Of a stretch of DNA of 64,000 nt, positions 1-64,000 are shown piece by piece; position 1 is the first letter of the stretch, and every line of letters begins with the position of its first letter. Below the pieces are notes generated by a model. That model ran no database searches. It worked only from the letters and a program-made list of their open reading frames with translations, and was not told where the DNA came from. Both the position numbers and the translations under genes were made by a program. Source of the stretch: Chryseotalea sanaruensis (GTDB lineage Bacteria > Bacteroidota > Bacteroidia > Cytophagales > Cyclobacteriaceae); NCBI RefSeq assembly GCF_003990915.1, contig NZ_BHXQ01000002.1, positions 1 to 64,000 of the forward strand, read 5' to 3'.

Positions 1-130
1 CGAATTGGTTTTGATTCACAAGTGGTTTTTAGTTGAATCAAAGTCACACGATGGTTTTAATGTCAACCAGAAGTTGTTAGCTATACTAAAGTCAACCGAA
101 GTAGGGTGGTGGTCGTTTAGTCGTCACGGT

Positions 131-157
131 CTTACGAAGCACTTCAACCGCCTTGTG
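131..157. repeat. 27-bp direct repeat, copy 1
   Basis: These 27 bases recur exactly at 2392-2418. On the minus strand both copies lie just beyond the GTT-containing end of a palindromic element (157-285 here, 2418-2503 there), so they look like the first bases of two related cassettes. The rest of the first 130 bases shows no gene I can support; an open frame on the plus strand there runs through the palindrome and antisense to the next gene, and looks spurious. Confidence 0.75.
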
Positions 158-285
158 CCTAACGCTGGGCTACATGGCGTGCCGCTTAGCGAAGCACGTA
201 TGATTCCAACGTTACAAAGCGAATTTAGTAGTTTGTGTGTAATTGGCAAACTGTCACGCGGCATGACATGTAGCTATTGTTGTGT
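157..285 (-). repeat. attC-like palindromic element A
   Basis: This is an imperfect inverted repeat of about 129 bp: GGCTACATGGCGTGCCGC on the left pairs with GCGGCATGACATGTAGCT on the right, and an inner AGTTTG/CAAACT pair lies in the loop. Read on the minus strand it begins with ACACAAC and ends with GTTAGGC. That end fits the integron core consensus GTTRRRY, and the beginning is close to RYYYAAC. It lies 11 bp downstream of the minus-strand gene at 296-1267, where an attC site would be. It differs from element C (1981-2109) at about 12 positions. No integrase is visible, so a non-integron REP or MITE remains possible. Confidence 0.65.
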
Positions 286-295
286 GGCGTGCGTA

Positions 296-1267
296 TCATT
301 TGCTCAATTGTCTAATTCGTTTCTGTTTAAAATTCTCCCACTTTCTCCTTTCTCTCGGATTATAATATTTAATGTAAATGTCGTTGTCGGTCGTGGGTTC
401 TATATTCAAAAATGTCCAGCTAATTTTTTTCTCTTTCTTGTCCATTTTGTAATTGGATGGTGCAATCGTCTCTACAGTATTTACCTTGACGTTATCCAGT
501 TTAACATTTACTTCAGCTCTACTGATTTTGTCTTTCCAACCTGTCCCAGTGCTTAATAGGTATTTCATAAACCTGTATTCTCCACCGTAGCCAATTCCAC
601 TTGGTACCATGTAATTAACTTTAATCGTTTTCGATTCGCCCTTATGAAACTTTACTTTCCAGATGTACCATGCATAATCGCCAGCTGTCATTAAACTGTC
701 AAATTCCATTATTAAATCAGAGTCGAGGTTTGGTTCATTTTCTTTCCAATTGTAAACTTTGGTTTGGGCTCGCTCAAAAGCGGAGTAAGATCCCTTAGTT
801 ACTTTTGTCCAATTTCTTTTTTCAATTACTCCAAAGTGTGTATTTATACTGTCTAGTTTTCGTTTATACTCTTCTTCAATATGAATTACTTTCATGTATT
901 TGTCATAAGTCTCTTTCATTTCCTCTGGAACTTGGATGTCACTTTGACTAAGTCTCAAGCCGTCAACGTATATTTCAAATTTTTCTTTGTCCTGCTTGTC
1001 GTAAGGGCTAATGCTCCAATGAAAGAAATTCATGACTGGAAAACCAACGGCTAAGGTTAAACTGTCACCGTGATTCTTCATATTAAATGTACAGCTTACA
1101 AAAGATGAGTCTGAATATAGATTTATATTAACGATCTCTGAAACCATTTGTACCTCACATGGTTTATTTGTCATTAAGCTTTTCAATACAATCGGATTGG
1201 GTGCGATGTCGGTCCGCCCGTTATTTGTCAAAAAGAGTAATAGAATAATTATTGTCGTCTTTTTCAT
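296..1267 (-). CDS. Exported protein of unknown function, possible cassette gene
   Basis: The protein has 323 residues with an N-terminal signal peptide (MKKTTIIILLLFLTNNGRTD). The upstream in-frame ATGs would prepend a polar decapeptide and run into palindrome B, so I chose the start at 1267. The body is rich in beta-type sequence with short acidic and lysine-rich segments, and a tryptophan-rich stretch (DYAWYIWKVKFHKGES) near residue 210. I do not recognise the family; it may resemble DUF4424-type exported proteins, but that is a guess. It is flanked by palindromes A and B with very short spacers (11 and 23 bp), the layout of a single-gene cassette. It has no operon partner. Confidence 0.7.
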   Translation of the reverse strand: MKKTTIIILLLFLTNNGRTDIAPNPIVLKSLMTNKPCEVQMVSEIVNINLYSDSSFVSCTFNMKNHGDSLTLAVGFPVMNFFHWSISPYDKQDKEKFEIYVDGLRLSQSDIQVPEEMKETYDKYMKVIHIEEEYKRKLDSINTHFGVIEKRNWTKVTKGSYSAFERAQTKVYNWKENEPNLDSDLIMEFDSLMTAGDYAWYIWKVKFHKGESKTIKVNYMVPSGIGYGGEYRFMKYLLSTGTGWKDKISRAEVNVKLDNVKVNTVETIAPSNYKMDKKEKKISWTFLNIEPTTDNDIYIKYYNPRERRKWENFKQKRIRQLSK

Positions 1268-1290
1268 TAATAGTCTGTCCCGAAGCATGC

Positions 1291-1377
1291 CACACAACGT
1301 CTGGCTATGAAGCGTTACTTTTATCCTTTAAAAAATAATTAATCAAAAGTAATGCTTTATAGCCGTTGTTGTGCGCT
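1291..1377 (-). repeat. attC-like palindromic element B
   Basis: Two 20-bp arms (1303-1322 and 1345-1364) pair at 18 of 20 positions around an AT-rich 22-bp loop. The outer ends are CACACAACG on the left and GTTGTTGTGCGC on the right. On the minus strand the element runs from GCACAAC to GTTGTGT. It fills the whole gap between the stop codon of the gene at 1379-1936 and the leader of the gene at 296-1267. The arms differ in sequence from elements A and C while the CACAAC/GTTGTG ends are kept, as in attC families, where structure is conserved more than sequence. Confidence 0.65.
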
Positions 1378-1378
1378 G

Positions 1379-1936
1379 TTAGCGTTTACTAAAGATCAAG
1401 CTACTGTATCCTTTTTCTGCTTTCCCAGCCACTAGAAATGACATCCAAATATTCCATTTATAATCAGCAACAATAGCATTGTCCGCTTTTCCAATTCTCA
1501 GTCTGTTTGTGTTGTAGCCAAATAGAACTGGGACTAAAGGAATTGTCACAAAGAATGGTCTTTTATAAAAGTAACCGTCTTTGAATTTACCTTTCACATT
1601 CTTCTCCGATATTATAGAGTCTCCTTGATACAATTTGAAAATGGCTTTCTTTGAGGTCAAAAATTCAATACTGACTGATTGGTTGTCCAAGTCGTAACCT
1701 AAGCCAAATTGATCTTGATTCACGTTTTCCCATAAAGTCTTTAATTGGTAGTCACCCGTAAACTGTGTCCAAAATTCTTTTCCCTTCCCATCGTCCGCCT
1801 TATTAGAGTATCGTCCGTTTAATTGACGAAAGTCACTTTCGTTTAATTTATCAACTGTCTGGATTGAATCATGCTTGATTGTTGCGCAACCAATTATTAA
1901 GGTTGCTAAAATCAAAAGTACAATTATTCTTTTCAT
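1379..1936 (-). CDS. Putative lipoprotein of unknown function
   Basis: The protein has 185 residues and starts MKRIIVLLILATLIIGCATIK, a type II signal peptide with lipobox IIGC, so it is predicted to be lipid-anchored in the outer or inner membrane. An upstream ATG three codons earlier is possible. The mature part contains a WTQF segment, then a hydrophobic patch around residues 128-142 (FFVTIPLVPVLFGYNT), and a short basic C-terminus. I do not recognise the family. It lies between palindromes C and B, again as a lone gene. Its stop codon directly abuts element B. Confidence 0.7.
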   Translation of the reverse strand: MKRIIVLLILATLIIGCATIKHDSIQTVDKLNESDFRQLNGRYSNKADDGKGKEFWTQFTGDYQLKTLWENVNQDQFGLGYDLDNQSVSIEFLTSKKAIFKLYQGDSIISEKNVKGKFKDGYFYKRPFFVTIPLVPVLFGYNTNRLRIGKADNAIVADYKWNIWMSFLVAGKAEKGYSSLIFSKR

Positions 1937-1980
1937 CAATCTCAACTATCTTATTTGGGGTTTTGTCCCGCGGTAATAGC

Positions 1981-2109
1981 GCACAACGCTGGGCTACATG
2001 GCGTGCCGCTTATCGAAGCTCGTATGATTCCAACGTTAATTAACGAAGTTAGTAGTTTGTGTGTAATTGGCAAACTGTCACGCGGCATGACATGTAGCTA
2101 TTGTTGCAC
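1981..2109 (-). repeat. attC-like palindromic element C
   Basis: This 129-bp near-copy of element A shares the same stem and the same loop with AGTTTG/CAAACT. The roughly 12 differences cluster in the outermost heptamers (GCACAAC and GTTGCAC here against GCCTAAC and GTTGTGT in A) and in the loop centre. On the minus strand it precedes the lipoprotein gene by 45 bp. Conserved inner sequence with exchanged ends is what cassette recombination at the core would leave. Confidence 0.7.
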
Positions 2110-2391
2110 ACTGGGCGGAGTCGTCCTACGTTAAGTGAGTCGAAATGTTGTCGTTATACGGTTACTGTCACAGGTTGAGTCGCGGTCGCTGGTCAAGACG
2201 AGTCCGTCCAGTGTCAAACAGGGTAGGAGAGTTACTTGAATTTGTTTTTGAGTCAAATTTTTTTCGTGAGCCCGATTTTTCAGATTTTCCTTTCCAGAAA
2301 TAAAAAAATTCGCACTTCACGCGATTCGTTTCTGTCACCGGGGCGGGGTAAAATAGTCCAAAGTCAAATGGTTTTTATCACACGTAATTAT
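2110..2391. other. Stretch without a confident gene between palindromes C and D
   Basis: This interval of about 280 bp holds no ATG-initiated reading frame of useful length. A 56-codon GTG-initiated frame on the minus strand (2338 to 2168) is open but has basic, low-complexity content, and I do not trust it. If the palindromes bound cassettes, this would be an apparently non-coding or decayed cassette. Confidence 0.5.
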
Positions 2392-2503
2392 CTTACGAAG
2401 CACTTCAACCGCCTTGTGTGCAACGTCCTGCTATATTCAACTGTTGAATATATTTCCGATATCCGGAGCCCACGCTGTTGCATATAGCCTCTAATATCGG
2501 AAG
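2392..2503 (-). repeat. 27-bp direct repeat copy 2 and divergent palindromic element D
   Basis: Positions 2392-2418 repeat 131-157 exactly. Next to it lies a divergent element with GTGCAAC at 2418-2424, the palindrome ATTCAACTGTTGAAT, arms CTGCTATAT/ATATAGC, and a second arm pair TTCCGATAT/ATATCGGAA (2453-2461 and 2494-2502). The two arm pairs interleave, so they would form alternative or pseudoknotted folds. It lies 48 bp past the stop of the gene at 2552-3886. Confidence 0.55.
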
Positions 2504-2551
2504 GTTTTGTGCAAGTCTCCAAATTTTTGAGTGCTCTTAGCTTTAATTCTG

Positions 2552-3886
2552 CTAATGCACCATCAAGCCCAAAGACACTCCCGGCCAATTGTCAAACTTT
2601 AATTCTCTTTCTTCTGTAACTTGTTCAGTACTTTCCTTGTGTAAATAGGCATTCCACGAAAGTGCAGCAAAGAAATAGACGCTGCTGTTTTTAGGTTTTA
2701 TCCTGCTGCCAATAAGCAACTCAGGCTTACTAATCAAATTCAGTTCTTTTGTTATTTTCTTCTTAGCTTCATTTAAATGTTGCATGGTAATACCATAGGC
2801 GTAAAACCATATTTCATTCATCCCCGGTCGTTGCGATCTGTTGTAGATGTACTTCCGCAAGGCATAACCTAGTGCCCACTGCGCATCTTTGTCCACCGAC
2901 CAGCTACTTCCTTTCGAGTAGATCAGCGCATTGTGTACATATTTGTTCTTATGCGTAGTCACAATCCTACCGTTCTTTATATTGCCTGTAGTCACTTCAA
3001 TATTAACAGGAAATAATTCTGTTGCATAAAGTGAGAGATGACCAAACGAACCGATGTTCAATAAACCAATAGCAGTACCATCAATGGTTCCTATTTCCTT
3101 TCCTCTTTTATAAATGTTAATCAAACCAATTTGTGTACCCTGCATGCGTCCTCCTATGTTTACCAAACCAATCTGGTAACCATTCATGCGTTCTTTGGCT
3201 TTGTTTACCAAGCCAATTTGCCAGCCGGTGTAGTCACTATTTTCGTAACCATTTTTTCCTTCTATAAAACCTACCCTGTTAAAAAGAGATAACTGCAAAC
3301 CATATAAACCACCATCAGTATAATTGCTGAGCGTGGCTATTTGCACACCGTCCATCGATTGATAAGAAGTGTTGGTAAGACCTGCCAACTGAAAACCGAA
3401 TGAGTATTTATACACCACATTGCTGATACCCGCCAACTGAAAACCAAATAAGGCATTGTGAATCATGTTGACCCCACCAGTGGCTTGCCAGCCATACGCA
3501 TTGGAGAGCACACTGTTGATAAGGCCTGAGAATTGCGCCCCTATCATATTGGCTTCGAAACCGCTTCTTTGCTTTTGATCTATCTCATTCTCGCTTAAGC
3601 CTTTGTATGCATTAATGCCTGTTACATTAACGAGTCCTGCCACTTGTAGTCCGCGGGTTTTTAATTCATTGGCATTTGAAATAAGGGCAAGCTCTAAAAA
3701 GTTAGTAGCGCCTGTATAGCCTGAAGTAAAATTGAAAGAGAATACATTGGTCTTATCACTGCCATGTATGCCGTTGGTACTAATGCCAGGACTTAAGGAC
3801 ACATGAAAAAGTTTGAGTTGCCTTTTTCGCGATTGCGGAAAAGCCAGTGTACTGCATGCGCACACTACGAGTAGGATTCGTAACAT
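2552..3886 (-). CDS. LA_2272-like surface repeat protein
   Basis: The protein has 444 residues with a signal peptide (MLRILLVVCACSTLAFPQS). Residues about 80-285 are a run of roughly eleven short repeats of the form G-aromatic-Q-hydrophobic-(A/G)-G-(L/I)-x-N, for example GLQVAGLVN, GFQLAGISN, GWQIGLVN, GYQIGLVN and GTQIGLIN. This pattern is known from outer-surface proteins annotated LA_2272 or LBF-type in Leptospira and many Bacteroidota. The C-terminal 130 residues look like beta strands ending in a hydrophobic residue, so an outer-membrane or cell-surface location is likely. No function is established. It is monocistronic. Confidence 0.7.
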   Translation of the reverse strand: MLRILLVVCACSTLAFPQSRKRQLKLFHVSLSPGISTNGIHGSDKTNVFSFNFTSGYTGATNFLELALISNANELKTRGLQVAGLVNVTGINAYKGLSENEIDQKQRSGFEANMIGAQFSGLINSVLSNAYGWQATGGVNMIHNALFGFQLAGISNVVYKYSFGFQLAGLTNTSYQSMDGVQIATLSNYTDGGLYGLQLSLFNRVGFIEGKNGYENSDYTGWQIGLVNKAKERMNGYQIGLVNIGGRMQGTQIGLINIYKRGKEIGTIDGTAIGLLNIGSFGHLSLYATELFPVNIEVTTGNIKNGRIVTTHKNKYVHNALIYSKGSSWSVDKDAQWALGYALRKYIYNRSQRPGMNEIWFYAYGITMQHLNEAKKKITKELNLISKPELLIGSRIKPKNSSVYFFAALSWNAYLHKESTEQVTEERELKFDNWPGVSLGLMVH

Positions 3887-4055
3887 AAAGAGGGTTAGGG
3901 TTACCCTTTTTAACTGTATGTATAAATCTTTAGTATACTGAAATCGATAAAATAACTGATACAGTAGACGAACGACTAGAAGTTATCTCAAAAATACTTC
4001 GAACAGTATAATCACAGTTCATTGTGGTGAACGAAGTGTTGAATGTATGCTAGGG

Positions 4056-4150
4056 TGAGGAAGCAATCTATTGACGGCATTTAAGGCCACCAGCCGGATT
4101 GCTTCGCCCACCCCGACACAAACCCTACCTACAGGGCTCGCAATGACGAG
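4056..4150. repeat. REP-like element (GATTGCTTCG...CTCGCAATGACG)
   Basis: GAAGCAATC at 4059-4067 is the inverse of GATTGCTTC at 4097-4105, and CTCGCAATGACG follows at 4137-4148. This matches a dispersed non-coding repeat seen in many bacterial genomes, built on GATTGCTTCG and CGCAATGACG. A second copy lies at 5486-5536. The remainder of the gap to the upstream gene shows nothing I can name. Confidence 0.65.
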
Positions 4151-4173
4151 TCGTTTTATTTTTGAGATGGCCT

Positions 4174-5034
4174 CTAGTAGGTCTTTATTATGTCTGAAGG
4201 AATAGCAATGACGTAATCTGCTAATCCTTTATTTGCCTCCTCCAGTTGGTTGATGTCTTTTTGTTCCACTACCTGAAGTGTTATGATCTTAATCTTAGCA
4301 TCGGCTTTTTTAATGTACCACACAATGCCTTCGGAATTTTGCGAGTGATAAGAACCGTTAACATGCAAGAAGGGAAAACTTTTATTCTTTAAAATAAAAT
4401 GAGCCATAGTCGCATCTTTCACTGCCTGCGAACGCGCCATGTTATCAGCAGTGCCAGGGGCACCATGTCCACCCATTTGATCGATCATTGATTTATAGCC
4501 GCTTAATGTCAAGTCAATAATAATAGGCAATGTAGCAATCCAGTTTTTTGCTTCGGGTGCAATTGTATTTAATTGATCAATGCCTTTTTTATAAACAATG
4601 TTAGCGTAACGTCTGGGTACATTGGTAGCGATTACACGTTGTTTGTTCTCTTTGGCAAACTCAATCAAAGGTTTATAATCGTTCTTGTAGTTATCCCAAA
4701 CTTTGGCTTCGCTCAATAAAAGTTTTTCATCAATAAGTCCTGCCAGGTATTCATCAATAATAATTTGGTTGTCGGCTTCGAACATTTCCATACCAATGGT
4801 TACAGAACCTCTTTGTGCGAAAAGGTCTTTCATTACCTGTAACTCCAGCCAGTGAGCAATGGAATTGTCGTGCAATTCGCCAAAGAAAGTAAGGTCTGCT
4901 TTAGCAGACTCCTTCATCATGGTGGTAAAGTCACTTGGCTTGCCCTCTTTGGTGAAAACCTTATACGTTGCTTTGTCTTGTGCGTAGGTAAATAGTGTGG
5001 CGGTGAGGAAGCAGCAAACGAGTAGTTTTTTCAT
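4174..5034 (-). CDS. ChaN family heme-binding lipoprotein-like protein
   Basis: The protein has 286 residues with a signal peptide (MKKLLVCCFLTATLFTYAQ) that lacks an obvious lipobox. The family markers are FFGELHDN near residue 50, GMEMFEADNQ near residue 80, and a later HVNGSYHSQN segment. This is the ChaN/DUF399 fold, whose Campylobacter member binds stacked haems and is iron-regulated. The length is normal. The gene stands alone between two repeat-rich intergenic regions, and no Fur box is evident. The family call is firm; the haem ligand role is inferred. Confidence 0.85.
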   Translation of the reverse strand: MKKLLVCCFLTATLFTYAQDKATYKVFTKEGKPSDFTTMMKESAKADLTFFGELHDNSIAHWLELQVMKDLFAQRGSVTIGMEMFEADNQIIIDEYLAGLIDEKLLLSEAKVWDNYKNDYKPLIEFAKENKQRVIATNVPRRYANIVYKKGIDQLNTIAPEAKNWIATLPIIIDLTLSGYKSMIDQMGGHGAPGTADNMARSQAVKDATMAHFILKNKSFPFLHVNGSYHSQNSEGIVWYIKKADAKIKIITLQVVEQKDINQLEEANKGLADYVIAIPSDIIKTY

Positions 5035-5140
5035 AAAAATTTATTCTCTTTACAAAGTTGGAATAAATTTTGAATTCGTCATATTAAAATTTAATTGGTT
5101 TTATGGTTAGAGGTTCTAATTTATTTCGGATAAAGATGCC

Positions 5141-5310
5141 TCGCGACTCGGAATGACAAGTGTTACTAAAATTAATCGAATCAGCATTAGACAGCGAGTT
5201 TTCACTCTCAGGCCGTGGGGCCTCGCATACTCATTCAAGGCTGTATGCTATCCCTGCCTACCGGCAGGCAGGCGCGCAACCTCTGCCAGACCGAAGATAG
5301 CATAATGCCT
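5141..5310. repeat. Intergenic palindromic cluster
   Basis: TATGCTATC (5244-5252) pairs with GATAGCATA (5296-5304). Between them CTGCC TACC GGCAG (5254-5267) forms a short hairpin, a motif repeated widely in Bacteroidota intergenic DNA. A degraded CTCGCGACTCGGAATGACA at 5141-5160 resembles the GCAATGACG end of the REP-like element. No coding frame is supported here. Confidence 0.5.
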
Positions 5311-5415
5311 TGCCTGAGCATGCTGTAATGAAGCATAGGAAATTCAGATTTGTGTAGGCGAACAAGTTGCGTTCTAAATTGGCATGTGCGTTATTAAATT
5401 CTTTAATCAGCATAT

Positions 5416-5483
5416 CAACACTACAACGAATTAACGAATCAGCACATCAACGAATCAACACATCAACGAATCATCAAATCAAC
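5416..5483 (+). repeat. Octamer-based tandem repeat, block 1
   Basis: The block alternates degenerate octamers AACGAATC and AGCACATC or AACACATC, giving a 16-bp higher-order unit, for about eight octamers. It directly precedes a REP-like element at 5486-5536, and a second block lies at 5567-5648. It lies downstream of the DUF4097-like gene at 5652-6398 in that gene's direction, and in the promoter-distal part of the chaN-like leader. Confidence 0.75.
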
Positions 5484-5485
5484 CA

Positions 5486-5536
5486 GATTGCTTCGTCACC
5501 CCAACACACAACCCAGCCCAATTCCTCGCAATGACG
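5486..5536 (+). repeat. REP-like element, second copy
   Basis: It begins GATTGCTTCGTCACCCC and ends CTCGCAATGACG, matching the element at 4097-4148 at both ends. It sits between the two octamer blocks. It is a dispersed non-coding repeat with no gene. Confidence 0.65.
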
Positions 5537-5566
5537 TGAGTCTTATTTTTAAATCTTAATATTTTC

Positions 5567-5648
5567 AAATCAATCAACGAATCAGCACATCAACACTTCA
5601 ACGAATCAACACATCAACGAATTAACGAATCAGCACATCAACTAATCA
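5567..5648 (+). repeat. Octamer-based tandem repeat, block 2
   Basis: It consists of the same alternating octamers as block 1 (AACGAATC with AGCACATC, AACACATC, AACACTTC), about ten units with one or two substitutions each. It ends four bases before the stop codon of the gene at 5652-6398. Confidence 0.75.
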
Positions 5649-5651
5649 ATT

Positions 5652-6398
5652 TTATTGTTTTCTCAAATACACTCTCCCATATTTTGATTCGACTTCCAGT
5701 TCATTACCTGTACCCAACTCGTAGCGAACCGAAGTCCAGTTGTCATAATTATCAGGGAAGTTACTTCCATTAGGCTTCTGAGTAAGGTTGGTAAATATCT
5801 CTCCGAACTTTGTTCTGGCGCTTAGCATTTTTAAACCTTGTGTGGGCACGGTTACATCAACGCCACCGTAAGTAGCATTAACAGTAAGGGGCGCCTGGCA
5901 AGCCAACAATTCAACCATACCATATTTAGCATCAATAGTGGTTGCTTTGTTTTTAGGAATGAATATCTCAAGTTCAATCTCAATGATCACACCATTGTTC
6001 ATGTAACGGTAGTTCTTACCATTTTCTTCCATAAATTTTTGTACTTCAGGATCACGGTAATTGTCTGTTTTAAAATAGTACTCCTCTGTACCTTGTTTAA
6101 TTAGCATGCGTTTAGGAAGCTTATCTTTATTACGTATGGATGAAGCAATAACTAAAGCACCACCTTCATTACTACTGGTGAGCTCAAAGGCCTCGTCATT
6201 TTCGCCCCGGTTAATGCTTACCGTTCCTTTAATACTTACTTCCTGTTTATCCCACGTGCTGATTTTAATTAACTCGGGGTAGTCAAATTCTAACACCAAG
6301 TTTTGTGAAGCCTGTATCGGAAAGTTTTTCTCAATTTTTGTTTGCGCATAGACACAGAGTGGTAACGCAAATACTAAAAATAGTATTCTGGTTTGCAT
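5652..6398 (-). CDS. DUF4097-like exported protein, distal gene of sigma operon
   Basis: The protein has 248 residues with a signal peptide (MQTRILFLVFALPLCVYAQ). The rest is predicted beta-helix or beta-solenoid sequence with YGxV/YGGVD motifs (DAKYGMVELL, NATYGGVDVTV) and the terminal SKYGRVYLRKQ. That ending nearly matches SDYGKIYLRKK of the neighbour at 6695-7453, so the two are diverged paralogues. Proteins of this type (DUF4097, putative adhesin) often sit with ECF sigma/anti-sigma genes. It probably belongs to the operon starting at 8794, although the 296-bp gap with a strong hairpin may reduce read-through. Confidence 0.7.
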   Translation of the reverse strand: MQTRILFLVFALPLCVYAQTKIEKNFPIQASQNLVLEFDYPELIKISTWDKQEVSIKGTVSINRGENDEAFELTSSNEGGALVIASSIRNKDKLPKRMLIKQGTEEYYFKTDNYRDPEVQKFMEENGKNYRYMNNGVIIEIELEIFIPKNKATTIDAKYGMVELLACQAPLTVNATYGGVDVTVPTQGLKMLSARTKFGEIFTNLTQKPNGSNFPDNYDNWTSVRYELGTGNELEVESKYGRVYLRKQ

Positions 6399-6522
6399 AT
6401 TAGTCTTTTTAATGTGTGTATTTTAATCTGATGGTGCTAGGTTCCGCGGCACAGTGTTAATTGAATTAATACGCTGCGTCTGATCACCTTAATTTTTAAC
6501 TGCTAGTTCCATTCTTTGCTAA

Positions 6523-6570
6523 AATCCGTCTGACCGCTGTAAATTTTCGCATTCAGCGGTCTGACGGATT
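6523..6570. repeat. Strong hairpin between the two DUF4097-like genes
   Basis: Arms of 17 bp (6523-6539 and 6554-6570, AATCCGTCTGACCGCTG against CAGCGGTCTGACGGATT) pair with one mismatch around a 14-bp loop. No T-run follows on either strand, so this is a REP-type palindrome rather than a canonical terminator. It could act as an mRNA stabiliser or attenuator between operon genes. The rest of the 296-bp gap shows nothing else. Confidence 0.75.
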
Positions 6571-6694
6571 AGCGCTGATTATTTGATTCTTATCATTTTA
6601 AACTAGTAATATTCAAAAGATTAGTATCGATCTCTATAAAAAATACTAGATAGGTATGAAGTAGCTTAGTATTTCATTCGCCTTGTAATTCAGA

Positions 6695-7453
6695 CTATTT
6701 TTTGCGAAGATAAATCTTGCCGTAATCAGAGCGCAGGTCGATGGCAAAACCTCCACCATTCAATTTTCCGTCCAGCTTATCGCCCCATTGTGTCATACCA
6801 TCTTTCTTGTTTACCTCCAGGTTAAAATCTGAGGCCATGTACAACTCACCATAAGAGGTTGTCATTTTCAGATTTGCCTTGGTCGCTATGGGTAAAGTAA
6901 TGTCGACATGTCCATAAACTGATACAATTGACAAAGGACCTTTTACCGATTCGCTAAAGGAGGCATCCACTCCACCATAAACTGTTTTTAAAGTTAATGG
7001 CCCGGTTACATTCTCCAATTCAATGCTATTGTATTGGCAAGAGATTTCAATCTCATTTTCCATGTTTCTGAAAACAGCTTTGCCTCCATACTGCGATTCA
7101 TGGTTGAAGTAGACTATTACACCTCTCGGCACCAACACCTTAATTTTAGGTGAGTTCATTTTCTTCAGCTGACGAACTTCAACAATGTTATCCTTGGTTG
7201 TTACATTAATACCAAGGCCTGTGTTGTCATCGAGGCCCATACCATTTACCGATTTCAGCCCAACAGCTCTTTCGTCTTTATCACGGTCACCATCTTTAGA
7301 GGAGAAGATTATTTCATTACCGGCATGGCCCTCTACTGTTACATTACCTGAATAGATTTCAAGTCGCCCGGAACTCTTGTTTACCTTGTATTCTTGCGCA
7401 GTAGCTAGTGTAGCAAAAAGCAATAGTGCGCCTGTTATTAATTTCGTTTGCAT
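6695..7453 (-). CDS. DUF4097-like exported protein
   Basis: The protein has 252 residues with a signal peptide (MQTKLITGALLLFATLATAQ). Beta-rich sequence contains repeated YGG/YGH/YGE motifs (KTVYGGVDASF, VSVYGHVDITL, TTSYGELYMAS) about 20 residues apart, and ends YGKIYLRKK. This fits a right-handed beta-helix of the DUF4097 type. It lies 41 bp downstream of the anti-sigma-like gene on the same strand and is very likely cotranscribed. A role at the envelope, perhaps as a sensed or regulated product of the sigma system, is inferred from context only. Confidence 0.75.
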   Translation of the reverse strand: MQTKLITGALLLFATLATAQEYKVNKSSGRLEIYSGNVTVEGHAGNEIIFSSKDGDRDKDERAVGLKSVNGMGLDDNTGLGINVTTKDNIVEVRQLKKMNSPKIKVLVPRGVIVYFNHESQYGGKAVFRNMENEIEISCQYNSIELENVTGPLTLKTVYGGVDASFSESVKGPLSIVSVYGHVDITLPIATKANLKMTTSYGELYMASDFNLEVNKKDGMTQWGDKLDGKLNGGGFAIDLRSDYGKIYLRKK

Positions 7454-7494
7454 GTGTTTACCTGATTAGAATGTTCACTTATATATTAAATCTT

Positions 7495-8262
7495 TCATGA
7501 AAGCTTGAGTATGGCTGTATGCGCTTCATCGCGCACAGCTTTTATCGATTGGTCATCTTCGATAATATCTTTTAATTGTGGCATAATCGATTGTTCTTTG
7601 ATTTGCACCAACAATTGTATTAAGGCAATTTGTACCGAAGGATCTTTCTGTATGGCCAGACTTTGAATCAGCTTGCGTTTCACTGCTGGGTCTGCATGGA
7701 ATTTTGATAAAGCTTCCAGTGCCGACAAACGCACATTTGTATTCGCATCTTCATTCAGTACATTAAAAAGCGCTCTGGTAATTTCATCATCGGCTTGTGG
7801 AAGTGAGTTGGCTACCGATACACCCATCATACGCTGACTAGCTGAGAGTTCATTGTTCATCATGGCCATCATCATACTTTTTGTCTCTTGCAATTGTCTT
7901 TTCAGTTCAGCCATTTCGCGTTGTTGCTGCCACTGATTGTTCACCCAAAAGCCTATGCCTCCGGCTACAATGAGTAACATAACAGCAGCGGCTACTCTAT
8001 ACATCATCGGAGTAAAAAACACTTGCTTTGTTTCCTTCTTCAATTCTTGTTGCAAGGCAGCTTCGAATGATTCGCGCAGCGCAGCACTTGGTTTCCATTC
8101 AGCGCTTTTTGTTATGCTGCTGTTAACGTGTTTCAGTTGTTCGAACCAGGTGCGCAAGTCTGCATCTTCAGTCAACATACGTTCTGCTTCCTTACGTTCA
8201 TCTACTGACAAATTTCCATCCAGGTAATCCATCAGCTTTTGTTGTACCGTCTCGTTAATCAT
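7495..8262 (-). CDS. Membrane anti-sigma-like protein with HEAT-like repeats
   Basis: The protein has 255 residues. Residues 1-80 are helical and begin with VQQKLMDYLDGNLSVDERKEAE, typical of anti-sigma N-termini, but without a zinc HxxxCxxC motif. One membrane segment spans about 88-107 (RVAAAVMLLIVAGGIGFWV). Then follow a glutamine-rich coiled coil (110-140) and a HEAT-like alpha repeat region (155-255) outside the membrane. The gene overlaps the sigma gene by 8 bp, indicating translational coupling and a direct regulatory partnership. The HEAT-like sensor domain is an unusual choice for an anti-sigma factor. Confidence 0.75.
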   Translation of the reverse strand: MINETVQQKLMDYLDGNLSVDERKEAERMLTEDADLRTWFEQLKHVNSSITKSAEWKPSAALRESFEAALQQELKKETKQVFFTPMMYRVAAAVMLLIVAGGIGFWVNNQWQQQREMAELKRQLQETKSMMMAMMNNELSASQRMMGVSVANSLPQADDEITRALFNVLNEDANTNVRLSALEALSKFHADPAVKRKLIQSLAIQKDPSVQIALIQLLVQIKEQSIMPQLKDIIEDDQSIKAVRDEAHTAILKLS

Positions 8263-8794
8263 ACGCCTCTAATTGAAAGTAATGTTCTTTAAGTTTTATC
8301 ATGGCCCGGTGCACTTTAACTTTAATGTTGGCCACGGTTGTATTTAAAATCTCTGCTACTTCTTCGTACTTCATATGTTGAAAACGGGTAAGCACCAGTA
8401 ACTCTCTTTGCTCTTCCGACAACAGACTCAATGATTGATGAAGCCTCGCCTCTCTTTCCTCCTCTGCCCTGCTGTCTTCGTCCGGAATAAAATCAGCCAG
8501 TCGCTCTACATCTGTTTTCGAATTCATGCTTCTCTTCATCGACTGATAATGATCTGAAAACACATTTCTTGCCAGTTGATAAATCCAGGATTGAAAGCGC
8601 ATACTCTCTTTATACGTATGCCTGTATTTCAACATGCGCAGAAAAACATTTTGCGTCAGGTCTTCGCCCACTTCCTTATCCATTGCCAAACGTGCCAGAA
8701 AGTTGTAGAGGCGCAAGTGGTAGCGCTCGAACAGCACAGCGGCCTGTTCCAGCTTACCATTTTTTACTGCCTCCATGATGGCCTCGTCAGTCAT
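8255..8794 (-). CDS. ECF-type RNA polymerase sigma factor
   Basis: The protein has 179 residues, the usual ECF size. Sigma region 2 covers about 20-90 (ARLAMDKEVGEDLTQNVFLRML, then FQSWIYQLARNVFSDHYQ), and region 4 covers about 120-172 (SLSLLSEEQRELLVLTRFQHMKYEEVAEILN, followed by VANIKVKVHRAMIKLKEHY). An acidic linker joins them. It is the first gene of an operon with the anti-sigma-like gene (8-bp overlap) and two DUF4097-like genes. It is divergent from the PadR gene, with 125 bp between the start codons. Confidence 0.9.
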   Translation of the reverse strand: MTDEAIMEAVKNGKLEQAAVLFERYHLRLYNFLARLAMDKEVGEDLTQNVFLRMLKYRHTYKESMRFQSWIYQLARNVFSDHYQSMKRSMNSKTDVERLADFIPDEDSRAEEEREARLHQSLSLLSEEQRELLVLTRFQHMKYEEVAEILNTTVANIKVKVHRAMIKLKEHYFQLEAYD

Positions 8795-8841
8795 TGGGAA
8801 AGGTTTTTATCAAATTTCAGGTTAATTACCATCACGCACTC

Positions 8842-8852
8842 AAAAGGTTACA
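8842..8852 (-). promoter_or_regulatory. Possible ECF promoter element upstream of the sigma gene
   Basis: On the minus strand TGTAACCTTTT lies about 50 bp upstream of the sigma start codon. It resembles the GTAAC-type -35 elements seen before autoregulated ECF sigma genes. A CGTGAT follows, but at a spacing too short for a standard promoter, so the assignment is tentative. Confidence 0.3.
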
Positions 8853-8890
8853 AAAGAATTTAAAGATTGTAAAAATACTTCAAAACTATT

Positions 8891-8908
8891 TTACATACAT
8901 TTACGTAA
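8891..8908 (+). promoter_or_regulatory. Candidate PadR operator
   Basis: TTACATACATTTACGTAA is an imperfect palindrome (14 of 18 positions match its own reverse complement) ending 11 bp before the PadR start codon. PadR regulators commonly repress their own operon through AT-rich palindromes. The position fits autoregulation; binding is inferred. Confidence 0.4.
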
Positions 8909-8919
8909 TAAATAGCATC

Positions 8920-9252
8920 ATGAAAGGAACAAATCTTGGCGAGTTTGAGGAACTCGTATTGTTGACTATTGCCGTATTGCTAAATGATGCCTACAGTGTG
9001 GCCATTTGCGATGAGTTGGAAAGACAAACTAAACGCTCGGCAAAACTGGGTGTTGTCCATGCTGTACTCAATAGACTGGAAGAAAAAGGTTATGTGAAGA
9101 GTAAACTAGGAGAAGCAACACAAACACGTGGTGGTAAAAGAAAAAGGTATTACACTGTTACCAGCGCAGGAAAATCTGCCTTGTATAAAGCTAAAGAACT
9201 ACGTGATCAATTGTGGAGCATGATTCCTGAGTTCTCTTTAAAAGCCATCTGA
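8920..9252 (+). CDS. PadR family transcriptional regulator
   Basis: The protein has 110 residues. I took the ATG at 8920 because the frame upstream of it is unlike PadR and lies in the divergent promoter region, while MKGTNLGEFEELVLLTIAVL is the standard PadR opening. The winged-helix region includes LGVVHAVLNRLEEKGYVKSK, then a basic wing (TRGGKRKRYYTVT). The stop codon overlaps the start of the permease gene (TGATG), so the two are translationally coupled. It probably represses this transporter in response to an unknown compound. Confidence 0.9.
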   Translation: MKGTNLGEFEELVLLTIAVLLNDAYSVAICDELERQTKRSAKLGVVHAVLNRLEEKGYVKSKLGEATQTRGGKRKRYYTVTSAGKSALYKAKELRDQLWSMIPEFSLKAI

Positions 9253-11888
9253 TGAAAGTCAATAAAGAATCATCTCCTCCGAAATGGGCAACACGATTGC
9301 TTGCCTGGTATTGTAAACCTGATCTGCTCGAAGATCTGGAGGGCGACTTGTATGAATATTTTCTGCGCAATGTTGAACAGAAGGGCTTGAGAAAAGCAAA
9401 GCTCATTTACATTATCGATGTGTTTAAATTTTTCAGATTATATACCGTACGCAAACCTGAATTTATCAATTATTTAATCAACTGGATTATGCTGGGCAGT
9501 TACATCAAAACCTCCGGAAGAAGTCTTGTTCGCAACAAACTTTTCTCAACTATTAATATTGCAGGCCTTGCCATTAGCATGACCGTTGGCTTACTGCTGA
9601 TTGGCGTTTTAATGGATGTGTTTTCTTATGATCGCTTTCATGAAAAACATGATCAGATTTATCGTGTTATTAGTCGCTATCAATACCTGGAACATCAGGA
9701 CAGGAGTTTTATGGCGACAAATTCTCTTCGCGCTGCGAAAGCAATCGAAGAAAGTTTTACCGGTCATGAAGGTGTTGCAATTCTGCGAAGAGGTTTAGCT
9801 GGCGATGTTCAATTTGGCGAAAAGGCCGTTCCACTATCCGGGTACTGGGCCAACAATTCACTTCTATCTGTATTCTCCTTTCCATTGGCAGAAGGTAATC
9901 CCGCTACTGCGCTAAAAGAACCCTTCTCGCTGGTGTTAACACAAACTGCTGCCCATAAAATATTTGGTGATGAAAGTGTGCTCGGCAAAACAATTTTATT
10001 GAATGACGATAAGGAATATACCATAACGGGGGTGCTACAAGACTTACCTGCCTTTTCTCACATGAAATTTGAGATGTTGTGTTCAATCAACACGCTGCCA
10101 ATAAGCGCTCCAGAGCGCGCCAAAAGTGACGAAGCATGGGATAATGTCTGGAGCCACTGGGTTTATGTTGTTATTCCCGATGAGAGAAACCTTACTGCCT
10201 TCAATGAGAATTTAGATAAACTAAGTGCAAAAGAAGACCTCACTGTAAAAAATACGCACATCGAATTGGCGCTTCAACCCTTGGATGATATCATGTTGGG
10301 TAATAATATGGGGAATGAAATAGGGCCAACTCTTGGTACTACCATACTTTGGGTTTTCCTGGCCCTCTGCATCATTGTTATGCTTTCTGCTTGCTTTAAC
10401 TATACCAATCTTTCTATCGCCCGCTCATTACGAAGATCAAAAGAAGTGGGTATTCGAAAAGTAATCGGAGCAGTGAGAGGTCATGTTATTGCACAGTTTA
10501 CTACAGAGGCTATTGTTCTATCGTTGTTGTCATTGGTGGCTGCCTATGTACTCTTTCTTTTTGTAAAGCCACACTTTATCAGTATGGAGCCAGATTTACA
10601 GAAAATATTAGTACTTGAAACATCTCCTTTACTGATCTTATACTTTTTTGCATTCGCAATATTTATTGGCTTGGTGGCCGGTATTTTCCCCGCCATGTTC
10701 TTTGCTCGTCTGAATGCCATTAGTGTGCTAAAGAGTAGCTCTCAAAAAATATTCAGTAAGGTAACTATGAGAAAAGCACTGATTGTCTTCCAGTATGCTA
10801 TATCATTGATGCTAATCACCGGTACTTTAGTTATTTACAAACAGTATAAACATTTTGTAAATTATGATCTCGGCTACACAACAAATAATATTCTAAATAT
10901 TGCGGTAAGCGACAACAATGCCTCGCTTCTTAAAAACGAATTGGTTGCCTTAAATGAAGTAGAAGATATTTCCCGATCTGCTATGGTACTGGGTGTTGGC
11001 AATTATTGGTCAACCCGCATGAAAAATCCCGTGAAACCAATGGATTCTGCTAATGTTTGGTTTATGTCAGTTGACGATAAATATCTACCGTTGCACAACT
11101 ACCGACTATTGGCAGGTAGAAATTTTACGCCATTGGCTCCTGATGCAGCAGAGAGTGAAGTAATCATAAATGAACATGTGATCAAGCGACTAGAACTTGT
11201 CAAGGGTGATTTTATTGATGCCCTTGGTAAAGAAATTTTGGTTGATGGAAAAGCTTTAACCATTGTAGGTATCATCGATGACTTTGAATACGGGCGTGCA
11301 AATAATAACAACAACAGAGAGGTACTATTGCGTTATAGTCCAAAAGATTGCCAATATCTTAATATAAAACTGGCAAGCGCAAGCTCCCCCGCTTTAATAG
11401 CTAAGATCGATTCTATCTGGAAGAAGATAGATCCCGTACATCCATTGCAGGCAAAACTCTATGATGATGAAATTAAAGAAGCCTTTAGTGGTTTATCTGC
11501 ATCCGTGAAAGTAGCAGGTGCTATTGCTTTTCTCACCATATGCATTGCCTCTATGGGCATGTTGGGTATGGTTGTATTTACAACAGAAACAAGAATTAAA
11601 GAGGTGAGTGTACGTAAGGTATTGGGTGCCAGTGTAGCTCGATTACTGCTCCTGCTTGGTAAAGGTTTTTTTGCACTTATTGGCATTGCCGTAGTAATTG
11701 CACTACCCATAACCTATTTATTCTTTGAAGAAATTCTACTACCTAAAGTAGCCAACCATGCTCCTATTGGTTTATTTGATATGCTGGTTGGGGTATTGGC
11801 TGTTGGGTTATTGGCAATGCTTCTTGTTTTCTCACAAACTTTAAAAGTTGCCAATGCAAATCCTGCTGAAGTACTGAAAAATGAGTAA
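9252..11888 (+). CDS. MacB/FtsX-type ABC transporter permease with PadR-linked N-terminal prefix
   Basis: The protein has 878 residues. Residues 1-75 form a cytosolic prefix (PPKWATRLLAWYCKPDLLEDLEGDLYEYF), known as a permease prefix domain in PadR-associated transporters. A first membrane segment follows near 100-125, then a MacB periplasmic core, three membrane segments about 370-480, a second segment plus periplasmic core from 520 to 740, and three final segments 755-870. The FtsX signatures SKEVGIRKVIGA and IKEVSVRKVLGAS are both present. It lacks an ATPase domain, and no ATPase gene lies beside it, so the partner must be encoded elsewhere. An export or envelope-stress role is likely. Confidence 0.85.
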   Translation: MKVNKESSPPKWATRLLAWYCKPDLLEDLEGDLYEYFLRNVEQKGLRKAKLIYIIDVFKFFRLYTVRKPEFINYLINWIMLGSYIKTSGRSLVRNKLFSTINIAGLAISMTVGLLLIGVLMDVFSYDRFHEKHDQIYRVISRYQYLEHQDRSFMATNSLRAAKAIEESFTGHEGVAILRRGLAGDVQFGEKAVPLSGYWANNSLLSVFSFPLAEGNPATALKEPFSLVLTQTAAHKIFGDESVLGKTILLNDDKEYTITGVLQDLPAFSHMKFEMLCSINTLPISAPERAKSDEAWDNVWSHWVYVVIPDERNLTAFNENLDKLSAKEDLTVKNTHIELALQPLDDIMLGNNMGNEIGPTLGTTILWVFLALCIIVMLSACFNYTNLSIARSLRRSKEVGIRKVIGAVRGHVIAQFTTEAIVLSLLSLVAAYVLFLFVKPHFISMEPDLQKILVLETSPLLILYFFAFAIFIGLVAGIFPAMFFARLNAISVLKSSSQKIFSKVTMRKALIVFQYAISLMLITGTLVIYKQYKHFVNYDLGYTTNNILNIAVSDNNASLLKNELVALNEVEDISRSAMVLGVGNYWSTRMKNPVKPMDSANVWFMSVDDKYLPLHNYRLLAGRNFTPLAPDAAESEVIINEHVIKRLELVKGDFIDALGKEILVDGKALTIVGIIDDFEYGRANNNNNREVLLRYSPKDCQYLNIKLASASSPALIAKIDSIWKKIDPVHPLQAKLYDDEIKEAFSGLSASVKVAGAIAFLTICIASMGMLGMVVFTTETRIKEVSVRKVLGASVARLLLLLGKGFFALIGIAVVIALPITYLFFEEILLPKVANHAPIGLFDMLVGVLAVGLLAMLLVFSQTLKVANANPAEVLKNE

Positions 11889-11889
11889 G

Positions 11890-12996
11890 CTAAAATAATG
11901 TTAGCTGATCGTTGGGTAGTTCCTGAATAGAATTGATTTTTACATCATTAAAATTTGATAGGGAAATACCTAACAAACGCACTTTTACATTCTCTGTTTC
12001 AGTTTGCTGTAATAAACTCAGCACTGTTTCCAGAATGGTTTCTTCATCATCAATACCATTAAGAAATGATCTGCTTCTGGTTATTTGTTTAAAATCGTGA
12101 TACTTGACTTTCAGTGTAATCGTTCTGCCTTTCAGTTCCTGTTTTTGTAAACGGTTCACCACTAAAACCGACAGCTTCTTCAGTTGAATAACCATTTCCT
12201 CCACATCTGTTAAGTCGTAAGGAAAGGTATCTTCTGCGCCAACCGATTTAGCTTCACGATCAGGTTTTACCGGGCGATTGTCCTCCCCTCTTACAATTTT
12301 ATAATAGAACCTTCCGGCTTTACCAAAATGTTTGATGAGTTCCGTCTCTTTTAGTTTTTTTAAATCCGCTCCGGTATGCAGGTTCATACCTTTCATTTTT
12401 TCGGCCGTTACTTTGCCAACACCAAAGAATTTTTCTACAGGCAGCTTCTCAATAAAATTTTCCACCCGTGAAGGCCCTATAAAGGTTAAGCCATTAGGCT
12501 TGTTCATATCAGAAGCAATTTTAGCAACGAACTTGTTAATAGAAATGCCGGCTGAAGCAGTTAATTGAAGCTCGCTGTTAATAGCATCTTTTATTTGTGT
12601 GGCTATTTCAATAGCTGACCCTATACCGAGTTTATCTTCGGTAACATCCAGATAGGCTTCATCCAGCGAAAGCGGCTCTATTAAATCGGTGTAGCGCTGA
12701 AAGATCTCCCTTATTTTATAAGAGACTTCTTTATAAACAGCAAAACGTGGATATACAAATATTACTTGCGGACAAAGTTGTTTAGCTTTTTTGGAAGGCA
12801 TGGCAGAACGCACGCCAAATTTACGCGCCTCATAACTGGCGGTAGCCACAACACCTCCTCTACCTTCAGGAGAGCCCCCTACTACTATGGGTTTACCGCG
12901 ATATTCAGGAAAATCTCTTTGTTCAATAGAAGCATAGAAAGCATCCATGTCTACATGAATGATTTTACGAAAAGGCTTGACAATGGCTTCTTCCAT
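11890..12996 (-). CDS. dinB: DNA polymerase IV (Y family)
   Basis: The protein has 368 residues, normal for the family. It performs error-prone translesion synthesis. Motif HVDMDAFYASIE gives Asp16, and SLDEAYLDVT gives the Asp112-Glu113 pair, which together bind the catalytic metals. The helix-hairpin-helix region around 175-215 (FFGVGKVTAEKMKGMNLHTGADL) and the little-finger domain (235-350) are intact. The C-terminus ends QLPNDQLTLF-like, which fits a beta-clamp binding motif. It is convergent with the permease gene (2 bp apart). No LexA box is evident. Confidence 0.95.
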   Translation of the reverse strand: MEEAIVKPFRKIIHVDMDAFYASIEQRDFPEYRGKPIVVGGSPEGRGGVVATASYEARKFGVRSAMPSKKAKQLCPQVIFVYPRFAVYKEVSYKIREIFQRYTDLIEPLSLDEAYLDVTEDKLGIGSAIEIATQIKDAINSELQLTASAGISINKFVAKIASDMNKPNGLTFIGPSRVENFIEKLPVEKFFGVGKVTAEKMKGMNLHTGADLKKLKETELIKHFGKAGRFYYKIVRGEDNRPVKPDREAKSVGAEDTFPYDLTDVEEMVIQLKKLSVLVVNRLQKQELKGRTITLKVKYHDFKQITRSRSFLNGIDDEETILETVLSLLQQTETENVKVRLLGISLSNFNDVKINSIQELPNDQLTLF

Positions 12997-13020
12997 GCTT
13001 ACTTAACATTTAACATTTTT

Positions 13021-13094
13021 CTAACCGCAAAGGGCGCTAAGGTTCGCAGAGACATTGTCCTTTTCTTTGCGAAACTCCGTGAACTCTGCGGTTA
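13021..13094. repeat. Inverted intergenic repeat (TAACCGCA...TGCGGTTA)
   Basis: TAACCGCA (13022-13029) pairs with TGCGGTTA (13087-13094). Between them lie AAGGGCGCTAAGGTTCGCAGAG and CTTTGCG fragments typical of a dispersed element with CGCAAAG/CTTTGCG repeats found in many bacteria. It sits just upstream of dinB, so it may lie in that gene's leader. Confidence 0.55.
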
Positions 13095-13213
13095 AAATAA
13101 TGCTTATGCAAATTACAAAGCTCCACTGACAAGCCTATGGCAGGAGCGGAGCATTGATAATGGAAAATGTTTTTATAACTGATAAGGGGGGAGAAACAGC
13201 AAGGGATAAAACG

Positions 13214-13234
13214 AAAAAGGCAGCTTGCGCTGCC
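13214..13234 (-). terminator. Rho-independent terminator of the small minus-strand gene
   Basis: On the minus strand GGCAGC GCAA GCTGCC is a perfect 6-bp stem with a tetraloop, followed at once by TTTTT and further Ts. It lies 24 bp beyond the stop codon of the small open frame at 13259-13381, and no other minus-strand gene ends nearby. That is why I accept the small frame as a gene. Confidence 0.8.
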
Positions 13235-13258
13235 CTGATCTCATAAACAAACCTAAAA

Positions 13259-13381
13259 CTAACCTCTATTAACAAGCTCTCTTTCTTCTGTTCTGTTGTT
13301 CAACTTGGTGGCGTAGTAAAAAAATACCCCAAAATGAACGAGGACCATGAAGAGAACCAGATATATCATTGCTACCGCCAT
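13259..13381 (-). CDS. Small single-span membrane protein, 40 residues
   Basis: The frame starts MAVAMIYLVLFMVLVHFGVF, continues into an aromatic FYYATK boundary, and ends in a charged tail (NNRTEERELVNRG). It therefore has one membrane helix (about 5-24) with a basic and acidic cytosolic tail. A second in-frame ATG at residue 5 is an alternative start. A canonical terminator follows 24 bp after its stop, the main evidence that it is transcribed as its own unit. No Shine-Dalgarno sequence is evident, which is common in Bacteroidota. I do not recognise a family. It is divergent from the subtilase gene. Confidence 0.55.
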   Translation of the reverse strand: MAVAMIYLVLFMVLVHFGVFFYYATKLNNRTEERELVNRG

Positions 13382-13562
13382 TTACAATACAAAGGTGCAG
13401 CCAAACTTACCGGCAAGTTTGACAAGCTTGCCACTGGTATCACAGAAGTAAGCTTTGTTCATCTTTTGGCATATTTTGTGGTTTACACTTTCAAAAATTC
13501 TGTCACAGCGTGTTTTATACTCTTTTATTTCGTTATTCTTACCAATTCTAAAATTCTTACAC

Positions 13563-15236
13563 ATGAAGCGTTTCACCGGCTTTGCCTTACTTTTCATTAT
13601 TTTATTTTCTGGCGGCAGTTCTTTGGCACAATCTGCCCAAACCGATAGCCTGCAGGGCCCACCCCTGAATTGGTTTTTACTCGATCCGGACGCTGACAAG
13701 TTTCAGGGAATCAGTATTGAAAAGGCTTACCAAAGTATTTTGAAAGACAGGCCAGCAAAAAAAATAATCGTAGCCGTTATTGATACAGGTGTGGATATAG
13801 ACCACGAAGACCTGAAAGGGCTTATCTGGATAAATGAAAAAGAGATTGCCGGTAACGGAGTAGACGATGACAAAAATGGCTATGTGGATGATGTAAACGG
13901 CTGGAATTTTATTGGTGGTAAAAATGGAAGTACAACAAACGATCATGCGGAAGTTACCCGCGAGTACATGCGACTAAAAGATCAGTTTGAAAATCCGAGC
14001 AAGTCTAATAAAAAAGACAAGGAGGCAATGGCCTATTGGGAAAAAGTAAAAACCAAATACGAGAACGACTCAAAAGCTAATCAAAAAAAGCTGGATGAGT
14101 TCACGGAGCAGTTTTCTTTATACGCCAATGCACTTTACACAATTGATTATTGTGACAGTATTATTAGACAAAATAGTAAACTCGAACGCATTACACTTAA
14201 AGAAATTGATGCTTTTGATGCTAGTAATGATACACTACTCATGGTGCAACGAACCTTGCAGAGTGTATATCAAAGTCTTGATCCAGATACAGAATTGGGT
14301 GATTTCTTAACAGAACTACAAACGCATGTAATAGGACTTAAAGAATATATTGACTACCTGCAAGAAGCGGTAAAAAGTTATGACCTTACATTTAAACCTC
14401 GAGAAGTTGTTGGTGATGATGAAAACAATGCCAGCGAACGTTACTATGGTAACAATGATGTAAAAGATTCAGGTAAGCACGGCACGCACGTAGCCGGTAT
14501 TATTGCTGCAAACCGTAGTAATGAAGTGGGTATGAAAGGTGTTGCTGACAATGTACTTATTATGCCAATTCGAGTAGTGCCTTCGAGTGGTGATGAACGT
14601 GATAAAGATGTGGCGAATGGTATTCTGTATGCCGTAGATAATGGTGCCAAGGTCATTAACATGAGTTTTGGTAAATACTTTTCGCCTAATAAGGACGTGG
14701 TAGAAAAAGCCATTCGCTATGCGGAGCAAAAAGGTGTGCTATTGATTCATGCAGCAGGTAACGATGGTGATGACATCGATGTGAAGGATCACTTTCCTGT
14801 ACCTAACTATACCAATGGAAAAACAGCTTCAAACTGGATGGAGATTGGTGCTTCTTCGTGGGGTGAAGGAAAAGAATTTGTAGCCGACTTCTCTAACTAT
14901 GGTAAGAAAACAGTTGATGTATTTTCACCGGGTACTGCCATTTACGCAACTGTGCCTGGCAATGAATACGAGTCGCTGCAGGGCACCAGCATGGCAACAC
15001 CAGTGGTGGCAGGTATTGCAGCAGTCTTACTTGGCTATTTCCCAGAACTAAGTGTTACTGATGTTCGTGAAATAATAAGTAAATCGAGCAGAAGATTTGA
15101 TGGCTTAAAAGTAAACAAACCTGGAAGCAGTGATGAAGTTGATTTCTCAAACCTGAGTAAGAGCGGTGGACTGGTAAATGCCTACGAGGCAATTAAGTTA
15201 GCCTCTACCTGGAAAAAGACACCCTCTAAAAGATAA
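13563..15236 (+). CDS. Secreted S8 family serine peptidase (subtilase)
   Basis: The protein has 557 residues. I took the ATG at 13563 because it gives a signal peptide (MKRFTGFALLFIILFSGGSSLAQ); the longer frame adds a non-signal hydrophobic prefix. The catalytic triad is Asp74 (AVIDTGVDIDHEDL), His306 (GKHGTHVAGI) and Ser476 (GTSMATPVVAG), with oxyanion Asn400. The Asp-His spacing is about 230 residues instead of the usual 30-50; the insertion (about 120-290) is charged and predicted helical or coiled coil. No type IX sorting domain is visible. It is probably periplasmic or surface-associated. Confidence 0.9.
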   Translation: MKRFTGFALLFIILFSGGSSLAQSAQTDSLQGPPLNWFLLDPDADKFQGISIEKAYQSILKDRPAKKIIVAVIDTGVDIDHEDLKGLIWINEKEIAGNGVDDDKNGYVDDVNGWNFIGGKNGSTTNDHAEVTREYMRLKDQFENPSKSNKKDKEAMAYWEKVKTKYENDSKANQKKLDEFTEQFSLYANALYTIDYCDSIIRQNSKLERITLKEIDAFDASNDTLLMVQRTLQSVYQSLDPDTELGDFLTELQTHVIGLKEYIDYLQEAVKSYDLTFKPREVVGDDENNASERYYGNNDVKDSGKHGTHVAGIIAANRSNEVGMKGVADNVLIMPIRVVPSSGDERDKDVANGILYAVDNGAKVINMSFGKYFSPNKDVVEKAIRYAEQKGVLLIHAAGNDGDDIDVKDHFPVPNYTNGKTASNWMEIGASSWGEGKEFVADFSNYGKKTVDVFSPGTAIYATVPGNEYESLQGTSMATPVVAGIAAVLLGYFPELSVTDVREIISKSSRRFDGLKVNKPGSSDEVDFSNLSKSGGLVNAYEAIKLASTWKKTPSKR

Positions 15237-15237
15237 T

Positions 15238-15966
15238 TTAGAAGACGTAACGCAGACCTATACCACCCTGTAGATGAGTCCAGCCCGGCTGTTGTTGCAT
15301 GTCGATGTAATATTCCATTTCTATAAAAGCTGAAATAGGAAGCTGAAAATATGCGTACTCAATTCCAACAGCTGCCTGTACACCCTGCGTTAGTCGTTTA
15401 GTTGTAAGGGTACCCGGCTCATTAAAATTAGGGGCCGTTTGATAGAAATAGTCGTACTCAATACTAGTTCTTCTTAACTCCCAACCTAAACCGCCATATA
15501 CCTGTAAACCCTTTGAAAGTTTATCTGCATCCAGTTGATAAAGCACTTTGGCATCTAATACAAAATCGGACTTAATCTCGTGGGACAAATACTCCACACC
15601 TTCCAGATCAGGTGTAAGTTCATCGGTTTTTAAAGTAAATTCTTCTCTAAAAAGCTTACTGTATAAACTGCTGGAGGGTGACCCTACATCTAATACAAAA
15701 GCATAATGTTTAACAGGATAGAGCTTGTAGCTGAGTGAGAAGGGATCGCCAACCTTAAAACCAATACCCTGGTAAGGGTACTTACTGTTTTCAAAGATCG
15801 GGCAAATTGTTTTGGCTTTATGGTGCCCTACTCTTGGCGCTTTAAAGTTGTGTTTGTTAAGAGTGTAACTGCTTTTACTATAGCCCCCTTTACTCTTTTG
15901 TGCATACAGCAGTTGGCTGCTTAGCAAGAAGAGTGTTAGGATAAAGAATGATTTGAAGGGCTGCAT
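15238..15966 (-). CDS. Outer-membrane beta-barrel-like protein of unknown function
   Basis: The protein has 242 residues with a signal peptide (MQPFKSFFILTLFLLSSQLLYAQ). Alternating-hydrophobicity strands run through residues 70-242, with GGLGWELR and GVEYAYFQLPISAFIEMEYY segments and a final GGIGLRYVF, typical of an outer-membrane barrel ending in an aromatic residue. Residues 25-55 are basic with a KAKTICPIF segment. It is convergent with the subtilase gene, the two stop codons one base apart. The function is not recognised. Confidence 0.65.
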   Translation of the reverse strand: MQPFKSFFILTLFLLSSQLLYAQKSKGGYSKSSYTLNKHNFKAPRVGHHKAKTICPIFENSKYPYQGIGFKVGDPFSLSYKLYPVKHYAFVLDVGSPSSSLYSKLFREEFTLKTDELTPDLEGVEYLSHEIKSDFVLDAKVLYQLDADKLSKGLQVYGGLGWELRRTSIEYDYFYQTAPNFNEPGTLTTKRLTQGVQAAVGIEYAYFQLPISAFIEMEYYIDMQQQPGWTHLQGGIGLRYVF

Positions 15967-16022
15967 TAAAACAAATATACGTCTTTTGCTGTGCCTATAA
16001 CAAGTGTGACTTGAGCACCGAC

Positions 16023-17795
16023 TCAGACAAACTCTTTATACTGCATTTTGTGAAGCTGAGCATAGTACCCGTCTTGCAGAAGCAATCCATCATGCTTACC
16101 CATCTCCTTAATTTCTCCCTTGTCCAGTACAACTATCTTATCTGCGTTTTGTATGGTCGAAAGCCTGTGAGCAATAACAATGGCGGTACGTCCCTTCATC
16201 ATTTTATCGGTAGCCTGCTGGATCATTTCTTCCGTTTCGCTATCAACCGAAGATGTCGCTTCATCTAAAACTAGTATGCGCGGATCGTAAACCATGGCAC
16301 GGATAAAGGAAATCAGCTGGCGTTGCCCTACAGATAAGGTAGAGCCCCGTTCCATTACATTGTAGTTCAATTTGCCCGGCAATCTTTCAATAAATTTTCT
16401 GGCGCCAACCAGATCAGCCGCATGCCAAACCATTTCTTCGGTTACTTCTTCACTGCCGAGGCTTATATTTTTATAAATAGTATCACTGAATAAAAACACA
16501 TCCTGCAGCACCACGCCAATATTCTTTCTAAGATGTCCTAGCTCATATTCACGCAGATCCTTGCCATCAATTTTTATTTCGCCCTTATTAATTTCGTAAA
16601 AGCGATTTAACAAATTAATAATAGATGATTTACCCGCACCAGTTGCACCAACCAACGCTACAGTCTCACCTTCTTTAATGTCCAGGTTAATACCTTTTAA
16701 AACATACTCTTCTTCATTGTAAGCAAACCAAACATTTTCAAGCTTCACCTCACCACGGATATGTTCAGGTACATGAGTTCCATTCTTTTGTACATCTGTT
16801 TGATCATCTAACAAATTAAGAATACGCGATGAACTGACAATACCCATTTGTAAAGTATTATAACGATCTGCAATCATCCGGATAGGTCTGAAGAACATTT
16901 GGATGTACATGATAAAGGCAATCAGTTTACCAATGGTGATACCTGTCATCTCCTCTTGCAGAACACCTTTTGCACCATACCAAACCAATAAACCAATACC
17001 GGCTGCGGCAATAATTTCAGCTACCGGAAAATAAATGGAATAGTACAACACAGACCGAAGGTTTGCATCGCGGTGTTCTTTATTGATTTCCCGGAATTTT
17101 TTAGCTTCATGGTTTTCGCTGGCAAAAATCTGCACGATGTTCATACCTGTAATATGCTCTTGCACAAAAGTATTCAGGTTAGCCACAGCATTACGCACAT
17201 CATTAAAAGCAACTTTTATTTTCTCTTTAAAAATGTAAGTACTAATCAGCATCAAAGGAATGGTAGACAAACTTAGCAGTGAAAGTCTCCAATCGGTATA
17301 AAACATGATGGCTAGAATAAAAATGATTTGCAGCAAATCACTTAGCATAGCAGCAAGACCTTCGCTAAAAACATCAGCCAGGGTTTCAACATCACTAATG
17401 GTACGTGTTACTAAACGACCAATGGGTGTTTTGTCATAAAACCTTAAACGAAGATTGACTAAATGATCGTAAAGCTTGGTGCGAATGTCGCGTATCACTT
17501 GCTGCCCCAACCAACCAGATAAGTAAGTATGTGCGTATTGTGCAATAGACTGGATGAAAAGCATCCCTAGCAAAATCACAATCATCCACAACATGCCCAT
17601 GTAATCACCATTAGCAACATCCTTATCCAACGTATATTGAATAAGCATGGGACGAACGGGTGACAGCAAACCGATGGCAATGGTTAGAAAAACCACAACA
17701 TAGAACCTCCCCTTATACGGTCTTACAAAACGCATCAGTCGGCTTAGCACCGACCAATCAATGATATTACCACTACTTACCTTTTCCTTTTCCAC
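16023..17795 (-). CDS. ABC exporter, fused membrane and ATPase domains (MsbA-like)
   Basis: The protein has 590 residues with a GTG start at 17795. Six membrane helices occupy about 25-325, and the nucleotide-binding domain follows from about 350: Walker A GATGAGKSS, Q-loop VVLQDVFLFSD, signature LSVGQRQ, Walker B ILVLDEATSS, and H-loop AHRLST. It is a homodimeric or heterodimeric type IV exporter, commonly for lipids, peptides or drugs. The substrate cannot be read from sequence. It is followed upstream on the same strand by truA, 45 bp away. Confidence 0.9.
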   Translation of the reverse strand: MEKEKVSSGNIIDWSVLSRLMRFVRPYKGRFYVVVFLTIAIGLLSPVRPMLIQYTLDKDVANGDYMGMLWMIVILLGMLFIQSIAQYAHTYLSGWLGQQVIRDIRTKLYDHLVNLRLRFYDKTPIGRLVTRTISDVETLADVFSEGLAAMLSDLLQIIFILAIMFYTDWRLSLLSLSTIPLMLISTYIFKEKIKVAFNDVRNAVANLNTFVQEHITGMNIVQIFASENHEAKKFREINKEHRDANLRSVLYYSIYFPVAEIIAAAGIGLLVWYGAKGVLQEEMTGITIGKLIAFIMYIQMFFRPIRMIADRYNTLQMGIVSSSRILNLLDDQTDVQKNGTHVPEHIRGEVKLENVWFAYNEEEYVLKGINLDIKEGETVALVGATGAGKSSIINLLNRFYEINKGEIKIDGKDLREYELGHLRKNIGVVLQDVFLFSDTIYKNISLGSEEVTEEMVWHAADLVGARKFIERLPGKLNYNVMERGSTLSVGQRQLISFIRAMVYDPRILVLDEATSSVDSETEEMIQQATDKMMKGRTAIVIAHRLSTIQNADKIVVLDKGEIKEMGKHDGLLLQDGYYAQLHKMQYKEFV

Positions 17796-17840
17796 TTAAG
17801 CCTAGTTATCAGTTACAAGCGATTAAACGCTTATTTATAA

Positions 17841-18587
17841 TTATTGTTGAAAGATTGATTCCGGGTACACTACTCTGGTTAAGAATAAACCATGGGGGGC
17901 AACATTCATACCTGCCTGCTTTCGATCTTTCGATTCCAGTATCAATTTAAAATCTTGCAAAGATAGTTTTCCATTTCCAACTTCCAGTAGCGTCCCTACA
18001 ATTGCCCTTACCATACCTCTTAAAAAACGATTTGCTGAAATATGGAAAATCAATTTGTCGCCTTCTTTAACCCATTCTGCCCGTTTAAGGTTGCAATTGA
18101 AGTTATTTACATCAGTTTTTACCTTGCTGAAAGCTTCAAAATCATGAACTCCCACCAAGGTAGCAGCGGCTTTATTCATTAAAGCTAGATCTACATCTTT
18201 AAAGTAATAAAGTGCCTGTCCTTCCAGAAAAGGGTTCTTCTTTAAAGTAATTCTGTATTCATATGCACGTTCAGTGGCAGAAAAGCGCGCATGTGCTTCT
18301 TCTTTTACCCGCTGTATCGACCGTATAGCAACATCGCTGGGCAAGAAAGAGTTGATCTTGCCGAGAAATGAAACTTCATCTAATGCATGTTCAATATCAA
18401 CATGAAAAAATTGCTGTTCACAGTGTACACCTGTGTCTGTCCGTCCACTGCCGAGGATTGAAATTTCGGCTCTTAACAACTTTGACAATGCGTTTTCTAC
18501 TACAGCCTGTACGCCAATAGCATTCGGTTGGCTTTGCCAGCCGGCATAGTTTGTCCCCTTATAAGCTATTTCAAAAAAGTAACGCAT
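17841..18587 (-). CDS. truA: tRNA pseudouridine(38-40) synthase
   Basis: The protein has 248 residues. The start is set at the ATG of MRYFFEIAYKGTNYAGWQSQ, the universal TruA opening; the frame extends 27 codons upstream into the end of the thiolase gene without a TruA match. The catalytic motif GSGRTDTGVH gives Asp51. RFLRGMVRAIVGTLLEVG near residue 185 is the other hallmark. It isomerises uridines 38-40 of the anticodon arm. Confidence 0.95.
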   Translation of the reverse strand: MRYFFEIAYKGTNYAGWQSQPNAIGVQAVVENALSKLLRAEISILGSGRTDTGVHCEQQFFHVDIEHALDEVSFLGKINSFLPSDVAIRSIQRVKEEAHARFSATERAYEYRITLKKNPFLEGQALYYFKDVDLALMNKAAATLVGVHDFEAFSKVKTDVNNFNCNLKRAEWVKEGDKLIFHISANRFLRGMVRAIVGTLLEVGNGKLSLQDFKLILESKDRKQAGMNVAPHGLFLTRVVYPESIFQQ

Positions 18588-18619
18588 CGTTAATAATTTC
18601 AAATTTGAAATTTGAAATT

Positions 18620-19816
18620 TTAGATTTTCTCGTAAAGAATAGCCGAACCTTGCCCCACACCTATGCACATGGTGGCAATACCATATCGCACCTCACGCTT
18701 TTGCATTTCGTGAATTAGTGTAGCTGATATACGAACACCACTACAACCAAGAGGGTGACCAATAGCGATAGAGCCCCCGTTAACATTTACGATGTCAGGG
18801 TTAAGATTGAGGTCTTGCATACAAGCTAAAGATTGAGAGGCAAAAGCCTCGTTAAGTTCTACCAAACCAATATCCTGAATTTTTAAGCCTGCTCTTTTCA
18901 ACACTTTATTTACGGCAGGTACCGGCCCCACACCCATGTAAGCAGGATCAACTCCTGCTATGGCCATGGTTACAACGCGTGCCTTAGGTTTCAGATTAAA
19001 TCTTTTTACTACATCTTCGTTTACTAATAAACTAACTGCTGCCCCGTCATTAATACCAGATGAGTTTCCGGCAGTTACCGTTCCGCCTTCTTTAAAGGCA
19101 GGCTTCAACGCTGCTAATTTTTCTATTGATGTAACACGCGGATGCTCGTCTTTATCAAAAAGTAAAGGATCGTTCTTTCCTTTTGGCACTAAAACACTCA
19201 CCAACTCATCATTAAATTTCCCAGCCTCATGTGCTTTTGCATATCGCACCTGACTTTGGTAAGCAAATTCATCTTGTGCCTCACGACTTACTTTCCATTT
19301 TGCAGCAACATTTTCTGCCGTCTCACCCATCGTAAATGGATGATACAATTTTGACAACGCAGGATTGGTAAAACGCCAGCCCATAGTTGTATCATATATT
19401 TCAGTCTTACGTGAAAAACCTTCTTCGGCTTTGGCCATTACAAATGGAGCGCGACTCATGCTCTCTACACCACCTGCTAAATACGCTTCACCTTCACCCA
19501 ACATAATAGCGCGAGAAGCGTCCATGATCGCCTGCAAACCCGATGCGCATAAACGATTAACCGTTACACCACCTACCTCTACTGGTAATCCTGAAAGTAA
19601 AGCAGCCATTCGGGCAACGTTACGATTGTCTTCACCCGATTGATTTGCCGCTCCAAAAACCACATCTTCTATTAAACTAAAATCAACCGTTGGATTGCGT
19701 TCTACTAATCTTTTAATTACCCATGCCGCCAAATCATCAGGCCTTACAGCAGCTAAACTACCGGCATATTTTCCAATTGGCGTTCTTACTATATCAACTA
19801 TGTAAACTGATTTCAT
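18620..19816 (-). CDS. Thiolase (acetyl-CoA C-acyltransferase, 3-oxoadipyl-CoA thiolase-like)
   Basis: The protein has 398 residues. The acylated Cys90 lies in VNRLCASGLQA. The C-terminal His is in GGSIAIGHPLGCSG, and the second Cys is in CIGVGQGSA. The stretch GEDNRNVARMAALLSGLP and GGVESMSRAPFVMAKAEEGF closely resembles PcaF/PaaJ-type thiolases, but degradative and biosynthetic thiolases are hard to separate by eye. With no neighbouring beta-oxidation or ketoadipate genes, I leave the substrate open. It lies 33 bp upstream of truA. Confidence 0.9.
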   Translation of the reverse strand: MKSVYIVDIVRTPIGKYAGSLAAVRPDDLAAWVIKRLVERNPTVDFSLIEDVVFGAANQSGEDNRNVARMAALLSGLPVEVGGVTVNRLCASGLQAIMDASRAIMLGEGEAYLAGGVESMSRAPFVMAKAEEGFSRKTEIYDTTMGWRFTNPALSKLYHPFTMGETAENVAAKWKVSREAQDEFAYQSQVRYAKAHEAGKFNDELVSVLVPKGKNDPLLFDKDEHPRVTSIEKLAALKPAFKEGGTVTAGNSSGINDGAAVSLLVNEDVVKRFNLKPKARVVTMAIAGVDPAYMGVGPVPAVNKVLKRAGLKIQDIGLVELNEAFASQSLACMQDLNLNPDIVNVNGGSIAIGHPLGCSGVRISATLIHEMQKREVRYGIATMCIGVGQGSAILYEKI

Positions 19817-19890
19817 GCTTAAAATTTAAGGAATGGTTTATTACATTAAAGGATTCCGTAGTTTTGTCGGCAAGTTAAAGCAAGCTTTAT

Positions 19891-20355
19891 ATGTGGCAAA
19901 GAATTCAAACCGTATTTCTGGTAGTTGTTATTATTTCAATGATCGGACTGATTTTTATGCCCATCTGGGTATTTCTGCCCGATACTGAAAATTCGCACAT
20001 GTTATTTGCCTTGCACTACACCGAAAAAACAAATGGTGTTGCCAATACGCTATATATGCCCTATGCCATTACGGCAATGCTGGCAATTGCTGCAGCATCG
20101 ATAGCCTTTATCAGTATTCAAAAATTCAAAAATCGCGCCTTACAAATGAAGCTGGGAGCCCTTAATTCATTGTTAATGCTGGGTGCAATGGTTAGCATTG
20201 TGGTTTTTGTAATGGACCTTGCCAAAAGTCACAATGGTGGCCAATACGGTTCTGGTTTTTGGATGATCGCCATGGGGGTTGCGGCTAACTTCCTGGCAAA
20301 TCGATTTATTAGAAGAGACGAAAAAATAGTACGCGACTCAGAACGCTTGCGTTAG
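19891..20355 (+). CDS. DUF4293-like integral membrane protein
   Basis: The protein has 154 residues, opens MWQRIQTVFLVVVIISMIGL, and has four predicted membrane helices (about 5-28, 55-78, 85-108 and 120-138). The opening MWQRIQT and the four-helix layout match a Bacteroidota-specific family known as DUF4293. No function is established. It is divergent from the thiolase gene, 74 bp apart. Confidence 0.75.
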   Translation: MWQRIQTVFLVVVIISMIGLIFMPIWVFLPDTENSHMLFALHYTEKTNGVANTLYMPYAITAMLAIAAASIAFISIQKFKNRALQMKLGALNSLLMLGAMVSIVVFVMDLAKSHNGGQYGSGFWMIAMGVAANFLANRFIRRDEKIVRDSERLR

Positions 20356-20387
20356 TTTTTCGTATAATCACTCAAAACTTAACAATT

Positions 20388-20831
20388 ATGAGAAAAATAA
20401 CCATTTTGAGCCTGATGCTCCTGGCTAGTTCAATTGCTTTTGCGCAAGAGTATAAAATTATCACCACTGTAGAGTCTATTGTTCCGCTCGGCATTGGTCG
20501 TTCCAGGATGTTAGATGCAAAAGAATCTAGCGACTACAAAAACCTGACTACCGCTCGGGTAGACGGCAAAAAAAGTGATCAGGGTGACATTAAAAGAGAG
20601 GATATAAAAATTAACAACTTCGAAGAAACTAAGTTGCTTAATTTCTATAGTGCAGTAGGTATTAACTTTCAAAATATTGCGTCTAACGATGCCGTTGTAA
20701 CTTCTAAACTTAATGAAATGGCAAAAGAAGGCTGGGAACTTATGTTTGTTACCAGTGGTGTTGAAAGTGAAGCTGGTAAGCAGGATGGTGAAGGTATTTT
20801 TATAACACGCTACGTGTTTAAAAAGAAGTAA
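20388..20831 (+). CDS. Small exported protein of unknown function
   Basis: The protein has 147 residues with a signal peptide (MRKITILSLMLLASSIAFAQ). The mature part contains an internal LLNFYSAVGINFQNI and a C-terminal ALNEMAKEGWELMFVTSGVE-like segment, which recalls DUF4177 proteins (EMAKEGWELVSV). It follows the DUF4293-like gene by 32 bp and ends before a clear terminator, so the two probably form a short operon. Confidence 0.65.
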   Translation: MRKITILSLMLLASSIAFAQEYKIITTVESIVPLGIGRSRMLDAKESSDYKNLTTARVDGKKSDQGDIKREDIKINNFEETKLLNFYSAVGINFQNIASNDAVVTSKLNEMAKEGWELMFVTSGVESEAGKQDGEGIFITRYVFKKK

Positions 20832-20873
20832 GCCTGCCAAGCTGTCACTATTTTTACATTGGAACAATAGTTG

Positions 20874-20897
20874 AAATCCTGCTCAGGCAGGATTTTT
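20874..20897 (+). terminator. Rho-independent terminator
   Basis: The stem AAATCCTGC with loop TCAG and GCAGGATTTTT is followed by more Ts. It lies 43 bp after the small exported-protein gene and 21 bp before htpG. Confidence 0.85.
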
Positions 20898-20917
20898 CAA
20901 TTCTAACAAATACAACT

Positions 20918-22816
20918 ATGGCAGAAGTAGCAGAAAAAGGCAGTATCTCGATTCATACCGAGAATATTTTTCCAATCATCAAAAAGTTCCTTTATAGCGA
21001 CCATGAAATTTTTCTTCGCGAACTGGTATCTAATGCAGTTGATGCAACCCAAAAACTGAAGAAACTTTCTTCATTGGGTGAATTTGGCGGAGAACTAGGT
21101 GATGTAAGAATAGAAGTTAAATTTGATAAAGAAAAGCGCACCATTACTGTAAGCGACAAAGGCTTAGGCATGACTGGTGAAGAAATTAAAAAGTATATCA
21201 ATCAAATCGCTTTCTCAGGGGCAACAGAGTTTGTTGAAAAATTTAAGGATAAGACTGATGCTAAAGATATCATTGGTAAATTCGGTCTAGGCTTTTACTC
21301 TGCCTTTATGGTAGCTGATAAAGTAGAAGTAGTTTCAAAGTCTTTCAAAGACAATACTGAAGCAGCACGCTGGATTTGCGATGGTTCAACAGAATTTGAA
21401 TTGACCTCTGCCACTAAAGAAGGACGAGGTACAGATGTAATTCTTCATATAAATGCAGACTCAGATGAGTTTTTAGAAGAGTCTCGTCTTAAAGGCATCC
21501 TTGAAAAGTATTGCAAATTTTTACCTGTAGAAATTAAGTTCGGCACCAAAGACGAAAGCGTTGAGGATGGTGAAGACCAGGACGGAAAGAAAAAATTCAA
21601 GACGGTTACCACCGACAACATCATTAATAACCCTGCTCCACTTTGGGCAAAATCGCCTACAGAGTTAAAAGACGAAGACTATATTTCTTTTTATAAAGAA
21701 CTTTATCCTTTCAGCGAAGATCCGTTGTTTTGGATCCACCTCAATGTGGATTATCCTTTTAATCTAACAGGAATTTTATATTTCCCTAAGGTGAAGAATG
21801 ACTTCGAAATTCAGAAAAATAAAATTCAACTTTACTCTCGTCAAGTTTTTATTACTGATGAAGTAAAAGATGTAGTGCCTGATTTTCTTATGTTGCTTCA
21901 CGGTGTTATTGATTCACCAGACATTCCATTGAATGTTTCACGAAGTTACTTACAGAGTGATGGTAACGTTAAAAAAATAAGTCAACATATTACAAAAAAG
22001 GTTGCTGATAAACTTCAAGAACTTTTCAAAAAAGACAGAGTCGATTTTGAAAAGAAGTGGGATGATGTAAATATTTTTGTTAAGTATGGTATTATCAGCG
22101 ATGAGAAATTCTATGATCGCGCTAAAGATTTTACACTACTTAAAAATGTTGATAAGCAGTATTTTACAATAGAAGAGTACAAAGAAAAGATAAGTGCTAA
22201 CCAGACCGATAAAGACGGTAGCCTTGTCTACCTATATACAACTGATGCCGGTAAACAAGATAGCTTTATACAAGCAGCTAAAAATAAGTCTTACGATGTC
22301 CTCCTCCTTGATGGTGTCTTAGACAATCACTTCATTAATACATTCGAGCAAAAGCTTGAGAAAACACAGATCAAACGTGTAGACAGTGAAATTGTAGATA
22401 AGCTTATCGACAAAGACACAAAGATGGAAAGTGTGCTCAGCAAAGAGGATGAGGAAAAAGTTAAAGCCATTTTTGAAAAGGCGATTAACAACAAAGCTAT
22501 GACTGTGGCAATTGAATCGCTTTCAACAGATGAGTTGCCTGTAGTAATTACTATGAGCGAGTGGATGCGCAGAATGAAAGACATGGCCAAAATGGGCGGT
22601 GGCGGTTATGCCTTTATGGGTGGCATGCCTGATAATTACAACGTATTCATTAATGGTAATCATGCCATCACGCAAAAAATTCTGAAAGCTGAAAATGAAG
22701 ATCAACAAACTAAGCTAGCTAAGCAAGCTTTTGACCTGGCCTTGCTTTCTCAAAATATGCTAACTGGTGCAGACTTAACCAGTTTCATTAAGAGAAGCAT
22801 AGAAATGGTTGGATAG
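20918..22816 (+). CDS. htpG: Molecular chaperone Hsp90
   Basis: The protein has 632 residues, normal for bacterial Hsp90. The ATP-binding GHKL domain is seen in FLRELVSNAVDA (Glu35, Asn39), VSDKGLGMTGEEI and IIGKFGLGFYSAFMVAD. The middle domain includes YPFNLTGILYFPK and the RQVFITDEV loop, with NVSRSYLQSD nearby. A glycine-rich MGGGGYAFMGGMP segment lies in the C-terminal dimerisation domain. It is flanked by terminators on both sides, so it is its own transcription unit. Confidence 0.97.
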   Translation: MAEVAEKGSISIHTENIFPIIKKFLYSDHEIFLRELVSNAVDATQKLKKLSSLGEFGGELGDVRIEVKFDKEKRTITVSDKGLGMTGEEIKKYINQIAFSGATEFVEKFKDKTDAKDIIGKFGLGFYSAFMVADKVEVVSKSFKDNTEAARWICDGSTEFELTSATKEGRGTDVILHINADSDEFLEESRLKGILEKYCKFLPVEIKFGTKDESVEDGEDQDGKKKFKTVTTDNIINNPAPLWAKSPTELKDEDYISFYKELYPFSEDPLFWIHLNVDYPFNLTGILYFPKVKNDFEIQKNKIQLYSRQVFITDEVKDVVPDFLMLLHGVIDSPDIPLNVSRSYLQSDGNVKKISQHITKKVADKLQELFKKDRVDFEKKWDDVNIFVKYGIISDEKFYDRAKDFTLLKNVDKQYFTIEEYKEKISANQTDKDGSLVYLYTTDAGKQDSFIQAAKNKSYDVLLLDGVLDNHFINTFEQKLEKTQIKRVDSEIVDKLIDKDTKMESVLSKEDEEKVKAIFEKAINNKAMTVAIESLSTDELPVVITMSEWMRRMKDMAKMGGGGYAFMGGMPDNYNVFINGNHAITQKILKAENEDQQTKLAKQAFDLALLSQNMLTGADLTSFIKRSIEMVG

Positions 22817-22838
22817 TTTTTATTCAACTATCTATTTT

Positions 22839-22884
22839 AGCTGAATCAGTTGTGTGTAACAACATAATTGATTCAGCTTTTTTA
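22839..22884 (+). terminator. Rho-independent terminator of htpG
   Basis: AGCTGAATCA (22839-22848) pairs exactly with TGATTCAGCT (22869-22878), followed by a run of Ts. It ends 27 bp before the convergent gene. Confidence 0.85.
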
Positions 22885-22910
22885 TTTTATGAGGAAGTGT
22901 TAGGATACTC

Positions 22911-24146
22911 CTACTTATTCATCACGTAGTCGTCAAAAGTAAGTGTTTCCGAAACATTCTTCGACTTTGCTGTGGGACTCAATTGATATGCTAAGGCCAA
23001 AGCCAACAAAAAGAAGCAGCACAGGTATAGCGTATAAAAGGTAAATGGAGAAAAATCAAATACACCCTGATAACTTAAGTAATTATAAGAGAAAGCTACG
23101 GCTAGTGCCATAATACCCGATACACTAAACCAGGCACCATATCTTTCAAATAGCATTGCTCTCAAAATTATAATTACAATACAAAGTAGTACGGCACCTG
23201 CCAATGTCAAATAAATGTTAAGCAAATTGGTGTAAACAACAGCAGGTGTTGCCATTGTGAGAAATACGAATATATAGTTGGGGTAAAGAAGAATTTTCTT
23301 AATCAACAAATTGGTATCGAAAACATACAGCTTGGCAATAAACTGTATAGCCAGCGCCATCGTAAAGTATAGCGTTATGTATTCAATTTTTAATGTCAGT
23401 TCCCAATCAAACCAAGGCATCCAATGAATGGCTAAGTATTGTTCTGAAAAGATGGAACGTAGTCCCCAGGTTAGGCAAAGCATTGCGAAGTAGAGAGCCG
23501 CCTTTTCCCGTTTAACAAACACATAAATAATAATAAAAAATAAACCCAGAAAAGTAAGCACTCCCAGCAAGATCATATTAACCAGGTAAGCCTTGCTTTG
23601 CTGATTCAGTAAGTCTTCAGGTAAACCAAGACGGATTGGGTTCTTAATACCACCAATTGAGTGATGAAAATTGGCTATCTGCAAAGTGAACTGTAGTGTG
23701 TCTTTGGTTACAGGAAAGCTGACGACCTGAGGAAGCCACTGTGGTTGGGTTGTTCTTCTTGAAGAGCTGACGAGTCCATTTTTGGCAATCAGTACACCAT
23801 TTATCCATAAATTGTAGGCGCAATAAAGCTGGGGAATATCAACGGCCAAATTTTTTTGATCACGATTAACAATAACAGATAGCTTATACGTTGCAATACC
23901 CTGACTGCTTTCTTTATTCCAGCGATGAGGAAAATTAACAAGTATTGACCCCTCAGGCTTTTCAAAAGGCGTTACCAGTTGATCGGCATAGATATACCAC
24001 TGGCCATTTAATGATACAGGTGATTGTTGGAAATTATAGGAACGTGAATCGAAAATTCCGTTCAATGCGATAGGTTTACTCTGCGCAACTACAGACACGA
24101 AATAAACACTTAGCAACACTAATGTTGCCATAACTTTTTTTACCAT
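22911..24146 (-). CDS. 7TMR-DISM-type receptor without output domain
   Basis: The protein has 411 residues. I chose the ATG at 24146 because it gives a signal peptide (MVKKVMATLVLLSVYFVSVVAQ); a ten-residue polar prefix precedes it in frame. Residues 30-185 are an extracytoplasmic beta-sandwich (SLNGQWYIYADQL, then VDIPQLYCAYNLWINGVLIAKNG), a ligand-binding module of the 7TMR-DISMED2 kind. Residues 195-400 hold seven to eight membrane helices. The chain stops 20 residues after the last helix, so no kinase or cyclase domain is attached. Either a partner protein relays the signal, or it is a truncated paralogue. Confidence 0.75.
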   Translation of the reverse strand: MVKKVMATLVLLSVYFVSVVAQSKPIALNGIFDSRSYNFQQSPVSLNGQWYIYADQLVTPFEKPEGSILVNFPHRWNKESSQGIATYKLSVIVNRDQKNLAVDIPQLYCAYNLWINGVLIAKNGLVSSSRRTTQPQWLPQVVSFPVTKDTLQFTLQIANFHHSIGGIKNPIRLGLPEDLLNQQSKAYLVNMILLGVLTFLGLFFIIIYVFVKREKAALYFAMLCLTWGLRSIFSEQYLAIHWMPWFDWELTLKIEYITLYFTMALAIQFIAKLYVFDTNLLIKKILLYPNYIFVFLTMATPAVVYTNLLNIYLTLAGAVLLCIVIIILRAMLFERYGAWFSVSGIMALAVAFSYNYLSYQGVFDFSPFTFYTLYLCCFFLLALALAYQLSPTAKSKNVSETLTFDDYVMNK

Positions 24147-24272
24147 TTGCTTGGGGCTTTGGTAGATTAAAACCAAAGCGAATATACACCAAATTGGGTA
24201 TTAGCATCTTGCAAACGTTGTCAAACCTTTTAAATGTAAGTTTTTCAGAGATCTATACTTTTTTCTAGAAGT

Positions 24273-24743
24273 TTAGTCAGGTAATTGGCCTGTTACCACC
24301 CTATCGTAAGTGATAAAATCTGTATTTACCGGCTCAAAACCCTTTTGGCGAAGGAGGATAGCAACTTGAGCCCGGTGGTAGGTAGAATGATTTACCAAGT
24401 GTATCATAATGTTCTCAACCTTATTCTTATAGGGGTCTCCCACATAATTATTGTATGACAATTCTCTGTCGAAACGCTCGTTTTCGTTGACAAATGCTAG
24501 CCAGTTTTTTCCAATTTCATTGCTCATAGCCTCCAACTCCATTAGACTGTACTGCTTCCACAACGGATAGGGAGCCGTTGAGTTTCCCGTTATCCTTGCT
24601 AACCAAATGTACAAGGCTGAAAGTGTATGACTCATCAATGTCAAAATCTTTTCATCACTTACTTGTTGCTTTTTTAAACATGTAATTACCTTCTTATTTG
24701 CCCAATCGTTGTAGCTATACAGTTTTACAAAATACTCCTTCAT
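24273..24743 (-). CDS. DinB superfamily (four-helix, metal-binding) protein
   Basis: The protein has 156 residues, from the ATG at 24743 (a TTG three codons upstream is possible). The motifs are SYNDWANKKVI near residue 12, THTLSALYIWLARI-like near 45, and HLVNHSTYHRAQVAILLRQ near 115. The metal-binding histidines fit the DinB/YfiT fold. These proteins act in thiol transfer or detoxification; the substrate is unknown. It is monocistronic and is unrelated to DNA polymerase IV despite the shared name. Confidence 0.85.
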   Translation of the reverse strand: MKEYFVKLYSYNDWANKKVITCLKKQQVSDEKILTLMSHTLSALYIWLARITGNSTAPYPLWKQYSLMELEAMSNEIGKNWLAFVNENERFDRELSYNNYVGDPYKNKVENIMIHLVNHSTYHRAQVAILLRQKGFEPVNTDFITYDRVVTGQLPD

Positions 24744-24903
24744 CTTCTGCAATCTAAAATGTTATAATTCGCAAGCAAGTTATAAGGTTTTGAGGATTAT
24801 TTAATTTTTAGAAAGATGCTTTTAATCATATTAGCTCGCCTCATTAAAGGAAAGGGTGTTGGTCTGTTCATCATTACCCTACACTTAATATTTCTGATTG
24901 ATC

Positions 24904-24930
24904 TGAAGATGATTTTAAACATCATCTTCA
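24904..24930. terminator. Inverted repeat, possible weak terminator
   Basis: TGAAGATGAT (24904-24913) pairs perfectly with ATCATCTTCA (24921-24930) around a 7-bp loop. There is no clear T-run on either side, so termination of the minus-strand operon at 24961-25916 is only possible. The remaining DNA around it shows no supported gene. Confidence 0.4.
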
Positions 24931-24960
24931 AACTATCTTGTTACGTCTTCTTTATTACCA

Positions 24961-25164
24961 CTAGGGCTGTTTAAAGTACATTGGGATGTCCTGCAATGGA
25001 CTATCCCAAAAGGGCCTAAGATTTAAGTAATGTCTTCGAACGCTAACAGCAATAGACGCCATTACTATTACTGACACACCTGCTAGTACGACATCATAGT
25101 ATTGCAAAAACCTTCCGAGCAACATTATCGCAAGAAGGGATAAAATAAATAAATTCCTTGACAT
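24961..25164 (-). CDS. Small two-span membrane protein
   Basis: The protein has 67 residues, from the ATG at 25164 (MSRNLFILSLLAIMLLGRFLQ). Two hydrophobic segments (about 4-18 and 22-41) are followed by a basic patch and a proline-containing tail (DSPLQDIPMYFKQP). It follows the exported protein at 25212-25916 by 47 bp on the same strand, probably in one transcript. No family is recognised. Its size and clean topology support it, but a spurious frame cannot be fully excluded. Confidence 0.55.
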   Translation of the reverse strand: MSRNLFILSLLAIMLLGRFLQYYDVVLAGVSVIVMASIAVSVRRHYLNLRPFWDSPLQDIPMYFKQP

Positions 25165-25211
25165 CAATTCATTATTAATAATTACGGAATACTTTAGTTG
25201 TTGCCATTACT

Positions 25212-25916
25212 TTATGGTTCGTTTAAATGCTGGAACAGCAAGGACAAATGATCCTGCGAATCCATTTTAAGATTATTTACTTTAATCAATAATTCAGCTT
25301 TGGCTGCACTATCTCCTAATCCGCTAATCAAAGATTTCTTATTTTTTAAAAGAATAAGATTTGAATCCCCTTTTGACCAATAAAATTTTTGCTCGTTTGT
25401 AAATTCATCTTTTGTTCGGTTGGCACTATACGCTCCCTGATAATCAGCTTTTCGGAACACCTTTGAGTGCTTTATAAACAAGGAGAATTTACCTGTGGTG
25501 ACAATCTGGTAATAGCCAACTTTCCCCTCATTACTCTTCTTTTTATAAAAAGTCAATGCTGTTCCATTTACATCCATCACAAACGAGTGAACCATATCGC
25601 GACTAACCACTAACTCCTTTCCTCCTCTTATGACAAAAATCTCGTCATTGAAAACATCGTAATTCATGTTGTCAATTTTAACGACTTGCTCTTTGTTCAT
25701 CATAATTCTTCCTTTTACAAAATCTTTTACAAATGTTGGAAAGCCATCAACCCCATCGTAACGGTTATCGAAAGTGCGTGCCGATAGCCCACTTCCACCA
25801 ACCATTTGTAAATTAGTTTGACCTTCTAGACCCTCCAATACTTGTGCTTGCAAAAGGGCGCCTTCACAAAAGATCATTAAGGCTATGCTCAATACTTTCT
25901 TATAATTTTTAATCAT
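25212..25916 (-). CDS. Exported protein of unknown function
   Basis: The protein has 234 residues with a signal peptide (MIKNYKKVLSIALMIFCEGALLQAQ). The mature part is mixed alpha/beta with GYYQIVTTGKFSLFIKHSKVFRKADY near residue 145, and ends in a leucine-rich helix. Similar Bacteroidota proteins of about 230 residues with a beta-rich core exist, but I cannot name the family. Likely periplasmic. Confidence 0.65.
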   Translation of the reverse strand: MIKNYKKVLSIALMIFCEGALLQAQVLEGLEGQTNLQMVGGSGLSARTFDNRYDGVDGFPTFVKDFVKGRIMMNKEQVVKIDNMNYDVFNDEIFVIRGGKELVVSRDMVHSFVMDVNGTALTFYKKKSNEGKVGYYQIVTTGKFSLFIKHSKVFRKADYQGAYSANRTKDEFTNEQKFYWSKGDSNLILLKNKKSLISGLGDSAAKAELLIKVNNLKMDSQDHLSLLFQHLNEP

Positions 25917-25984
25917 TTATAACTCCTTTAAGCTTTATAGAATCAGATAAATTTTTTATCTTATACGAATAGTGATGTTCTATT

Positions 25985-26947
25985 CTATTTACTAATACGT
26001 GCCAGCCCATCTTTCGCCTCCTGTAAAGTCCCATCAAGTTTTAAGGAGGTTTCATAAGCCTTTTTTGCAGCTACTTTATCCCCCCTCTTCTCATAAATAT
26101 TACCCAACCGCATATAAGCAGCTGCATGAGAAGGCTCACCCGCTTTGGGTTGATAAGTTAAATATTTCTTCATGCTGGATTCTCCAAAATCCAAACGAGT
26201 TCCGCTTACTGCACTTAGTCTCCCTAGTTGATAAATCGTCAGCATATTTTTCGGGTCTTTTGAATTGAGCTCTCCGTAAATGGCGAATGCTTTGTCGTAT
26301 TGCTTTCTGGTTACGTAAAAATTGGCCAACCCTCCTACATAATCAGGCTTTACCTTTGCCATAGCTATAAATTCCCTTTCCGCTTCAGCAAATTTTTCTT
26401 CCTTCATATATATCCTGCCACTTGCCAAATGGCCCTCTGCTGCATCAAGTTTTCTGATTTGTAAGGCAACATCGTGTGCCTTTTCAAAACTACCTCCCAT
26501 AAAGCCTGGTGCTTGGGTGTAATATTCAATCAGGGATCTTCGAGCGTCAAGGTTCCTTGGATCCAGTGCAACAGCACTTTCCCAGGCACTTTTCATTTTG
26601 GGTGCTAACAATCCTTGTCGAAATGGATTGGCATCTCTGGCAATAATGCCTAAAGCATTTCCGAGCCAGTTGAAATAATCTGCTACTTTACTATCGACTT
26701 CTGTTGCTTCTTCAAAGTAGTCTGCAGCATCTTCATATTGCTTTTCCTCAAAAGCAATCCTTCCTAAAAAATAACGAGAAGCTGCAAAATCTGCTTGGCC
26801 CTCGCTGATACCTGCTAATATTTTTTTGGCTTCTGAAAAGTTTTTAGCTTCGAATAAAGTTTTCGCACTATTGATTTTACTACTCTGCGCAAAAATTGTG
26901 CAACTGAATAAGAGTAAGATAAATGTATTTGTAATAGGGGGAGTCAT
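25985..26947 (-). CDS. Exported tetratricopeptide-repeat protein
   Basis: The protein has 320 residues with a signal peptide (MTPPITNTFILLLFSCTIFAQ). Helix pairs of TPR type run across the whole mature chain, for example AKTLFEAKNFSEAKKILAG, YDKAFAIYGELNSKDPKN and KKAYETSLKLDGTLQEAKDGL. It is a likely periplasmic scaffold. It lies 39 bp downstream of the response regulator on the same strand and may be cotranscribed with the two-component pair. Confidence 0.8.
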   Translation of the reverse strand: MTPPITNTFILLLFSCTIFAQSSKINSAKTLFEAKNFSEAKKILAGISEGQADFAASRYFLGRIAFEEKQYEDAADYFEEATEVDSKVADYFNWLGNALGIIARDANPFRQGLLAPKMKSAWESAVALDPRNLDARRSLIEYYTQAPGFMGGSFEKAHDVALQIRKLDAAEGHLASGRIYMKEEKFAEAEREFIAMAKVKPDYVGGLANFYVTRKQYDKAFAIYGELNSKDPKNMLTIYQLGRLSAVSGTRLDFGESSMKKYLTYQPKAGEPSHAAAYMRLGNIYEKRGDKVAAKKAYETSLKLDGTLQEAKDGLARISK

Positions 26948-26986
26948 ACAAAATACAAGTTAGTGCAAAAATGCGAAGCCCTTATA

Positions 26987-27688
26987 TTAGTCGTTGTACT
27001 TTTCTTCAATTCGCAGACTAAATCCTACTCCATGTTGATTAATAATCTGCACAGCAGGGTCATGCTGTAAATATTTACGCAATTTTGAAATGAATACATC
27101 CAGACTTCGTCCCATAAAATAGTCATCGCTTCCCCAAACATAATTTAATATTTCTTCACGCTTAAGGGTATTGTTTTGATGGCGACAAAGCATTTGAAGT
27201 ATTAATGCCTCGCGTTGTGTGAGCGTTTTAGAGCATTGTGGGCAATCTAAGGTGAGTTTAGCTGAGTCAAAAACATAGTTCCCCAACTTGGCCACTATAT
27301 GTTCTACATCAAGTAGTGGCTTTCGTCTGCGTAAAAAAACCTCTATTCTATAAAAGAGTTCTTCAAAACTGAAGGGTTTGGTTATGTAATCATCCGCACC
27401 TGTTCTGAAACCCACAAGTTTATCTTCTGTCATATTCTTGGCAGAAAGAAAAAGTATAGGAACCTCTTTATCATACTCTCTAATATACTTTGCAACTGCA
27501 AAACCATCAGCCTTAGGAAGCATAACATCAAGTAAGCACAATTGATATAATGATGATTTGAAATTATCCATTGCCTGACGCCCATCACTACATAGTGTTA
27601 CCTCGTAACCTTTCAGACTTAGGTTATCCTTAATAACAAAGCCAAGGTTGGCATCGTCCTCCACTAAAAGAATTTTGTGTTGCTTCAT
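26987..27688 (-). CDS. OmpR-type response regulator
   Basis: The protein has 233 residues. The receiver domain (1-120) has phospho-acceptor Asp54 (CLLDVMLPK), acidic residues Asp11/Asp12, and the ITKPFSFEEL lysine. The winged-helix DNA-binding domain (about 135-230) ends in RKYLQHDPAVQIINQHGVGFSLR. It overlaps the kinase gene by 4 bp, so the two are one operon. Target genes are not shown by the sequence. Confidence 0.93.
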   Translation of the reverse strand: MKQHKILLVEDDANLGFVIKDNLSLKGYEVTLCSDGRQAMDNFKSSLYQLCLLDVMLPKADGFAVAKYIREYDKEVPILFLSAKNMTEDKLVGFRTGADDYITKPFSFEELFYRIEVFLRRRKPLLDVEHIVAKLGNYVFDSAKLTLDCPQCSKTLTQREALILQMLCRHQNNTLKREEILNYVWGSDDYFMGRSLDVFISKLRKYLQHDPAVQIINQHGVGFSLRIEEKYND

Positions 27689-28992
27689 TCAACTATAGGT
27701 AAATATATGCTAAGGGTAGCCCCCTCATTCAATTGACTGCTTACACTAACCTTGCCTTTATGAGTTTCTATCACCTGCTTAACATAACTTAGTCCCAAAC
27801 CGAAACCCTTCACATTGTGTATGTTCCCTGTTGGAATCCGAAAAAACTTATGGAATATTCTCGCTTGATATTCAGGAGCAATTCCAATTCCGTTGTCGCT
27901 AATTTGAATCAAAATGAACTTACCGCTTTGCCTTGTAGTCACTTTTATTGATGGTTTCGCCTCTGTGTATTTGATGGCGTTGTCAAATACATTGATGAAC
28001 ACATTGCTTAAATGATGATGATCTGCAGTAATGTTAGTGCTGGTTGCAGTAAAAGCTAAAGAAATACCTACCTCTTTATCATTAAACTGTGGCTGCATAC
28101 TGCTAATGACATTGTTGAGGAGTTCATGTGCATCAATCTTTTCGCGTTTCAACTCCATGTCTGCCTTGTCCAGTTTAGCAACCTGCAGCAGTCGTTCCAA
28201 ATGCTGCCGCATCCGATCTGTTTCCTGATCAATAATGTTGGTGTAACTAAGCGAACGAACCTCGTTATTTTGTCTTGCTTGCTCGCGTAAGACTTCTGCC
28301 GAAAGTGAAATAGTGGATAAAGGGGTTTTAAATTCGTGAGTCATATTGTTTATGAAATCCTTTTGTATTTCTGACAAGCGTCTTTGACGTAGAATCACAA
28401 ACAATGCATAAGCAAAAAATATAATCACAACTAAAAGTACCAGCGAGGAAAATGTCCATATACCCATCTGGTTGATGAGTTGTAGTTCGCGACCAGGAAA
28501 ACGAACACCGAAATAATAACTTGCGTTTTTCAATTTAGGCAAGGCCTCCAGCTTAGGCTCGCTTTTAATTAATCCTGCTGCGGCAACCTTACCATAAACC
28601 ATACACTCTTGCGAGCAGTCGTAAATGCCATATTCAAAATCAGCCTTAATGTTTCTCTTCTCAAATTCAGTGCGAAGTAAAAACTCCAACATAGAGGGAT
28701 TGATATCGCTGTTGAGCATCACCACAAAATAATTAGTCGACAACTGCTCAACAGGATTATTAGCAGGGGGGGGAGTATTTTGGAGCTCAAAAAATTGCTG
28801 AGCAACCGACAATAATGCCGTGTTAACTTGCCTGTCGAAATCTGCGCGTTGCAAATCAAAAGCCTTTCTTACCCAATACACTTGAGTAATGGTTATACCC
28901 ACGATGCTGAGAGCAGCTAAAACAACTACGATTCTGAGGGTAGAGCTTTTCACAAAGTAAAAATACGTTAAACCATTGATTCGAGTTTTCAC
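27685..28992 (-). CDS. Sensor histidine kinase
   Basis: The protein has 435 residues from a GTG start at 28992. A membrane segment near 18-40 and another near 175-197 enclose a periplasmic sensor of about 130 residues. DHp: NNMTHEFKTPLSTISL. The N-box is NVFDNAIKY, the G1 box ISDNGIGIA, and a G2 region FGLGLSYVKQVIETHKG. The periplasmic domain holds a CSQEC pair. It lacks a HAMP domain. The cognate regulator is the overlapping gene; the stimulus is unknown. Confidence 0.92.
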   Translation of the reverse strand: MKTRINGLTYFYFVKSSTLRIVVVLAALSIVGITITQVYWVRKAFDLQRADFDRQVNTALLSVAQQFFELQNTPPPANNPVEQLSTNYFVVMLNSDINPSMLEFLLRTEFEKRNIKADFEYGIYDCSQECMVYGKVAAAGLIKSEPKLEALPKLKNASYYFGVRFPGRELQLINQMGIWTFSSLVLLVVIIFFAYALFVILRQRRLSEIQKDFINNMTHEFKTPLSTISLSAEVLREQARQNNEVRSLSYTNIIDQETDRMRQHLERLLQVAKLDKADMELKREKIDAHELLNNVISSMQPQFNDKEVGISLAFTATSTNITADHHHLSNVFINVFDNAIKYTEAKPSIKVTTRQSGKFILIQISDNGIGIAPEYQARIFHKFFRIPTGNIHNVKGFGLGLSYVKQVIETHKGKVSVSSQLNEGATLSIYLPIVE

Positions 28993-29099
28993 TTAACAAT
29001 CATTAACAATTGTTAGCAAACGCTTAACAGCATGCTAAACGATAACTCATAATCTTTACACCATTAATTAAAACAATTATTCATTTAAATAACATCATT

Positions 29100-29468
29100 A
29101 TGAAAAAAGTAACAATCATCTTCTTTGCGAGTTTTATTGCCTTTGTTGCCTACTGCCATAGCACTGCAGTTTTTAACTGGAGCAAAACACAGCATGACTT
29201 TGGTAATATTACAAAGGACACTCCTGTAGCCCATGAATTTGAATTTACAAACACAGGTTCAGAGCCACTTATTGTTACCAGTGTTACAGCTTCTTGTGGC
29301 TGCACGGTTGCTGATTACTCCAAAGAGCCCATTGCCCCTGGCACCAATGGTTATGTAAAAGCCTCTTTTGATGCCGGAAAGTTAGGCGCCTTTGTTAAAA
29401 CTGTAACAGTACAATCCAATGCAAATGAAAACCCCGTACTTACACTGAAAGGCACAGTTGTAGAATAA
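29100..29468 (+). CDS. DUF1573 domain exported protein
   Basis: The protein has 122 residues with a signal peptide (MKKVTIIFFASFIAFVAYC). The domain is an immunoglobulin-like fold, with KTQHDFGNITKDTPVAHEFEFTNTG followed by TSVTASCGCTVADYSKEPIAPG, the standard DUF1573 Cys-Gly-Cys loop. It is probably periplasmic or surface-exposed. It is divergent from the kinase gene (107 bp) and followed by a strong terminator. Confidence 0.9.
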   Translation: MKKVTIIFFASFIAFVAYCHSTAVFNWSKTQHDFGNITKDTPVAHEFEFTNTGSEPLIVTSVTASCGCTVADYSKEPIAPGTNGYVKASFDAGKLGAFVKTVTVQSNANENPVLTLKGTVVE

Positions 29469-29508
29469 TGTGCTCCTAAGTTTAAAAAAAAACAATAATT
29501 TCTTAGAC

Positions 29509-29546
29509 AAAAGTGGGGTATTGTTTAATGCCCCACTTTTTATTTT
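29509..29546 (+). terminator. Rho-independent terminator of the DUF1573 gene
   Basis: AAAAGTGGGG (29509-29518) pairs with CCCCACTTTT (29531-29540), followed by TATTTT. The stem is 10 bp and the loop 12 bases. The remaining gap before the desaturase gene shows nothing else of note. Confidence 0.88.
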
Positions 29547-29715
29547 GGCATACAAATGTACGTATGCTGAGCCAAATTTGGGTATTTATACAGGCGGCAT
29601 GAAATATAGTTGCCTAGGGTATGTTCTTAGTCTTTAGAGTGTTACCTTTGAGATGCAGGTAGTACGCCCAAATAAGTTTTAAAGTACTATCTGCCTTGAT
29701 TAAAATTATAAGTAC

Positions 29716-30837
29716 ATGAGTTTACGATCACTTCAATTTGCAAAAGAGCGCCCTGAATTTTTTTCTACGCTAAATCAACGCGTCAATGGCTATTTCAAAA
29801 CTAACAACATTGACAAAACAGCTAACACAGAAATGGTTATTAAAACTATTTTTATGTTCTCACTTTATTTTACGCCCTATTTCTTAATTATTGGCGGCAT
29901 TACTACTAACCTTTGGATTCTTTTCGGCTTGTGCATACTTATGGGCTTTGGTAAAGCAGGAATTGGTTTATCAATTATGCATGACGCAAACCATGGCGCC
30001 TATTCTAATAAAGCATGGGTTAATAACTTTCTGGGCTACTCCCTCAACCTTGTGGGGGCTCACATGATGAACTGGAAAATACAACATAACGTACTTCACC
30101 ATACTTATACTAACGTTCACGATGCAGATGAAGACATCAGCCCTAGAGGTGTACTGCGTTTATCACCTGATTCTAAATGGAGACCGATCCACCGTTTTCA
30201 ACACATTTATGGATGGTTGTTATATGGCTTAATGACGTTAGTGTGGACGTTCACAAAAGATTTTTATAGAGTATTCAAATATCATCAAGAAGGTTTATTG
30301 GCTAGGCAGAAGTCCTCTCTCACCAAAGAATTGGCGATTATGATTTTTTCAAAGCTTGCATACTTCGCTTACATTTTTGTAATACCCATGCTTTTGCTTG
30401 ACGTCACTTTTACACAAGTGTTGGTTGGTTTCATTGCTATGCATTACCTGGCTGGTTTTATTCTGGCCATTATTTTTCAACCGGCCCATGTTATCGAAGG
30501 CACAGCTTACCCTGCACCTGATGAGACTGGCACGCTTGAGAATAACTGGGCTATACACCAAATGCGTACTACAACAAACTTTGGCCGGAAACATAGAATT
30601 TTTTCATGGTACGTGGGGGGGTTAAATTATCAAGTGGAACATCACTTGTTCCCTAATATCTGTCACGTTCACTATAGAGAAATTTCAAAAATTGTGGAAG
30701 CAACAGCAAATGAATTTGGTGTTCCTTATCAATCTAAAGAAACATTCTGGGAAGCAATTAAAGCACATGCCCGTCAATTAAAAACGTTAGGTAAAAAACC
30801 TTCTGCCGTTCAACATGTAACCGCAATGGCTGCTTAA
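29716..30837 (+). CDS. Membrane fatty acid desaturase (acyl-CoA or lipid desaturase)
   Basis: The protein has 373 residues. Three histidine boxes bind the di-iron centre: HDANHGAY near residue 93, HNVLHHTYTN near 128, and YQVEHHLFPNICHVHY near 305. Four membrane helices occur in pairs (about 45-85 and 215-255). The QxxHH third box is typical of front-end or acyl-lipid desaturases. No cytochrome b5 domain is fused. It is likely used to adjust membrane fluidity; regiospecificity cannot be read. Confidence 0.92.
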   Translation: MSLRSLQFAKERPEFFSTLNQRVNGYFKTNNIDKTANTEMVIKTIFMFSLYFTPYFLIIGGITTNLWILFGLCILMGFGKAGIGLSIMHDANHGAYSNKAWVNNFLGYSLNLVGAHMMNWKIQHNVLHHTYTNVHDADEDISPRGVLRLSPDSKWRPIHRFQHIYGWLLYGLMTLVWTFTKDFYRVFKYHQEGLLARQKSSLTKELAIMIFSKLAYFAYIFVIPMLLLDVTFTQVLVGFIAMHYLAGFILAIIFQPAHVIEGTAYPAPDETGTLENNWAIHQMRTTTNFGRKHRIFSWYVGGLNYQVEHHLFPNICHVHYREISKIVEATANEFGVPYQSKETFWEAIKAHARQLKTLGKKPSAVQHVTAMAA

Positions 30838-30856
30838 TTTAAAATCATCAGCATTT

Positions 30857-30895
30857 AAAAGCTGTTTGGATAAATATCCAAGCAGCTTTTTTATT
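30857..30895 (+). terminator. Bidirectional terminator hairpin between the desaturase gene and queG
   Basis: AAAAGCTG (30857-30864) pairs with CAGCTTTTTT (30883-30892), with an inner TTGGATAAATATCCAA stem. T-runs flank both sides, so it can serve both convergent genes. It overlaps the stop codon of queG. Confidence 0.8.
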
Positions 30896-31823
30896 TACTG
30901 GTTTTTACAAACTCAATATTACGCTGCAAGCCCTCAAGCTTCGTTCGTTTCACAGCAGATCTTCTAAACACCAGTTGGAAAACCTCTTCTGTAATTTCCT
31001 TCCAATCACTTTTAGAAAGATTCTTCAATTCATCGGAAGGTTCAAATTTTTTTTCGCTGTGTGCCTTTGAGAAGCGATTCCAAGGACATACATCCTGGCA
31101 GATGTCACAACCAAAAATCCAATTATCAAACTTACCTTTTACCTCCTCCGGAATTGCATCTTTTAATTCTATAGTAAAATAGGAAATACATTTACTTCCA
31201 TCCACAACATAGGGCTCAGGTATGGCTTCAGTCGGGCAGGCATCCATGCAGGCTGTACAGGTGCCACAATAATCTTTTATTGGCGAGTCATAGTCTAATT
31301 CAAGATCAATAATCAGTTCAGCTAAAAAAAAGAAGCTACCCATCTGTTTATTCAGCAGCAAAGAGTTTTTACCAATCCAGCCAGTGCCTGCACGTTGCGC
31401 CCAGGCGCGCTCCATTACCGGAGCTGAATCAACAAAAGCACGTCCATCAATTTCTCCAATGCTTAAGCGAAGTTCTTCCAACAGCGTTTTGAGCTTATCT
31501 TTAATCACAAAATGATAATCCTCGCCATATGCATACTTGGCAATTTTTAAATTACTGGTTTGAGATAGATCTGCTGAGGGATAATAATTATACCCTAACG
31601 TGATAATGGATTTTGCACCAGGCACCAGTAACCTGGGATCAAGGCGTTTATCGAAATAATTTTCCAGGTAAGACATTTTACCCTGATAACCTCTTTGCAA
31701 CCACTCCTCTAAGCGTGGTGCTTCATCTTCTAAAAACTCAGCTTTAGCAATACCACAAAAACTAAAACCCAGGTTAGCAGCAGCAGATTTAATGAGAGCT
31801 GTATGGGCAGTTTGTGGAGACAT
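30891..31823 (-). CDS. queG: Epoxyqueuosine reductase
   Basis: The protein has 310 residues. Two 4Fe-4S motifs are present: [12 protein letters not shown] near 190 and [11 protein letters not shown] near 240. The cobalamin-binding N-terminal half includes [15 protein letters not shown] and [34 protein letters not shown] is the QueG signature. It performs the final step of tRNA queuosine synthesis. The start codon is directly preceded by 12 heptamer copies, which replace any normal ribosome-binding region. The tail is shorter than in QueG proteins that carry a HEAT extension. Confidence 0.95.
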
Positions 31824-31907
31824 TATTCGTTATTCGTTATTCGTTATTCGTTATTCGTTATTCGTTATTCGTTATTCGTTATTCGTTATTCGTTATTCGT
31901 TATTCGT
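31824..31907 (-). repeat. Perfect tandem heptamer, 12 copies, abutting queG start codon
   Basis: TATTCGT is repeated exactly 12 times with no mismatch and ends one base from the ATG of queG. A partial unit follows at 31908-31911. Every frame through the array meets TAA, so it is untranslated. Perfect short repeats change copy number by slippage, so the spacing between promoter and start codon may vary. Confidence 0.97.
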
Positions 31908-31999
31908 TATTAAAAAAATTGTAGCAACATAATTCGTGTAGACATTGTTTTAATTGTACTTATTAACTAACAAATATTAATCTATATCAGACAACAATA

Positions 32000-33034
32000 T
32001 CAAACATCAAACAAGCCAGCTCCCCTACCGCCAGGTATGGCAATCTTTAAATGTTTGTATGCTTTTTCGGTTGCTTCTCTTCCTCGCGATGTGCGTTTTA
32101 AGTATCCTTCCTGTATTAAAAAGGGTTCATAAACTTCTTCAATGGTTTCAGCTTCTTCTGCCACTGCTGAGGCGATAGTCGAAATTCCTACCGGACCACC
32201 TTTAAACTTTTCAATAATGGTCAGCAAAATGCGATTGTCCATTTCATCCAAACCATTTTCATCTACATCCAGTGCGTTGAGCGCCATTTTTGCAATGTGC
32301 ATGGCAATTGTGCCGTCACCTTTTATTTGGGCAAAATCCCTAGTTCTTCTTAACAACGTATTGGCTATACGCGGTGTACCTCTGCTTCTTCTGGCCAATT
32401 CAAATGCAGCATCATCGGCAATGGGTGTTTGTAAAATTGCAGATGACCGCTTGACAATAGATGTAAGTAGATTGGCATCGTAATATTCCAAACGTGCATT
32501 TATACCAAAGCGTGCACGCAAAGGTGAGGTCAGCAAACCTGCTCTCGTAGTCGCGCCAATCAGTGTAAAAGGACTAAGCCCAATTTGAATAGACCTTGCG
32601 TTCGGTCCAGAATCCAGCATAATATCGATACGGAAATCTTCCATCGCTGAATACAAATATTCTTCAACAATAGGATTCAGCCGATGTATCTCATCAATAA
32701 ACAACACATCGTTAGCTTCAAGATTAGTAAGTAAACCTGCCAAATCGCTTGGCTTGTCTAACACTGGGCCAGAGGTTATTTTAATACTTGTTTGAAGTTC
32801 ATTGGCAATTATATGCGACAAGGTGGTTTTACCTAAACCGGGAGGGCCATGCAATAAAACATGATCAAGTGCCTCGCCTCTTTGTTTGGCAGCCTGTACA
32901 TACACTTTAATATTTTCTACTATCTTCTCTTGTCCGGTGAAATCGCTAAAGGAAAGCGGACGCAATGCCTTTTCGGCATCTTTCTCTGAGGCACTCAGGC
33001 CTTCACTTTCACCCGTCAAATAATCTTCTCGCAT
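32000..33034 (-). CDS. ruvB: Holliday junction branch migration ATPase
   Basis: The protein has 344 residues, the normal length. Walker [10 protein letters not shown] near 65, Walker [12 protein letters not shown] near 110, sensor [22 protein letters not shown] near 155, and a winged-helix C-terminus ([21 protein letters not shown], then [13 protein letters not shown]). It is a hexameric motor that moves Holliday junctions with RuvA and RuvC. ruvA and ruvC are not in this window. Confidence 0.97.
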
Positions 33035-33124
33035 GCGCGAAGTTAAGCATTAACATGAAAAGGAGTTTTAGCAACATTGTTGCATTTACATCTTTTTTGA
33101 TAACTTGCGCCTCATTTTACAAAC

Positions 33125-34156
33125 ATGACCCTTCGTAACAAGAACATTCTTTACTCGGTGATCGTTTTGGTCGCCATGGCTGCTGTTTGGCAATATAGAA
33201 AGGGCAAAACCCCTTCTTTTATTCAGATTGAAGGCGAGACCATGGCCACCAGCTACCACATCTCTTATTTTGACCTGCAAAACAGAAACTTTAAGCAGTC
33301 GATCGATTCATTACTGGTGCTGGTTAATAAGGCAATAAACAATTACAACCCCAATTCAGAGGTGTCGCGCTTTAATAAAGGAGACAGTGTTTTTAATGTG
33401 GAGTTGCCTTACCTATTGCCTGCCTTAGAAAAAGCTCAAAAAGTATTTGCCGCTTCAAATGGTGCGTTTGATATGACTATTATGCCTTTGGTTAATTATT
33501 GGGGTTTTGGCCCTGATAAAACCATAAAGCCTGATAGTTCAAAAATTGATTCATTAAAGGCTCTTGTGGGTTTTGAAAAAATCAGACTTACAGCCAATAC
33601 CGTTGCTAAAACTGATAATCGTACACAACTTGATTTTGGTGGTATCGGTCAGGGTTATGGCGCGGATGTAATTGCTGATTACTTGAAATCAAAAGGCATT
33701 GTAAATGCTTTAGTAGAATTAGGTGGCGAAGGTTTGGCTATGGGCATGAATTTGAAAACACAAAAGCCGTGGGAGATTGGTATTCTTGATCCCAACTCCA
33801 CACGCGATAATATGTTTTTCAAAGCCTATGCATCATTAAGTAATAAAGCCTTCACTACTTCTGGCAACTATTTCAATTATAAAATAGTTGATGGTAGAAA
33901 ATTCTCGCATACCATTGATCCAGAGAGTGGCTATCCGGTTAAACGTTCTTTGTTAAGTGCAACAGTTTTTGCAAACGACTGTACAACAGCGGATGCATGG
34001 GGAACAGCCATTATGGTAATGGGGCATGAGAAAGCCCTTGAGGTGTTGAAAAAACATCCTGAACTTGATGTCCTACTCTTTTACACAACTGATAACGGAG
34101 ATATGGAATATTTCGTGACTGAAAAAATTAAATCGTCTATTACTATCAAACCTTAA
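33125..34156 (+). CDS. apbE: FAD:protein FMN transferase
   Basis: The protein has 343 residues with an N-terminal membrane anchor or signal (about 7-22). Core motifs: GETMATSYHISY, FDMTIMPLVNYWGFG, LDFGGIGQGYGADVIADYL, ALVELGGEGLAMG, FTTSGNYFNYKIVDGRKFSHTIDP and ADAWGTAIMVMG. It attaches FMN to threonines of Na+-pumping or Rnf-type subunits in the periplasm. It is followed by the ZIP gene 4 bp later. Confidence 0.93.
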   Translation: MTLRNKNILYSVIVLVAMAAVWQYRKGKTPSFIQIEGETMATSYHISYFDLQNRNFKQSIDSLLVLVNKAINNYNPNSEVSRFNKGDSVFNVELPYLLPALEKAQKVFAASNGAFDMTIMPLVNYWGFGPDKTIKPDSSKIDSLKALVGFEKIRLTANTVAKTDNRTQLDFGGIGQGYGADVIADYLKSKGIVNALVELGGEGLAMGMNLKTQKPWEIGILDPNSTRDNMFFKAYASLSNKAFTTSGNYFNYKIVDGRKFSHTIDPESGYPVKRSLLSATVFANDCTTADAWGTAIMVMGHEKALEVLKKHPELDVLLFYTTDNGDMEYFVTEKIKSSITIKP

Positions 34157-34160
34157 TTAC

Positions 34161-34925
34161 ATGACGATAAAACTGCTTGTACTTTTTCTAACACCGCTGT
34201 TAGCGGGTTTGTTAGTTTATTTTGTACCCAATGCCCGAAGCAGCAATTTCCGTTTGCTATTGGTCTTTGCAGGGTCATATCTTTTTGGTATTACCGTTAC
34301 CCACATTCTTCCTGAACTCTATCATCAATCTATAGGAGCCGAATTAATTGGTCTATTTGTATTAGCCGGTTTCTTTTTACAACAGGTGTTGGAATATTTT
34401 ACTTCAGGTATTGAGCATGGTCACATCCATGTACACAGTCATGGATCTGATCATCATAGTCATTCGCATCATCACAGACAGGTTTCAGCTATCGTTTTAT
34501 TAACTGCATTGTGTCTGCATGCGTTTCTGGAAGGTGGTATGCTGGCACAACCCTTAGCTATGGGGCCACATTATGATATGAATGCCATTTTGTTAGGTAT
34601 TGCTTTACACCGTGCACCAGCAGCTTTTGCTTTAATGACAGTACTTGCTTTCCAACTGGGTTCTAAGCGCAAATCCCTTCCATACTTAATAGGCTTCTCA
34701 ATTGCAGCTCCTATTGGTTTGTTAATAAGTACCTATTTAGCAGAAACAGAAATTTTATCAGGCAATGCACTTATTTATTTGTATGCACTGGTAAGTGGTA
34801 ACTTCCTGCACATATCAACTACTATTGTGTTTGAGAGCAGTCCTGAGCATCATTTTAATGCTAAGAAACTGGCTGTGGCCATGGTTGGTGCACTTTTGGC
34901 AGTTGGCGTAGAATACATTTTATAA
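34161..34925 (+). CDS. ZIP family metal transporter
   Basis: The protein has 254 residues with about seven membrane helices. A His-rich loop (EHGHIHVHSHGSDHHSHSHHH, about 84-105) is typical of ZIP metal sensing. The conserved LCLHAFLEGG and ALHRAPAAFALM segments hold the metal-binding residues of helices 4 and 5. It is probably a divalent cation uptake system. It is probably cotranscribed with apbE. Confidence 0.88.
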   Translation: MTIKLLVLFLTPLLAGLLVYFVPNARSSNFRLLLVFAGSYLFGITVTHILPELYHQSIGAELIGLFVLAGFFLQQVLEYFTSGIEHGHIHVHSHGSDHHSHSHHHRQVSAIVLLTALCLHAFLEGGMLAQPLAMGPHYDMNAILLGIALHRAPAAFALMTVLAFQLGSKRKSLPYLIGFSIAAPIGLLISTYLAETEILSGNALIYLYALVSGNFLHISTTIVFESSPEHHFNAKKLAVAMVGALLAVGVEYIL

Positions 34926-35110
34926 ATTGTAGTAAATAGCTTTTTACAACATTTAACCAGCTTAAAATAAATGTAATGATCGTCATCATTGCATTTGATA
35001 TTTGAATTGGTTTTTCTTTGTTAAGGATGGGTTACTTAATCGTAAAACCAACAATAAATCTTTACTAGTTGGAATATTTCCAATAGTTTTATATGCTTTA
35101 ATCTACACTA

Positions 35111-36703
35111 ATGAAGAATCTCCGCACAATTTGGTGGCGTACGGGTTTTATAGGCATTGCCCTATTATCCAGTTGCGATTTCAATAACTTACTCGACACC
35201 GATTTCGAATCCATCAGCACTTCGCCTACTATTGCTATTCCGTTAGGTTTTGGAAGCTTGAGTATACAAGATTTTTTAAATGATGAGGATTCTGCCAACA
35301 TCAAAATTTATGAAAGTGGCCCTGATCAAGGTGTGGTATATCTTTTTTACCAACAAACATTGAAAACGCAGGGAATTGGTGACCTACTTACTTTTCCTGA
35401 TAAAAATATTACTCGCGGTTTAAATATTAACCCGACCGCCATTCCAATTCCCGTGCCCGCTAATAGTACAGTGAACTTAAGTCCGGGTAACCTTACTTTC
35501 GATCTAGATTTTGATCCGGAAAAATTTAGTGAAATTCTTTTTACGCAAGGAAGTCTTCGCATTATTGCGCAGACAAATCCTATTATTCCTAACCTGCAAT
35601 TTGAAGGTGAGATAATATTAACTTCTTTTACTAACAATGGTATTCCACTTAGCCAGACATTACAAAGCGGTAGTAGTTCACAATTAATATCTGTTGCTGG
35701 CTATAGCGCCATTCTGGAAGATAATCTATTTGAAGCTCAGGTTAGCGTTCGCGTTAGCAGTGGCGCAACACCCTCTGCAGTCCCTCCGGGCACTCAATTC
35801 AATTTTACCCTCGACTTTACTGATCTCAATTTTGATTATGTAAAAGGTTTCTTTGGTGATCAGACTGCTGATCTGCCAGATGAAACATTAGAAATAGGTG
35901 CCTTTGAAAATGTTTTTGATGATGTGGAGGTGTCACTCGCCAGTCCAAAAATTTCTTTTGTAGTTATCAATGAATATGGCATTCCTGTTAACGTAATATT
36001 TAACACACTTGAAGCACGTAAGCCTGGCAGCAGTCTGGCGGTCCAATTAAATCCTGCCAGTCCAATTGTTACCAACATTCCCCAAACAATGGGAGACTCA
36101 GCTTTTACTACCGTGGCTGTAACCAATGCCAGAGCCTTACTGGATTTTGCTCCTACGGAATTTTACTATAATGTTAGTGCGCGCATTAACCAAGGACTAA
36201 CAGATGGTGAAAACTTTTGCCAAAGTGATGCAGAATTAAATGTGCGTATGTCAATTGAAGTCCCTTTTATTGGAAATGCTTCAAATATCATTCTTCAAGA
36301 CACAGTTGATCTTGATGTAGGTGATCTTGAGTCATCCGAAATTGAAGAGGCCTTGTTACGCATTGCAACCGTTAACCATTTGCCATTAAATGCAACGCTT
36401 CAACTCTATTTACTAAACGAAGATCTTACACAACTTGATATTTTATTAGATCCCAATGACAACCGTATTATTGAGGGTGCTGCTACAGATGCCACTGGCA
36501 CTCCGGTAACCCCAGGAGAAAAAGTAATGGAAATTAATATCAGTAAAGAGAAAATCAACAAACTGTTTGAAGCCAGTAAGCTTGTAATTGTTGCAGAGCT
36601 GGAAACAGCAGATAACCCCAAGGATGTAAAATTTCATGCAGCCGATAAGCTCGAAATAAAAGTAGGACTGAAAGCAAAGGTTAAGCTAAATGTTGACCTA
36701 TGA
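35111..36703 (+). CDS. Large lipoprotein of unknown function
   Basis: The protein has 530 residues with a type II signal and lipobox ending LLSSC at residue 21. It is almost entirely beta-rich with repeated SLAVQLNPASP-, DLNFDYVKGFFG- and IEVPF-type segments, resembling tandem beta-sandwich domains. The stop overlaps an ATG of the next frame (ATGA), so it is coupled to the following gene. Lipoprotein plus barrel gene pairs are typical outer-membrane complexes. I cannot name a family. The 185-bp leader shows no clear promoter motif. Confidence 0.75.
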   Translation: MKNLRTIWWRTGFIGIALLSSCDFNNLLDTDFESISTSPTIAIPLGFGSLSIQDFLNDEDSANIKIYESGPDQGVVYLFYQQTLKTQGIGDLLTFPDKNITRGLNINPTAIPIPVPANSTVNLSPGNLTFDLDFDPEKFSEILFTQGSLRIIAQTNPIIPNLQFEGEIILTSFTNNGIPLSQTLQSGSSSQLISVAGYSAILEDNLFEAQVSVRVSSGATPSAVPPGTQFNFTLDFTDLNFDYVKGFFGDQTADLPDETLEIGAFENVFDDVEVSLASPKISFVVINEYGIPVNVIFNTLEARKPGSSLAVQLNPASPIVTNIPQTMGDSAFTTVAVTNARALLDFAPTEFYYNVSARINQGLTDGENFCQSDAELNVRMSIEVPFIGNASNIILQDTVDLDVGDLESSEIEEALLRIATVNHLPLNATLQLYLLNEDLTQLDILLDPNDNRIIEGAATDATGTPVTPGEKVMEINISKEKINKLFEASKLVIVAELETADNPKDVKFHAADKLEIKVGLKAKVKLNVDL

Positions 36704-36744
36704 TAAATCTATTTTCTTTCCATTTACCTTCAATCGACTTTCGC

Positions 36745-38115
36745 ATGAAATACTTTAGTCTTTTTATATTTTTATTGGGTTCTGTGCAACTTTTTGCTCA
36801 ACCAGAAGCCACTATGTACACGCTTTCAGGTGTACCACAACATGTTAATTATAATCCTGCTTTTGTTCCAAATTATAAATTTGTATTAAGCATAGGCCCT
36901 GGCTCAGTTCATGGTCATTATTCTAACAGTAGTTTTGCATATAGCGATTTGGCTGTACGAAGAGGCGACTCGCTTGTTGCTGATCTTGTAAAGTTTAATG
37001 GAGCCCTTAATAAAAAGAATTACATCACCACGGCTGGAGACGTTGAAGCTTTTCGTTTGGGCATACAATTAAGCAAACGACTTTATTTTAATTGGACAGT
37101 AGGTACAAAAGTTTTTGCGAGGCAAATGATCCCGCAAGATTTGACCTCATTATTTATTAATGGGACTTCGAGCTTTGTCAATAGTTCAGCTTCATTCTCA
37201 CCACAGTTAGAAGCAACATCCTATTTAGAATCTGCTTTTGGTGCATCATACAAAGTGAATGATAAGATAACGGTTGGTGGACGCGTTAAAATTTTGCGTG
37301 GTATTGTTAACGCCAGCACTGAAAATTCAGAGTTGACCCTTGCCCTTGCTGATGATTATTCTATGACTCTGACTGGAGATGTGAACGCACGTACCTCAGG
37401 AATACAAAATGCCGATAATGGGGATGTAAAAGACTACTTGAAAAATAAAGGTTTGGCCATTGATTTAGGAGCAACACTTAAGCTAACTGAAAAGCTTACG
37501 GTTGGCGCAAGCTTGCTGGATGTTGGTGCCATTAACTGGAAAAACGATACCTATGCTTATACGCTAGATCCAAGCGTGGCCACCTACACATTTGCTGGTG
37601 TGGACCTGCAAAGAATTATCGATGGTGATGAAGATTACTTTGATGCCGAAATGGATTCGCTGGAATCTAAATTTGAGTTGCAGGAAGGTGCAACGGGTGG
37701 CTACAGAACACCTCTTCCCGGTAAAATGTATTTTAATGCCAGCTATAAAATTAAAAAGCAAATAACTTTTGGGGCTCTCTTGTTTATGGAAAAGTTTCAG
37801 GGACGATTTCACCCGGGACTTTCAGCTTCAGTTCATAAAGAATTCTGGCGCATAGCAGGAGTATCTGTTAGTTACTCAGCCATCAACAAAGGCTTCGGTA
37901 ATTTAGGTGCAGGCTTTAACCTAAACCTTACGCCTTTTCAATTTTATGTAGTGGGCGATAATCTATTGCGAATGCCCCTATCTTACTTAGCAAATGGCAG
38001 CTATGAAAAATTTGCCAGTAATGTTAGATACTTCAACGTAAGGGCGGGTATGAACTTTGTTTTTGGCAGGGATCGCTCACATGAGAAAAAAGCATATAAC
38101 CAGCGAAAAAAATAG
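36745..38115 (+). CDS. DUF5723-like outer-membrane barrel protein
   Basis: The protein has 456 residues from the ATG at 36745, which opens a signal peptide (MKYFSLFIFLLGSVQLFAQ). An earlier in-frame ATG at 36700 overlaps the previous stop and could be the translated start if coupling dominates. Markers of DUF5723: YTLSGVPQHVNYNPAFVPNY near the start, beta hairpins throughout, and a terminal NVRAGMNFVFG. It is probably an outer-membrane barrel, and is partnered with the lipoprotein at 35111-36703. Confidence 0.8.
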   Translation: MKYFSLFIFLLGSVQLFAQPEATMYTLSGVPQHVNYNPAFVPNYKFVLSIGPGSVHGHYSNSSFAYSDLAVRRGDSLVADLVKFNGALNKKNYITTAGDVEAFRLGIQLSKRLYFNWTVGTKVFARQMIPQDLTSLFINGTSSFVNSSASFSPQLEATSYLESAFGASYKVNDKITVGGRVKILRGIVNASTENSELTLALADDYSMTLTGDVNARTSGIQNADNGDVKDYLKNKGLAIDLGATLKLTEKLTVGASLLDVGAINWKNDTYAYTLDPSVATYTFAGVDLQRIIDGDEDYFDAEMDSLESKFELQEGATGGYRTPLPGKMYFNASYKIKKQITFGALLFMEKFQGRFHPGLSASVHKEFWRIAGVSVSYSAINKGFGNLGAGFNLNLTPFQFYVVGDNLLRMPLSYLANGSYEKFASNVRYFNVRAGMNFVFGRDRSHEKKAYNQRKK

Positions 38116-38135
38116 ATTTTCATTTTCTATAAAAG

Positions 38136-38174
38136 TGCATATCAAGGCTGATAATCTTGGTATGCATTTTTTTT
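38136..38174 (+). terminator. Rho-independent terminator of the lipoprotein/DUF5723 pair
   Basis: TGCATATCAAG (38136-38146) pairs imperfectly with CTTGGTATGCA (38156-38166), followed by eight Ts. Confidence 0.82.
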
Positions 38175-38278
38175 AGACTTGGGAATATCTCTATAGTTAT
38201 TAAAACAAGGGTGACACTTCGCATTCAATAGCTGTCGTTTTTGATAGAATCAAGATCCGAAGAGTAAAATAATCTCGA

Positions 38279-39034
38279 TTAGTTAAACTTTGTCTTCTCA
38301 AAGTATAATTTCTTTACCTTGTTTTCAAGCGCCATAGCTTTCGGAAAAAGAATTTCATTTTCGATACGAGCATGAATAATCAGGCTTTTCTCAAACTCCT
38401 TTAGCTCATTGTAGAGTACTTTAATATGCAGTGGGGTGTCGCTGCTCATTTTATAATCTCTGGTAATACTCCTGATCCCCTCCATCTCATCGTCATGTGC
38501 CTCATGTTCAGCTGCAAACTTATGAAGTGAGCTTCGTTCTAATAAATAAAATAAACGTGTTGGATTATAGTTGCCTTTAACTGCACGCTCCAGCGATCTT
38601 ATATAGCTGAATAAATTATCCTCTTCTTCATAGATGTGGTGTATAAAATCTTCTACAAAAAGTGGAAATACTACTTTTAAATCACGCTCTACACTTAAGT
38701 AGTCATCATGCTGAGCATTAAACCCCTGAACTAAACCTGCCATATAAGGCAACTTATGCTTTATAAAAATAAAGTGGGCATGTTTTAAGTATTCAATAAT
38801 AAGATCAATCGGATAAGATGTAAGGGGAAGATCAGTTTCCTGCAAAAGGCTTGGTGACTCTAATTCCCGCAAAACCTGCTCTACACGCAAGCCCTTTTGA
38901 AGACAAACCTGCTCAAGGGTCAGTTCAGAAAATTCATAAAATTTTATCCCGAAGTAAAAGAGCACATAAGCATGCACATGGTTTTCCTCCACGAGTTCCC
39001 CAATTCTGCGGTTTTTCCAGCTTACTTCTTCCAT
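38279..39034 (-). CDS. Hemerythrin-domain protein, RIC/ScdA-like but lacking the N-terminal Cys pair
   Basis: The protein has 251 residues. Residues 8-60 resemble the ScdA/DUF542 N-terminus (IGELVEENHVHAYVLFYFGIKF) but have YEF where the family usually has CC. From 80 on, a hemerythrin helical bundle carries candidate iron ligands: KHAHF, KHKLPY, EDFIHHIYEEEDNLF, EHEAHDDEM and HARIENEILFP. RIC proteins help repair nitrosylated Fe-S clusters; the missing cysteines argue for an altered function. It is divergent from the S41 gene. Confidence 0.75.
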   Translation of the reverse strand: MEEVSWKNRRIGELVEENHVHAYVLFYFGIKFYEFSELTLEQVCLQKGLRVEQVLRELESPSLLQETDLPLTSYPIDLIIEYLKHAHFIFIKHKLPYMAGLVQGFNAQHDDYLSVERDLKVVFPLFVEDFIHHIYEEEDNLFSYIRSLERAVKGNYNPTRLFYLLERSSLHKFAAEHEAHDDEMEGIRSITRDYKMSSDTPLHIKVLYNELKEFEKSLIIHARIENEILFPKAMALENKVKKLYFEKTKFN

Positions 39035-39163
39035 TATCTATCAAATATAAAAATCAATCCAGAAAAAAATATCCATTTTTGCTCAATATTGGTGCTTTAT
39101 TCATCCTCATAATATGATAAACGTCACCAACAAATAGATTCGTATTTTCGTTATAGTTGCATC

Positions 39164-40792
39164 ATGAGTGAAATTGGTAATTCTAAGACCCAAATAGCCC
39201 TTCCCTTGGTACTTTGTGTAGGTTTGGCAGCGGGCATTTTTATTGGCAGCAAACTTTCTTCTGGCAATCGTTTATCTAGCGATGTGGGCAAAGACGTTCA
39301 GAAATTTAGAGAGGCGCTTACTTATATTCAAAAAGATTATGTGGACAAGGTGAATACCAATGAATTGGTAGATGATGCCATTGAGCACATGCTGACCAAA
39401 CTTGATCCTCACTCCACTTATATTGCAGCACGTGATACTTCTCAGGCAAATGAAAGTCTTCGGGGTAATTTTGATGGCATAGGTGTTGAGTTTAACATTT
39501 TCAATGACACTATTACAGTAGTTACACCGTTGAGCGGAGGGCCCTCAGAAGCCTTGGGTATTCGCTCTGGCGATAAGATTATTAAAGTAGACAGCATCCT
39601 CGTTGCGGGTATTGGTGTTACTAATGCCGATGTAATGCGCTATTTAAAAGGTCCACGTGGTACTGAGGTTAGAGTATCAATATCACGAAGAGGAGTTGCT
39701 GAATTACTTGAGTACACCATAATACGGGATAAAATACCTACTTATTCTGTAGATGTTGCCTACATGGTTGATAACGAGATTGGTTACATTAAAGTAAGCC
39801 GCTTTGCTGCAACAACATATAAGGAATTTGAAGAATCGCTGAAAAAATTGAAGAGCCAGGGCATGAAAAAACTTGTGCTGGATTTACAAGGTAATCCAGG
39901 TGGTTATATGGACATGGCCATCAGTATGCTGGATGATTTCCTGCCTTCAGGCAATAAAATTGTTTTTACAAAAGGTAAAGCTAGTCGTTATGATCAGGAC
40001 GCATTCGCTACTAATAAAGGTTCTTTTGAGGAGGGCGATTTAATTGTTTTAGTAAACGAAGGCAGCGCTTCAGCCTCTGAAATTGTTGCTGGTGCACTGC
40101 AAGATAATGACAGGGCTTTGTTGGTAGGCCGCAGAACTTTTGGGAAGGGCCTTGTTCAAACTACTTTTGATCTGGATGGTGGAGCAGAAATGCGTCTGAC
40201 CATTTCACGGTACTACACACCGAGTGGTCGTTCTATTCAGAAACCTTATGACGATGGCACCGAATACGATCGTGATATTGTAAGTCGATACACACGAGGT
40301 GAATTTTTCCATTCGGACAGTATCAAGTTTAACGATTCACTCAAGTACACCACTCAAAACGGTCGCACGGTATATGGTGGTGGTGGCATTATGCCCGACT
40401 ATTTTGTGTCACTGGATACAACCTTGAACAGTCATTACCTGAACGAACTTTATATATCCAATACTATTAATGAATACACATTCGACTATGCAGATAAGAA
40501 TCGAGAAGCATTGGAGAAAATGGGATGGGACAAGTTTTACAAAACCTTTGTTGTAAGCGACCAAATGCTTGATGAACTCGTGGCTGCCGGCAAGCGTGCA
40601 AAGGTTAAACCAGATTATCAGGAGCTTAGAGAAAGAAAGAAAGTTTTCCAGATACACGTGAAAGCACAAATTGCTCGAAAAATCTGGGGCAATGCCGGCT
40701 TCTTCCCTGTTTTTAATGAAACAAATGAAGTGTTTCTTCAGGCTATTAAAATGTTTGATCGCTTGCCAGAATTAAACCGACAAAAAATGTGA
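39164..40792 (+). CDS. S41 family C-terminal processing peptidase
   Basis: The protein has 542 residues. One N-terminal membrane anchor (about 10-28) leads to a PDZ domain (about 105-185, with GIGVEFNIFNDTITVV and GPSEALGIRSGDKIIKVD) and an S41 catalytic core. The nucleophile Ser lies in NEGSASASEIVAGALQDND, and the Lys in GRRTFGKGLVQ. It is a CtpA-type periplasmic protease. The extension after residue 450 is charged, as in Bacteroidota members. Confidence 0.93.
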   Translation: MSEIGNSKTQIALPLVLCVGLAAGIFIGSKLSSGNRLSSDVGKDVQKFREALTYIQKDYVDKVNTNELVDDAIEHMLTKLDPHSTYIAARDTSQANESLRGNFDGIGVEFNIFNDTITVVTPLSGGPSEALGIRSGDKIIKVDSILVAGIGVTNADVMRYLKGPRGTEVRVSISRRGVAELLEYTIIRDKIPTYSVDVAYMVDNEIGYIKVSRFAATTYKEFEESLKKLKSQGMKKLVLDLQGNPGGYMDMAISMLDDFLPSGNKIVFTKGKASRYDQDAFATNKGSFEEGDLIVLVNEGSASASEIVAGALQDNDRALLVGRRTFGKGLVQTTFDLDGGAEMRLTISRYYTPSGRSIQKPYDDGTEYDRDIVSRYTRGEFFHSDSIKFNDSLKYTTQNGRTVYGGGGIMPDYFVSLDTTLNSHYLNELYISNTINEYTFDYADKNREALEKMGWDKFYKTFVVSDQMLDELVAAGKRAKVKPDYQELRERKKVFQIHVKAQIARKIWGNAGFFPVFNETNEVFLQAIKMFDRLPELNRQKM

Positions 40793-40838
40793 GACTGAAT
40801 ATGGTTTGTACAAAGTAATTCTACACATTTGAGCGCTT

Positions 40839-42020
40839 ATGAAAGTAGAGATTCCGTTACTTATACTTAGTTCTTTAGTCATTTTCTCTTACATCTTTGA
40901 TCTTTTTGCACGCAAAGCAAAGATCCCTTCGATATTATTACTATTAGCCACTGGTGTTGGGTTGCAATTTGCAGCTTCTTACTTTGGTTTCTCTACTTTA
41001 ACGCTCCAGCGCATACTCCCACTAATGGGTACAGTTGGTCTGATCTTGATTGTGCTTGAAGGGTCGCTAGAATTGAAACTTACCAGTGACAAAAAAACTC
41101 TTTTGAAACAATCTCTGGCAGCCTCCTTTTTTATTTTACTTGGCACCACCTTTGCAATCACATTATTGTTCTATTACCTGACGGAATCCTCATTACGAAG
41201 CGCCTTCATCAACGCTATTCCCTTCAGTATAATCAGCTCGGCTATTGCAATACCTTCAGCCTCCAGTTTACCCGAAGCGCGTAAAGAGTTTGTTGTTTAC
41301 GAATCATCACTCTCAGATATTTTTGGCATCATGCTCTTTAATTTTGCCATTACAAATACTAACTATGGTTTTATGTCCTTTTCAAAATTGATAGGAGAAA
41401 CTGTTGTTATAACAATATTGTCTGCTACTTTTTGTATTGCTCTTTTATACTTGTTGTCGCGCATCACGCACCGCCTGAAATTTTTCCTGGTAATTTCTGT
41501 ATTAGTGCTTGTGTATGCCTTTGGTAAGTTTTATCATTTATCATCGTTGGTTATCGTTCTTGTCTTTGGATTGTTTCTTAGCAACGCAACCGCTATTCGC
41601 TCAACATTCTTTAGAAGGTTTTTCCTTTATAAAAATTATGATCAGGATCTCGAGCAGCTGCATTTACTTTCGGGTGAGTCCGCTTTTCTTGTACGCACTT
41701 TTTTCTTTCTTATTTTCGGATTAAGTTTAGATTTGACCTCTTTAGCTAATGTTCAAGTTTTTCTGGCAGGCATACTTATTGCGGTTCTAATTTATCTTGT
41801 CCGTTTCGTCTATCAGAAAATCTGGATGAAAAGTGCCACAGTTACTGAATTGCTTTTATCGCCACGTGGCTTAATCAGTATTTTGCTATTTATGAGTATT
41901 CCTGAAGACCAACGCATTGTTGAGGTGAGCGAGGGGGTGATGCTGCTCGTTATACTACTTACAAGCATTATCATGACAATAGGGTTGCTAAGAGCTAAAC
42001 CAGGTGAAGCCAATCCATAA
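40839..42020 (+). CDS. Cation:proton antiporter
   Basis: The protein has 393 residues with 11-13 membrane helices. The opening (LFARKAKIPSILLLLATGVGLQF) and ISSAIAIPSAS, ESSLSDIFGIMLFN correspond to the CPA1/CPA2 fold with unwound helices and an ion-binding Asp. It lacks any RCK or TrkA-C domain. It follows the S41 gene by 46 bp on the same strand. It probably handles Na+ or K+/H+ exchange. Confidence 0.88.
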   Translation: MKVEIPLLILSSLVIFSYIFDLFARKAKIPSILLLLATGVGLQFAASYFGFSTLTLQRILPLMGTVGLILIVLEGSLELKLTSDKKTLLKQSLAASFFILLGTTFAITLLFYYLTESSLRSAFINAIPFSIISSAIAIPSASSLPEARKEFVVYESSLSDIFGIMLFNFAITNTNYGFMSFSKLIGETVVITILSATFCIALLYLLSRITHRLKFFLVISVLVLVYAFGKFYHLSSLVIVLVFGLFLSNATAIRSTFFRRFFLYKNYDQDLEQLHLLSGESAFLVRTFFFLIFGLSLDLTSLANVQVFLAGILIAVLIYLVRFVYQKIWMKSATVTELLLSPRGLISILLFMSIPEDQRIVEVSEGVMLLVILLTSIIMTIGLLRAKPGEANP

Positions 42021-42059
42021 ATAATTTCGTAAATTGCTCTAAGATCAAAATCATTATTT

Positions 42060-43253
42060 ATGTTTTACCACAAGCTAGGCAATATTCCCCCAAAACGTCA
42101 TACACAGTTTCGTCAACCCGATGGCAGTTTGTATAAAGAAGAACTTGTGAGCTCAGAGGGTTTTTCAAACATCTACTCTAATCTTTATCACATTAATGCA
42201 CCCACACGGATAAAAGCTATTATCAAACAAGAACCTTATGGTGCAAAACGAATCGATGATTATAGTCTTCGTCAAACGCATTTAAATACATCTAAGGTAA
42301 CAAGCACTGGTAACGATTATCTGAGTGCCCGTAAAGTACTTCTGATGAATAATGATTGCTCCATTTCCATCTGCTCGCCCACGCAACGCAAAATGGATTA
42401 TTTCTATAAAAATGCTGAAGGCGATGAAGTAATCTATATACATGATGGTAAGGGTGTTTTAATTTCACAATTTGGGAAATTAGAAATTCGTCAAGGTGAT
42501 TATGTAGTAATTCCGCGCACTGTAATTTATAAATTGGAGTTTGAAGAAGGCCCATTGCGTCTACTCATAGTGGAGTCAGCTTCACCCATCGAAACACCTA
42601 ATCGCTATAGAAACGAACTGGGGCAACTACTTGAGCATGCACCGTTTTGCGAGCGCGATATCAGACCTCCACATGAATTAGTGACTGACAGAACTAAAGG
42701 CGATTTTTTAATGAAGATTAAAAAGCAAGGCTATCTGCACCACTACATGTATGATTACAGCCCACTTGATCTTGTAGGATGGGATGGCTTCTTATGGCCT
42801 TATGCATTTTCTATACACGATTTTGAACCCATTACTGGTCGCATACACCAACCACCTCCAGTGCACCAGACTTTCCAGGCACGCAACTTTGTAATCTGTT
42901 CTTTTGTGCCGCGCTTATTTGATTATCATCCGCTTGCAATTCCTGCCCCGTATAATCACAGCAACATCGACAGTGATGAAGTTTTGTATTATGCTGAAGG
43001 GAATTTTATGAGTCGCAGAGGTATAGAGCGTGGCTCATTTACACTGCATCCTGGTGGGTTACCACATGGTCCACATCCTGGAACAGTTGAAAAAAGTATT
43101 GGCGCGAAAGAAACGCATGAGCTTGCAGTAATGATCGATACTTTTAAACCACTCTATCTTACTACTGATTCATTAGAATTTCTTGATAAAAATTATCCAA
43201 TGAGTTGGACTGATGCTTCTACAGAACCTTTTAATGAAGTGAATACACCATAA
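42060..43253 (+). CDS. hmgA: Homogentisate 1,2-dioxygenase
   Basis: The protein has 397 residues. It opens the ring of homogentisate in tyrosine and phenylalanine breakdown, using non-haem iron. The family motif HPGGLPHGPHPG near residue 340 and the cupin domain (EGDEVIYIHDGKGVLISQFG, QGDYVVIP) are clear. It is somewhat shorter than eukaryotic members, as is typical for Bacteroidota. No other pathway gene (hppD, maiA, fahA) is in this window. Confidence 0.93.
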   Translation: MFYHKLGNIPPKRHTQFRQPDGSLYKEELVSSEGFSNIYSNLYHINAPTRIKAIIKQEPYGAKRIDDYSLRQTHLNTSKVTSTGNDYLSARKVLLMNNDCSISICSPTQRKMDYFYKNAEGDEVIYIHDGKGVLISQFGKLEIRQGDYVVIPRTVIYKLEFEEGPLRLLIVESASPIETPNRYRNELGQLLEHAPFCERDIRPPHELVTDRTKGDFLMKIKKQGYLHHYMYDYSPLDLVGWDGFLWPYAFSIHDFEPITGRIHQPPPVHQTFQARNFVICSFVPRLFDYHPLAIPAPYNHSNIDSDEVLYYAEGNFMSRRGIERGSFTLHPGGLPHGPHPGTVEKSIGAKETHELAVMIDTFKPLYLTTDSLEFLDKNYPMSWTDASTEPFNEVNTP

Positions 43254-43257
43254 AACC

Positions 43258-43665
43258 ATGTGGAGACTTTTACCCTATTTAATCTTTTGGTTTCTGGGGA
43301 TTTTGTTTGGCAGTATTGGTGGTTACTACTATTTCTTTTACAAACAACTTCTACAAGAGGGTAAAACTGTTAAAGGAGTTGTTATGCTGCATTATCATGG
43401 GCGTGGAGAAAGATTCGCACCTATTATCGACTATACAATTGAGGGTAAAAGACTTGTTCATGAACATCAACCTGCCATACGTGGAGGAAAGGAATTATAC
43501 CCTCTTAGGTCAACGGTAGAACTACTCTACATACCCGGGGATCCTGAAAGGGTAGCTCTCAAAAGCGTTGTTGATACACAATGGCTTTTCTATGTTTTCT
43601 ATGGCTCAATTTTACTATTTCTGCTAATCCCTTTACTGATTTTCATCTATACACGATTTAAATAG
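43258..43665 (+). CDS. DUF3592-type membrane protein
   Basis: The protein has 135 residues with two membrane helices (about 5-27 and 105-130). Between them a beta-rich loop (GKTVKGVVMLHYHGRGERFAPIIDYTIEGKRLVHE...YPLRSTVELLYIPGDPERVAL) fits DUF3592. It lies 4 bp after hmgA and is likely cotranscribed. The function is unknown. Confidence 0.8.
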   Translation: MWRLLPYLIFWFLGILFGSIGGYYYFFYKQLLQEGKTVKGVVMLHYHGRGERFAPIIDYTIEGKRLVHEHQPAIRGGKELYPLRSTVELLYIPGDPERVALKSVVDTQWLFYVFYGSILLFLLIPLLIFIYTRFK

Positions 43666-43835
43666 TCAAATTCCTCTTACAGAACAGAAGTACTGCGCAA
43701 TTTCTCTTCGTTTTAAAATCGATACACAATCTTTATCTGTCATAGTGTGATGATGACAAATGAATAGCTCTATGTTCGTGGTCTCTGGTTTAAAAAATGT
43801 GCTATTTTCATTTTCGTTCTATTTTTCGTTAACAA

Positions 43836-43880
43836 AATCATCTGCATCAAGATTTGCAGGATAGAAGGATGAACAGGATT
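43836..43880 (-). repeat. Degenerate AATCCTGT-type repeat, inverted copy
   Basis: Its reverse complement aligns without gaps to 44579-44623 with about 78% identity over 45 bp, beginning AATCCTGT and containing ATCCT, AAATC and TGAT blocks. It lies upstream of the GxxExxY pseudogene in the opposite orientation to the downstream copies. The rest of 43666-43992 shows no other feature I can support. Confidence 0.65.
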
Positions 43881-43992
43881 AAAATATAATGAATAAAATA
43901 TGGTGATGAATATAATAAATGAGATTTGATTTACTCAAACTACTTAACATTAATGCAACCAATACAGCAGTCTGTATCAGGATTTGAAAGCA

Positions 43993-44389
43993 ATGAAGGA
44001 AGAGGAAATCACTTATAAGATAATAGGTTGTGCAATGAAAATACACAACCCGTTTGGTAACGGCTTCCAGGAAGTTATTTATCAGCGATGAATTGGAGCG
44101 TGCTCGTTTAGGTTTTGGAAGAGAATTAGAGCAGATTATTTATTATGAAGGTATTAGTGTAGGCACAAGAAGAGCGGATTTTATTGTTGAGAATGGCATC
44201 GTTGTTGAACTCAAAGCAGTTATTAATCCTGAGGATGTACACCTTGCCCAAGCTAAAAATTATGTAGTCGCTTATGACATGGCAACCGGGTTACTTATCA
44301 ACTTTGGCGCAACAAGTTTGCAATACAAGAAAATTTTTAATTCCAAGTATAACCCAGTTAAAAATCCTGTTGTTCCGAAAACTCAATAA
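43993..44389 (+). pseudogene. GxxExxY family gene, frameshifted
   Basis: A frame from the ATG at 43993 reads MKEEEITYKIIGCAMKIHNP and ends in a stop after VIYQR (44089-44091). The continuation is in another frame, DELERARLGFGRELEQIIYYEGISVGTRRADFIVENG and on to 44389. Together they make a complete family member of about 130 residues: GNGFQEVIYQ gives the GxxExxY motif, and VELKAV the nuclease-like core. A single frameshift near 44085 explains the split, unless it is a sequencing error. GxxExxY proteins are small PD-(D/E)XK-like proteins of unclear function, often found in repeat-flanked islands. Confidence 0.75.
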
Positions 44390-44578
44390 ATCCTGACGCA
44401 ATCAAGTTTTAAAAATTTCAATTTATCCGCAACCTAGTAAACCTGATGCAGACACTGTATTAAGATTCTGTAAATTCTTTAATCTCAAAAAATCCTGAAA
44501 CTGACGATGCTTTGAGTGCAAATGAATTATTGAGCTATCTGAAAAGAAGTACAATACTTTAGCAACTATCCAAAAAGA

Positions 44579-44623
44579 AATCCTGTCAATCCTACAATCC
44601 TATAAATCGTGATACAGACTATT
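44579..44623 (+). repeat. Degenerate AATCCTGT-type repeat, direct copy 1
   Basis: The 45-bp copy aligns to the inverted copy at 43836-43880 (about 35 of 45 positions). Fragments of the same theme occur at 44389-44410 and 44488-44510. The 350-bp gap from 44390 to 44741 contains only such repeats and no gene. Confidence 0.65.
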
Positions 44624-44692
44624 CTACTAAGCTAAACGAGCAACCAAGCATTTTAAAAAAAGGACTGTAGTCTACATACCTGCCCAAATAAA

Positions 44693-44733
44693 AATCCTAT
44701 CAATTCTCAAATCAAGTAAATCCTGATCCACAC
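44693..44733 (+). repeat. Degenerate AATCCTGT-type repeat, direct copy 2
   Basis: It begins AATCCTATCAATTCT and continues CAAATC...TAAATCCTGATCCACA, matching copy 1 by theme. It lies just beyond the stop of the Pr6Pr-like gene. Confidence 0.55.
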
Positions 44734-44741
44734 ATTTTTGA

Positions 44742-45350
44742 TTACCTGTGACTCCTCTTACCTATAAAAATAAACAAAGCAGCTGTCGATGCAAATAGAG
44801 CCAACAAAACCAGACTATTCAAGACAACCTTTAGTAAACCTAACGAATTTATATCAACAAACGGATAAGGATAAAACTCGGATAGATTCCCACGAAAGAG
44901 AATAAAGAAAAGATAAATAAGTGGATATAAAAGCCATACCGGCAAAGCGCTCCATCTTAACTCATTCTTTGCTTCATAAAAGTACCAAAAGCATATTACC
45001 AGCAAAGGGTTTACAGAATGAAGCAGTTCATCAACCAACCTTTGCAAACCCATTGGCTCCCAAATTTGTCGTAGCACCAGTTGATAAACTAAACATACGA
45101 TAGTAATATAAACTGTAAGCGCGGTGAGAGAGCCTGGTTTATGAACAAGACTATTCCTATTTTCTTTCGAGAAAAAAATGACAGTGAAATAAATCGCCAC
45201 TAATGAATTCGTCAATATTGTGAAGTAACTAAAAAAGCGAATAGTTATCTCACTAAGCGTGTGTTCACTGTTTTGAATCATTAAATAGTATTGAGCAATG
45301 ACTGCAAACCAGGCAATGGCGGCAAACAGTAATGAAATTTTCTTTTTCAT
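44742..45350 (-). CDS. Pr6Pr-like membrane protein
   Basis: The protein has 202 residues with six membrane helices (about 5-25, 38-60, 75-95, 112-128, 135-155 and 170-195). The segments YYLMIQNSEHTLSEITIRFFSYFTILTNSLVAIYF and DELLHSVNPLLVICFWYFYE match the Pr6Pr (FAR-17a/AIG1-like) family. The function is unknown; it lies between two direct copies of the AATCCTGT-type repeat. Confidence 0.8.
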   Translation of the reverse strand: MKKKISLLFAAIAWFAVIAQYYLMIQNSEHTLSEITIRFFSYFTILTNSLVAIYFTVIFFSKENRNSLVHKPGSLTALTVYITIVCLVYQLVLRQIWEPMGLQRLVDELLHSVNPLLVICFWYFYEAKNELRWSALPVWLLYPLIYLFFILFRGNLSEFYPYPFVDINSLGLLKVVLNSLVLLALFASTAALFIFIGKRSHR

Positions 45351-45420
45351 TTGAGTAGATTTACAAAAAGAATAATTTTCCTATTTAAAAAAATTAAAAG
45401 CTATTAAAATAAAAATATTT

Positions 45421-45455
45421 TCAATCCTCAAATCATATTAATCCTGATCAAGACT
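45421..45455 (+). repeat. Degenerate AATCCTGT-type repeat, direct copy 3
   Basis: TCAATCCTCAAATC...TTAATCCTGATCAAGACT aligns over 35 bp to positions 44586-44620. It overlaps the last codons of the convergent-side gene at 45448-46305, so its end encodes the final residues of that protein. Confidence 0.55.
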
Positions 45456-46305
45456 TCTTCTGCCTCACCAAAAAACCAAAAGCTGCTGCTGTAAAAAACA
45501 TTAACAAACTATAAATGGCAGGTGGCACTGACATAGCAGAGTTATTCAACACATTTAATGCAATGTAAATGGCAAGTGTGCCATTATGAATGCCAATCTC
45601 CATACCAATGGCAATGGCTTGCTTCTTCTCTACTTTAAAAAATTGCGGCACATAATATCCTATGGCCATACTCAACACATTGAATAATAATATGGGTAAG
45701 CCCAACTCACCTGAATAATCAATCAGTACTTGCTTCTCACGAATGGTAACCGAAACAATAATGATCAGTAATACCAATGCTGATAAAATTTTTACCGGCT
45801 TATCCATTCGTTGTGCAAAAGAAGGCGCTTTACTTTTTATAAGCATACCAATGGTAACAGGCACTAAAACAATCGCGAAAACCTCTACTACTTTTTTAAA
45901 TTGTATAGGCACATACTGACCCGAATCCAAAAAATAATCAAGAGAAAGATTTACAAGAAATGGCAGCGTAAACAAAGTTAGTACACTATTAACCGCAGTA
46001 AGTGTGATGTTCAACGCAACATCACCATTAGAGAGATGGCTATATAAGTTTGCGGTGGCACCTCCGGGAGAAGCGGCCAGCAACATTAAGCCAACTGCCA
46101 GCACAGGATTTAAATTAAATACTATGACTAAACCAAAGCACACCAATGGCAGAAGTACCATCTGGCAGAATAATGCGATGGTCATAGCCTTAGGGTACTT
46201 TGTAAGGCGTTTAAAATCTTCAATGGATAACGATAACCCCAAGCCCAACATAATAATCCCAAGGGCAATCGGGAGGAATAAGGAGGTAAGATCGGACTGC
46301 TGCAT
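45448..46305 (-). CDS. Bile acid:sodium symporter family transporter
   Basis: The protein has 285 residues with about nine to ten membrane helices. GLGLSLSIEDFKRLTKYPKAM near the start, AASPGGATANLYSHLSNGDVALNITLTAVNSVL in the middle, and EIGIHNGTLAIYIALNVL near the end match the BASS fold. The substrate in bacteria of this kind is not known. The C-terminus is embedded in a repeat copy. Confidence 0.9.
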   Translation of the reverse strand: MQQSDLTSLFLPIALGIIMLGLGLSLSIEDFKRLTKYPKAMTIALFCQMVLLPLVCFGLVIVFNLNPVLAVGLMLLAASPGGATANLYSHLSNGDVALNITLTAVNSVLTLFTLPFLVNLSLDYFLDSGQYVPIQFKKVVEVFAIVLVPVTIGMLIKSKAPSFAQRMDKPVKILSALVLLIIIVSVTIREKQVLIDYSGELGLPILLFNVLSMAIGYYVPQFFKVEKKQAIAIGMEIGIHNGTLAIYIALNVLNNSAMSVPPAIYSLLMFFTAAAFGFLVRQKKS

Positions 46306-46378
46306 AGATAAATGGTTTAAGCTAAAATACTTATTTTATCGTTCGTATCCTTAACTTTAGACTTACGTTATAAACATC

Positions 46379-46828
46379 ATGCAGAAATTTTCTATCCCCA
46401 TTCAAATTCGTTGGTCTGATATTGATCAAAATAGACATTTACGTCACAGTGTTTATTACGATTATGGAGCTATGGCCAGAATTGAGTTCTTAAATAGTCA
46501 TGGCCTAACCTCAGAAAAATTTGAGGAATTACATATGGGACCCATATTATTCAGGGAAGAGGCTATTTTTAGAAGAGAGATTAAATTTGGCGATAGCGTT
46601 ACAGTTGATGTTGAACTGGTAAAAGCAAGTGCTGATTATTCAAGATGGAGTATGCGTCATAATTTTATTAAACCTGACGGAACACTATCAGCCATTATTA
46701 ATATTGATGGGGCCTGGATAAATATAGTGGAGCGCAAGATTGCTATACCCACTCCCTTTATCCAAAATATTTTTAATGATTTGCCCAAGGCAAAAGATTT
46801 CAGCATGATTGATCTGAGTAAAAAATAA
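46379..46828 (+). CDS. Acyl-CoA thioesterase (4HBT hotdog family)
   Basis: The protein has 149 residues. IRWSDIDQNRHLRHSVYYDYGAMARIEFL is the classic 4-hydroxybenzoyl-CoA thioesterase-type motif with a catalytic Asp. FRREIKFGDSVTVDVELV continues the hotdog beta sheet. The substrate is unknown. The next gene follows 30 bp later. Confidence 0.88.
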   Translation: MQKFSIPIQIRWSDIDQNRHLRHSVYYDYGAMARIEFLNSHGLTSEKFEELHMGPILFREEAIFRREIKFGDSVTVDVELVKASADYSRWSMRHNFIKPDGTLSAIINIDGAWINIVERKIAIPTPFIQNIFNDLPKAKDFSMIDLSKK

Positions 46829-46858
46829 AACTTAGTTGATAACTAGGTTGCTTTATTT

Positions 46859-47320
46859 ATGTTAGAGGATTTTGATTTTCTTATTGGTCAGTGGAAAGTG
46901 ATTAACAACCGCTTAAAAAGCTGGATGAGCGATTGCCACGAGTGGTACCAGTTTGAATCACAGCATACCGAGAAAAAACACAGTCTTGGCTCAGGCAATT
47001 TTGCTGTTCATCAATACGTTTTCAACCACGCCTTATACGAACGAAGTATCCTTAGAAAATTCAACGACCACCATCAGTTCTGGGAAATCAACAGGATGGA
47101 TCAAATGTCTTCACTCGCTCTTCAATCTTTGAAGGGCACCTTTTGGAAAAACAAAGGCTCTTTCATTTCAAGAGGCTTATTGAATGAGCAAGAAATTTTG
47201 GTCTGGGCAGAATGGACAAAAGTGAATAGTAATTTTGCCTATTGGGAGCAATCTGTTTCGAATGACAATGGCGCTACTTGGGAGTTAAATTGGATTATGG
47301 ATTTTAAAAGGATAAGCTAA
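46859..47320 (+). CDS. DUF1579-like protein (nitrobindin-like beta barrel)
   Basis: The protein has 153 residues without a signal peptide. It opens MLEDFDFLIGQWKVINNRLK, the FDFLxGxW motif typical of DUF1579 and related lipocalin-like beta barrels. It has many aromatic residues and ends with GATWELNWIMDFKRIS. The function is not known. It is probably cotranscribed with the thioesterase. Confidence 0.6.
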   Translation: MLEDFDFLIGQWKVINNRLKSWMSDCHEWYQFESQHTEKKHSLGSGNFAVHQYVFNHALYERSILRKFNDHHQFWEINRMDQMSSLALQSLKGTFWKNKGSFISRGLLNEQEILVWAEWTKVNSNFAYWEQSVSNDNGATWELNWIMDFKRIS

Positions 47321-47390
47321 CGAATACATGCTAAAAATAAAGCATTGATTTCATACATGAGAAAATTTCACTCTATCAATAATATTCTTA

Positions 47391-47428
47391 AATAATAAAG
47401 GCCTGTAAGTTTACAGACCTTTATTATT
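47391..47428. terminator. Bidirectional terminator hairpin
   Basis: AATAATAAAGGCCTGTAA pairs with TTTACAGACCTTTATTATT around a short loop, with A/T runs on both sides. It lies between the convergent DUF1579-like and psd genes and can serve both. Confidence 0.8.
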
Positions 47429-47444
47429 TAATCAGAATACTCTT

Positions 47445-48101
47445 TTACACCAACTCCGCAATCACGGTTTCTCCACCAGTAGTCACATCGTTAATGTTAA
47501 CATTCACTTTTACATCCAATGGCAAGTAAATATCAACACGTGAACCAAACTTGATAAAACCAAACTCCTGGCCCTGATCAAGTTTATCACCTTCTTTTAC
47601 ATACCATTTAATCCTCCGCGCTAAAGCTCCTGCAATTTGTCTGAAAAGCACTTCAGTGCCAGCTTGTGTTTTTACCACAACAGTTGTGCGTTCATTTTCT
47701 GTACTTGATTTAGGATGCCATGCTACTAAATATTTTCCAGGATGATATTTAAAGTAGCTGATAGAACCTGCAGCAGGCATCCTGTTTACGTGAACATTAA
47801 AAGGAGACATGAAAATTGAAATCTGCTTACGCTTTCCTTTAAAGTATTCTGGTTCCTCCGCTTCTTCAATCACTACAACTTTACCATCAGCAGGTGCTAT
47901 AATGTGCTTAGGATTTTTTGCAGTATTACGTGATGGATTTCTGAAAAACTGTAGCACAATTAAAAAGAAAACCAAACCTACCCCTATAACCACATTTCGA
48001 ATAATATTCTGGCTCGGTAAGAAGTAATCAAAGCTATAAATAATAGCTACTAAAATAATCAGTAAAACAAATAACAATGTTCTTCCTTCGCGATGTATCA
48101 T
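47445..48101 (-). CDS. psd: Phosphatidylserine decarboxylase
   Basis: The protein has 218 residues, the short archaeal-type form. Two membrane helices open the chain (about 8-30 and 37-55). APADGKVV, SIFMSPFNVHVNRMPAAG and YHPGKYLVAWHPKSSTENER are the family motifs, and FGSRVDIYLP holds the Gly-Ser self-cleavage site that forms the pyruvoyl cofactor. It makes phosphatidylethanolamine from the product of pssA (56511-57212). Confidence 0.92.
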   Translation of the reverse strand: MIHREGRTLLFVLLIILVAIIYSFDYFLPSQNIIRNVVIGVGLVFFLIVLQFFRNPSRNTAKNPKHIIAPADGKVVVIEEAEEPEYFKGKRKQISIFMSPFNVHVNRMPAAGSISYFKYHPGKYLVAWHPKSSTENERTTVVVKTQAGTEVLFRQIAGALARRIKWYVKEGDKLDQGQEFGFIKFGSRVDIYLPLDVKVNVNINDVTTGGETVIAELV

Positions 48102-48157
48102 GTGTTAATATTCAGGGGTTGGAAAATAGAAATCAGAATTTAAAATATAGTATCGGT

Positions 48158-48194
48158 GAAAAATAAGTACAGCAAGCCTTTCGACCTGCTGTAC
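48158..48194 (-). terminator. Rho-independent terminator of the glutamate dehydrogenase gene
   Basis: On the minus strand GTACAGCA (48187-48194 reversed) pairs exactly with TGCTGTAC (48167-48174 reversed) around a 12-base loop, followed by TTATTTTT. It lies about 55 bp after the stop. Confidence 0.78.
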
Positions 48195-48248
48195 AAAATT
48201 AGATAATATCTTCAATTGTCAATTACTCATCGACCCCTGAAAATCGGC

Positions 48249-49523
48249 TTAATATCCTCCGCGGTACTTATAAGTCTTAGCTACTTTATCGATAGCCACC
48301 ATATAAGCAGCAATACGCATAGGCACTTTATAGTCTTGTGAAGTTTTATAAACGTTATTAAAAGCATCCTTCATAATCCTGTCACTTCTGCGGTTTACAC
48401 GATCAGCCGTCCATTTATATCCTAAGCGGTTTTGCACCCACTCAAAGTATGAAACCGTTACACCTCCGGCATTTGCTAAGATATCAGGCACTACCATGAT
48501 ACCCTTTTCATTAATGATAGCATCAGCCTTAGATGAAGTAGGTCCATTAGCACCTTCTACAATCAATTTTGCTCTGATATGAGGTGCATTCGTGGCTGTA
48601 ATCTGATCTTCCATTGCAGCAGGTACTAATACATCTACAGGTAATGTCAACAAATCATCATTGCTAATCATGCTTGCCTCTGTGAAGCCCGCCAATGAAC
48701 CTTTGTTCATGTCGCGGTAAGCAACTGCCTTTTCGATATCAATACCTTTTTCATTGTAATAAGCACCAGATACATCGCTGATCGCCTGAATAATCAAACC
48801 ACGCTCATGGAGCAAACGCGCTGCCCATGAACCCACGTTACCAAAGCCTTGCACTGCACAAGTTGCTTTGTAAGGGTTGATCTTTAATTTCTCCATAGCC
48901 GCTAAAGCAGTTACCATAACACCGCGACCTGTTGCTTCTGTGCGGCCCAAAGAGCCACCCATTACAATAGGTTTACCAGTAACCACTGCGTTAACAGTCA
49001 TACCTTGTGTTTTAGAATATTCATCCATCAACCAAGCCATTTCGCGAGGCCCTGTACCCATATCTGGAGCAGGAATATCTTTGTCCGGCCCGAAAATATC
49101 AATCATCGCGCTTGTATAGGCGCGAGTTAAGCGTTCAATTTCACCAGCTGACATGGTACGTGGGTTGCAAGTAATACCACCTTTTGCACCACCGTAGGGG
49201 ATATCCACAACAGCACATTTCCAAGTCATCCAGGCTGCCAATGCTTTAACCTCGTCAATGTTTACATGTTCATCATAGCGGATGCCACCTTTTGATGGAC
49301 CAAGAATGGTGGAGTGGATAACTCTGTAGCCTTCGAATACCTGGATATGACCGCTATCCATGGTAATTGGGAGTGAGACAATCACCTGCTTGGCAGGATT
49401 TTTTAATACGTTATAAACTTCTTCTTCCAGACCTAACTTCTCCGATGCCACCTTAAAGCGTGACATCATGGCCTCAAACGGATTTTCTTTGTCTGCGAGT
49501 GGAGCCGGTTCTATGTATCCCAT
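48249..49523 (-). CDS. Glutamate dehydrogenase (Glu/Leu/Phe/Val dehydrogenase family)
   Basis: The protein has 424 residues. Motifs: GGIRYDEHVNIDEVKALAAWMTWKCAVVDIPYGGAKGGI with the active-site Lys, GFGNVGSWAARLLHERG as the nucleotide-binding GxGxxG, and VEGANGPTSSKADAIINEKGI. It interconverts glutamate and 2-oxoglutarate. The length and lack of an extra domain match the NAD-type hexameric enzymes, but cofactor choice cannot be read. Confidence 0.93.
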   Translation of the reverse strand: MGYIEPAPLADKENPFEAMMSRFKVASEKLGLEEEVYNVLKNPAKQVIVSLPITMDSGHIQVFEGYRVIHSTILGPSKGGIRYDEHVNIDEVKALAAWMTWKCAVVDIPYGGAKGGITCNPRTMSAGEIERLTRAYTSAMIDIFGPDKDIPAPDMGTGPREMAWLMDEYSKTQGMTVNAVVTGKPIVMGGSLGRTEATGRGVMVTALAAMEKLKINPYKATCAVQGFGNVGSWAARLLHERGLIIQAISDVSGAYYNEKGIDIEKAVAYRDMNKGSLAGFTEASMISNDDLLTLPVDVLVPAAMEDQITATNAPHIRAKLIVEGANGPTSSKADAIINEKGIMVVPDILANAGGVTVSYFEWVQNRLGYKWTADRVNRRSDRIMKDAFNNVYKTSQDYKVPMRIAAYMVAIDKVAKTYKYRGGY

Positions 49524-49644
49524 AAAGTTTTATTGATTTTGAATTTTCTTGTGCTCAGTGTCTATTTTTAACCCTGCGATTTTTACGAATCCACGAAGGT
49601 GCCGCAAAGATAGCAAAATACCATTTTCCACCTTAAGCAATCGT

Positions 49645-50316
49645 GTGAAAGCCTTTACAGTATTATTTGAAGACAACCATTTATTGGTGGTAAACAAGGC
49701 GGCTGGAATACTGGTTCAAGGGGATGCGACAGGCGATAGGCCTTTAGTAGAACTTTGTAAGGATTACATCGCAAAAAAGTACGATAAACCAGGGGCCGTT
49801 TTTCTGGGTGTTGTTCACCGGTTAGACAGGCCAGTAAGCGGTATTGTAGTATTGGCCAGAACAAGTAAGGCTTTAGAGCGCATGAATGAGCTTTTTCGGT
49901 CGAGGCAAACCAAAAAAACCTACTGGGCTCTGGTAAAAAACAAACCTAGGATAGTAGAAGATACACTCGTTCATTGGCTGCAAAAGGATGAGCGCAAGAA
50001 TAAAACAACAGCTTTTAATAAAGAAACCACCGGGGCACTGCTTTCTGAGTTGAGCTATCGCTTAATAAAGCCTGTAGCTGATCACTATTTGTTGGAGGTT
50101 AATCCGGTTACAGGCAGACCTCACCAAATTAGGGTGCAGTTAGCCAGTATAGGCTGTGTAATCCGGGGAGATGTTAAATATGGCCACCCTATGGCTAATG
50201 AGGATGCATCCATTAATTTACATGCCAGAAAACTATCTTTTATTCACCCGGTTAAAAAGGAACTGATTGAATTTGAAGCACCTTTACCAGAAGAAGAATA
50301 TTGGAATAAAGTATGA
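49645..50316 (+). CDS. RluA-type RNA pseudouridine synthase
   Basis: The protein has about 223 residues from the GTG at 49645. The frame extends upstream to 49549, but those 32 residues lack family similarity; VKAFTVLFEDNHLLVVNKAAG is the typical RluA start. The catalytic motif HRLDRPVSGIVVLA holds the Asp. NPVTGRPHQIRVQLASIG is the other hallmark. No S4 domain is present. The following gene starts 4 bp before its stop. Confidence 0.9.
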   Translation: MKAFTVLFEDNHLLVVNKAAGILVQGDATGDRPLVELCKDYIAKKYDKPGAVFLGVVHRLDRPVSGIVVLARTSKALERMNELFRSRQTKKTYWALVKNKPRIVEDTLVHWLQKDERKNKTTAFNKETTGALLSELSYRLIKPVADHYLLEVNPVTGRPHQIRVQLASIGCVIRGDVKYGHPMANEDASINLHARKLSFIHPVKKELIEFEAPLPEEEYWNKV

Positions 50317-50630
50317 GCAAATCGTGGACTGAGAAATTAAAAGAACGCTGGCAGCTAAAAAGTGCCTGGCAGGTATTGGTAGTCTTGCTTGTTTTTGCGT
50401 GCACTGGATTTACTGTGCTCTTTATCAAAAAACCTATCCTTAATTTTTTTGCCAGTGAAGCAGGAGACAGCACACTAGCATCTGTACTTTACTATATTTT
50501 TATATTGCCCCTATACAATGTTATCTTATTGATATACGGTTTTGTGTTTGGCCAGTTCGAATTTTTCTGGGCTTTTGAAAAGCGTTTCTTCTCGCGTATA
50601 AGGAATTTGTTTTCGCGGAAGAAAAACTAG
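50313..50630 (+). CDS. Small conserved membrane protein (DUF6787-like)
   Basis: The protein has 105 residues. It opens MSKSWTEKLKERWQLKSAWQ, then VLVVLLVFACTGFTVLFIKKP as one helix and a second near 60-85, with a terminal basic cluster (RIRNLFSRKKN). This W-rich opening and ACTGFTV segment match a Bacteroidota family I believe is DUF6787. It overlaps the RluA-type gene by 4 bp. The function is unknown. Confidence 0.7.
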   Translation: MSKSWTEKLKERWQLKSAWQVLVVLLVFACTGFTVLFIKKPILNFFASEAGDSTLASVLYYIFILPLYNVILLIYGFVFGQFEFFWAFEKRFFSRIRNLFSRKKN

Positions 50631-50669
50631 AGGTCGGAGGTAGTTGCTACAAGTTAAAAGCCGATTACT

Positions 50670-51926
50670 TTAACCCACAGTTACTTCAGTGAAGCTCTCG
50701 GTTTTAAAATATTTGGCTGCACAATGTTGTAGGTCTTCGGCCTGTATAACGTTTACACGGTTTATCATCAGCTGGTAATAGTCGGAAGGCAGCTCATTCA
50801 GCAAAATGATTTTAAACTTATCCCCATGAGCAAAAGCAGTGGTAACTTCTGATTGAAGTGATCCTATAAAATGATTGCGTGCTGTTTCCAGCTCGGTGTT
50901 GCTCACCGGTACTTGTGCGAGTTTTTCTAGTTCTTTTTTAATTTCAAGCATAGTGAGTTCACGATTTTCGCAATTCACGTCTGCACCAATAATAAAATAT
51001 GATTCGCGTAAGAGCGATTGTACCGATGAAAAAATCCCATAGGTAAGCCCCTTATCTTCCCGAATATTTTTCATCAATCGTGAGCCGAAATAACCTCCTA
51101 ATAAATGGGTAGTAAATAAGAGGTCAAAAAAATCAGGATGCTGGCGACTAATAATGCGTTTACCATAGCGTATTGTGCTCTGTACGCTTCCTTCTTTAGC
51201 TCGATACTCTGTTATTGCAACAGGCATTAAGAAAGATGCTTCCTTTCCGTTTATTTTTCCTGTTGGTAGCTGATCCAAAAATTGCGTCAGCACCTTAAGT
51301 GTAGTGTCATTTACATGACCAGATACTACCACTTGAAAGTTTACTAGAAAACTTTTCAGATAAGAAGCGAGTTTTTCTCTTTCTACTTGTTCAATAGCAT
51401 GAGCATCTAACTCTCTCCCGTAAGGATGGTCACCAAAAATAGCTTTACGGAAATACTTACCTGCCAGATAACTGGTTTTCTCCTCGTTAACCTTCAGATT
51501 TTGGAGCGCTATATTTTTTGAAAGCATTAATTCCTGTTCCGGAAAAATTGCCTCATGAATTAACTCCCCAACTACTTCTAAAACTTCACTTAAATTTCTA
51601 CTTAGCGAGTAAATTGTAATAGAAAAAAAATCATTACCGGCACTTATGTCAAGATGGGCTCCGTATGCATCAAATAAGGAGGCCAGCTGAAAACTGCTTT
51701 TCGTCTTAGTCCCCTTATCAAGTTGTGATGCGGAAAAATGAGCTGTGCCTGGTGAGGTCTCATACCATTTTCCTGCTTTGGCGATCAATTCAACGCGTAC
51801 TACCTCTTGTGTTCCACCACTAAGCACGAACAGGTCTGTGCCTTTGGCTGACTTGTAATGCTGTGGTGTAAGCAGTGTTAGAACAGTATTTTTTTGAAAG
51901 GGTGGTGCTAAGGTTCTGTCGAGCAT
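50670..51926 (-). CDS. M16 peptidase-like protein lacking the zinc motif
   Basis: The protein has 418 residues without a signal peptide, and its overall fold is two M16 half-domains. Where active members have HxxEH, this one reads GTAHFSASQLDKGT, so the Glu and second His are missing. The C-terminal half keeps LLGGYFGSRLMKNIREDKGLTYGIFSS, the usual M16 R/Y region. It is probably a non-catalytic partner or a scaffold; a catalytic M16 gene is not in this window. It lies immediately downstream of porV (3 bp). Confidence 0.85.
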   Translation of the reverse strand: MLDRTLAPPFQKNTVLTLLTPQHYKSAKGTDLFVLSGGTQEVVRVELIAKAGKWYETSPGTAHFSASQLDKGTKTKSSFQLASLFDAYGAHLDISAGNDFFSITIYSLSRNLSEVLEVVGELIHEAIFPEQELMLSKNIALQNLKVNEEKTSYLAGKYFRKAIFGDHPYGRELDAHAIEQVEREKLASYLKSFLVNFQVVVSGHVNDTTLKVLTQFLDQLPTGKINGKEASFLMPVAITEYRAKEGSVQSTIRYGKRIISRQHPDFFDLLFTTHLLGGYFGSRLMKNIREDKGLTYGIFSSVQSLLRESYFIIGADVNCENRELTMLEIKKELEKLAQVPVSNTELETARNHFIGSLQSEVTTAFAHGDKFKIILLNELPSDYYQLMINRVNVIQAEDLQHCAAKYFKTESFTEVTVG

Positions 51927-51929
51927 GTG

Positions 51930-53102
51930 TTAGTCAGTTACCGACTCGTTCAGTGCAGACTGAACTTCAGGCATCTGAAGCATTAAAGTGAAACGAATAG
52001 TTTCTGCTAAGGCATTTTCGCGGCCATTAGTAGGTGCAAGGTAGGCCACATCAAGGCCAAAGTTGTTTTTGCGGAAGCCAAGTCCAACAGTTAAATACTT
52101 TCTATTACCCTTGTCTTCACTTTCATGGAAGTAACCCAATCGTCCGGCAAACACTGCGTTGTACCAATATTCAATACCTACAGATGTAGTTATCTCTTTA
52201 AGCTCTTCTCTAAAACCATCTGGTGCATCAGAAAATGATCCAAACATGCCGCTTAATAAAGGTCTATCGTCATCTCTTCCTGAAATAATATTTCCCTGCA
52301 AGTCACGCCTTGGTGGGGTGGGCACCATTAACTTATTAAAATCAAGTAAAAAAGTAATAGAGTTAAATGGATCAAGCTCTGTTTTAAAAGCTGAACCTAT
52401 TCGAAGATTAACTGGCAGGAAATTAGTGTTGTTAGCATCTGAGTAAGAAATTTTAGCACCAATATTTGAGATAACAGCTCCCAAAGAAAGTTGAGAAAGT
52501 CTTGCACTCTGCAATGGTTTTGTGTAAAAAACTCCGGCATCAACCGCCACACTTTGTCCTGGTTTAGCATCAAAAGTTGTGCTTTGAAACTGGCCCGTGA
52601 GGTTAGAATAAATATATCTGCCCGTAAGACCAACACTAAAATTTTTTGATAGAAGACGAGAGTAGGTTGCGTCAATGGCCATGTCACGCGGATTATAGTC
52701 ACCTAATGATTGATTTTGATCATTTCGGAAAAAGACCTCCCCCATATTGAAATATTTCATGGATACAGCAATTACCTCCTCAAAACCCAATTTGTAAAAA
52801 CCAGACAAATAAACGATGTCCATATCGTTTACAATTTTCCCCAGCCAAGGTGTGTATGACAAAGAACCACCATAGGCATTTTGAATATGGACAAGTTTAC
52901 CAGGATTCCAATAGGCAGCATTGGCATCTGCTGATGAAGCAACGCCCGCTTCACCTAAACCGGCATGCCGTGCATCAGGTGAAATGGTGAGGAAGGGCGC
53001 AGAAGTTGTAATAACATTAGGGCCGCTGGTGCCGGTTACGGACTGCGCTGAAACTGAACCTGCAAATGAAAGAACGGAGATTGCAGCAATTAGATATTTC
53101 AT
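51930..53102 (-). CDS. porV: Type IX secretion outer membrane protein PorV
   Basis: The protein has 390 residues; I took the ATG at 53102 because it gives a signal peptide (MKYLIAAISVLSFAGSVSAQ). FadL-like beta barrel with ISPDARHAGLGEAGVASSADANAAYWNPGKL near the start, the PorV/PorQ signature. PorV shuttles substrates from the translocon to the attachment complex. It sits 29 bp downstream of porU, a conserved pairing. Confidence 0.93.
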   Translation of the reverse strand: MKYLIAAISVLSFAGSVSAQSVTGTSGPNVITTSAPFLTISPDARHAGLGEAGVASSADANAAYWNPGKLVHIQNAYGGSLSYTPWLGKIVNDMDIVYLSGFYKLGFEEVIAVSMKYFNMGEVFFRNDQNQSLGDYNPRDMAIDATYSRLLSKNFSVGLTGRYIYSNLTGQFQSTTFDAKPGQSVAVDAGVFYTKPLQSARLSQLSLGAVISNIGAKISYSDANNTNFLPVNLRIGSAFKTELDPFNSITFLLDFNKLMVPTPPRRDLQGNIISGRDDDRPLLSGMFGSFSDAPDGFREELKEITTSVGIEYWYNAVFAGRLGYFHESEDKGNRKYLTVGLGFRKNNFGLDVAYLAPTNGRENALAETIRFTLMLQMPEVQSALNESVTD

Positions 53103-53131
53103 CAGAAATTGGGTTCTAAATTCAAAGATAA

Positions 53132-56100
53132 TCAATTCAATATAATAAGCTTGGCTTGGGCACTAGCCCGCTTGCCACTAGTTTGAGAACGCAAAAATAG
53201 CTTGGCAATATATACACCGGCCTTTAAATCATTACGCTTAATGGTTGCCAAGTCTACTCTAAAGGCACTATTTTCACTAAATATGGTTTCGCTTAATATT
53301 TGGTCTCCCTGCGGGCTGTAAACTACGATTTGCGCGGACACGTCTTCACCAGCTGTATTATGGGTAAAAAATAAGGTGCTTTCTATTGAAAAGGGGTTCG
53401 GATAATTTCCAAATTCTTCAATAACCATTGCGGTGCCGTCTGTTACTACAAAGTCAACCGTTGCTTCACCTGGATTATTATATGTATCCCAAGCCATTAC
53501 TCTAAGACGATGTTTGCCTGGCTTTATATCACGGAGGGGGAAAACAACTGTCCCTTTTGTAAAATCATTTATATCAGCCAAAAAGTAATCACCCAACTCA
53601 TAAATGGCTTCATCATCCAATACAGCCACGAGGTCATTTCCAATACCGTAATTTGATATAGTAATACCACTCTCGTCACTGATGCGAACTACCAAACGAC
53701 TATCGGCCGAAACTATACCGCCATTTACAAAAGTAGCATCATTCATAAATGCCGTAAGCTGAGGTGCCTCAATATCATTACCAGAAATAGTCGCAGATCC
53801 ACCTACTTCTATAGAAGAAACACCGGCTGCAGCTTTATTTCCGTCTTTTGCAAACAAACTCATACGGCCATCGCCCAAAGCGTAAGCAATATTTTTAGGC
53901 ACGATAAAATTGAATTCGAACACTCCGCTTTCAACACTTGCCTGTCCTCTAAAAAGAAGTGAAGACCATTGCTTGTAATTGAATGGAGGATTCTCATCAC
54001 CTAATGTTCTAAGTGTACCTGCCTTATCATATACAGATGCCTCCAAAAGCCCATTAAAATTTTCGTCTGCCTGATCGGGGGAACCCTCAACATATCCTTT
54101 AACAGTAACACGTGCCAATGCTTGCAGTGTACTTACATCTTGATCGGTTGTTATCGATTCAATTTTTATAGATGATTGTGGTGCAGCCAGGTGCATTGAT
54201 GGATCTCCCAACAAAGAAAAATTCCTGTTGGCTACACCACTGGATGAATTATTTTTTGTGTCTTTAAAAATTTCGCCTAATGTCCTGAACCTTCCATTTT
54301 CTTTTTGAAGAAAGGCTTCATAAAAAGCTTTGTTTAAGTCAAAATTTGTGCTGGAGTTTACAGGGCGAGCTGTGGTAACAAGACCTATAGCACCATATTT
54401 CTCACGCAATAAAATAACTTCTGCTGCTGAACTTACCTGCACATCATCATGTCGACCAAACTCACAAGTTGCAGTAACTAGAAAAGGAAGGCTTTCATTT
54501 TTAAGATCAAGGATCATCAACTCATCAAAAACTTTTTCTTGTGCCCATTGGTATTCATTACCATGACCTGTGTAATTAATGATAAGCGCTCCTTTATCAA
54601 AAATATTCTCAATGGCGATATTAGCTTCTGGCGCAATTTGTCCGGCAGGCCTTGAAATTTGTGCGTAATTATCTATGTATAGCTTTTCTGCATTAAACAC
54701 AGAGTTATTGATGTTCTCTACTTGAGCTGCCAATAAATCAGCTTGGGCATGATGCACATTAAAGTCACCATCATCTGCTACAAAAGCTATACGATTTTGC
54801 CAGCCGCTTTGCCCTTCCTCTTTAGTCTCGTAAGTAATAATTTTATCAACAATGTATTTAGCTTGTACTGATTCCTTAATAGGTAAGCGACCAACTGCTA
54901 TGTCCAGTGTTTCGTTGCACGAAAAACACTCACGCCATTCTCCCTCATGCGCTTCAAGTAAACCATAATAATCATCAGATGAATACGTTTCCAAAGGGCT
55001 TAAAGAATTACGTGAAGTGTAAGTGAAAACACGGTTTTTATTGTTAGGCAAAGTATTCTTATAGTCGTATGTTCCCTTTCCAAAAAGTAATAGACTTTGA
55101 AACGCTTGCGGATATTTATCACTGAGCAATCTGGCATAATCCCGTATGGCGGTTACATCAGGTCTGCCCCCTGAAAACTCATTGTAAATCTGATCAACTG
55201 TTACAACATTAACTACAATGCCTGAATGTGTAGTGCGGTGATCGGCCAGGCGCATCGCTTCAATCTTCAGTTCTTCATCTGTTACAATTAATAAGTTAAG
55301 TGAGGCGCTACCGCGTAAGTTTTGGTTTTGAATGCGGACAGGTGCTTCCGCATTCAGTGCCTGATTAAAAGCAAAGAACTCTCGAAGAATTGTTGTATTT
55401 GCGGTAAAACTTGCTGTGTTTCCAACAAGCTGAACAGTATAGGAGGCAATAGAAGCAGGGGTTGTTACATCCCATACTTGGGTATTACTGTTCCCATTTT
55501 CTAATATAAACTGTGATGCTTGTTGGTTGAGGCTTTGTGCAGAACGAAATGAAACTTGATCGTTGTATACCGCCAGTTTACGTGTAACGTGAAGGTTAAA
55601 AAAATCAAGGTGGCCATAAGCTCCCGCATTTCCGTTTTTGGTAAAGCGATATGTAATTCGTTGGGCAGTACGATTTACAGCATTTACGTTAGTGGCATTT
55701 AATAAAAAAGTATCACGCTTGTGCCTTGCCTTTAAACCATACTGTGAATTAGGAACTTGATCAATCGACTGAATACCTACCTCCTGATCATTAATTTTTA
55801 CTGCAAAAGCGGATCCTGCTAACGAGTAGGCCACTACATCGGAGACAAATTTTATAGTGCTCCCGGCAACAATACCTTCAATGTTGAGATTAATACTTTG
55901 CTCAACATTATTCTCAAATCGTTCTCCATACCACTCTCTCCCAGATTCTAAAATATTCGTTCTGGTTAATTCATGATGTAACACATCCTGATATTCATTT
56001 ACATCAACTGTTGCCTCTGGACTATCTGCCCCGTGTATTCTTTTACCTGATTCTCCACCAAAGGTTAGAAATGCATAATTTTTATCTGCGTACAAGTTGT

Positions 56101-56500
56101 ATTCATAATAGAAAACTTGTTTGGATAAATTATAAGAATGTTGATTGGGACCTTGAGCATAAAAAAGTATGAGGTCTGAATTATTAAAAACGCCATCACT
56201 TTCACCCTGCACAATAATAGATGACTCAATAAGATCTATAGGCCTGTCCGTTGCGTTTGACTGAGGCAACATTCCCCCAGGGTTTGTGTATATTTTAATT
56301 GTCCTGGGATCCACCTGGTCAATATCTACACCAGCATCTCTTAGTTGGGCGTGTGTAATTTTGTAGACACCTGTTTTTGAAACCGGAATTTTAAGCCAAG
56401 TACCTTCGCTTAACACCGAGGATTGTCCATAAATAGTCTCAACCATACCACAGAGGGAGATGAATGCTGCACTAGCTACTATTGATTTAAGGTTAAGCAA
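53132..56500 (-). CDS. porU: Type IX secretion sortase PorU
   Basis: The protein has 1122 residues. The best start is a TTG at 56500, since no upstream ATG is available. Signal region about 8-26. A C25 (gingipain-like) protease domain occupies about 400-775, with catalytic His646 (INYTGHGNEY) and Cys679 (LVTATCEFGRHDD). A C-terminal Ig-like region ends with NYPNPFSIESTLFFTHN and SGKRASAQAKLIILN, itself resembling a type A sorting domain. PorU cleaves the sorting domain of substrates and joins them to anionic lipopolysaccharide. Confidence 0.95.
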   Translation of the reverse strand: MLNLKSIVASAAFISLCGMVETIYGQSSVLSEGTWLKIPVSKTGVYKITHAQLRDAGVDIDQVDPRTIKIYTNPGGMLPQSNATDRPIDLIESSIIVQGESDGVFNNSDLILFYAQGPNQHSYNLSKQVFYYEYNLYADKNYAFLTFGGESGKRIHGADSPEATVDVNEYQDVLHHELTRTNILESGREWYGERFENNVEQSINLNIEGIVAGSTIKFVSDVVAYSLAGSAFAVKINDQEVGIQSIDQVPNSQYGLKARHKRDTFLLNATNVNAVNRTAQRITYRFTKNGNAGAYGHLDFFNLHVTRKLAVYNDQVSFRSAQSLNQQASQFILENGNSNTQVWDVTTPASIASYTVQLVGNTASFTANTTILREFFAFNQALNAEAPVRIQNQNLRGSASLNLLIVTDEELKIEAMRLADHRTTHSGIVVNVVTVDQIYNEFSGGRPDVTAIRDYARLLSDKYPQAFQSLLLFGKGTYDYKNTLPNNKNRVFTYTSRNSLSPLETYSSDDYYGLLEAHEGEWRECFSCNETLDIAVGRLPIKESVQAKYIVDKIITYETKEEGQSGWQNRIAFVADDGDFNVHHAQADLLAAQVENINNSVFNAEKLYIDNYAQISRPAGQIAPEANIAIENIFDKGALIINYTGHGNEYQWAQEKVFDELMILDLKNESLPFLVTATCEFGRHDDVQVSSAAEVILLREKYGAIGLVTTARPVNSSTNFDLNKAFYEAFLQKENGRFRTLGEIFKDTKNNSSSGVANRNFSLLGDPSMHLAAPQSSIKIESITTDQDVSTLQALARVTVKGYVEGSPDQADENFNGLLEASVYDKAGTLRTLGDENPPFNYKQWSSLLFRGQASVESGVFEFNFIVPKNIAYALGDGRMSLFAKDGNKAAAGVSSIEVGGSATISGNDIEAPQLTAFMNDATFVNGGIVSADSRLVVRISDESGITISNYGIGNDLVAVLDDEAIYELGDYFLADINDFTKGTVVFPLRDIKPGKHRLRVMAWDTYNNPGEATVDFVVTDGTAMVIEEFGNYPNPFSIESTLFFTHNTAGEDVSAQIVVYSPQGDQILSETIFSENSAFRVDLATIKRNDLKAGVYIAKLFLRSQTSGKRASAQAKLIILN

Positions 56501-56510
56501 TGCTATAGAC

Positions 56511-57212
56511 TTAGGTTATACTTTTTTTTCCGACAAGACGGCCCCAACTAGCTGCTAACGAAAGCAGTATATACAATAGTATAATTACTGGTAAAGAAGA
56601 TTTGTGCAAAACTACAATTAAAACTAACGCTAATCCTAAGAAGGTAAACCGCAATTCATTCCCTTGCCATGCGAAATTTTTGAATTTGAGGGCAAAAAGC
56701 TCGATTTCTGCCACTAAAAGCAATGAAAAAACAATAATAACAACAACTAGCACCCATGCTTGTTGCATAAAAAGCAATATGACTTCAGGCAAAAATGGAA
56801 GTGCCGTTATAAACAAAGCGTTTGCAGGCGTTGGCAAGCCAATAAACGAGCTAGTCTGACGCTCATCAATATTGAATTTAGCCAAGCGAAGTGCTGAAAA
56901 AACCGCAATAGTGAAGGCTATGAATGGAAGATAGGAATGGTCACTCAGGTTGCTGAGCCAGCTATACATCATTACTGAAGGAAGTACGCCAAAGCTTACC
57001 ATATCGGCCAATGAATCCAGCTCCTTGCCAATAGGTGAACTCGCTTTTAGCCAGCGGGCAGCAAAACCATCAAAAAAATCAAAAACGCATGCAGCCCACA
57101 CAAAGTAAGCTGCTGGCACAGGATAGCCTTCAAGAACAAACACAATACCTATACAACCACAAAGGAGGTTTAAACAAGTAAGCGTGTTAGGAATATGTTT
57201 TAATAATTTCAT
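56511..57212 (-). CDS. pssA: CDP-diacylglycerol:serine O-phosphatidyltransferase
   Basis: The protein has 233 residues from the ATG at 57212 (MKLLKHIPNTLTCLNLLCGC). The CDP-alcohol motif DFFDGFAARWLKASSPIGKELDSLADMVSFG is intact. Six to eight membrane helices. It makes phosphatidylserine, the substrate of the decarboxylase at 47445-48101. It overlaps the MBL gene by 4 bp and precedes porU by 11 bp. Confidence 0.93.
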   Translation of the reverse strand: MKLLKHIPNTLTCLNLLCGCIGIVFVLEGYPVPAAYFVWAACVFDFFDGFAARWLKASSPIGKELDSLADMVSFGVLPSVMMYSWLSNLSDHSYLPFIAFTIAVFSALRLAKFNIDERQTSSFIGLPTPANALFITALPFLPEVILLFMQQAWVLVVVIIVFSLLLVAEIELFALKFKNFAWQGNELRFTFLGLALVLIVVLHKSSLPVIILLYILLSLAASWGRLVGKKSIT

Positions 57213-57856
57213 TTCGCGATAGCACAAAAAGGATTGTTCACTTTTTCGTAACCTATTGTTGTTTCCGGCCCATGTCCGGGGTAAACCGTAACATCATTGG
57301 GTAACGTAAATAGTTTGGTATGAATACTTTTGATCAAGGTATCGAAGTTTCCACCCGGTAAATCTGTTCTGCCTATGCTTTCTCTGAAAAGTACATCCCC
57401 TCCAATTAGGATTGCTTGCTTAGCAATATAGAAAGCAACATGAGCTGGAGAGTGTCCGGGTACTGACAAAATCTGAATCACTTCTTCTCCTAAACTTAAG
57501 TAAGTTGCTTCTGCTAAAAAACCAGCTGGTTCTGCCTCTTGGTATTGTTGAAACCCATAGTTTGGTGCGTAAGCTTTTACCGCTTTAAGTACAGCTTCTT
57601 CCCCACTAGGAATAAAAAGAGGCGCCTTATAAGTGCTCGTTACAAAATAATTACCCAACACATGATCTATATGGCAATGCGTGTTTAAGACCTGCACCAC
57701 CTTTAGCTTCTTTGCCTGAATAAAATTCGCAAGTTCCTCTTGTTCATTTTTAGAATAACAACCCGGATCGATGACAAAGCATAGTCCATTCGTATCGTAT
57801 AGAATATACGTGTTCTCTGCTAAATCATTAAAAGTAAATCGTTGAAGTGTCAGCAT
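57209..57856 (-). CDS. MBL-fold metallo-hydrolase (glyoxalase II-like)
   Basis: The protein has 215 residues from the ATG at 57856 (MLTLQRFTFNDLAENTYIL). Zinc motifs: THCHIDHVLGN, SVPGHSPAHVAFY, GGDVLFRESIGRTDLPGG, and VYPGHGPETTIGYEK. It is a YcbL or GloB-like hydrolase without the C-terminal substrate domain of true GloB. It overlaps pssA by 4 bp. Confidence 0.92.
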   Translation of the reverse strand: MLTLQRFTFNDLAENTYILYDTNGLCFVIDPGCYSKNEQEELANFIQAKKLKVVQVLNTHCHIDHVLGNYFVTSTYKAPLFIPSGEEAVLKAVKAYAPNYGFQQYQEAEPAGFLAEATYLSLGEEVIQILSVPGHSPAHVAFYIAKQAILIGGDVLFRESIGRTDLPGGNFDTLIKSIHTKLFTLPNDVTVYPGHGPETTIGYEKVNNPFCAIAK

Positions 57857-57914
57857 AATAGGAGTCTGCAAGTTAGGCATTGCAGAAGAGTTAACAATAA
57901 GCCTATTTTGCAGA

Positions 57915-59003
57915 GTGAGTGAAAAAAAGGTTTTTGATTATCTGATTGTTGGTAGTGGTTTGGCAGGTAGTGTGCTGGCTTTTGAGCTTGATCAGCGCAG
58001 AAAACGTGTGTTGCTTATTGGCAACAAGCAAAATCATTCCTCTGTTATAGCTGCCGGATTGTTTAATCCTATAACCGGCAAAGTCCTTTCAAAAACCTGG
58101 CAGGCAGAAGAGATTTTTAGTCAGTTGCAACGCTTTTACTCTCACGCAGAAAGAGAAATGGGGCAAAAATTCTTTTACCCCATGCCTATTTACAGGCCAT
58201 TTCTTTCAGTAGAAGAGCAAAATGAATGGATGGGTAAAAGTGCATCACCCGATTGGGCCATTTTTATAGAAAAAATCTATACAAAAAGTGGTGGGTGGTA
58301 CGGTGTTAAAGATTTACTTGGGGGGCTGTTACTCAAACAAACTGGTTTCCTGAACACAAATGTTTTCATGGAGGCCATCAGGAATTATTTTGTTGAGAAA
58401 CAGCAATTTCAGGAGCATACTCTAGCTTATGACAAACTGAGTATCACAACAAATTCTATTGTGTATGGGGAATACCAATCGGAGAAAATAATCTTTTGTG
58501 AGGGAACAAATACTTTTCAAAATCCCTATTTCAACTGGCTGCCTATACGCCCATTAAAAGGTGAAACATTAACCGTACAATCCAATCTTCCTGAAAACGT
58601 AATTGTTAACCGTGGCATTTACGCGGTGCCCTTAGAAAAAGGTATTTTTAAACTCGGTGCTACCTACGAAACCAAGGATTTATCTCAAGCTATTACCATA
58701 AAAGGATTAGAAGAACTAAAGGAGAAATTCAAGGAAATCATATCCCTCCCCTATAATGTGGTAAATCAGGAATGGGGTTTTAGGCCCACTACCCCCGATA
58801 GAAGGCCTATCATCGGGGAACATCCTGAATATAACAATGTTATAGTGTGCAATGGCCTTGGTACAAAAGGTGTAAGCCTTGCACCATTTGTTTCCAACCT
58901 ATTGGCTGAATTTTTAGTTAAGGGAATACGTTTAAGCACATACGATGCAGTGGATGTAAGTCGTTATTATTCTTTATATTGGAAAGCTGTAAACAAGAGA
59001 TGA
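57915..59003 (+). CDS. FAD-dependent amine/amino-acid oxidoreductase (DAO fold)
   Basis: The protein has 362 residues from a GTG start. DYLIVGSGLAGSVLAFELDQ gives the FAD-binding GxGxxG at 13-18. GFRPTTPDRRPIIGEHPEYNNVIVCNGLGTKGVSLAPF near the end is the second FAD contact of the DAO fold. The substrate is unknown. The stop overlaps the ATG of the next gene, so they are translationally coupled. Confidence 0.88.
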   Translation: MSEKKVFDYLIVGSGLAGSVLAFELDQRRKRVLLIGNKQNHSSVIAAGLFNPITGKVLSKTWQAEEIFSQLQRFYSHAEREMGQKFFYPMPIYRPFLSVEEQNEWMGKSASPDWAIFIEKIYTKSGGWYGVKDLLGGLLLKQTGFLNTNVFMEAIRNYFVEKQQFQEHTLAYDKLSITTNSIVYGEYQSEKIIFCEGTNTFQNPYFNWLPIRPLKGETLTVQSNLPENVIVNRGIYAVPLEKGIFKLGATYETKDLSQAITIKGLEELKEKFKEIISLPYNVVNQEWGFRPTTPDRRPIIGEHPEYNNVIVCNGLGTKGVSLAPFVSNLLAEFLVKGIRLSTYDAVDVSRYYSLYWKAVNKR

Positions 59004-62000
59004 AAAGACGTTTTTTACTAATAGGCTTCACATTAATTCTGGCGCTTGGAAGCGCTTTTGCCCAGCAATCCCGTGAAAGCTTTGGTAAAAATCGCTTTCA
59101 GTATCGTCCATTCGATTGGCAATACATAAGTGGAGAGAATTTTGACATTTATTATTATGACAATCGCAAGGGGAATGCCTCTGAGGCCCTTACTTACCTG
59201 GAGTCAGAATTTGATCGTATTACAGATCTTATTGGTTTCCCGCCTTACTTTAAAACCAAAGTATTTTTATACAACTCGCTTACCGATTTACGCCAAAGCA
59301 ATGTTGGCTTAAACCACAATGCACTAAATGTAGGAGGCGAAACTGAATTCATTAAACCTTATATAGAAGTTGCCTACACTGGCACTGCACAGGAGTTTAA
59401 AGAAGAACTACTCTTCAAAACTTCTGAATTGTTGATTAATGAAATGATGTATGGTGGCAATTTGAAAGATATATTTCAGAATGCACTATTGCTAAATCTA
59501 CCTGAGTGGTTTGTGCAGGGCGCAATTCACTATGTATCTAAGGGCTGGAATGCCGAGATGGACGATTATGTGCGAGATCTGGTCCAAACAAAAAAAGCAC
59601 AACGTTTCACTAAACTTTCCGGAAAGGAAGCTGCACTCGCAGGGCAATCATTCTGGAATTTTATTGCTGAGAAATATGGTAAAAGCAGTGTTCACAATAT
59701 TCTAAACTATACAAGGGTAACGCGCAATGAAGAAAAAAGTCTGCTCATTACATTAGGCATTAGTTATAAAAGACTGATGAATGAATGGGAAGCTTATTAT
59801 AAAAAAATGGCAGACCAGGCGAACAACTCTTATGTAGTTGCACCAAAAGATAATCAGTTTACCAAACAGCCACTACATACCGTTTACTACACTTCTGTTA
59901 AAGTTAGCCCCGATGGCCGTCATGTTGCATATGCAGAAAATGATAGAGGTAGATTTTCTGTTACTGTAAAATCTTTAGAAAGTGGAAAAGAGAAAAACAT
60001 TTTACGTGGTGGAACACAGGTAATCGGTCAAAGAGTAGATTATACCGTCCCGCTTATTGGTTGGTCCGATGCCAATACACTGGGAGTTGTCGGTGTTAAG
60101 CAGGGAGAATATTGGTTCTGGCTATACGATCTTACTACACAATCTAAACTGCCACGCCAGCTTGATAAGTTTAATAATATCCGAAGCATCAGCTTTTCGG
60201 CCAATGGTCGTCTTGCGATTATGAGTGCAGACTTCGAAGGCAAGAATGATCTTTACTTACTCAGCACAAGACGCGACAGAACGAGAAGACTCACCAATGA
60301 TACTTTTGATGACCTTGACCCTTCTTTTATTCCGGGAACCAACCGAATAGTGTTCTCTTCTAACAGACCTGATGATTCTTTACGCTCTGGAAGAAAAGTT
60401 GCTCTGGCCGAGCTCACAAATCAATATAATTTATTCATGTACGACCTGGACAGTACTAGAAATAATTTAACCCGAATCACCAATACACTTAGTAAAGATT
60501 TTGCCCCACAAGCACTAAACAACAATGTTTTCTATTACCTGAGCGATCAAAGAGGCATTATTAACTTATTTAAGTTCGACCGATCAACGGGTATCTATTC
60601 GCAAATCTCAAATTATAATTCCAGCATCATAAACTACGATTTAAACATCGAAAACAGAACCCTTGCTTTTGTTACAAGTAAAAGTCTTGAGCAAAATATC
60701 TATGTTGATAAAGCTTTTGATTTTAACCGCCAGGTATTTACACCATCTACAAGAAGAAAAGAATTATTGCAGGCACGCACTATTCGCGAAAGAAAGGTAG
60801 CCACCGAAAATAAAAACATGAGCGTGAAAGAATTACTTAACGCCCGCCTTAAAGCTGCTTCAAGTGATACAACAAGTGTAGTGGTAGATGTAAACGACTC
60901 ATTGTCAGCTAAGACGGATAGCATAAGTGTGAATCTGGATAAAAATCCTTCGTTGGCAAAGGATACAACCCCTGTAGTAGTAAAAGAAAGGCCTCTTAAC
61001 ACTGACGACTATACTTTTGAAGACGAAGTGATAAAAAAAGAACCAACAACTACAGAGAGTTTCCTTAGCCGCTATGCGCGTGCCCGTGAACGCGAACGTG
61101 TTACAGGCCCCTTTCCTTACGATCCGAAATTTAGTGCCAGCAACCTTGTAACTTCGCTTGTAATTGATCCTATACGAGGGCTGGGCATACAACTCGAGAC
61201 GCAGATGAATGATATGCTGGAGAACTACCGAATCTACGGTGGTGTTATGCAGTCTTTCGATTTTAAAAGCGGTGATGTTTTTGGAGAATTTCAATACTTA
61301 CCGCACTATATAGATTTCAGTGCCCGATTTGACAGAAAAGTTATTTATTGGGAAACCTTATCGTCCAGCGACAATGGCACACCACCCGATAATTACAACT
61401 ACTCACTTAATAAACTAGAATTTGGCGCTTCGCTTCCCCTTAACGACAGAACACGTTTCACTGTAAAGCCTTTCGCTACAATCGCAAGATCTGTTAATGT
61501 TGGGCCTAGTGGTTTAAGTCTGACTTCACCTACAGCCGCTCCTTTGAATGTCTATTATGCAGGCGTAAAGTCTGAGTTAATTTATGACAACTCGATCATG
61601 ACTGGCGCAAATCTTATGGAGGGCTCAAGAGGTAAAATTACTTTTACCCATCATGAAAACTTCGGCAATAATCAGCTCAATTTTAGTCAACTCTCCATTG
61701 ATCTTAGACATTATCAAAAACTTTATAAAGAAATTGTGTTGGCTGTTCGTGGCTTCGGTGGAAGCTTCTTTGGAAATTCTCCTAAACAATATTTATTAGG
61801 TGGCATGGATAATTGGGCATTTAACCGTTCGCGAATTGGCGGAAGCAGTGCTACAGGCCAGGTAAACCCATTAGGTGCATCAGGCCAAAATCAGGAGTTG
61901 CTTTTTGTAGAGTATGCTACGAGTCTACGCGGATTTAACTATGCTACTTTATTTGGGAATACTGTTATGCTTGCCAACGCAGAACTTCGTGTACCCTTAG

Positions 62001-62317
62001 TACGTGCATTGAGCGATGGCCCTGTTGCTTCTAACTTCTTCAGAAATTTACAACTTACTGCTTTTTATGATATTGGTACCAGCTGGTCAGGCGAGCCCCC
62101 CTTCACATCGGGCAATAGTGTTAGTTATGATGTAATAAAACAACCACCGTTTGAGGTCGAGATCAAAAATTACCTCAATCCATGGTTATACAGTTATGGC
62201 TTTGGTATGCGCTCTGTTATTCTAGGCTACTATATGAAGTTTGACTTTGCATGGCCAGTAGAAAACTTCGAGCGTCAGGATCCAAGACTTTTCATAACGT
62301 TGGGTTACGATTTTTAA
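59000..62317 (+). CDS. TolB-like propeller fused to an outer-membrane beta barrel
   Basis: The protein has 1105 residues from the ATG at 59000 (MKRRFLLIGFTLILALGSAFAQ, signal peptide); a 7-codon upstream extension is not needed. An N-terminal peptidase-like domain (about 30-260, with NLPEWFVQGAIHYVSKGW) precedes PD40 propeller repeats (about 295-600; e.g. VKVSPDGRHVAYAENDRG, LDPSFIPGTNRIVFSSNRPDD). A disordered charged linker follows at 610-700, and a beta-barrel C-terminus (about 740-1105) ends ITLGYDF. NLPEWFVQG lacks the HExxH zinc motif. An outer-membrane location is probable. The function is unknown. Confidence 0.8.
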   Translation: MKRRFLLIGFTLILALGSAFAQQSRESFGKNRFQYRPFDWQYISGENFDIYYYDNRKGNASEALTYLESEFDRITDLIGFPPYFKTKVFLYNSLTDLRQSNVGLNHNALNVGGETEFIKPYIEVAYTGTAQEFKEELLFKTSELLINEMMYGGNLKDIFQNALLLNLPEWFVQGAIHYVSKGWNAEMDDYVRDLVQTKKAQRFTKLSGKEAALAGQSFWNFIAEKYGKSSVHNILNYTRVTRNEEKSLLITLGISYKRLMNEWEAYYKKMADQANNSYVVAPKDNQFTKQPLHTVYYTSVKVSPDGRHVAYAENDRGRFSVTVKSLESGKEKNILRGGTQVIGQRVDYTVPLIGWSDANTLGVVGVKQGEYWFWLYDLTTQSKLPRQLDKFNNIRSISFSANGRLAIMSADFEGKNDLYLLSTRRDRTRRLTNDTFDDLDPSFIPGTNRIVFSSNRPDDSLRSGRKVALAELTNQYNLFMYDLDSTRNNLTRITNTLSKDFAPQALNNNVFYYLSDQRGIINLFKFDRSTGIYSQISNYNSSIINYDLNIENRTLAFVTSKSLEQNIYVDKAFDFNRQVFTPSTRRKELLQARTIRERKVATENKNMSVKELLNARLKAASSDTTSVVVDVNDSLSAKTDSISVNLDKNPSLAKDTTPVVVKERPLNTDDYTFEDEVIKKEPTTTESFLSRYARARERERVTGPFPYDPKFSASNLVTSLVIDPIRGLGIQLETQMNDMLENYRIYGGVMQSFDFKSGDVFGEFQYLPHYIDFSARFDRKVIYWETLSSSDNGTPPDNYNYSLNKLEFGASLPLNDRTRFTVKPFATIARSVNVGPSGLSLTSPTAAPLNVYYAGVKSELIYDNSIMTGANLMEGSRGKITFTHHENFGNNQLNFSQLSIDLRHYQKLYKEIVLAVRGFGGSFFGNSPKQYLLGGMDNWAFNRSRIGGSSATGQVNPLGASGQNQELLFVEYATSLRGFNYATLFGNTVMLANAELRVPLVRALSDGPVASNFFRNLQLTAFYDIGTSWSGEPPFTSGNSVSYDVIKQPPFEVEIKNYLNPWLYSYGFGMRSVILGYYMKFDFAWPVENFERQDPRLFITLGYDF

Positions 62318-62380
62318 GGCTAAAAAGCTGTTGTTATTCATTGCCGATACTAAATAGTATCTTGCCTCTTTATTGCTCCT

Positions 62381-63259
62381 ATGATTAAATCCATGACAGG
62401 CTTTGGCCAGGCCTCTTTTGAAGGTGGTCACTTTCAACTCAACATTGAGGTAAGAAGCCTTAACTCAAAGTTTCTTGATTTAAACCTTCGTCTTCCTAAA
62501 CTCTTCACCGAGAAGGAGCTTGAGATTAGAAATCTCATTACCGAAAAATTGGAAAGAGGAAAGGTTTCTATTTCAATTGATTATCAGCAACAAGGGCAGC
62601 AAGAGCCACAAATTACCTATAACAAGGACTTATTTAAGGCTTACTATATCCAATTACAAAAATTAGCAAATACCGTAGAAGCATCTCAGGATTCTCTTTT
62701 TCAGCTTGCCTTAAACTCTCCCGGTGTAACTGAGAACAAGTTCGATGAAACACTTACAGAAGAAGATTGGAATAATCTTAAGAATACGCTTTTGAAAGCA
62801 ATGGCCGATTGCGAAGTTTTCAGGGTAAAAGAAGGCGCAATCCTACTACAGAAATTTCACGAATACATCAATACCATCAGCAAAGGATTAGCTAGTGTAA
62901 ATGAGATTGACCCAAAGAGGGTACAGCGAGTAAGAGAAAAATTGAAGGGTGGAATTCATGATTTTTTTGGTGATGAGGGCTTCGATAAAAACAGACTGGA
63001 ACAAGAAATTATTTTCTACATAGAAAAACTTGATATACAGGAGGAGATTGTTCGTCTGGGTACGCACCTTGAGTACTTTAAACAGGTGTTGGATGACAAA
63101 CAATCGAATGGAAAAAAACTCGGATTCATCGCTCAGGAAATTGGCAGAGAGATCAATACCATTGGCAGCAAAAGTAATGATGCCGACATGCAAAAAGTAG
63201 TAGTAGTAATGAAAGAAGAATTGGAAAAAATTAAAGAACAACTGAACAATATACTCTAA
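62381..63259 (+). CDS. YicC family protein
   Basis: The protein has 292 residues. MIKSMTGFGQASFEGGHFQLNIEVRSLNSKFLDLNLRLP is the unmistakable YicC opening, and EEIVRLGTHLEYFKQVL and GKKLGFIAQEIGREINTIGSKSND are the C-terminal signature. The E. coli YicC affects stationary-phase viability and small-RNA turnover and is a candidate endoribonuclease. It overlaps the next gene by one base. Confidence 0.95.
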   Translation: MIKSMTGFGQASFEGGHFQLNIEVRSLNSKFLDLNLRLPKLFTEKELEIRNLITEKLERGKVSISIDYQQQGQQEPQITYNKDLFKAYYIQLQKLANTVEASQDSLFQLALNSPGVTENKFDETLTEEDWNNLKNTLLKAMADCEVFRVKEGAILLQKFHEYINTISKGLASVNEIDPKRVQRVREKLKGGIHDFFGDEGFDKNRLEQEIIFYIEKLDIQEEIVRLGTHLEYFKQVLDDKQSNGKKLGFIAQEIGREINTIGSKSNDADMQKVVVVMKEELEKIKEQLNNIL

Positions 63260-63483
63260 TGGCAACAACAAAAATTATAGTTAATAATAACGGCTCACTA
63301 AAAGTAGAAGGCGATTTCGAAATTGTAGATGCGCAGGGAAACACTTACGGCCTACAAGGCAGAACAGTTCTTTCACTTTGTCGTTGTGCCCAATCGAAAA
63401 ACAAACCCTTTTGCGATGGATCTCATAAAAACGGTTTCGAGCATGAGGCAACTGCTTTTGAGCTCCCGCCACGCAAAGTGTAG
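63259..63483 (+). CDS. CDGSH iron-sulfur domain protein
   Basis: The protein has 74 residues. LSLCRCAQSKNKPFCDGSHKNGF contains the C-x-C...C-D-G-S-H ligands for a 2Fe-2S cluster. It is a soluble mitoNEET-type module without a membrane anchor. The ATG overlaps the yicC stop codon (TAATG), so translation is probably coupled. Confidence 0.92.
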   Translation: MATTKIIVNNNGSLKVEGDFEIVDAQGNTYGLQGRTVLSLCRCAQSKNKPFCDGSHKNGFEHEATAFELPPRKV

Positions 63484-63489
63484 TGCTTC

Positions 63490-63654
63490 ATGAAACTAAA
63501 AGAGTGCCCATCATGCGCAATGGAAATTGACGAAAAGGCGAAAGTGTGCCCTATTTGTCAATATGAGTTTACAGGTTACAGCGCTGGAATTAAATGGACT
63601 GCGGTACTACTGGTGATTGTCTTTATTCTATATCTCCTCCTCAATATCTTTTAG
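63490..63654 (+). CDS. Zinc-ribbon membrane protein, 54 residues
   Basis: The frame reads MKLKECPSCAMEIDEKAKVCPICQYEF, with two CPxC pairs forming a zinc ribbon, then a spacer and one C-terminal membrane helix (about 35-54, VLLVIVFILYLLLNIF). The gene starts 6 bp after the CDGSH gene stop. The close spacing and complete domain layout support it as a real gene too short for routine calling. The function is unknown. Confidence 0.85.
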   Translation: MKLKECPSCAMEIDEKAKVCPICQYEFTGYSAGIKWTAVLLVIVFILYLLLNIF

Positions 63655-63744
63655 GTTATGCATCTCATGGACAGTTATAACTGTTCATGTAATTATGTTT
63701 AAGCAGATTGGCTACATGCTTATCTTAGCTTAAAATAAATTTGT

Positions 63745-64000
63745 ATGCTAAAACGCTTCCTTTTCATTGCTTGCCTTTTCATTGTTAGCCTTGCACAGGC
63801 ACAAACACTTGGTGAGCTAACTGTCGAAAAAATTATGCGCGATCCTAAATGGATTGGTACAGCCCCAAGCAATGTGCGTTGGTCGCTGGATAGTAAAACC
63901 ATTTATTTTAATTGGAATCCTGATAAAGCAAAGGCTGATTCTCTTTACAAAATAACGCTAACTAATAGAACACCTCAAAAAGTATCGAAACAAGAGCGTT
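63745..64000 (+). CDS. S9 family peptidase, N-terminal part (runs off the window)
   Basis: The frame starts MLKRFLFIACLFIVSLAQAQ, a signal peptide, and continues TLGELTVEKIMRDPKWIGT, then PSNVRWSLDSKTIYFNWNP, the start of a dipeptidyl peptidase IV-type propeller. It stays open to the last base. TAAATTTG, matching the Bacteroidota -7 consensus TAnnTTTG, lies at 63736-63743 directly before the ATG, though a matching -33 element is not well spaced. The catalytic domain is beyond the window. Confidence 0.8.
   Translation, partial: MLKRFLFIACLFIVSLAQAQTLGELTVEKIMRDPKWIGTAPSNVRWSLDSKTIYFNWNPDKAKADSLYKITLTNRTPQKVSKQER

Follow-up and report, generated by a model that had tools for sequence, protein, structure and literature searches.

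Integrons with the canonical integrase IntI, such as those of class 1 and of Vibrio, carry cassettes with attC hairpins, R' and R'' boxes and a GTT core. Known attC sites are 57-142 nt long, with an R complementarity of 9-11 nt, and the strand to be recombined is chosen via extrahelical bases (PMC2727003). The use of single-stranded attC by the integrase is credited to the I2 helix as the enabling innovation (PMC7790495), and in 2016 the joint origin of I2 and attC was presented as a "chicken-egg" paradox (PMC4792948). The locus reported here has the cassettes, hairpins, boxes and core in common with canonical integrons, but its candidate integrase is without the additional domain and points toward the cassettes, and its sites have few extrahelical bases.

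Other described systems are also close. In Treponema integrons, the integrase is likewise transcribed toward attI, in the cassette direction, but the integrase genes are termed intI in PMC3607928, whereas the domain is missing here, a comparison made by description only. Clusters of attC without an integrase (CALINs; PMC9024848) resemble the array in the window, which has no integrase up to the contig end, but the present genome does have one; a finder based on IntI would probably report the arrays described below as CALINs. The insertion-less members of a subgroup of integron-like tyrosine recombinases are not tied to attC arrays in the available text of PMC8138268, which is a difference from the present case. 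Reviews count the Bacteroidetes phylum as integron-bearing (PMC2426708, PMC8618304), and IntegronFinder 2.0 names one complete Bacteroidetes integron, that of Salinibacter ruber M1 (PMC9024848); compared by description only, it differs in that it is reported as complete, i.e., its IntI was recognised by that tool. In the literature searched, which covered few subscription papers and preprints, integrases without I2 were not found described together with attC arrays.

Sites and cassettes at the contig end

The window, i.e., the whole stretch of 64,000 nucleotides that was analysed, comprises bases 1-64000 of contig C2 of the Chryseotalea sanaruensis genome (4.7 Mb, 38 contigs), base 1 being the end of the contig. 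It very probably contains part of an integron-type cassette array of the chromosome, namely its left edge (Table 1).

Table 1. Features at the left end of the window (window positions)
Feature	Position	Strand	Description
cassette IV	1..162	minus	start of a noncoding cassette; truncated by the contig end
attC site A	154..286	minus	133 nt, type 1; R'' box ACACAAC; R' core GTTAGGCAC at 155-163
cassette III	163..1297	minus	boundaries read from cores
gene of cassette III	296..1264	minus	322-aa putative exported protein
attC site B	1289..1375	minus	87 nt, type 2; R'' box GCACAAC; R' core GTTGTGTGG at 1290-1298
cassette II	1298..1986	minus	boundaries read from cores
gene of cassette II	1379..1936	minus	185-aa putative lipoprotein; no Pfam match
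attC site C	1978..2110	minus	133 nt, type 1; R'' box GTGCAAC; R' core GTTGTGCGC at 1979-1987
cassette I	1987..2423	minus	gene-free; kin to a noncoding cassette present twice on C1; boundaries read from cores
element D	2415..2500	minus	degenerate attC-like site or old landing site, array edge; R' core GTTGCACAC at 2416-2424
flank gene	2552..3886	minus	conserved chromosomal gene, 444 aa, LA_2272-repeat surface protein; not a cassette

The first-pass annotation had proposed four palindromes as attC-like elements. All four are present, and on the minus strand A, B and C read as the attC layout R''-L''-loop-L'-R'; these three belong to the training set of the covariance models, so that their model matches are by construction; the strongest sign for them comes from the cores. 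D is a degenerate edge site rather than a good attC: it was missed by covariance searches at default settings and scored 9.2 bits with the filters off, in the correct register and on the minus strand, with a degenerate R'' box. The proposed likeness of B to A and C, in structure and not in inner sequence, was confirmed by comparison. By eye, the core ahead of cassette I (GTTGCACAC) complements the R'' box of C; the core of C (GTTGTGCGC) complements that of B, and the core of B (GTTGTGTGG) that of A, the latter two pairs being included in the counts of core matching below. Each R'' box thus matches the start of its own cassette, not the next core, which is a requirement of cassette excision and insertion and the pattern expected from the insertion of a circle at G/TT.

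The genes of cassettes II and III had been thought to encode exported proteins, and their N-termini agree with this, being those of a putative lipoprotein and an exported protein, respectively, with no Pfam match for either at E 0.01. For the cassette III gene, no match was found in the four other genomes of the genus, and a single weak one (G056, E 2.4e-4) in the remainder of the 59 genomes, own included.

In two relatives (G004 and G021), the very next gene after the homologue of the flank gene is a convergent one for a short-chain dehydrogenase, and the array is absent between them; in two further genomes (G001 and G003), the homologue has different neighbours, likewise without sites. Here, the flank gene adjoins the C2 array, and a dehydrogenase homologue (88% identity to that of G004) lies at C4:8140-8946, on a contig with array sites at 619-3097 whose direction is consistent with that of the C2 array. 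On the simplest reading of this arrangement, a single array would have entered between two genes that were ancestrally adjacent, its right edge lying on C4 and its middle being unassembled; the window contig ends inside the array, and edges are probable on C2 and C4. An end-to-end joining of the C1 and window arrays was rejected, since both reach contig ends in the cassette direction. A comparison of integrase-locus synteny with relatives gave no matches in 17 loci, all of which are short, so that it is uninformative.

Matching of cores and predicted folding of the sites

From the sequence comparisons, we consider it highly probable that the locus belongs to an integron-type array with cassettes that are mobile as units, and that the recombinase is most likely an IntI-related protein without the I2 domain that is encoded on contig C1. 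The unit of movement would be the cassette, i.e., a gene or noncoding segment together with its attC. One strand of attC, the bottom strand, would fold into a hairpin and serve as a single-stranded substrate, a tyrosine recombinase would cut between the G and the TT of the core, and the excised cassette would leave as a circle or insert at attI or another attC; the enzyme would be the C1 protein, whose gene is accompanied by an attI-like core and six sites of its own. The computed features are the array, the matching of cores, the conserved hairpin, the empty site in relatives, the recurrence of integrase with sites and the missing domain. The integron-like cassette array of the first-pass annotation is supported by the arrays, the core matching, the lack of a match to the cassette III gene in the four other genomes of the genus, and the empty site.

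Two covariance models were used, R1 built on 8 sites and R2 on 84, instead of a general palindrome scan (AAC...GTT with stem), which was unspecific in that shuffled sequence scored comparably. R1 found 31 sites in the own genome and R2 at least 45, a lower bound, since 150 of 3003 candidates were scored; the sites lie on C1, C2, C3, C4, C5, C6, C7, C8, C9, C12, C13, C17 and C18, several of which are short contigs. Two elements of an integron, tandem cassettes of gene plus attC and an R''-L''-L'-R' hairpin with a GTT/AAC core, were found. Among 25 intervals from one site to the next, each no longer than 3 kb, the longest ORF runs in the attC direction in 21; two are without an appreciable ORF, and in two it is opposite (an insertion sequence and a DNA methylase). 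The longest intervals between sites may conceal missed sites.

Core matching was evaluated in the own genome, in relatives, and at the best 80 of 587 named integrase loci. Neighbouring pairs match over at least 7 nt in 21/25, 42/63 and, for the best 80 of 587 named loci, 14/26 cases, respectively, versus 5.8%, 4.4% and 4.0% of random pairings; pairs with a core that could not be placed had been dropped (2/27, 5/68 and 1/27). The downstream core of the site itself matches to this extent in only 0/22, 3/61 and, for the best 80 of 587, 3/48 cases. The non-matching neighbours (4/25, 21/63 and, again for the best 80 of 587, 12/26) count against the preferred explanation, and missed sites or decay are suggested as their cause. 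An upstream partner core of at least 9 nt within 3.5 kb was found for 27/38 own sites, 62/89 sites of relatives and 43/49 sites at the best 80 of 587 named loci, sites without a placeable R'' being dropped (4/42 own, 1/90 relatives); with swapped boxes the same test gave means of 7.2, 4.6 and 5.2%, and when run downstream it succeeded for only 2, 3 and 5 sites, the third value referring in both cases to the best 80 of 587. The counts for core matching and partner cores used 42 of 44 own matches and 90 of 106 matches from relatives, the omitted ones being weaker (E >5e-4).

It should be noted that some sites stand singly in the genome, several of them scattered on C3, C5, C7 and C8, as would be expected of dispersed palindromic repeats (REP or MITE-like) that lie between genes by chance. 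This interpretation is contradicted already by the core matching in the own genome (21/25 versus 5.8% at random); in addition, the cores match cassette starts, one gene orientation dominates (21 of 25 cassettes), and arrays adjoin an integrase, so that it is very improbable. For the first-pass annotation, the integron-like array would have been refuted by palindromes scattered genome-wide beside unrelated conserved genes in fixed synteny, without an array and without presence/absence variation of the enclosed genes; what was found instead are arrays, matched cores, a cassette III gene without a match in the four other genomes of the genus, and an empty site in relatives.

The stem is conserved as a structure. 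In an alignment of 84 sites, which is fitted to the covariance model, 91.8% of cells are paired, versus 64.7% after shuffling and 21-44% after sliding; the main stem shows double changes in 9/9 pairs, and the signal breaks down when the partner is slid. On the top strand, A.C stands at two positions in 82/84 and 78/84 sites, and thus T.G on the bottom strand, which pairs at these positions in 84/84 and 81/84 sites. Inserts in the left arm, the would-be extrahelical bases, occur in 6/84 sites, so that this hallmark of attC is largely missing; this count is biased, since the model was seeded on sites without extrahelical bases, and the A.C counts lean on the same model. The bottom strand is the more stable fold in 30/42 own sites and 66/90 sites of relatives. 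The long R box (9-10 nt), which had been considered a novel trait, was dropped as such, because 9-11 nt are given for known attC in PMC2727003.

The candidate integrase and its association with sites

The first-pass annotation had seen no integrase. This holds for the window array up to the contig end, but contig C1 carries one that is not a canonical IntI. The best match of the genome to TIGR02249 is a 406-aa tyrosine recombinase on C1 with 216.5 bits, which is below the curated cut-off of 265 and places it outside the subfamily; a canonical IntI is absent from the genome at this cut-off. The best sequence match in the PDB is IntI4 (2a3v), in two aligned pieces that skip part of the catalytic domain. 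The C1 integrase is an IntI relative without the IntI additional domain of about 42 residues (I2 helix). The spacing from GKGxKDR to HxLRH is 58-59 residues in 16 of 35 I2-less proteins (those in which both motifs were matched) and 100 residues in 25/30 canonical IntI. In a tree with midpoint rooting only, the 35 I2-less proteins, with modest support (83/70), and the 30 IntI (100/99) are on separate branches, both apart from two Xer proteins.

The C1 integrase also scores to XerA and XerC/D models, and it is thus conceivable, though very improbable, that the units are not cassettes but integrative elements or modules of the Xer/dif type belonging to this recombinase family. Against such elements, there is a single hairpin site per unit, mostly with one gene, and the cores vary from unit to unit while the stem is constant. 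The AlphaFold2 model of a relative from Algoriphagus ornithinivorans (pLDDT 83) is closest to IntI4 by Foldseek, and a second structural aligner placed XerA (Z 23.0, rmsd 15.0) and IntI4 (Z 21.7, rmsd 3.4) at the top; whole-integrase fold searches return recombinases throughout.

On C1, the integrase is followed 112 bp past its stop by an attI-like core and then by six sites, all on the same strand. The own arrays are split over contigs, the window array and the C1 integrase being on separate ones, which counts against assigning this enzyme to the window array. Sites (E <=0.01) were found at 13 of 30 integrase loci from relatives. Together with the own locus there are 14 site-bearing loci, for the analysis of which six of the omitted weaker matches were restored; at 13 of them sites lie downstream, invariably on the integrase strand, and L149 speaks against the preferred explanation, its sole site lying upstream and on the strand opposite to the integrase. 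Where sites lie downstream, the integrase is followed by a partner core that extends over at least 7 nt at 13/13 loci and over at least 9 nt at 12/13; six of the latter cores lie within 250 bp of the integrase stop and would be of the attI type, and a partner core kilobases from the integrase may instead be part of a site that was missed. This test for attI cores and downstream sites is limited by the many contigs that stop soon after the integrase.

At the best 80 of 587 named integrase loci, sites were found in 22, every one from Bacteroidota, and 49/49 sites are on the integrase strand and 48/49 downstream, the exception being L231:2590. The closest integrases among these 80 stem from two MAGs, one of Cyclobacteriaceae (57% identity) and one of Flammeovirgaceae (54%). 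The 58 of the best 80 loci without a detected site count against the preferred explanation; 17 of the 55 Bacteroidota loci in this set end within 1 kb. Where at least 3 kb downstream are available, sites are present at 17/27 Bacteroidota loci versus 0/16 others (best 80 of 587), and the 10/27 without a site again count against it.

None of the 18 site-bearing genomes has an IntI above the curated cut-off, which argues against the view that ordinary attC are worked in trans by a canonical IntI, lost or located elsewhere, with the C1 integrase as a bystander. This view, which we regard as improbable, is favoured by the fact that arrays without integrase are common (PMC9024848), by three of the 18 genomes (G002, G007 and G028), which have sites and matched neither integrase type at E 1e-25, and by one of 14 canonical IntI loci in the phylum (L306), which has four sites of the present type upstream of IntI on the same strand and no I2-less integrase in 16 kb; the three genomes and L306 also count against the preferred explanation. 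However, the bias of strand and position at I2-less integrases (best 80 of 587 named loci) is near total, and several of these integrases have attI-like cores just downstream. In a phylum sample, IntI above the cut-off occurs in 105/395 genomes; a single one of these, G095, belongs to the same class, and other classes of the phylum commonly have a canonical IntI.

Long runs of sites were also seen: G028:C8:346000-370334 (L150-L151) is a long same-strand array that is possibly integrase-less, or a contig is missing, and the listed same-strand sites of G545:C1:4767092-4837274 (single contig) and G242:C1:3226184-3292633 (5 contigs) extend over about 66-70 kb and are possibly very large arrays.

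Many I2-less integrases have about 70 extra N-terminal residues. HARP (Pfam PF07443) matches the N-terminus in 4/23 members at E <=1 (best 9.4e-4) and DUF5710 in 5/23 (best 0.016). The HARP structure 4o66 is the top PDB profile match of the N-terminal piece, a weak one (E 0.04), and its top Foldseek match (E 0.075), with an unrelated fold next at 0.080. The second aligner returned T4 UvsW (Z 7.0) and XPB (Z 6.1), a level that the tool rates as ambiguous, and 4o66 is absent from its top 50. HARP is the substrate recognition domain of SMARCAL1. The integrase of G045 (284 aa), a genome with an array, seems to be without the N-terminal part, and any role of this domain is a guess.

Taken with the preferred explanation, what emerges seems to be an integron lineage that is widespread and would escape definitions based on IntI. 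Surveys may therefore undercount integrons in Bacteroidota: at least 108/291 genomes of the order have such a site (at most eleven candidates per genome were scored), versus the single complete integron named by IntegronFinder 2.0 (PMC9024848). More tentatively, and with somewhat less than even confidence, we propose that a Bacteroidota lineage recombines hairpins without I2 and mostly without extrahelical bases, that the T.G wobbles would set the strand, and that a HARP/XPB-like domain would recognise the folded DNA. If this were true, hairpin cassette recombination would be older than I2 or would have come about independently of it. With natural arrays that occur alongside I2-less relatives, the question of the origin of I2 and attC becomes directly testable.

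Passenger cassettes and inserted elements

The noncoding cassette is present in two copies on C1 that are identical in 320/320 nt (L017 10640-10961 and 13396-13717), and window positions 1-163 are a third, partial copy (162/163 nt identical). The gene-free cassette family (window 1987-2423 and 1-162; L017) measures about 440 nt with attC and about 310 nt without, and its ends are conserved; Rfam gave no match in the three loci scanned (L017, L107 and L108).

An element with a 343-aa transposase, which we take to be of the IS110/IS1111 type, is found on C18 (L108, about 1286-2561), at the ends of C1 and C13, at the start of C6 and at C7:8885. Its insertion point is precisely the attC crossover (G/ATATCT), both at four sites and at a degenerate attC on C7. 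Insertion sequences of the IS1111 family that target attC are already known (PMC11187229). The element probably helps to explain the fragmented assembly.

Cassette genes resemble those of a type II methyltransferase (L109:1057-1833), a DUF6933/PDC-S63 candidate defence protein (L107:1030-1557), an HNH nuclease with a weak ZorE match (L017:12009-12752) and a Schlafen AlbA_2 protein (L112:771-1706), and thus some cassettes may serve phage defence. A 673-aa ATPase of the E1-E2 type is encoded in a cassette interval on contig C9 (L110:1088-3109).
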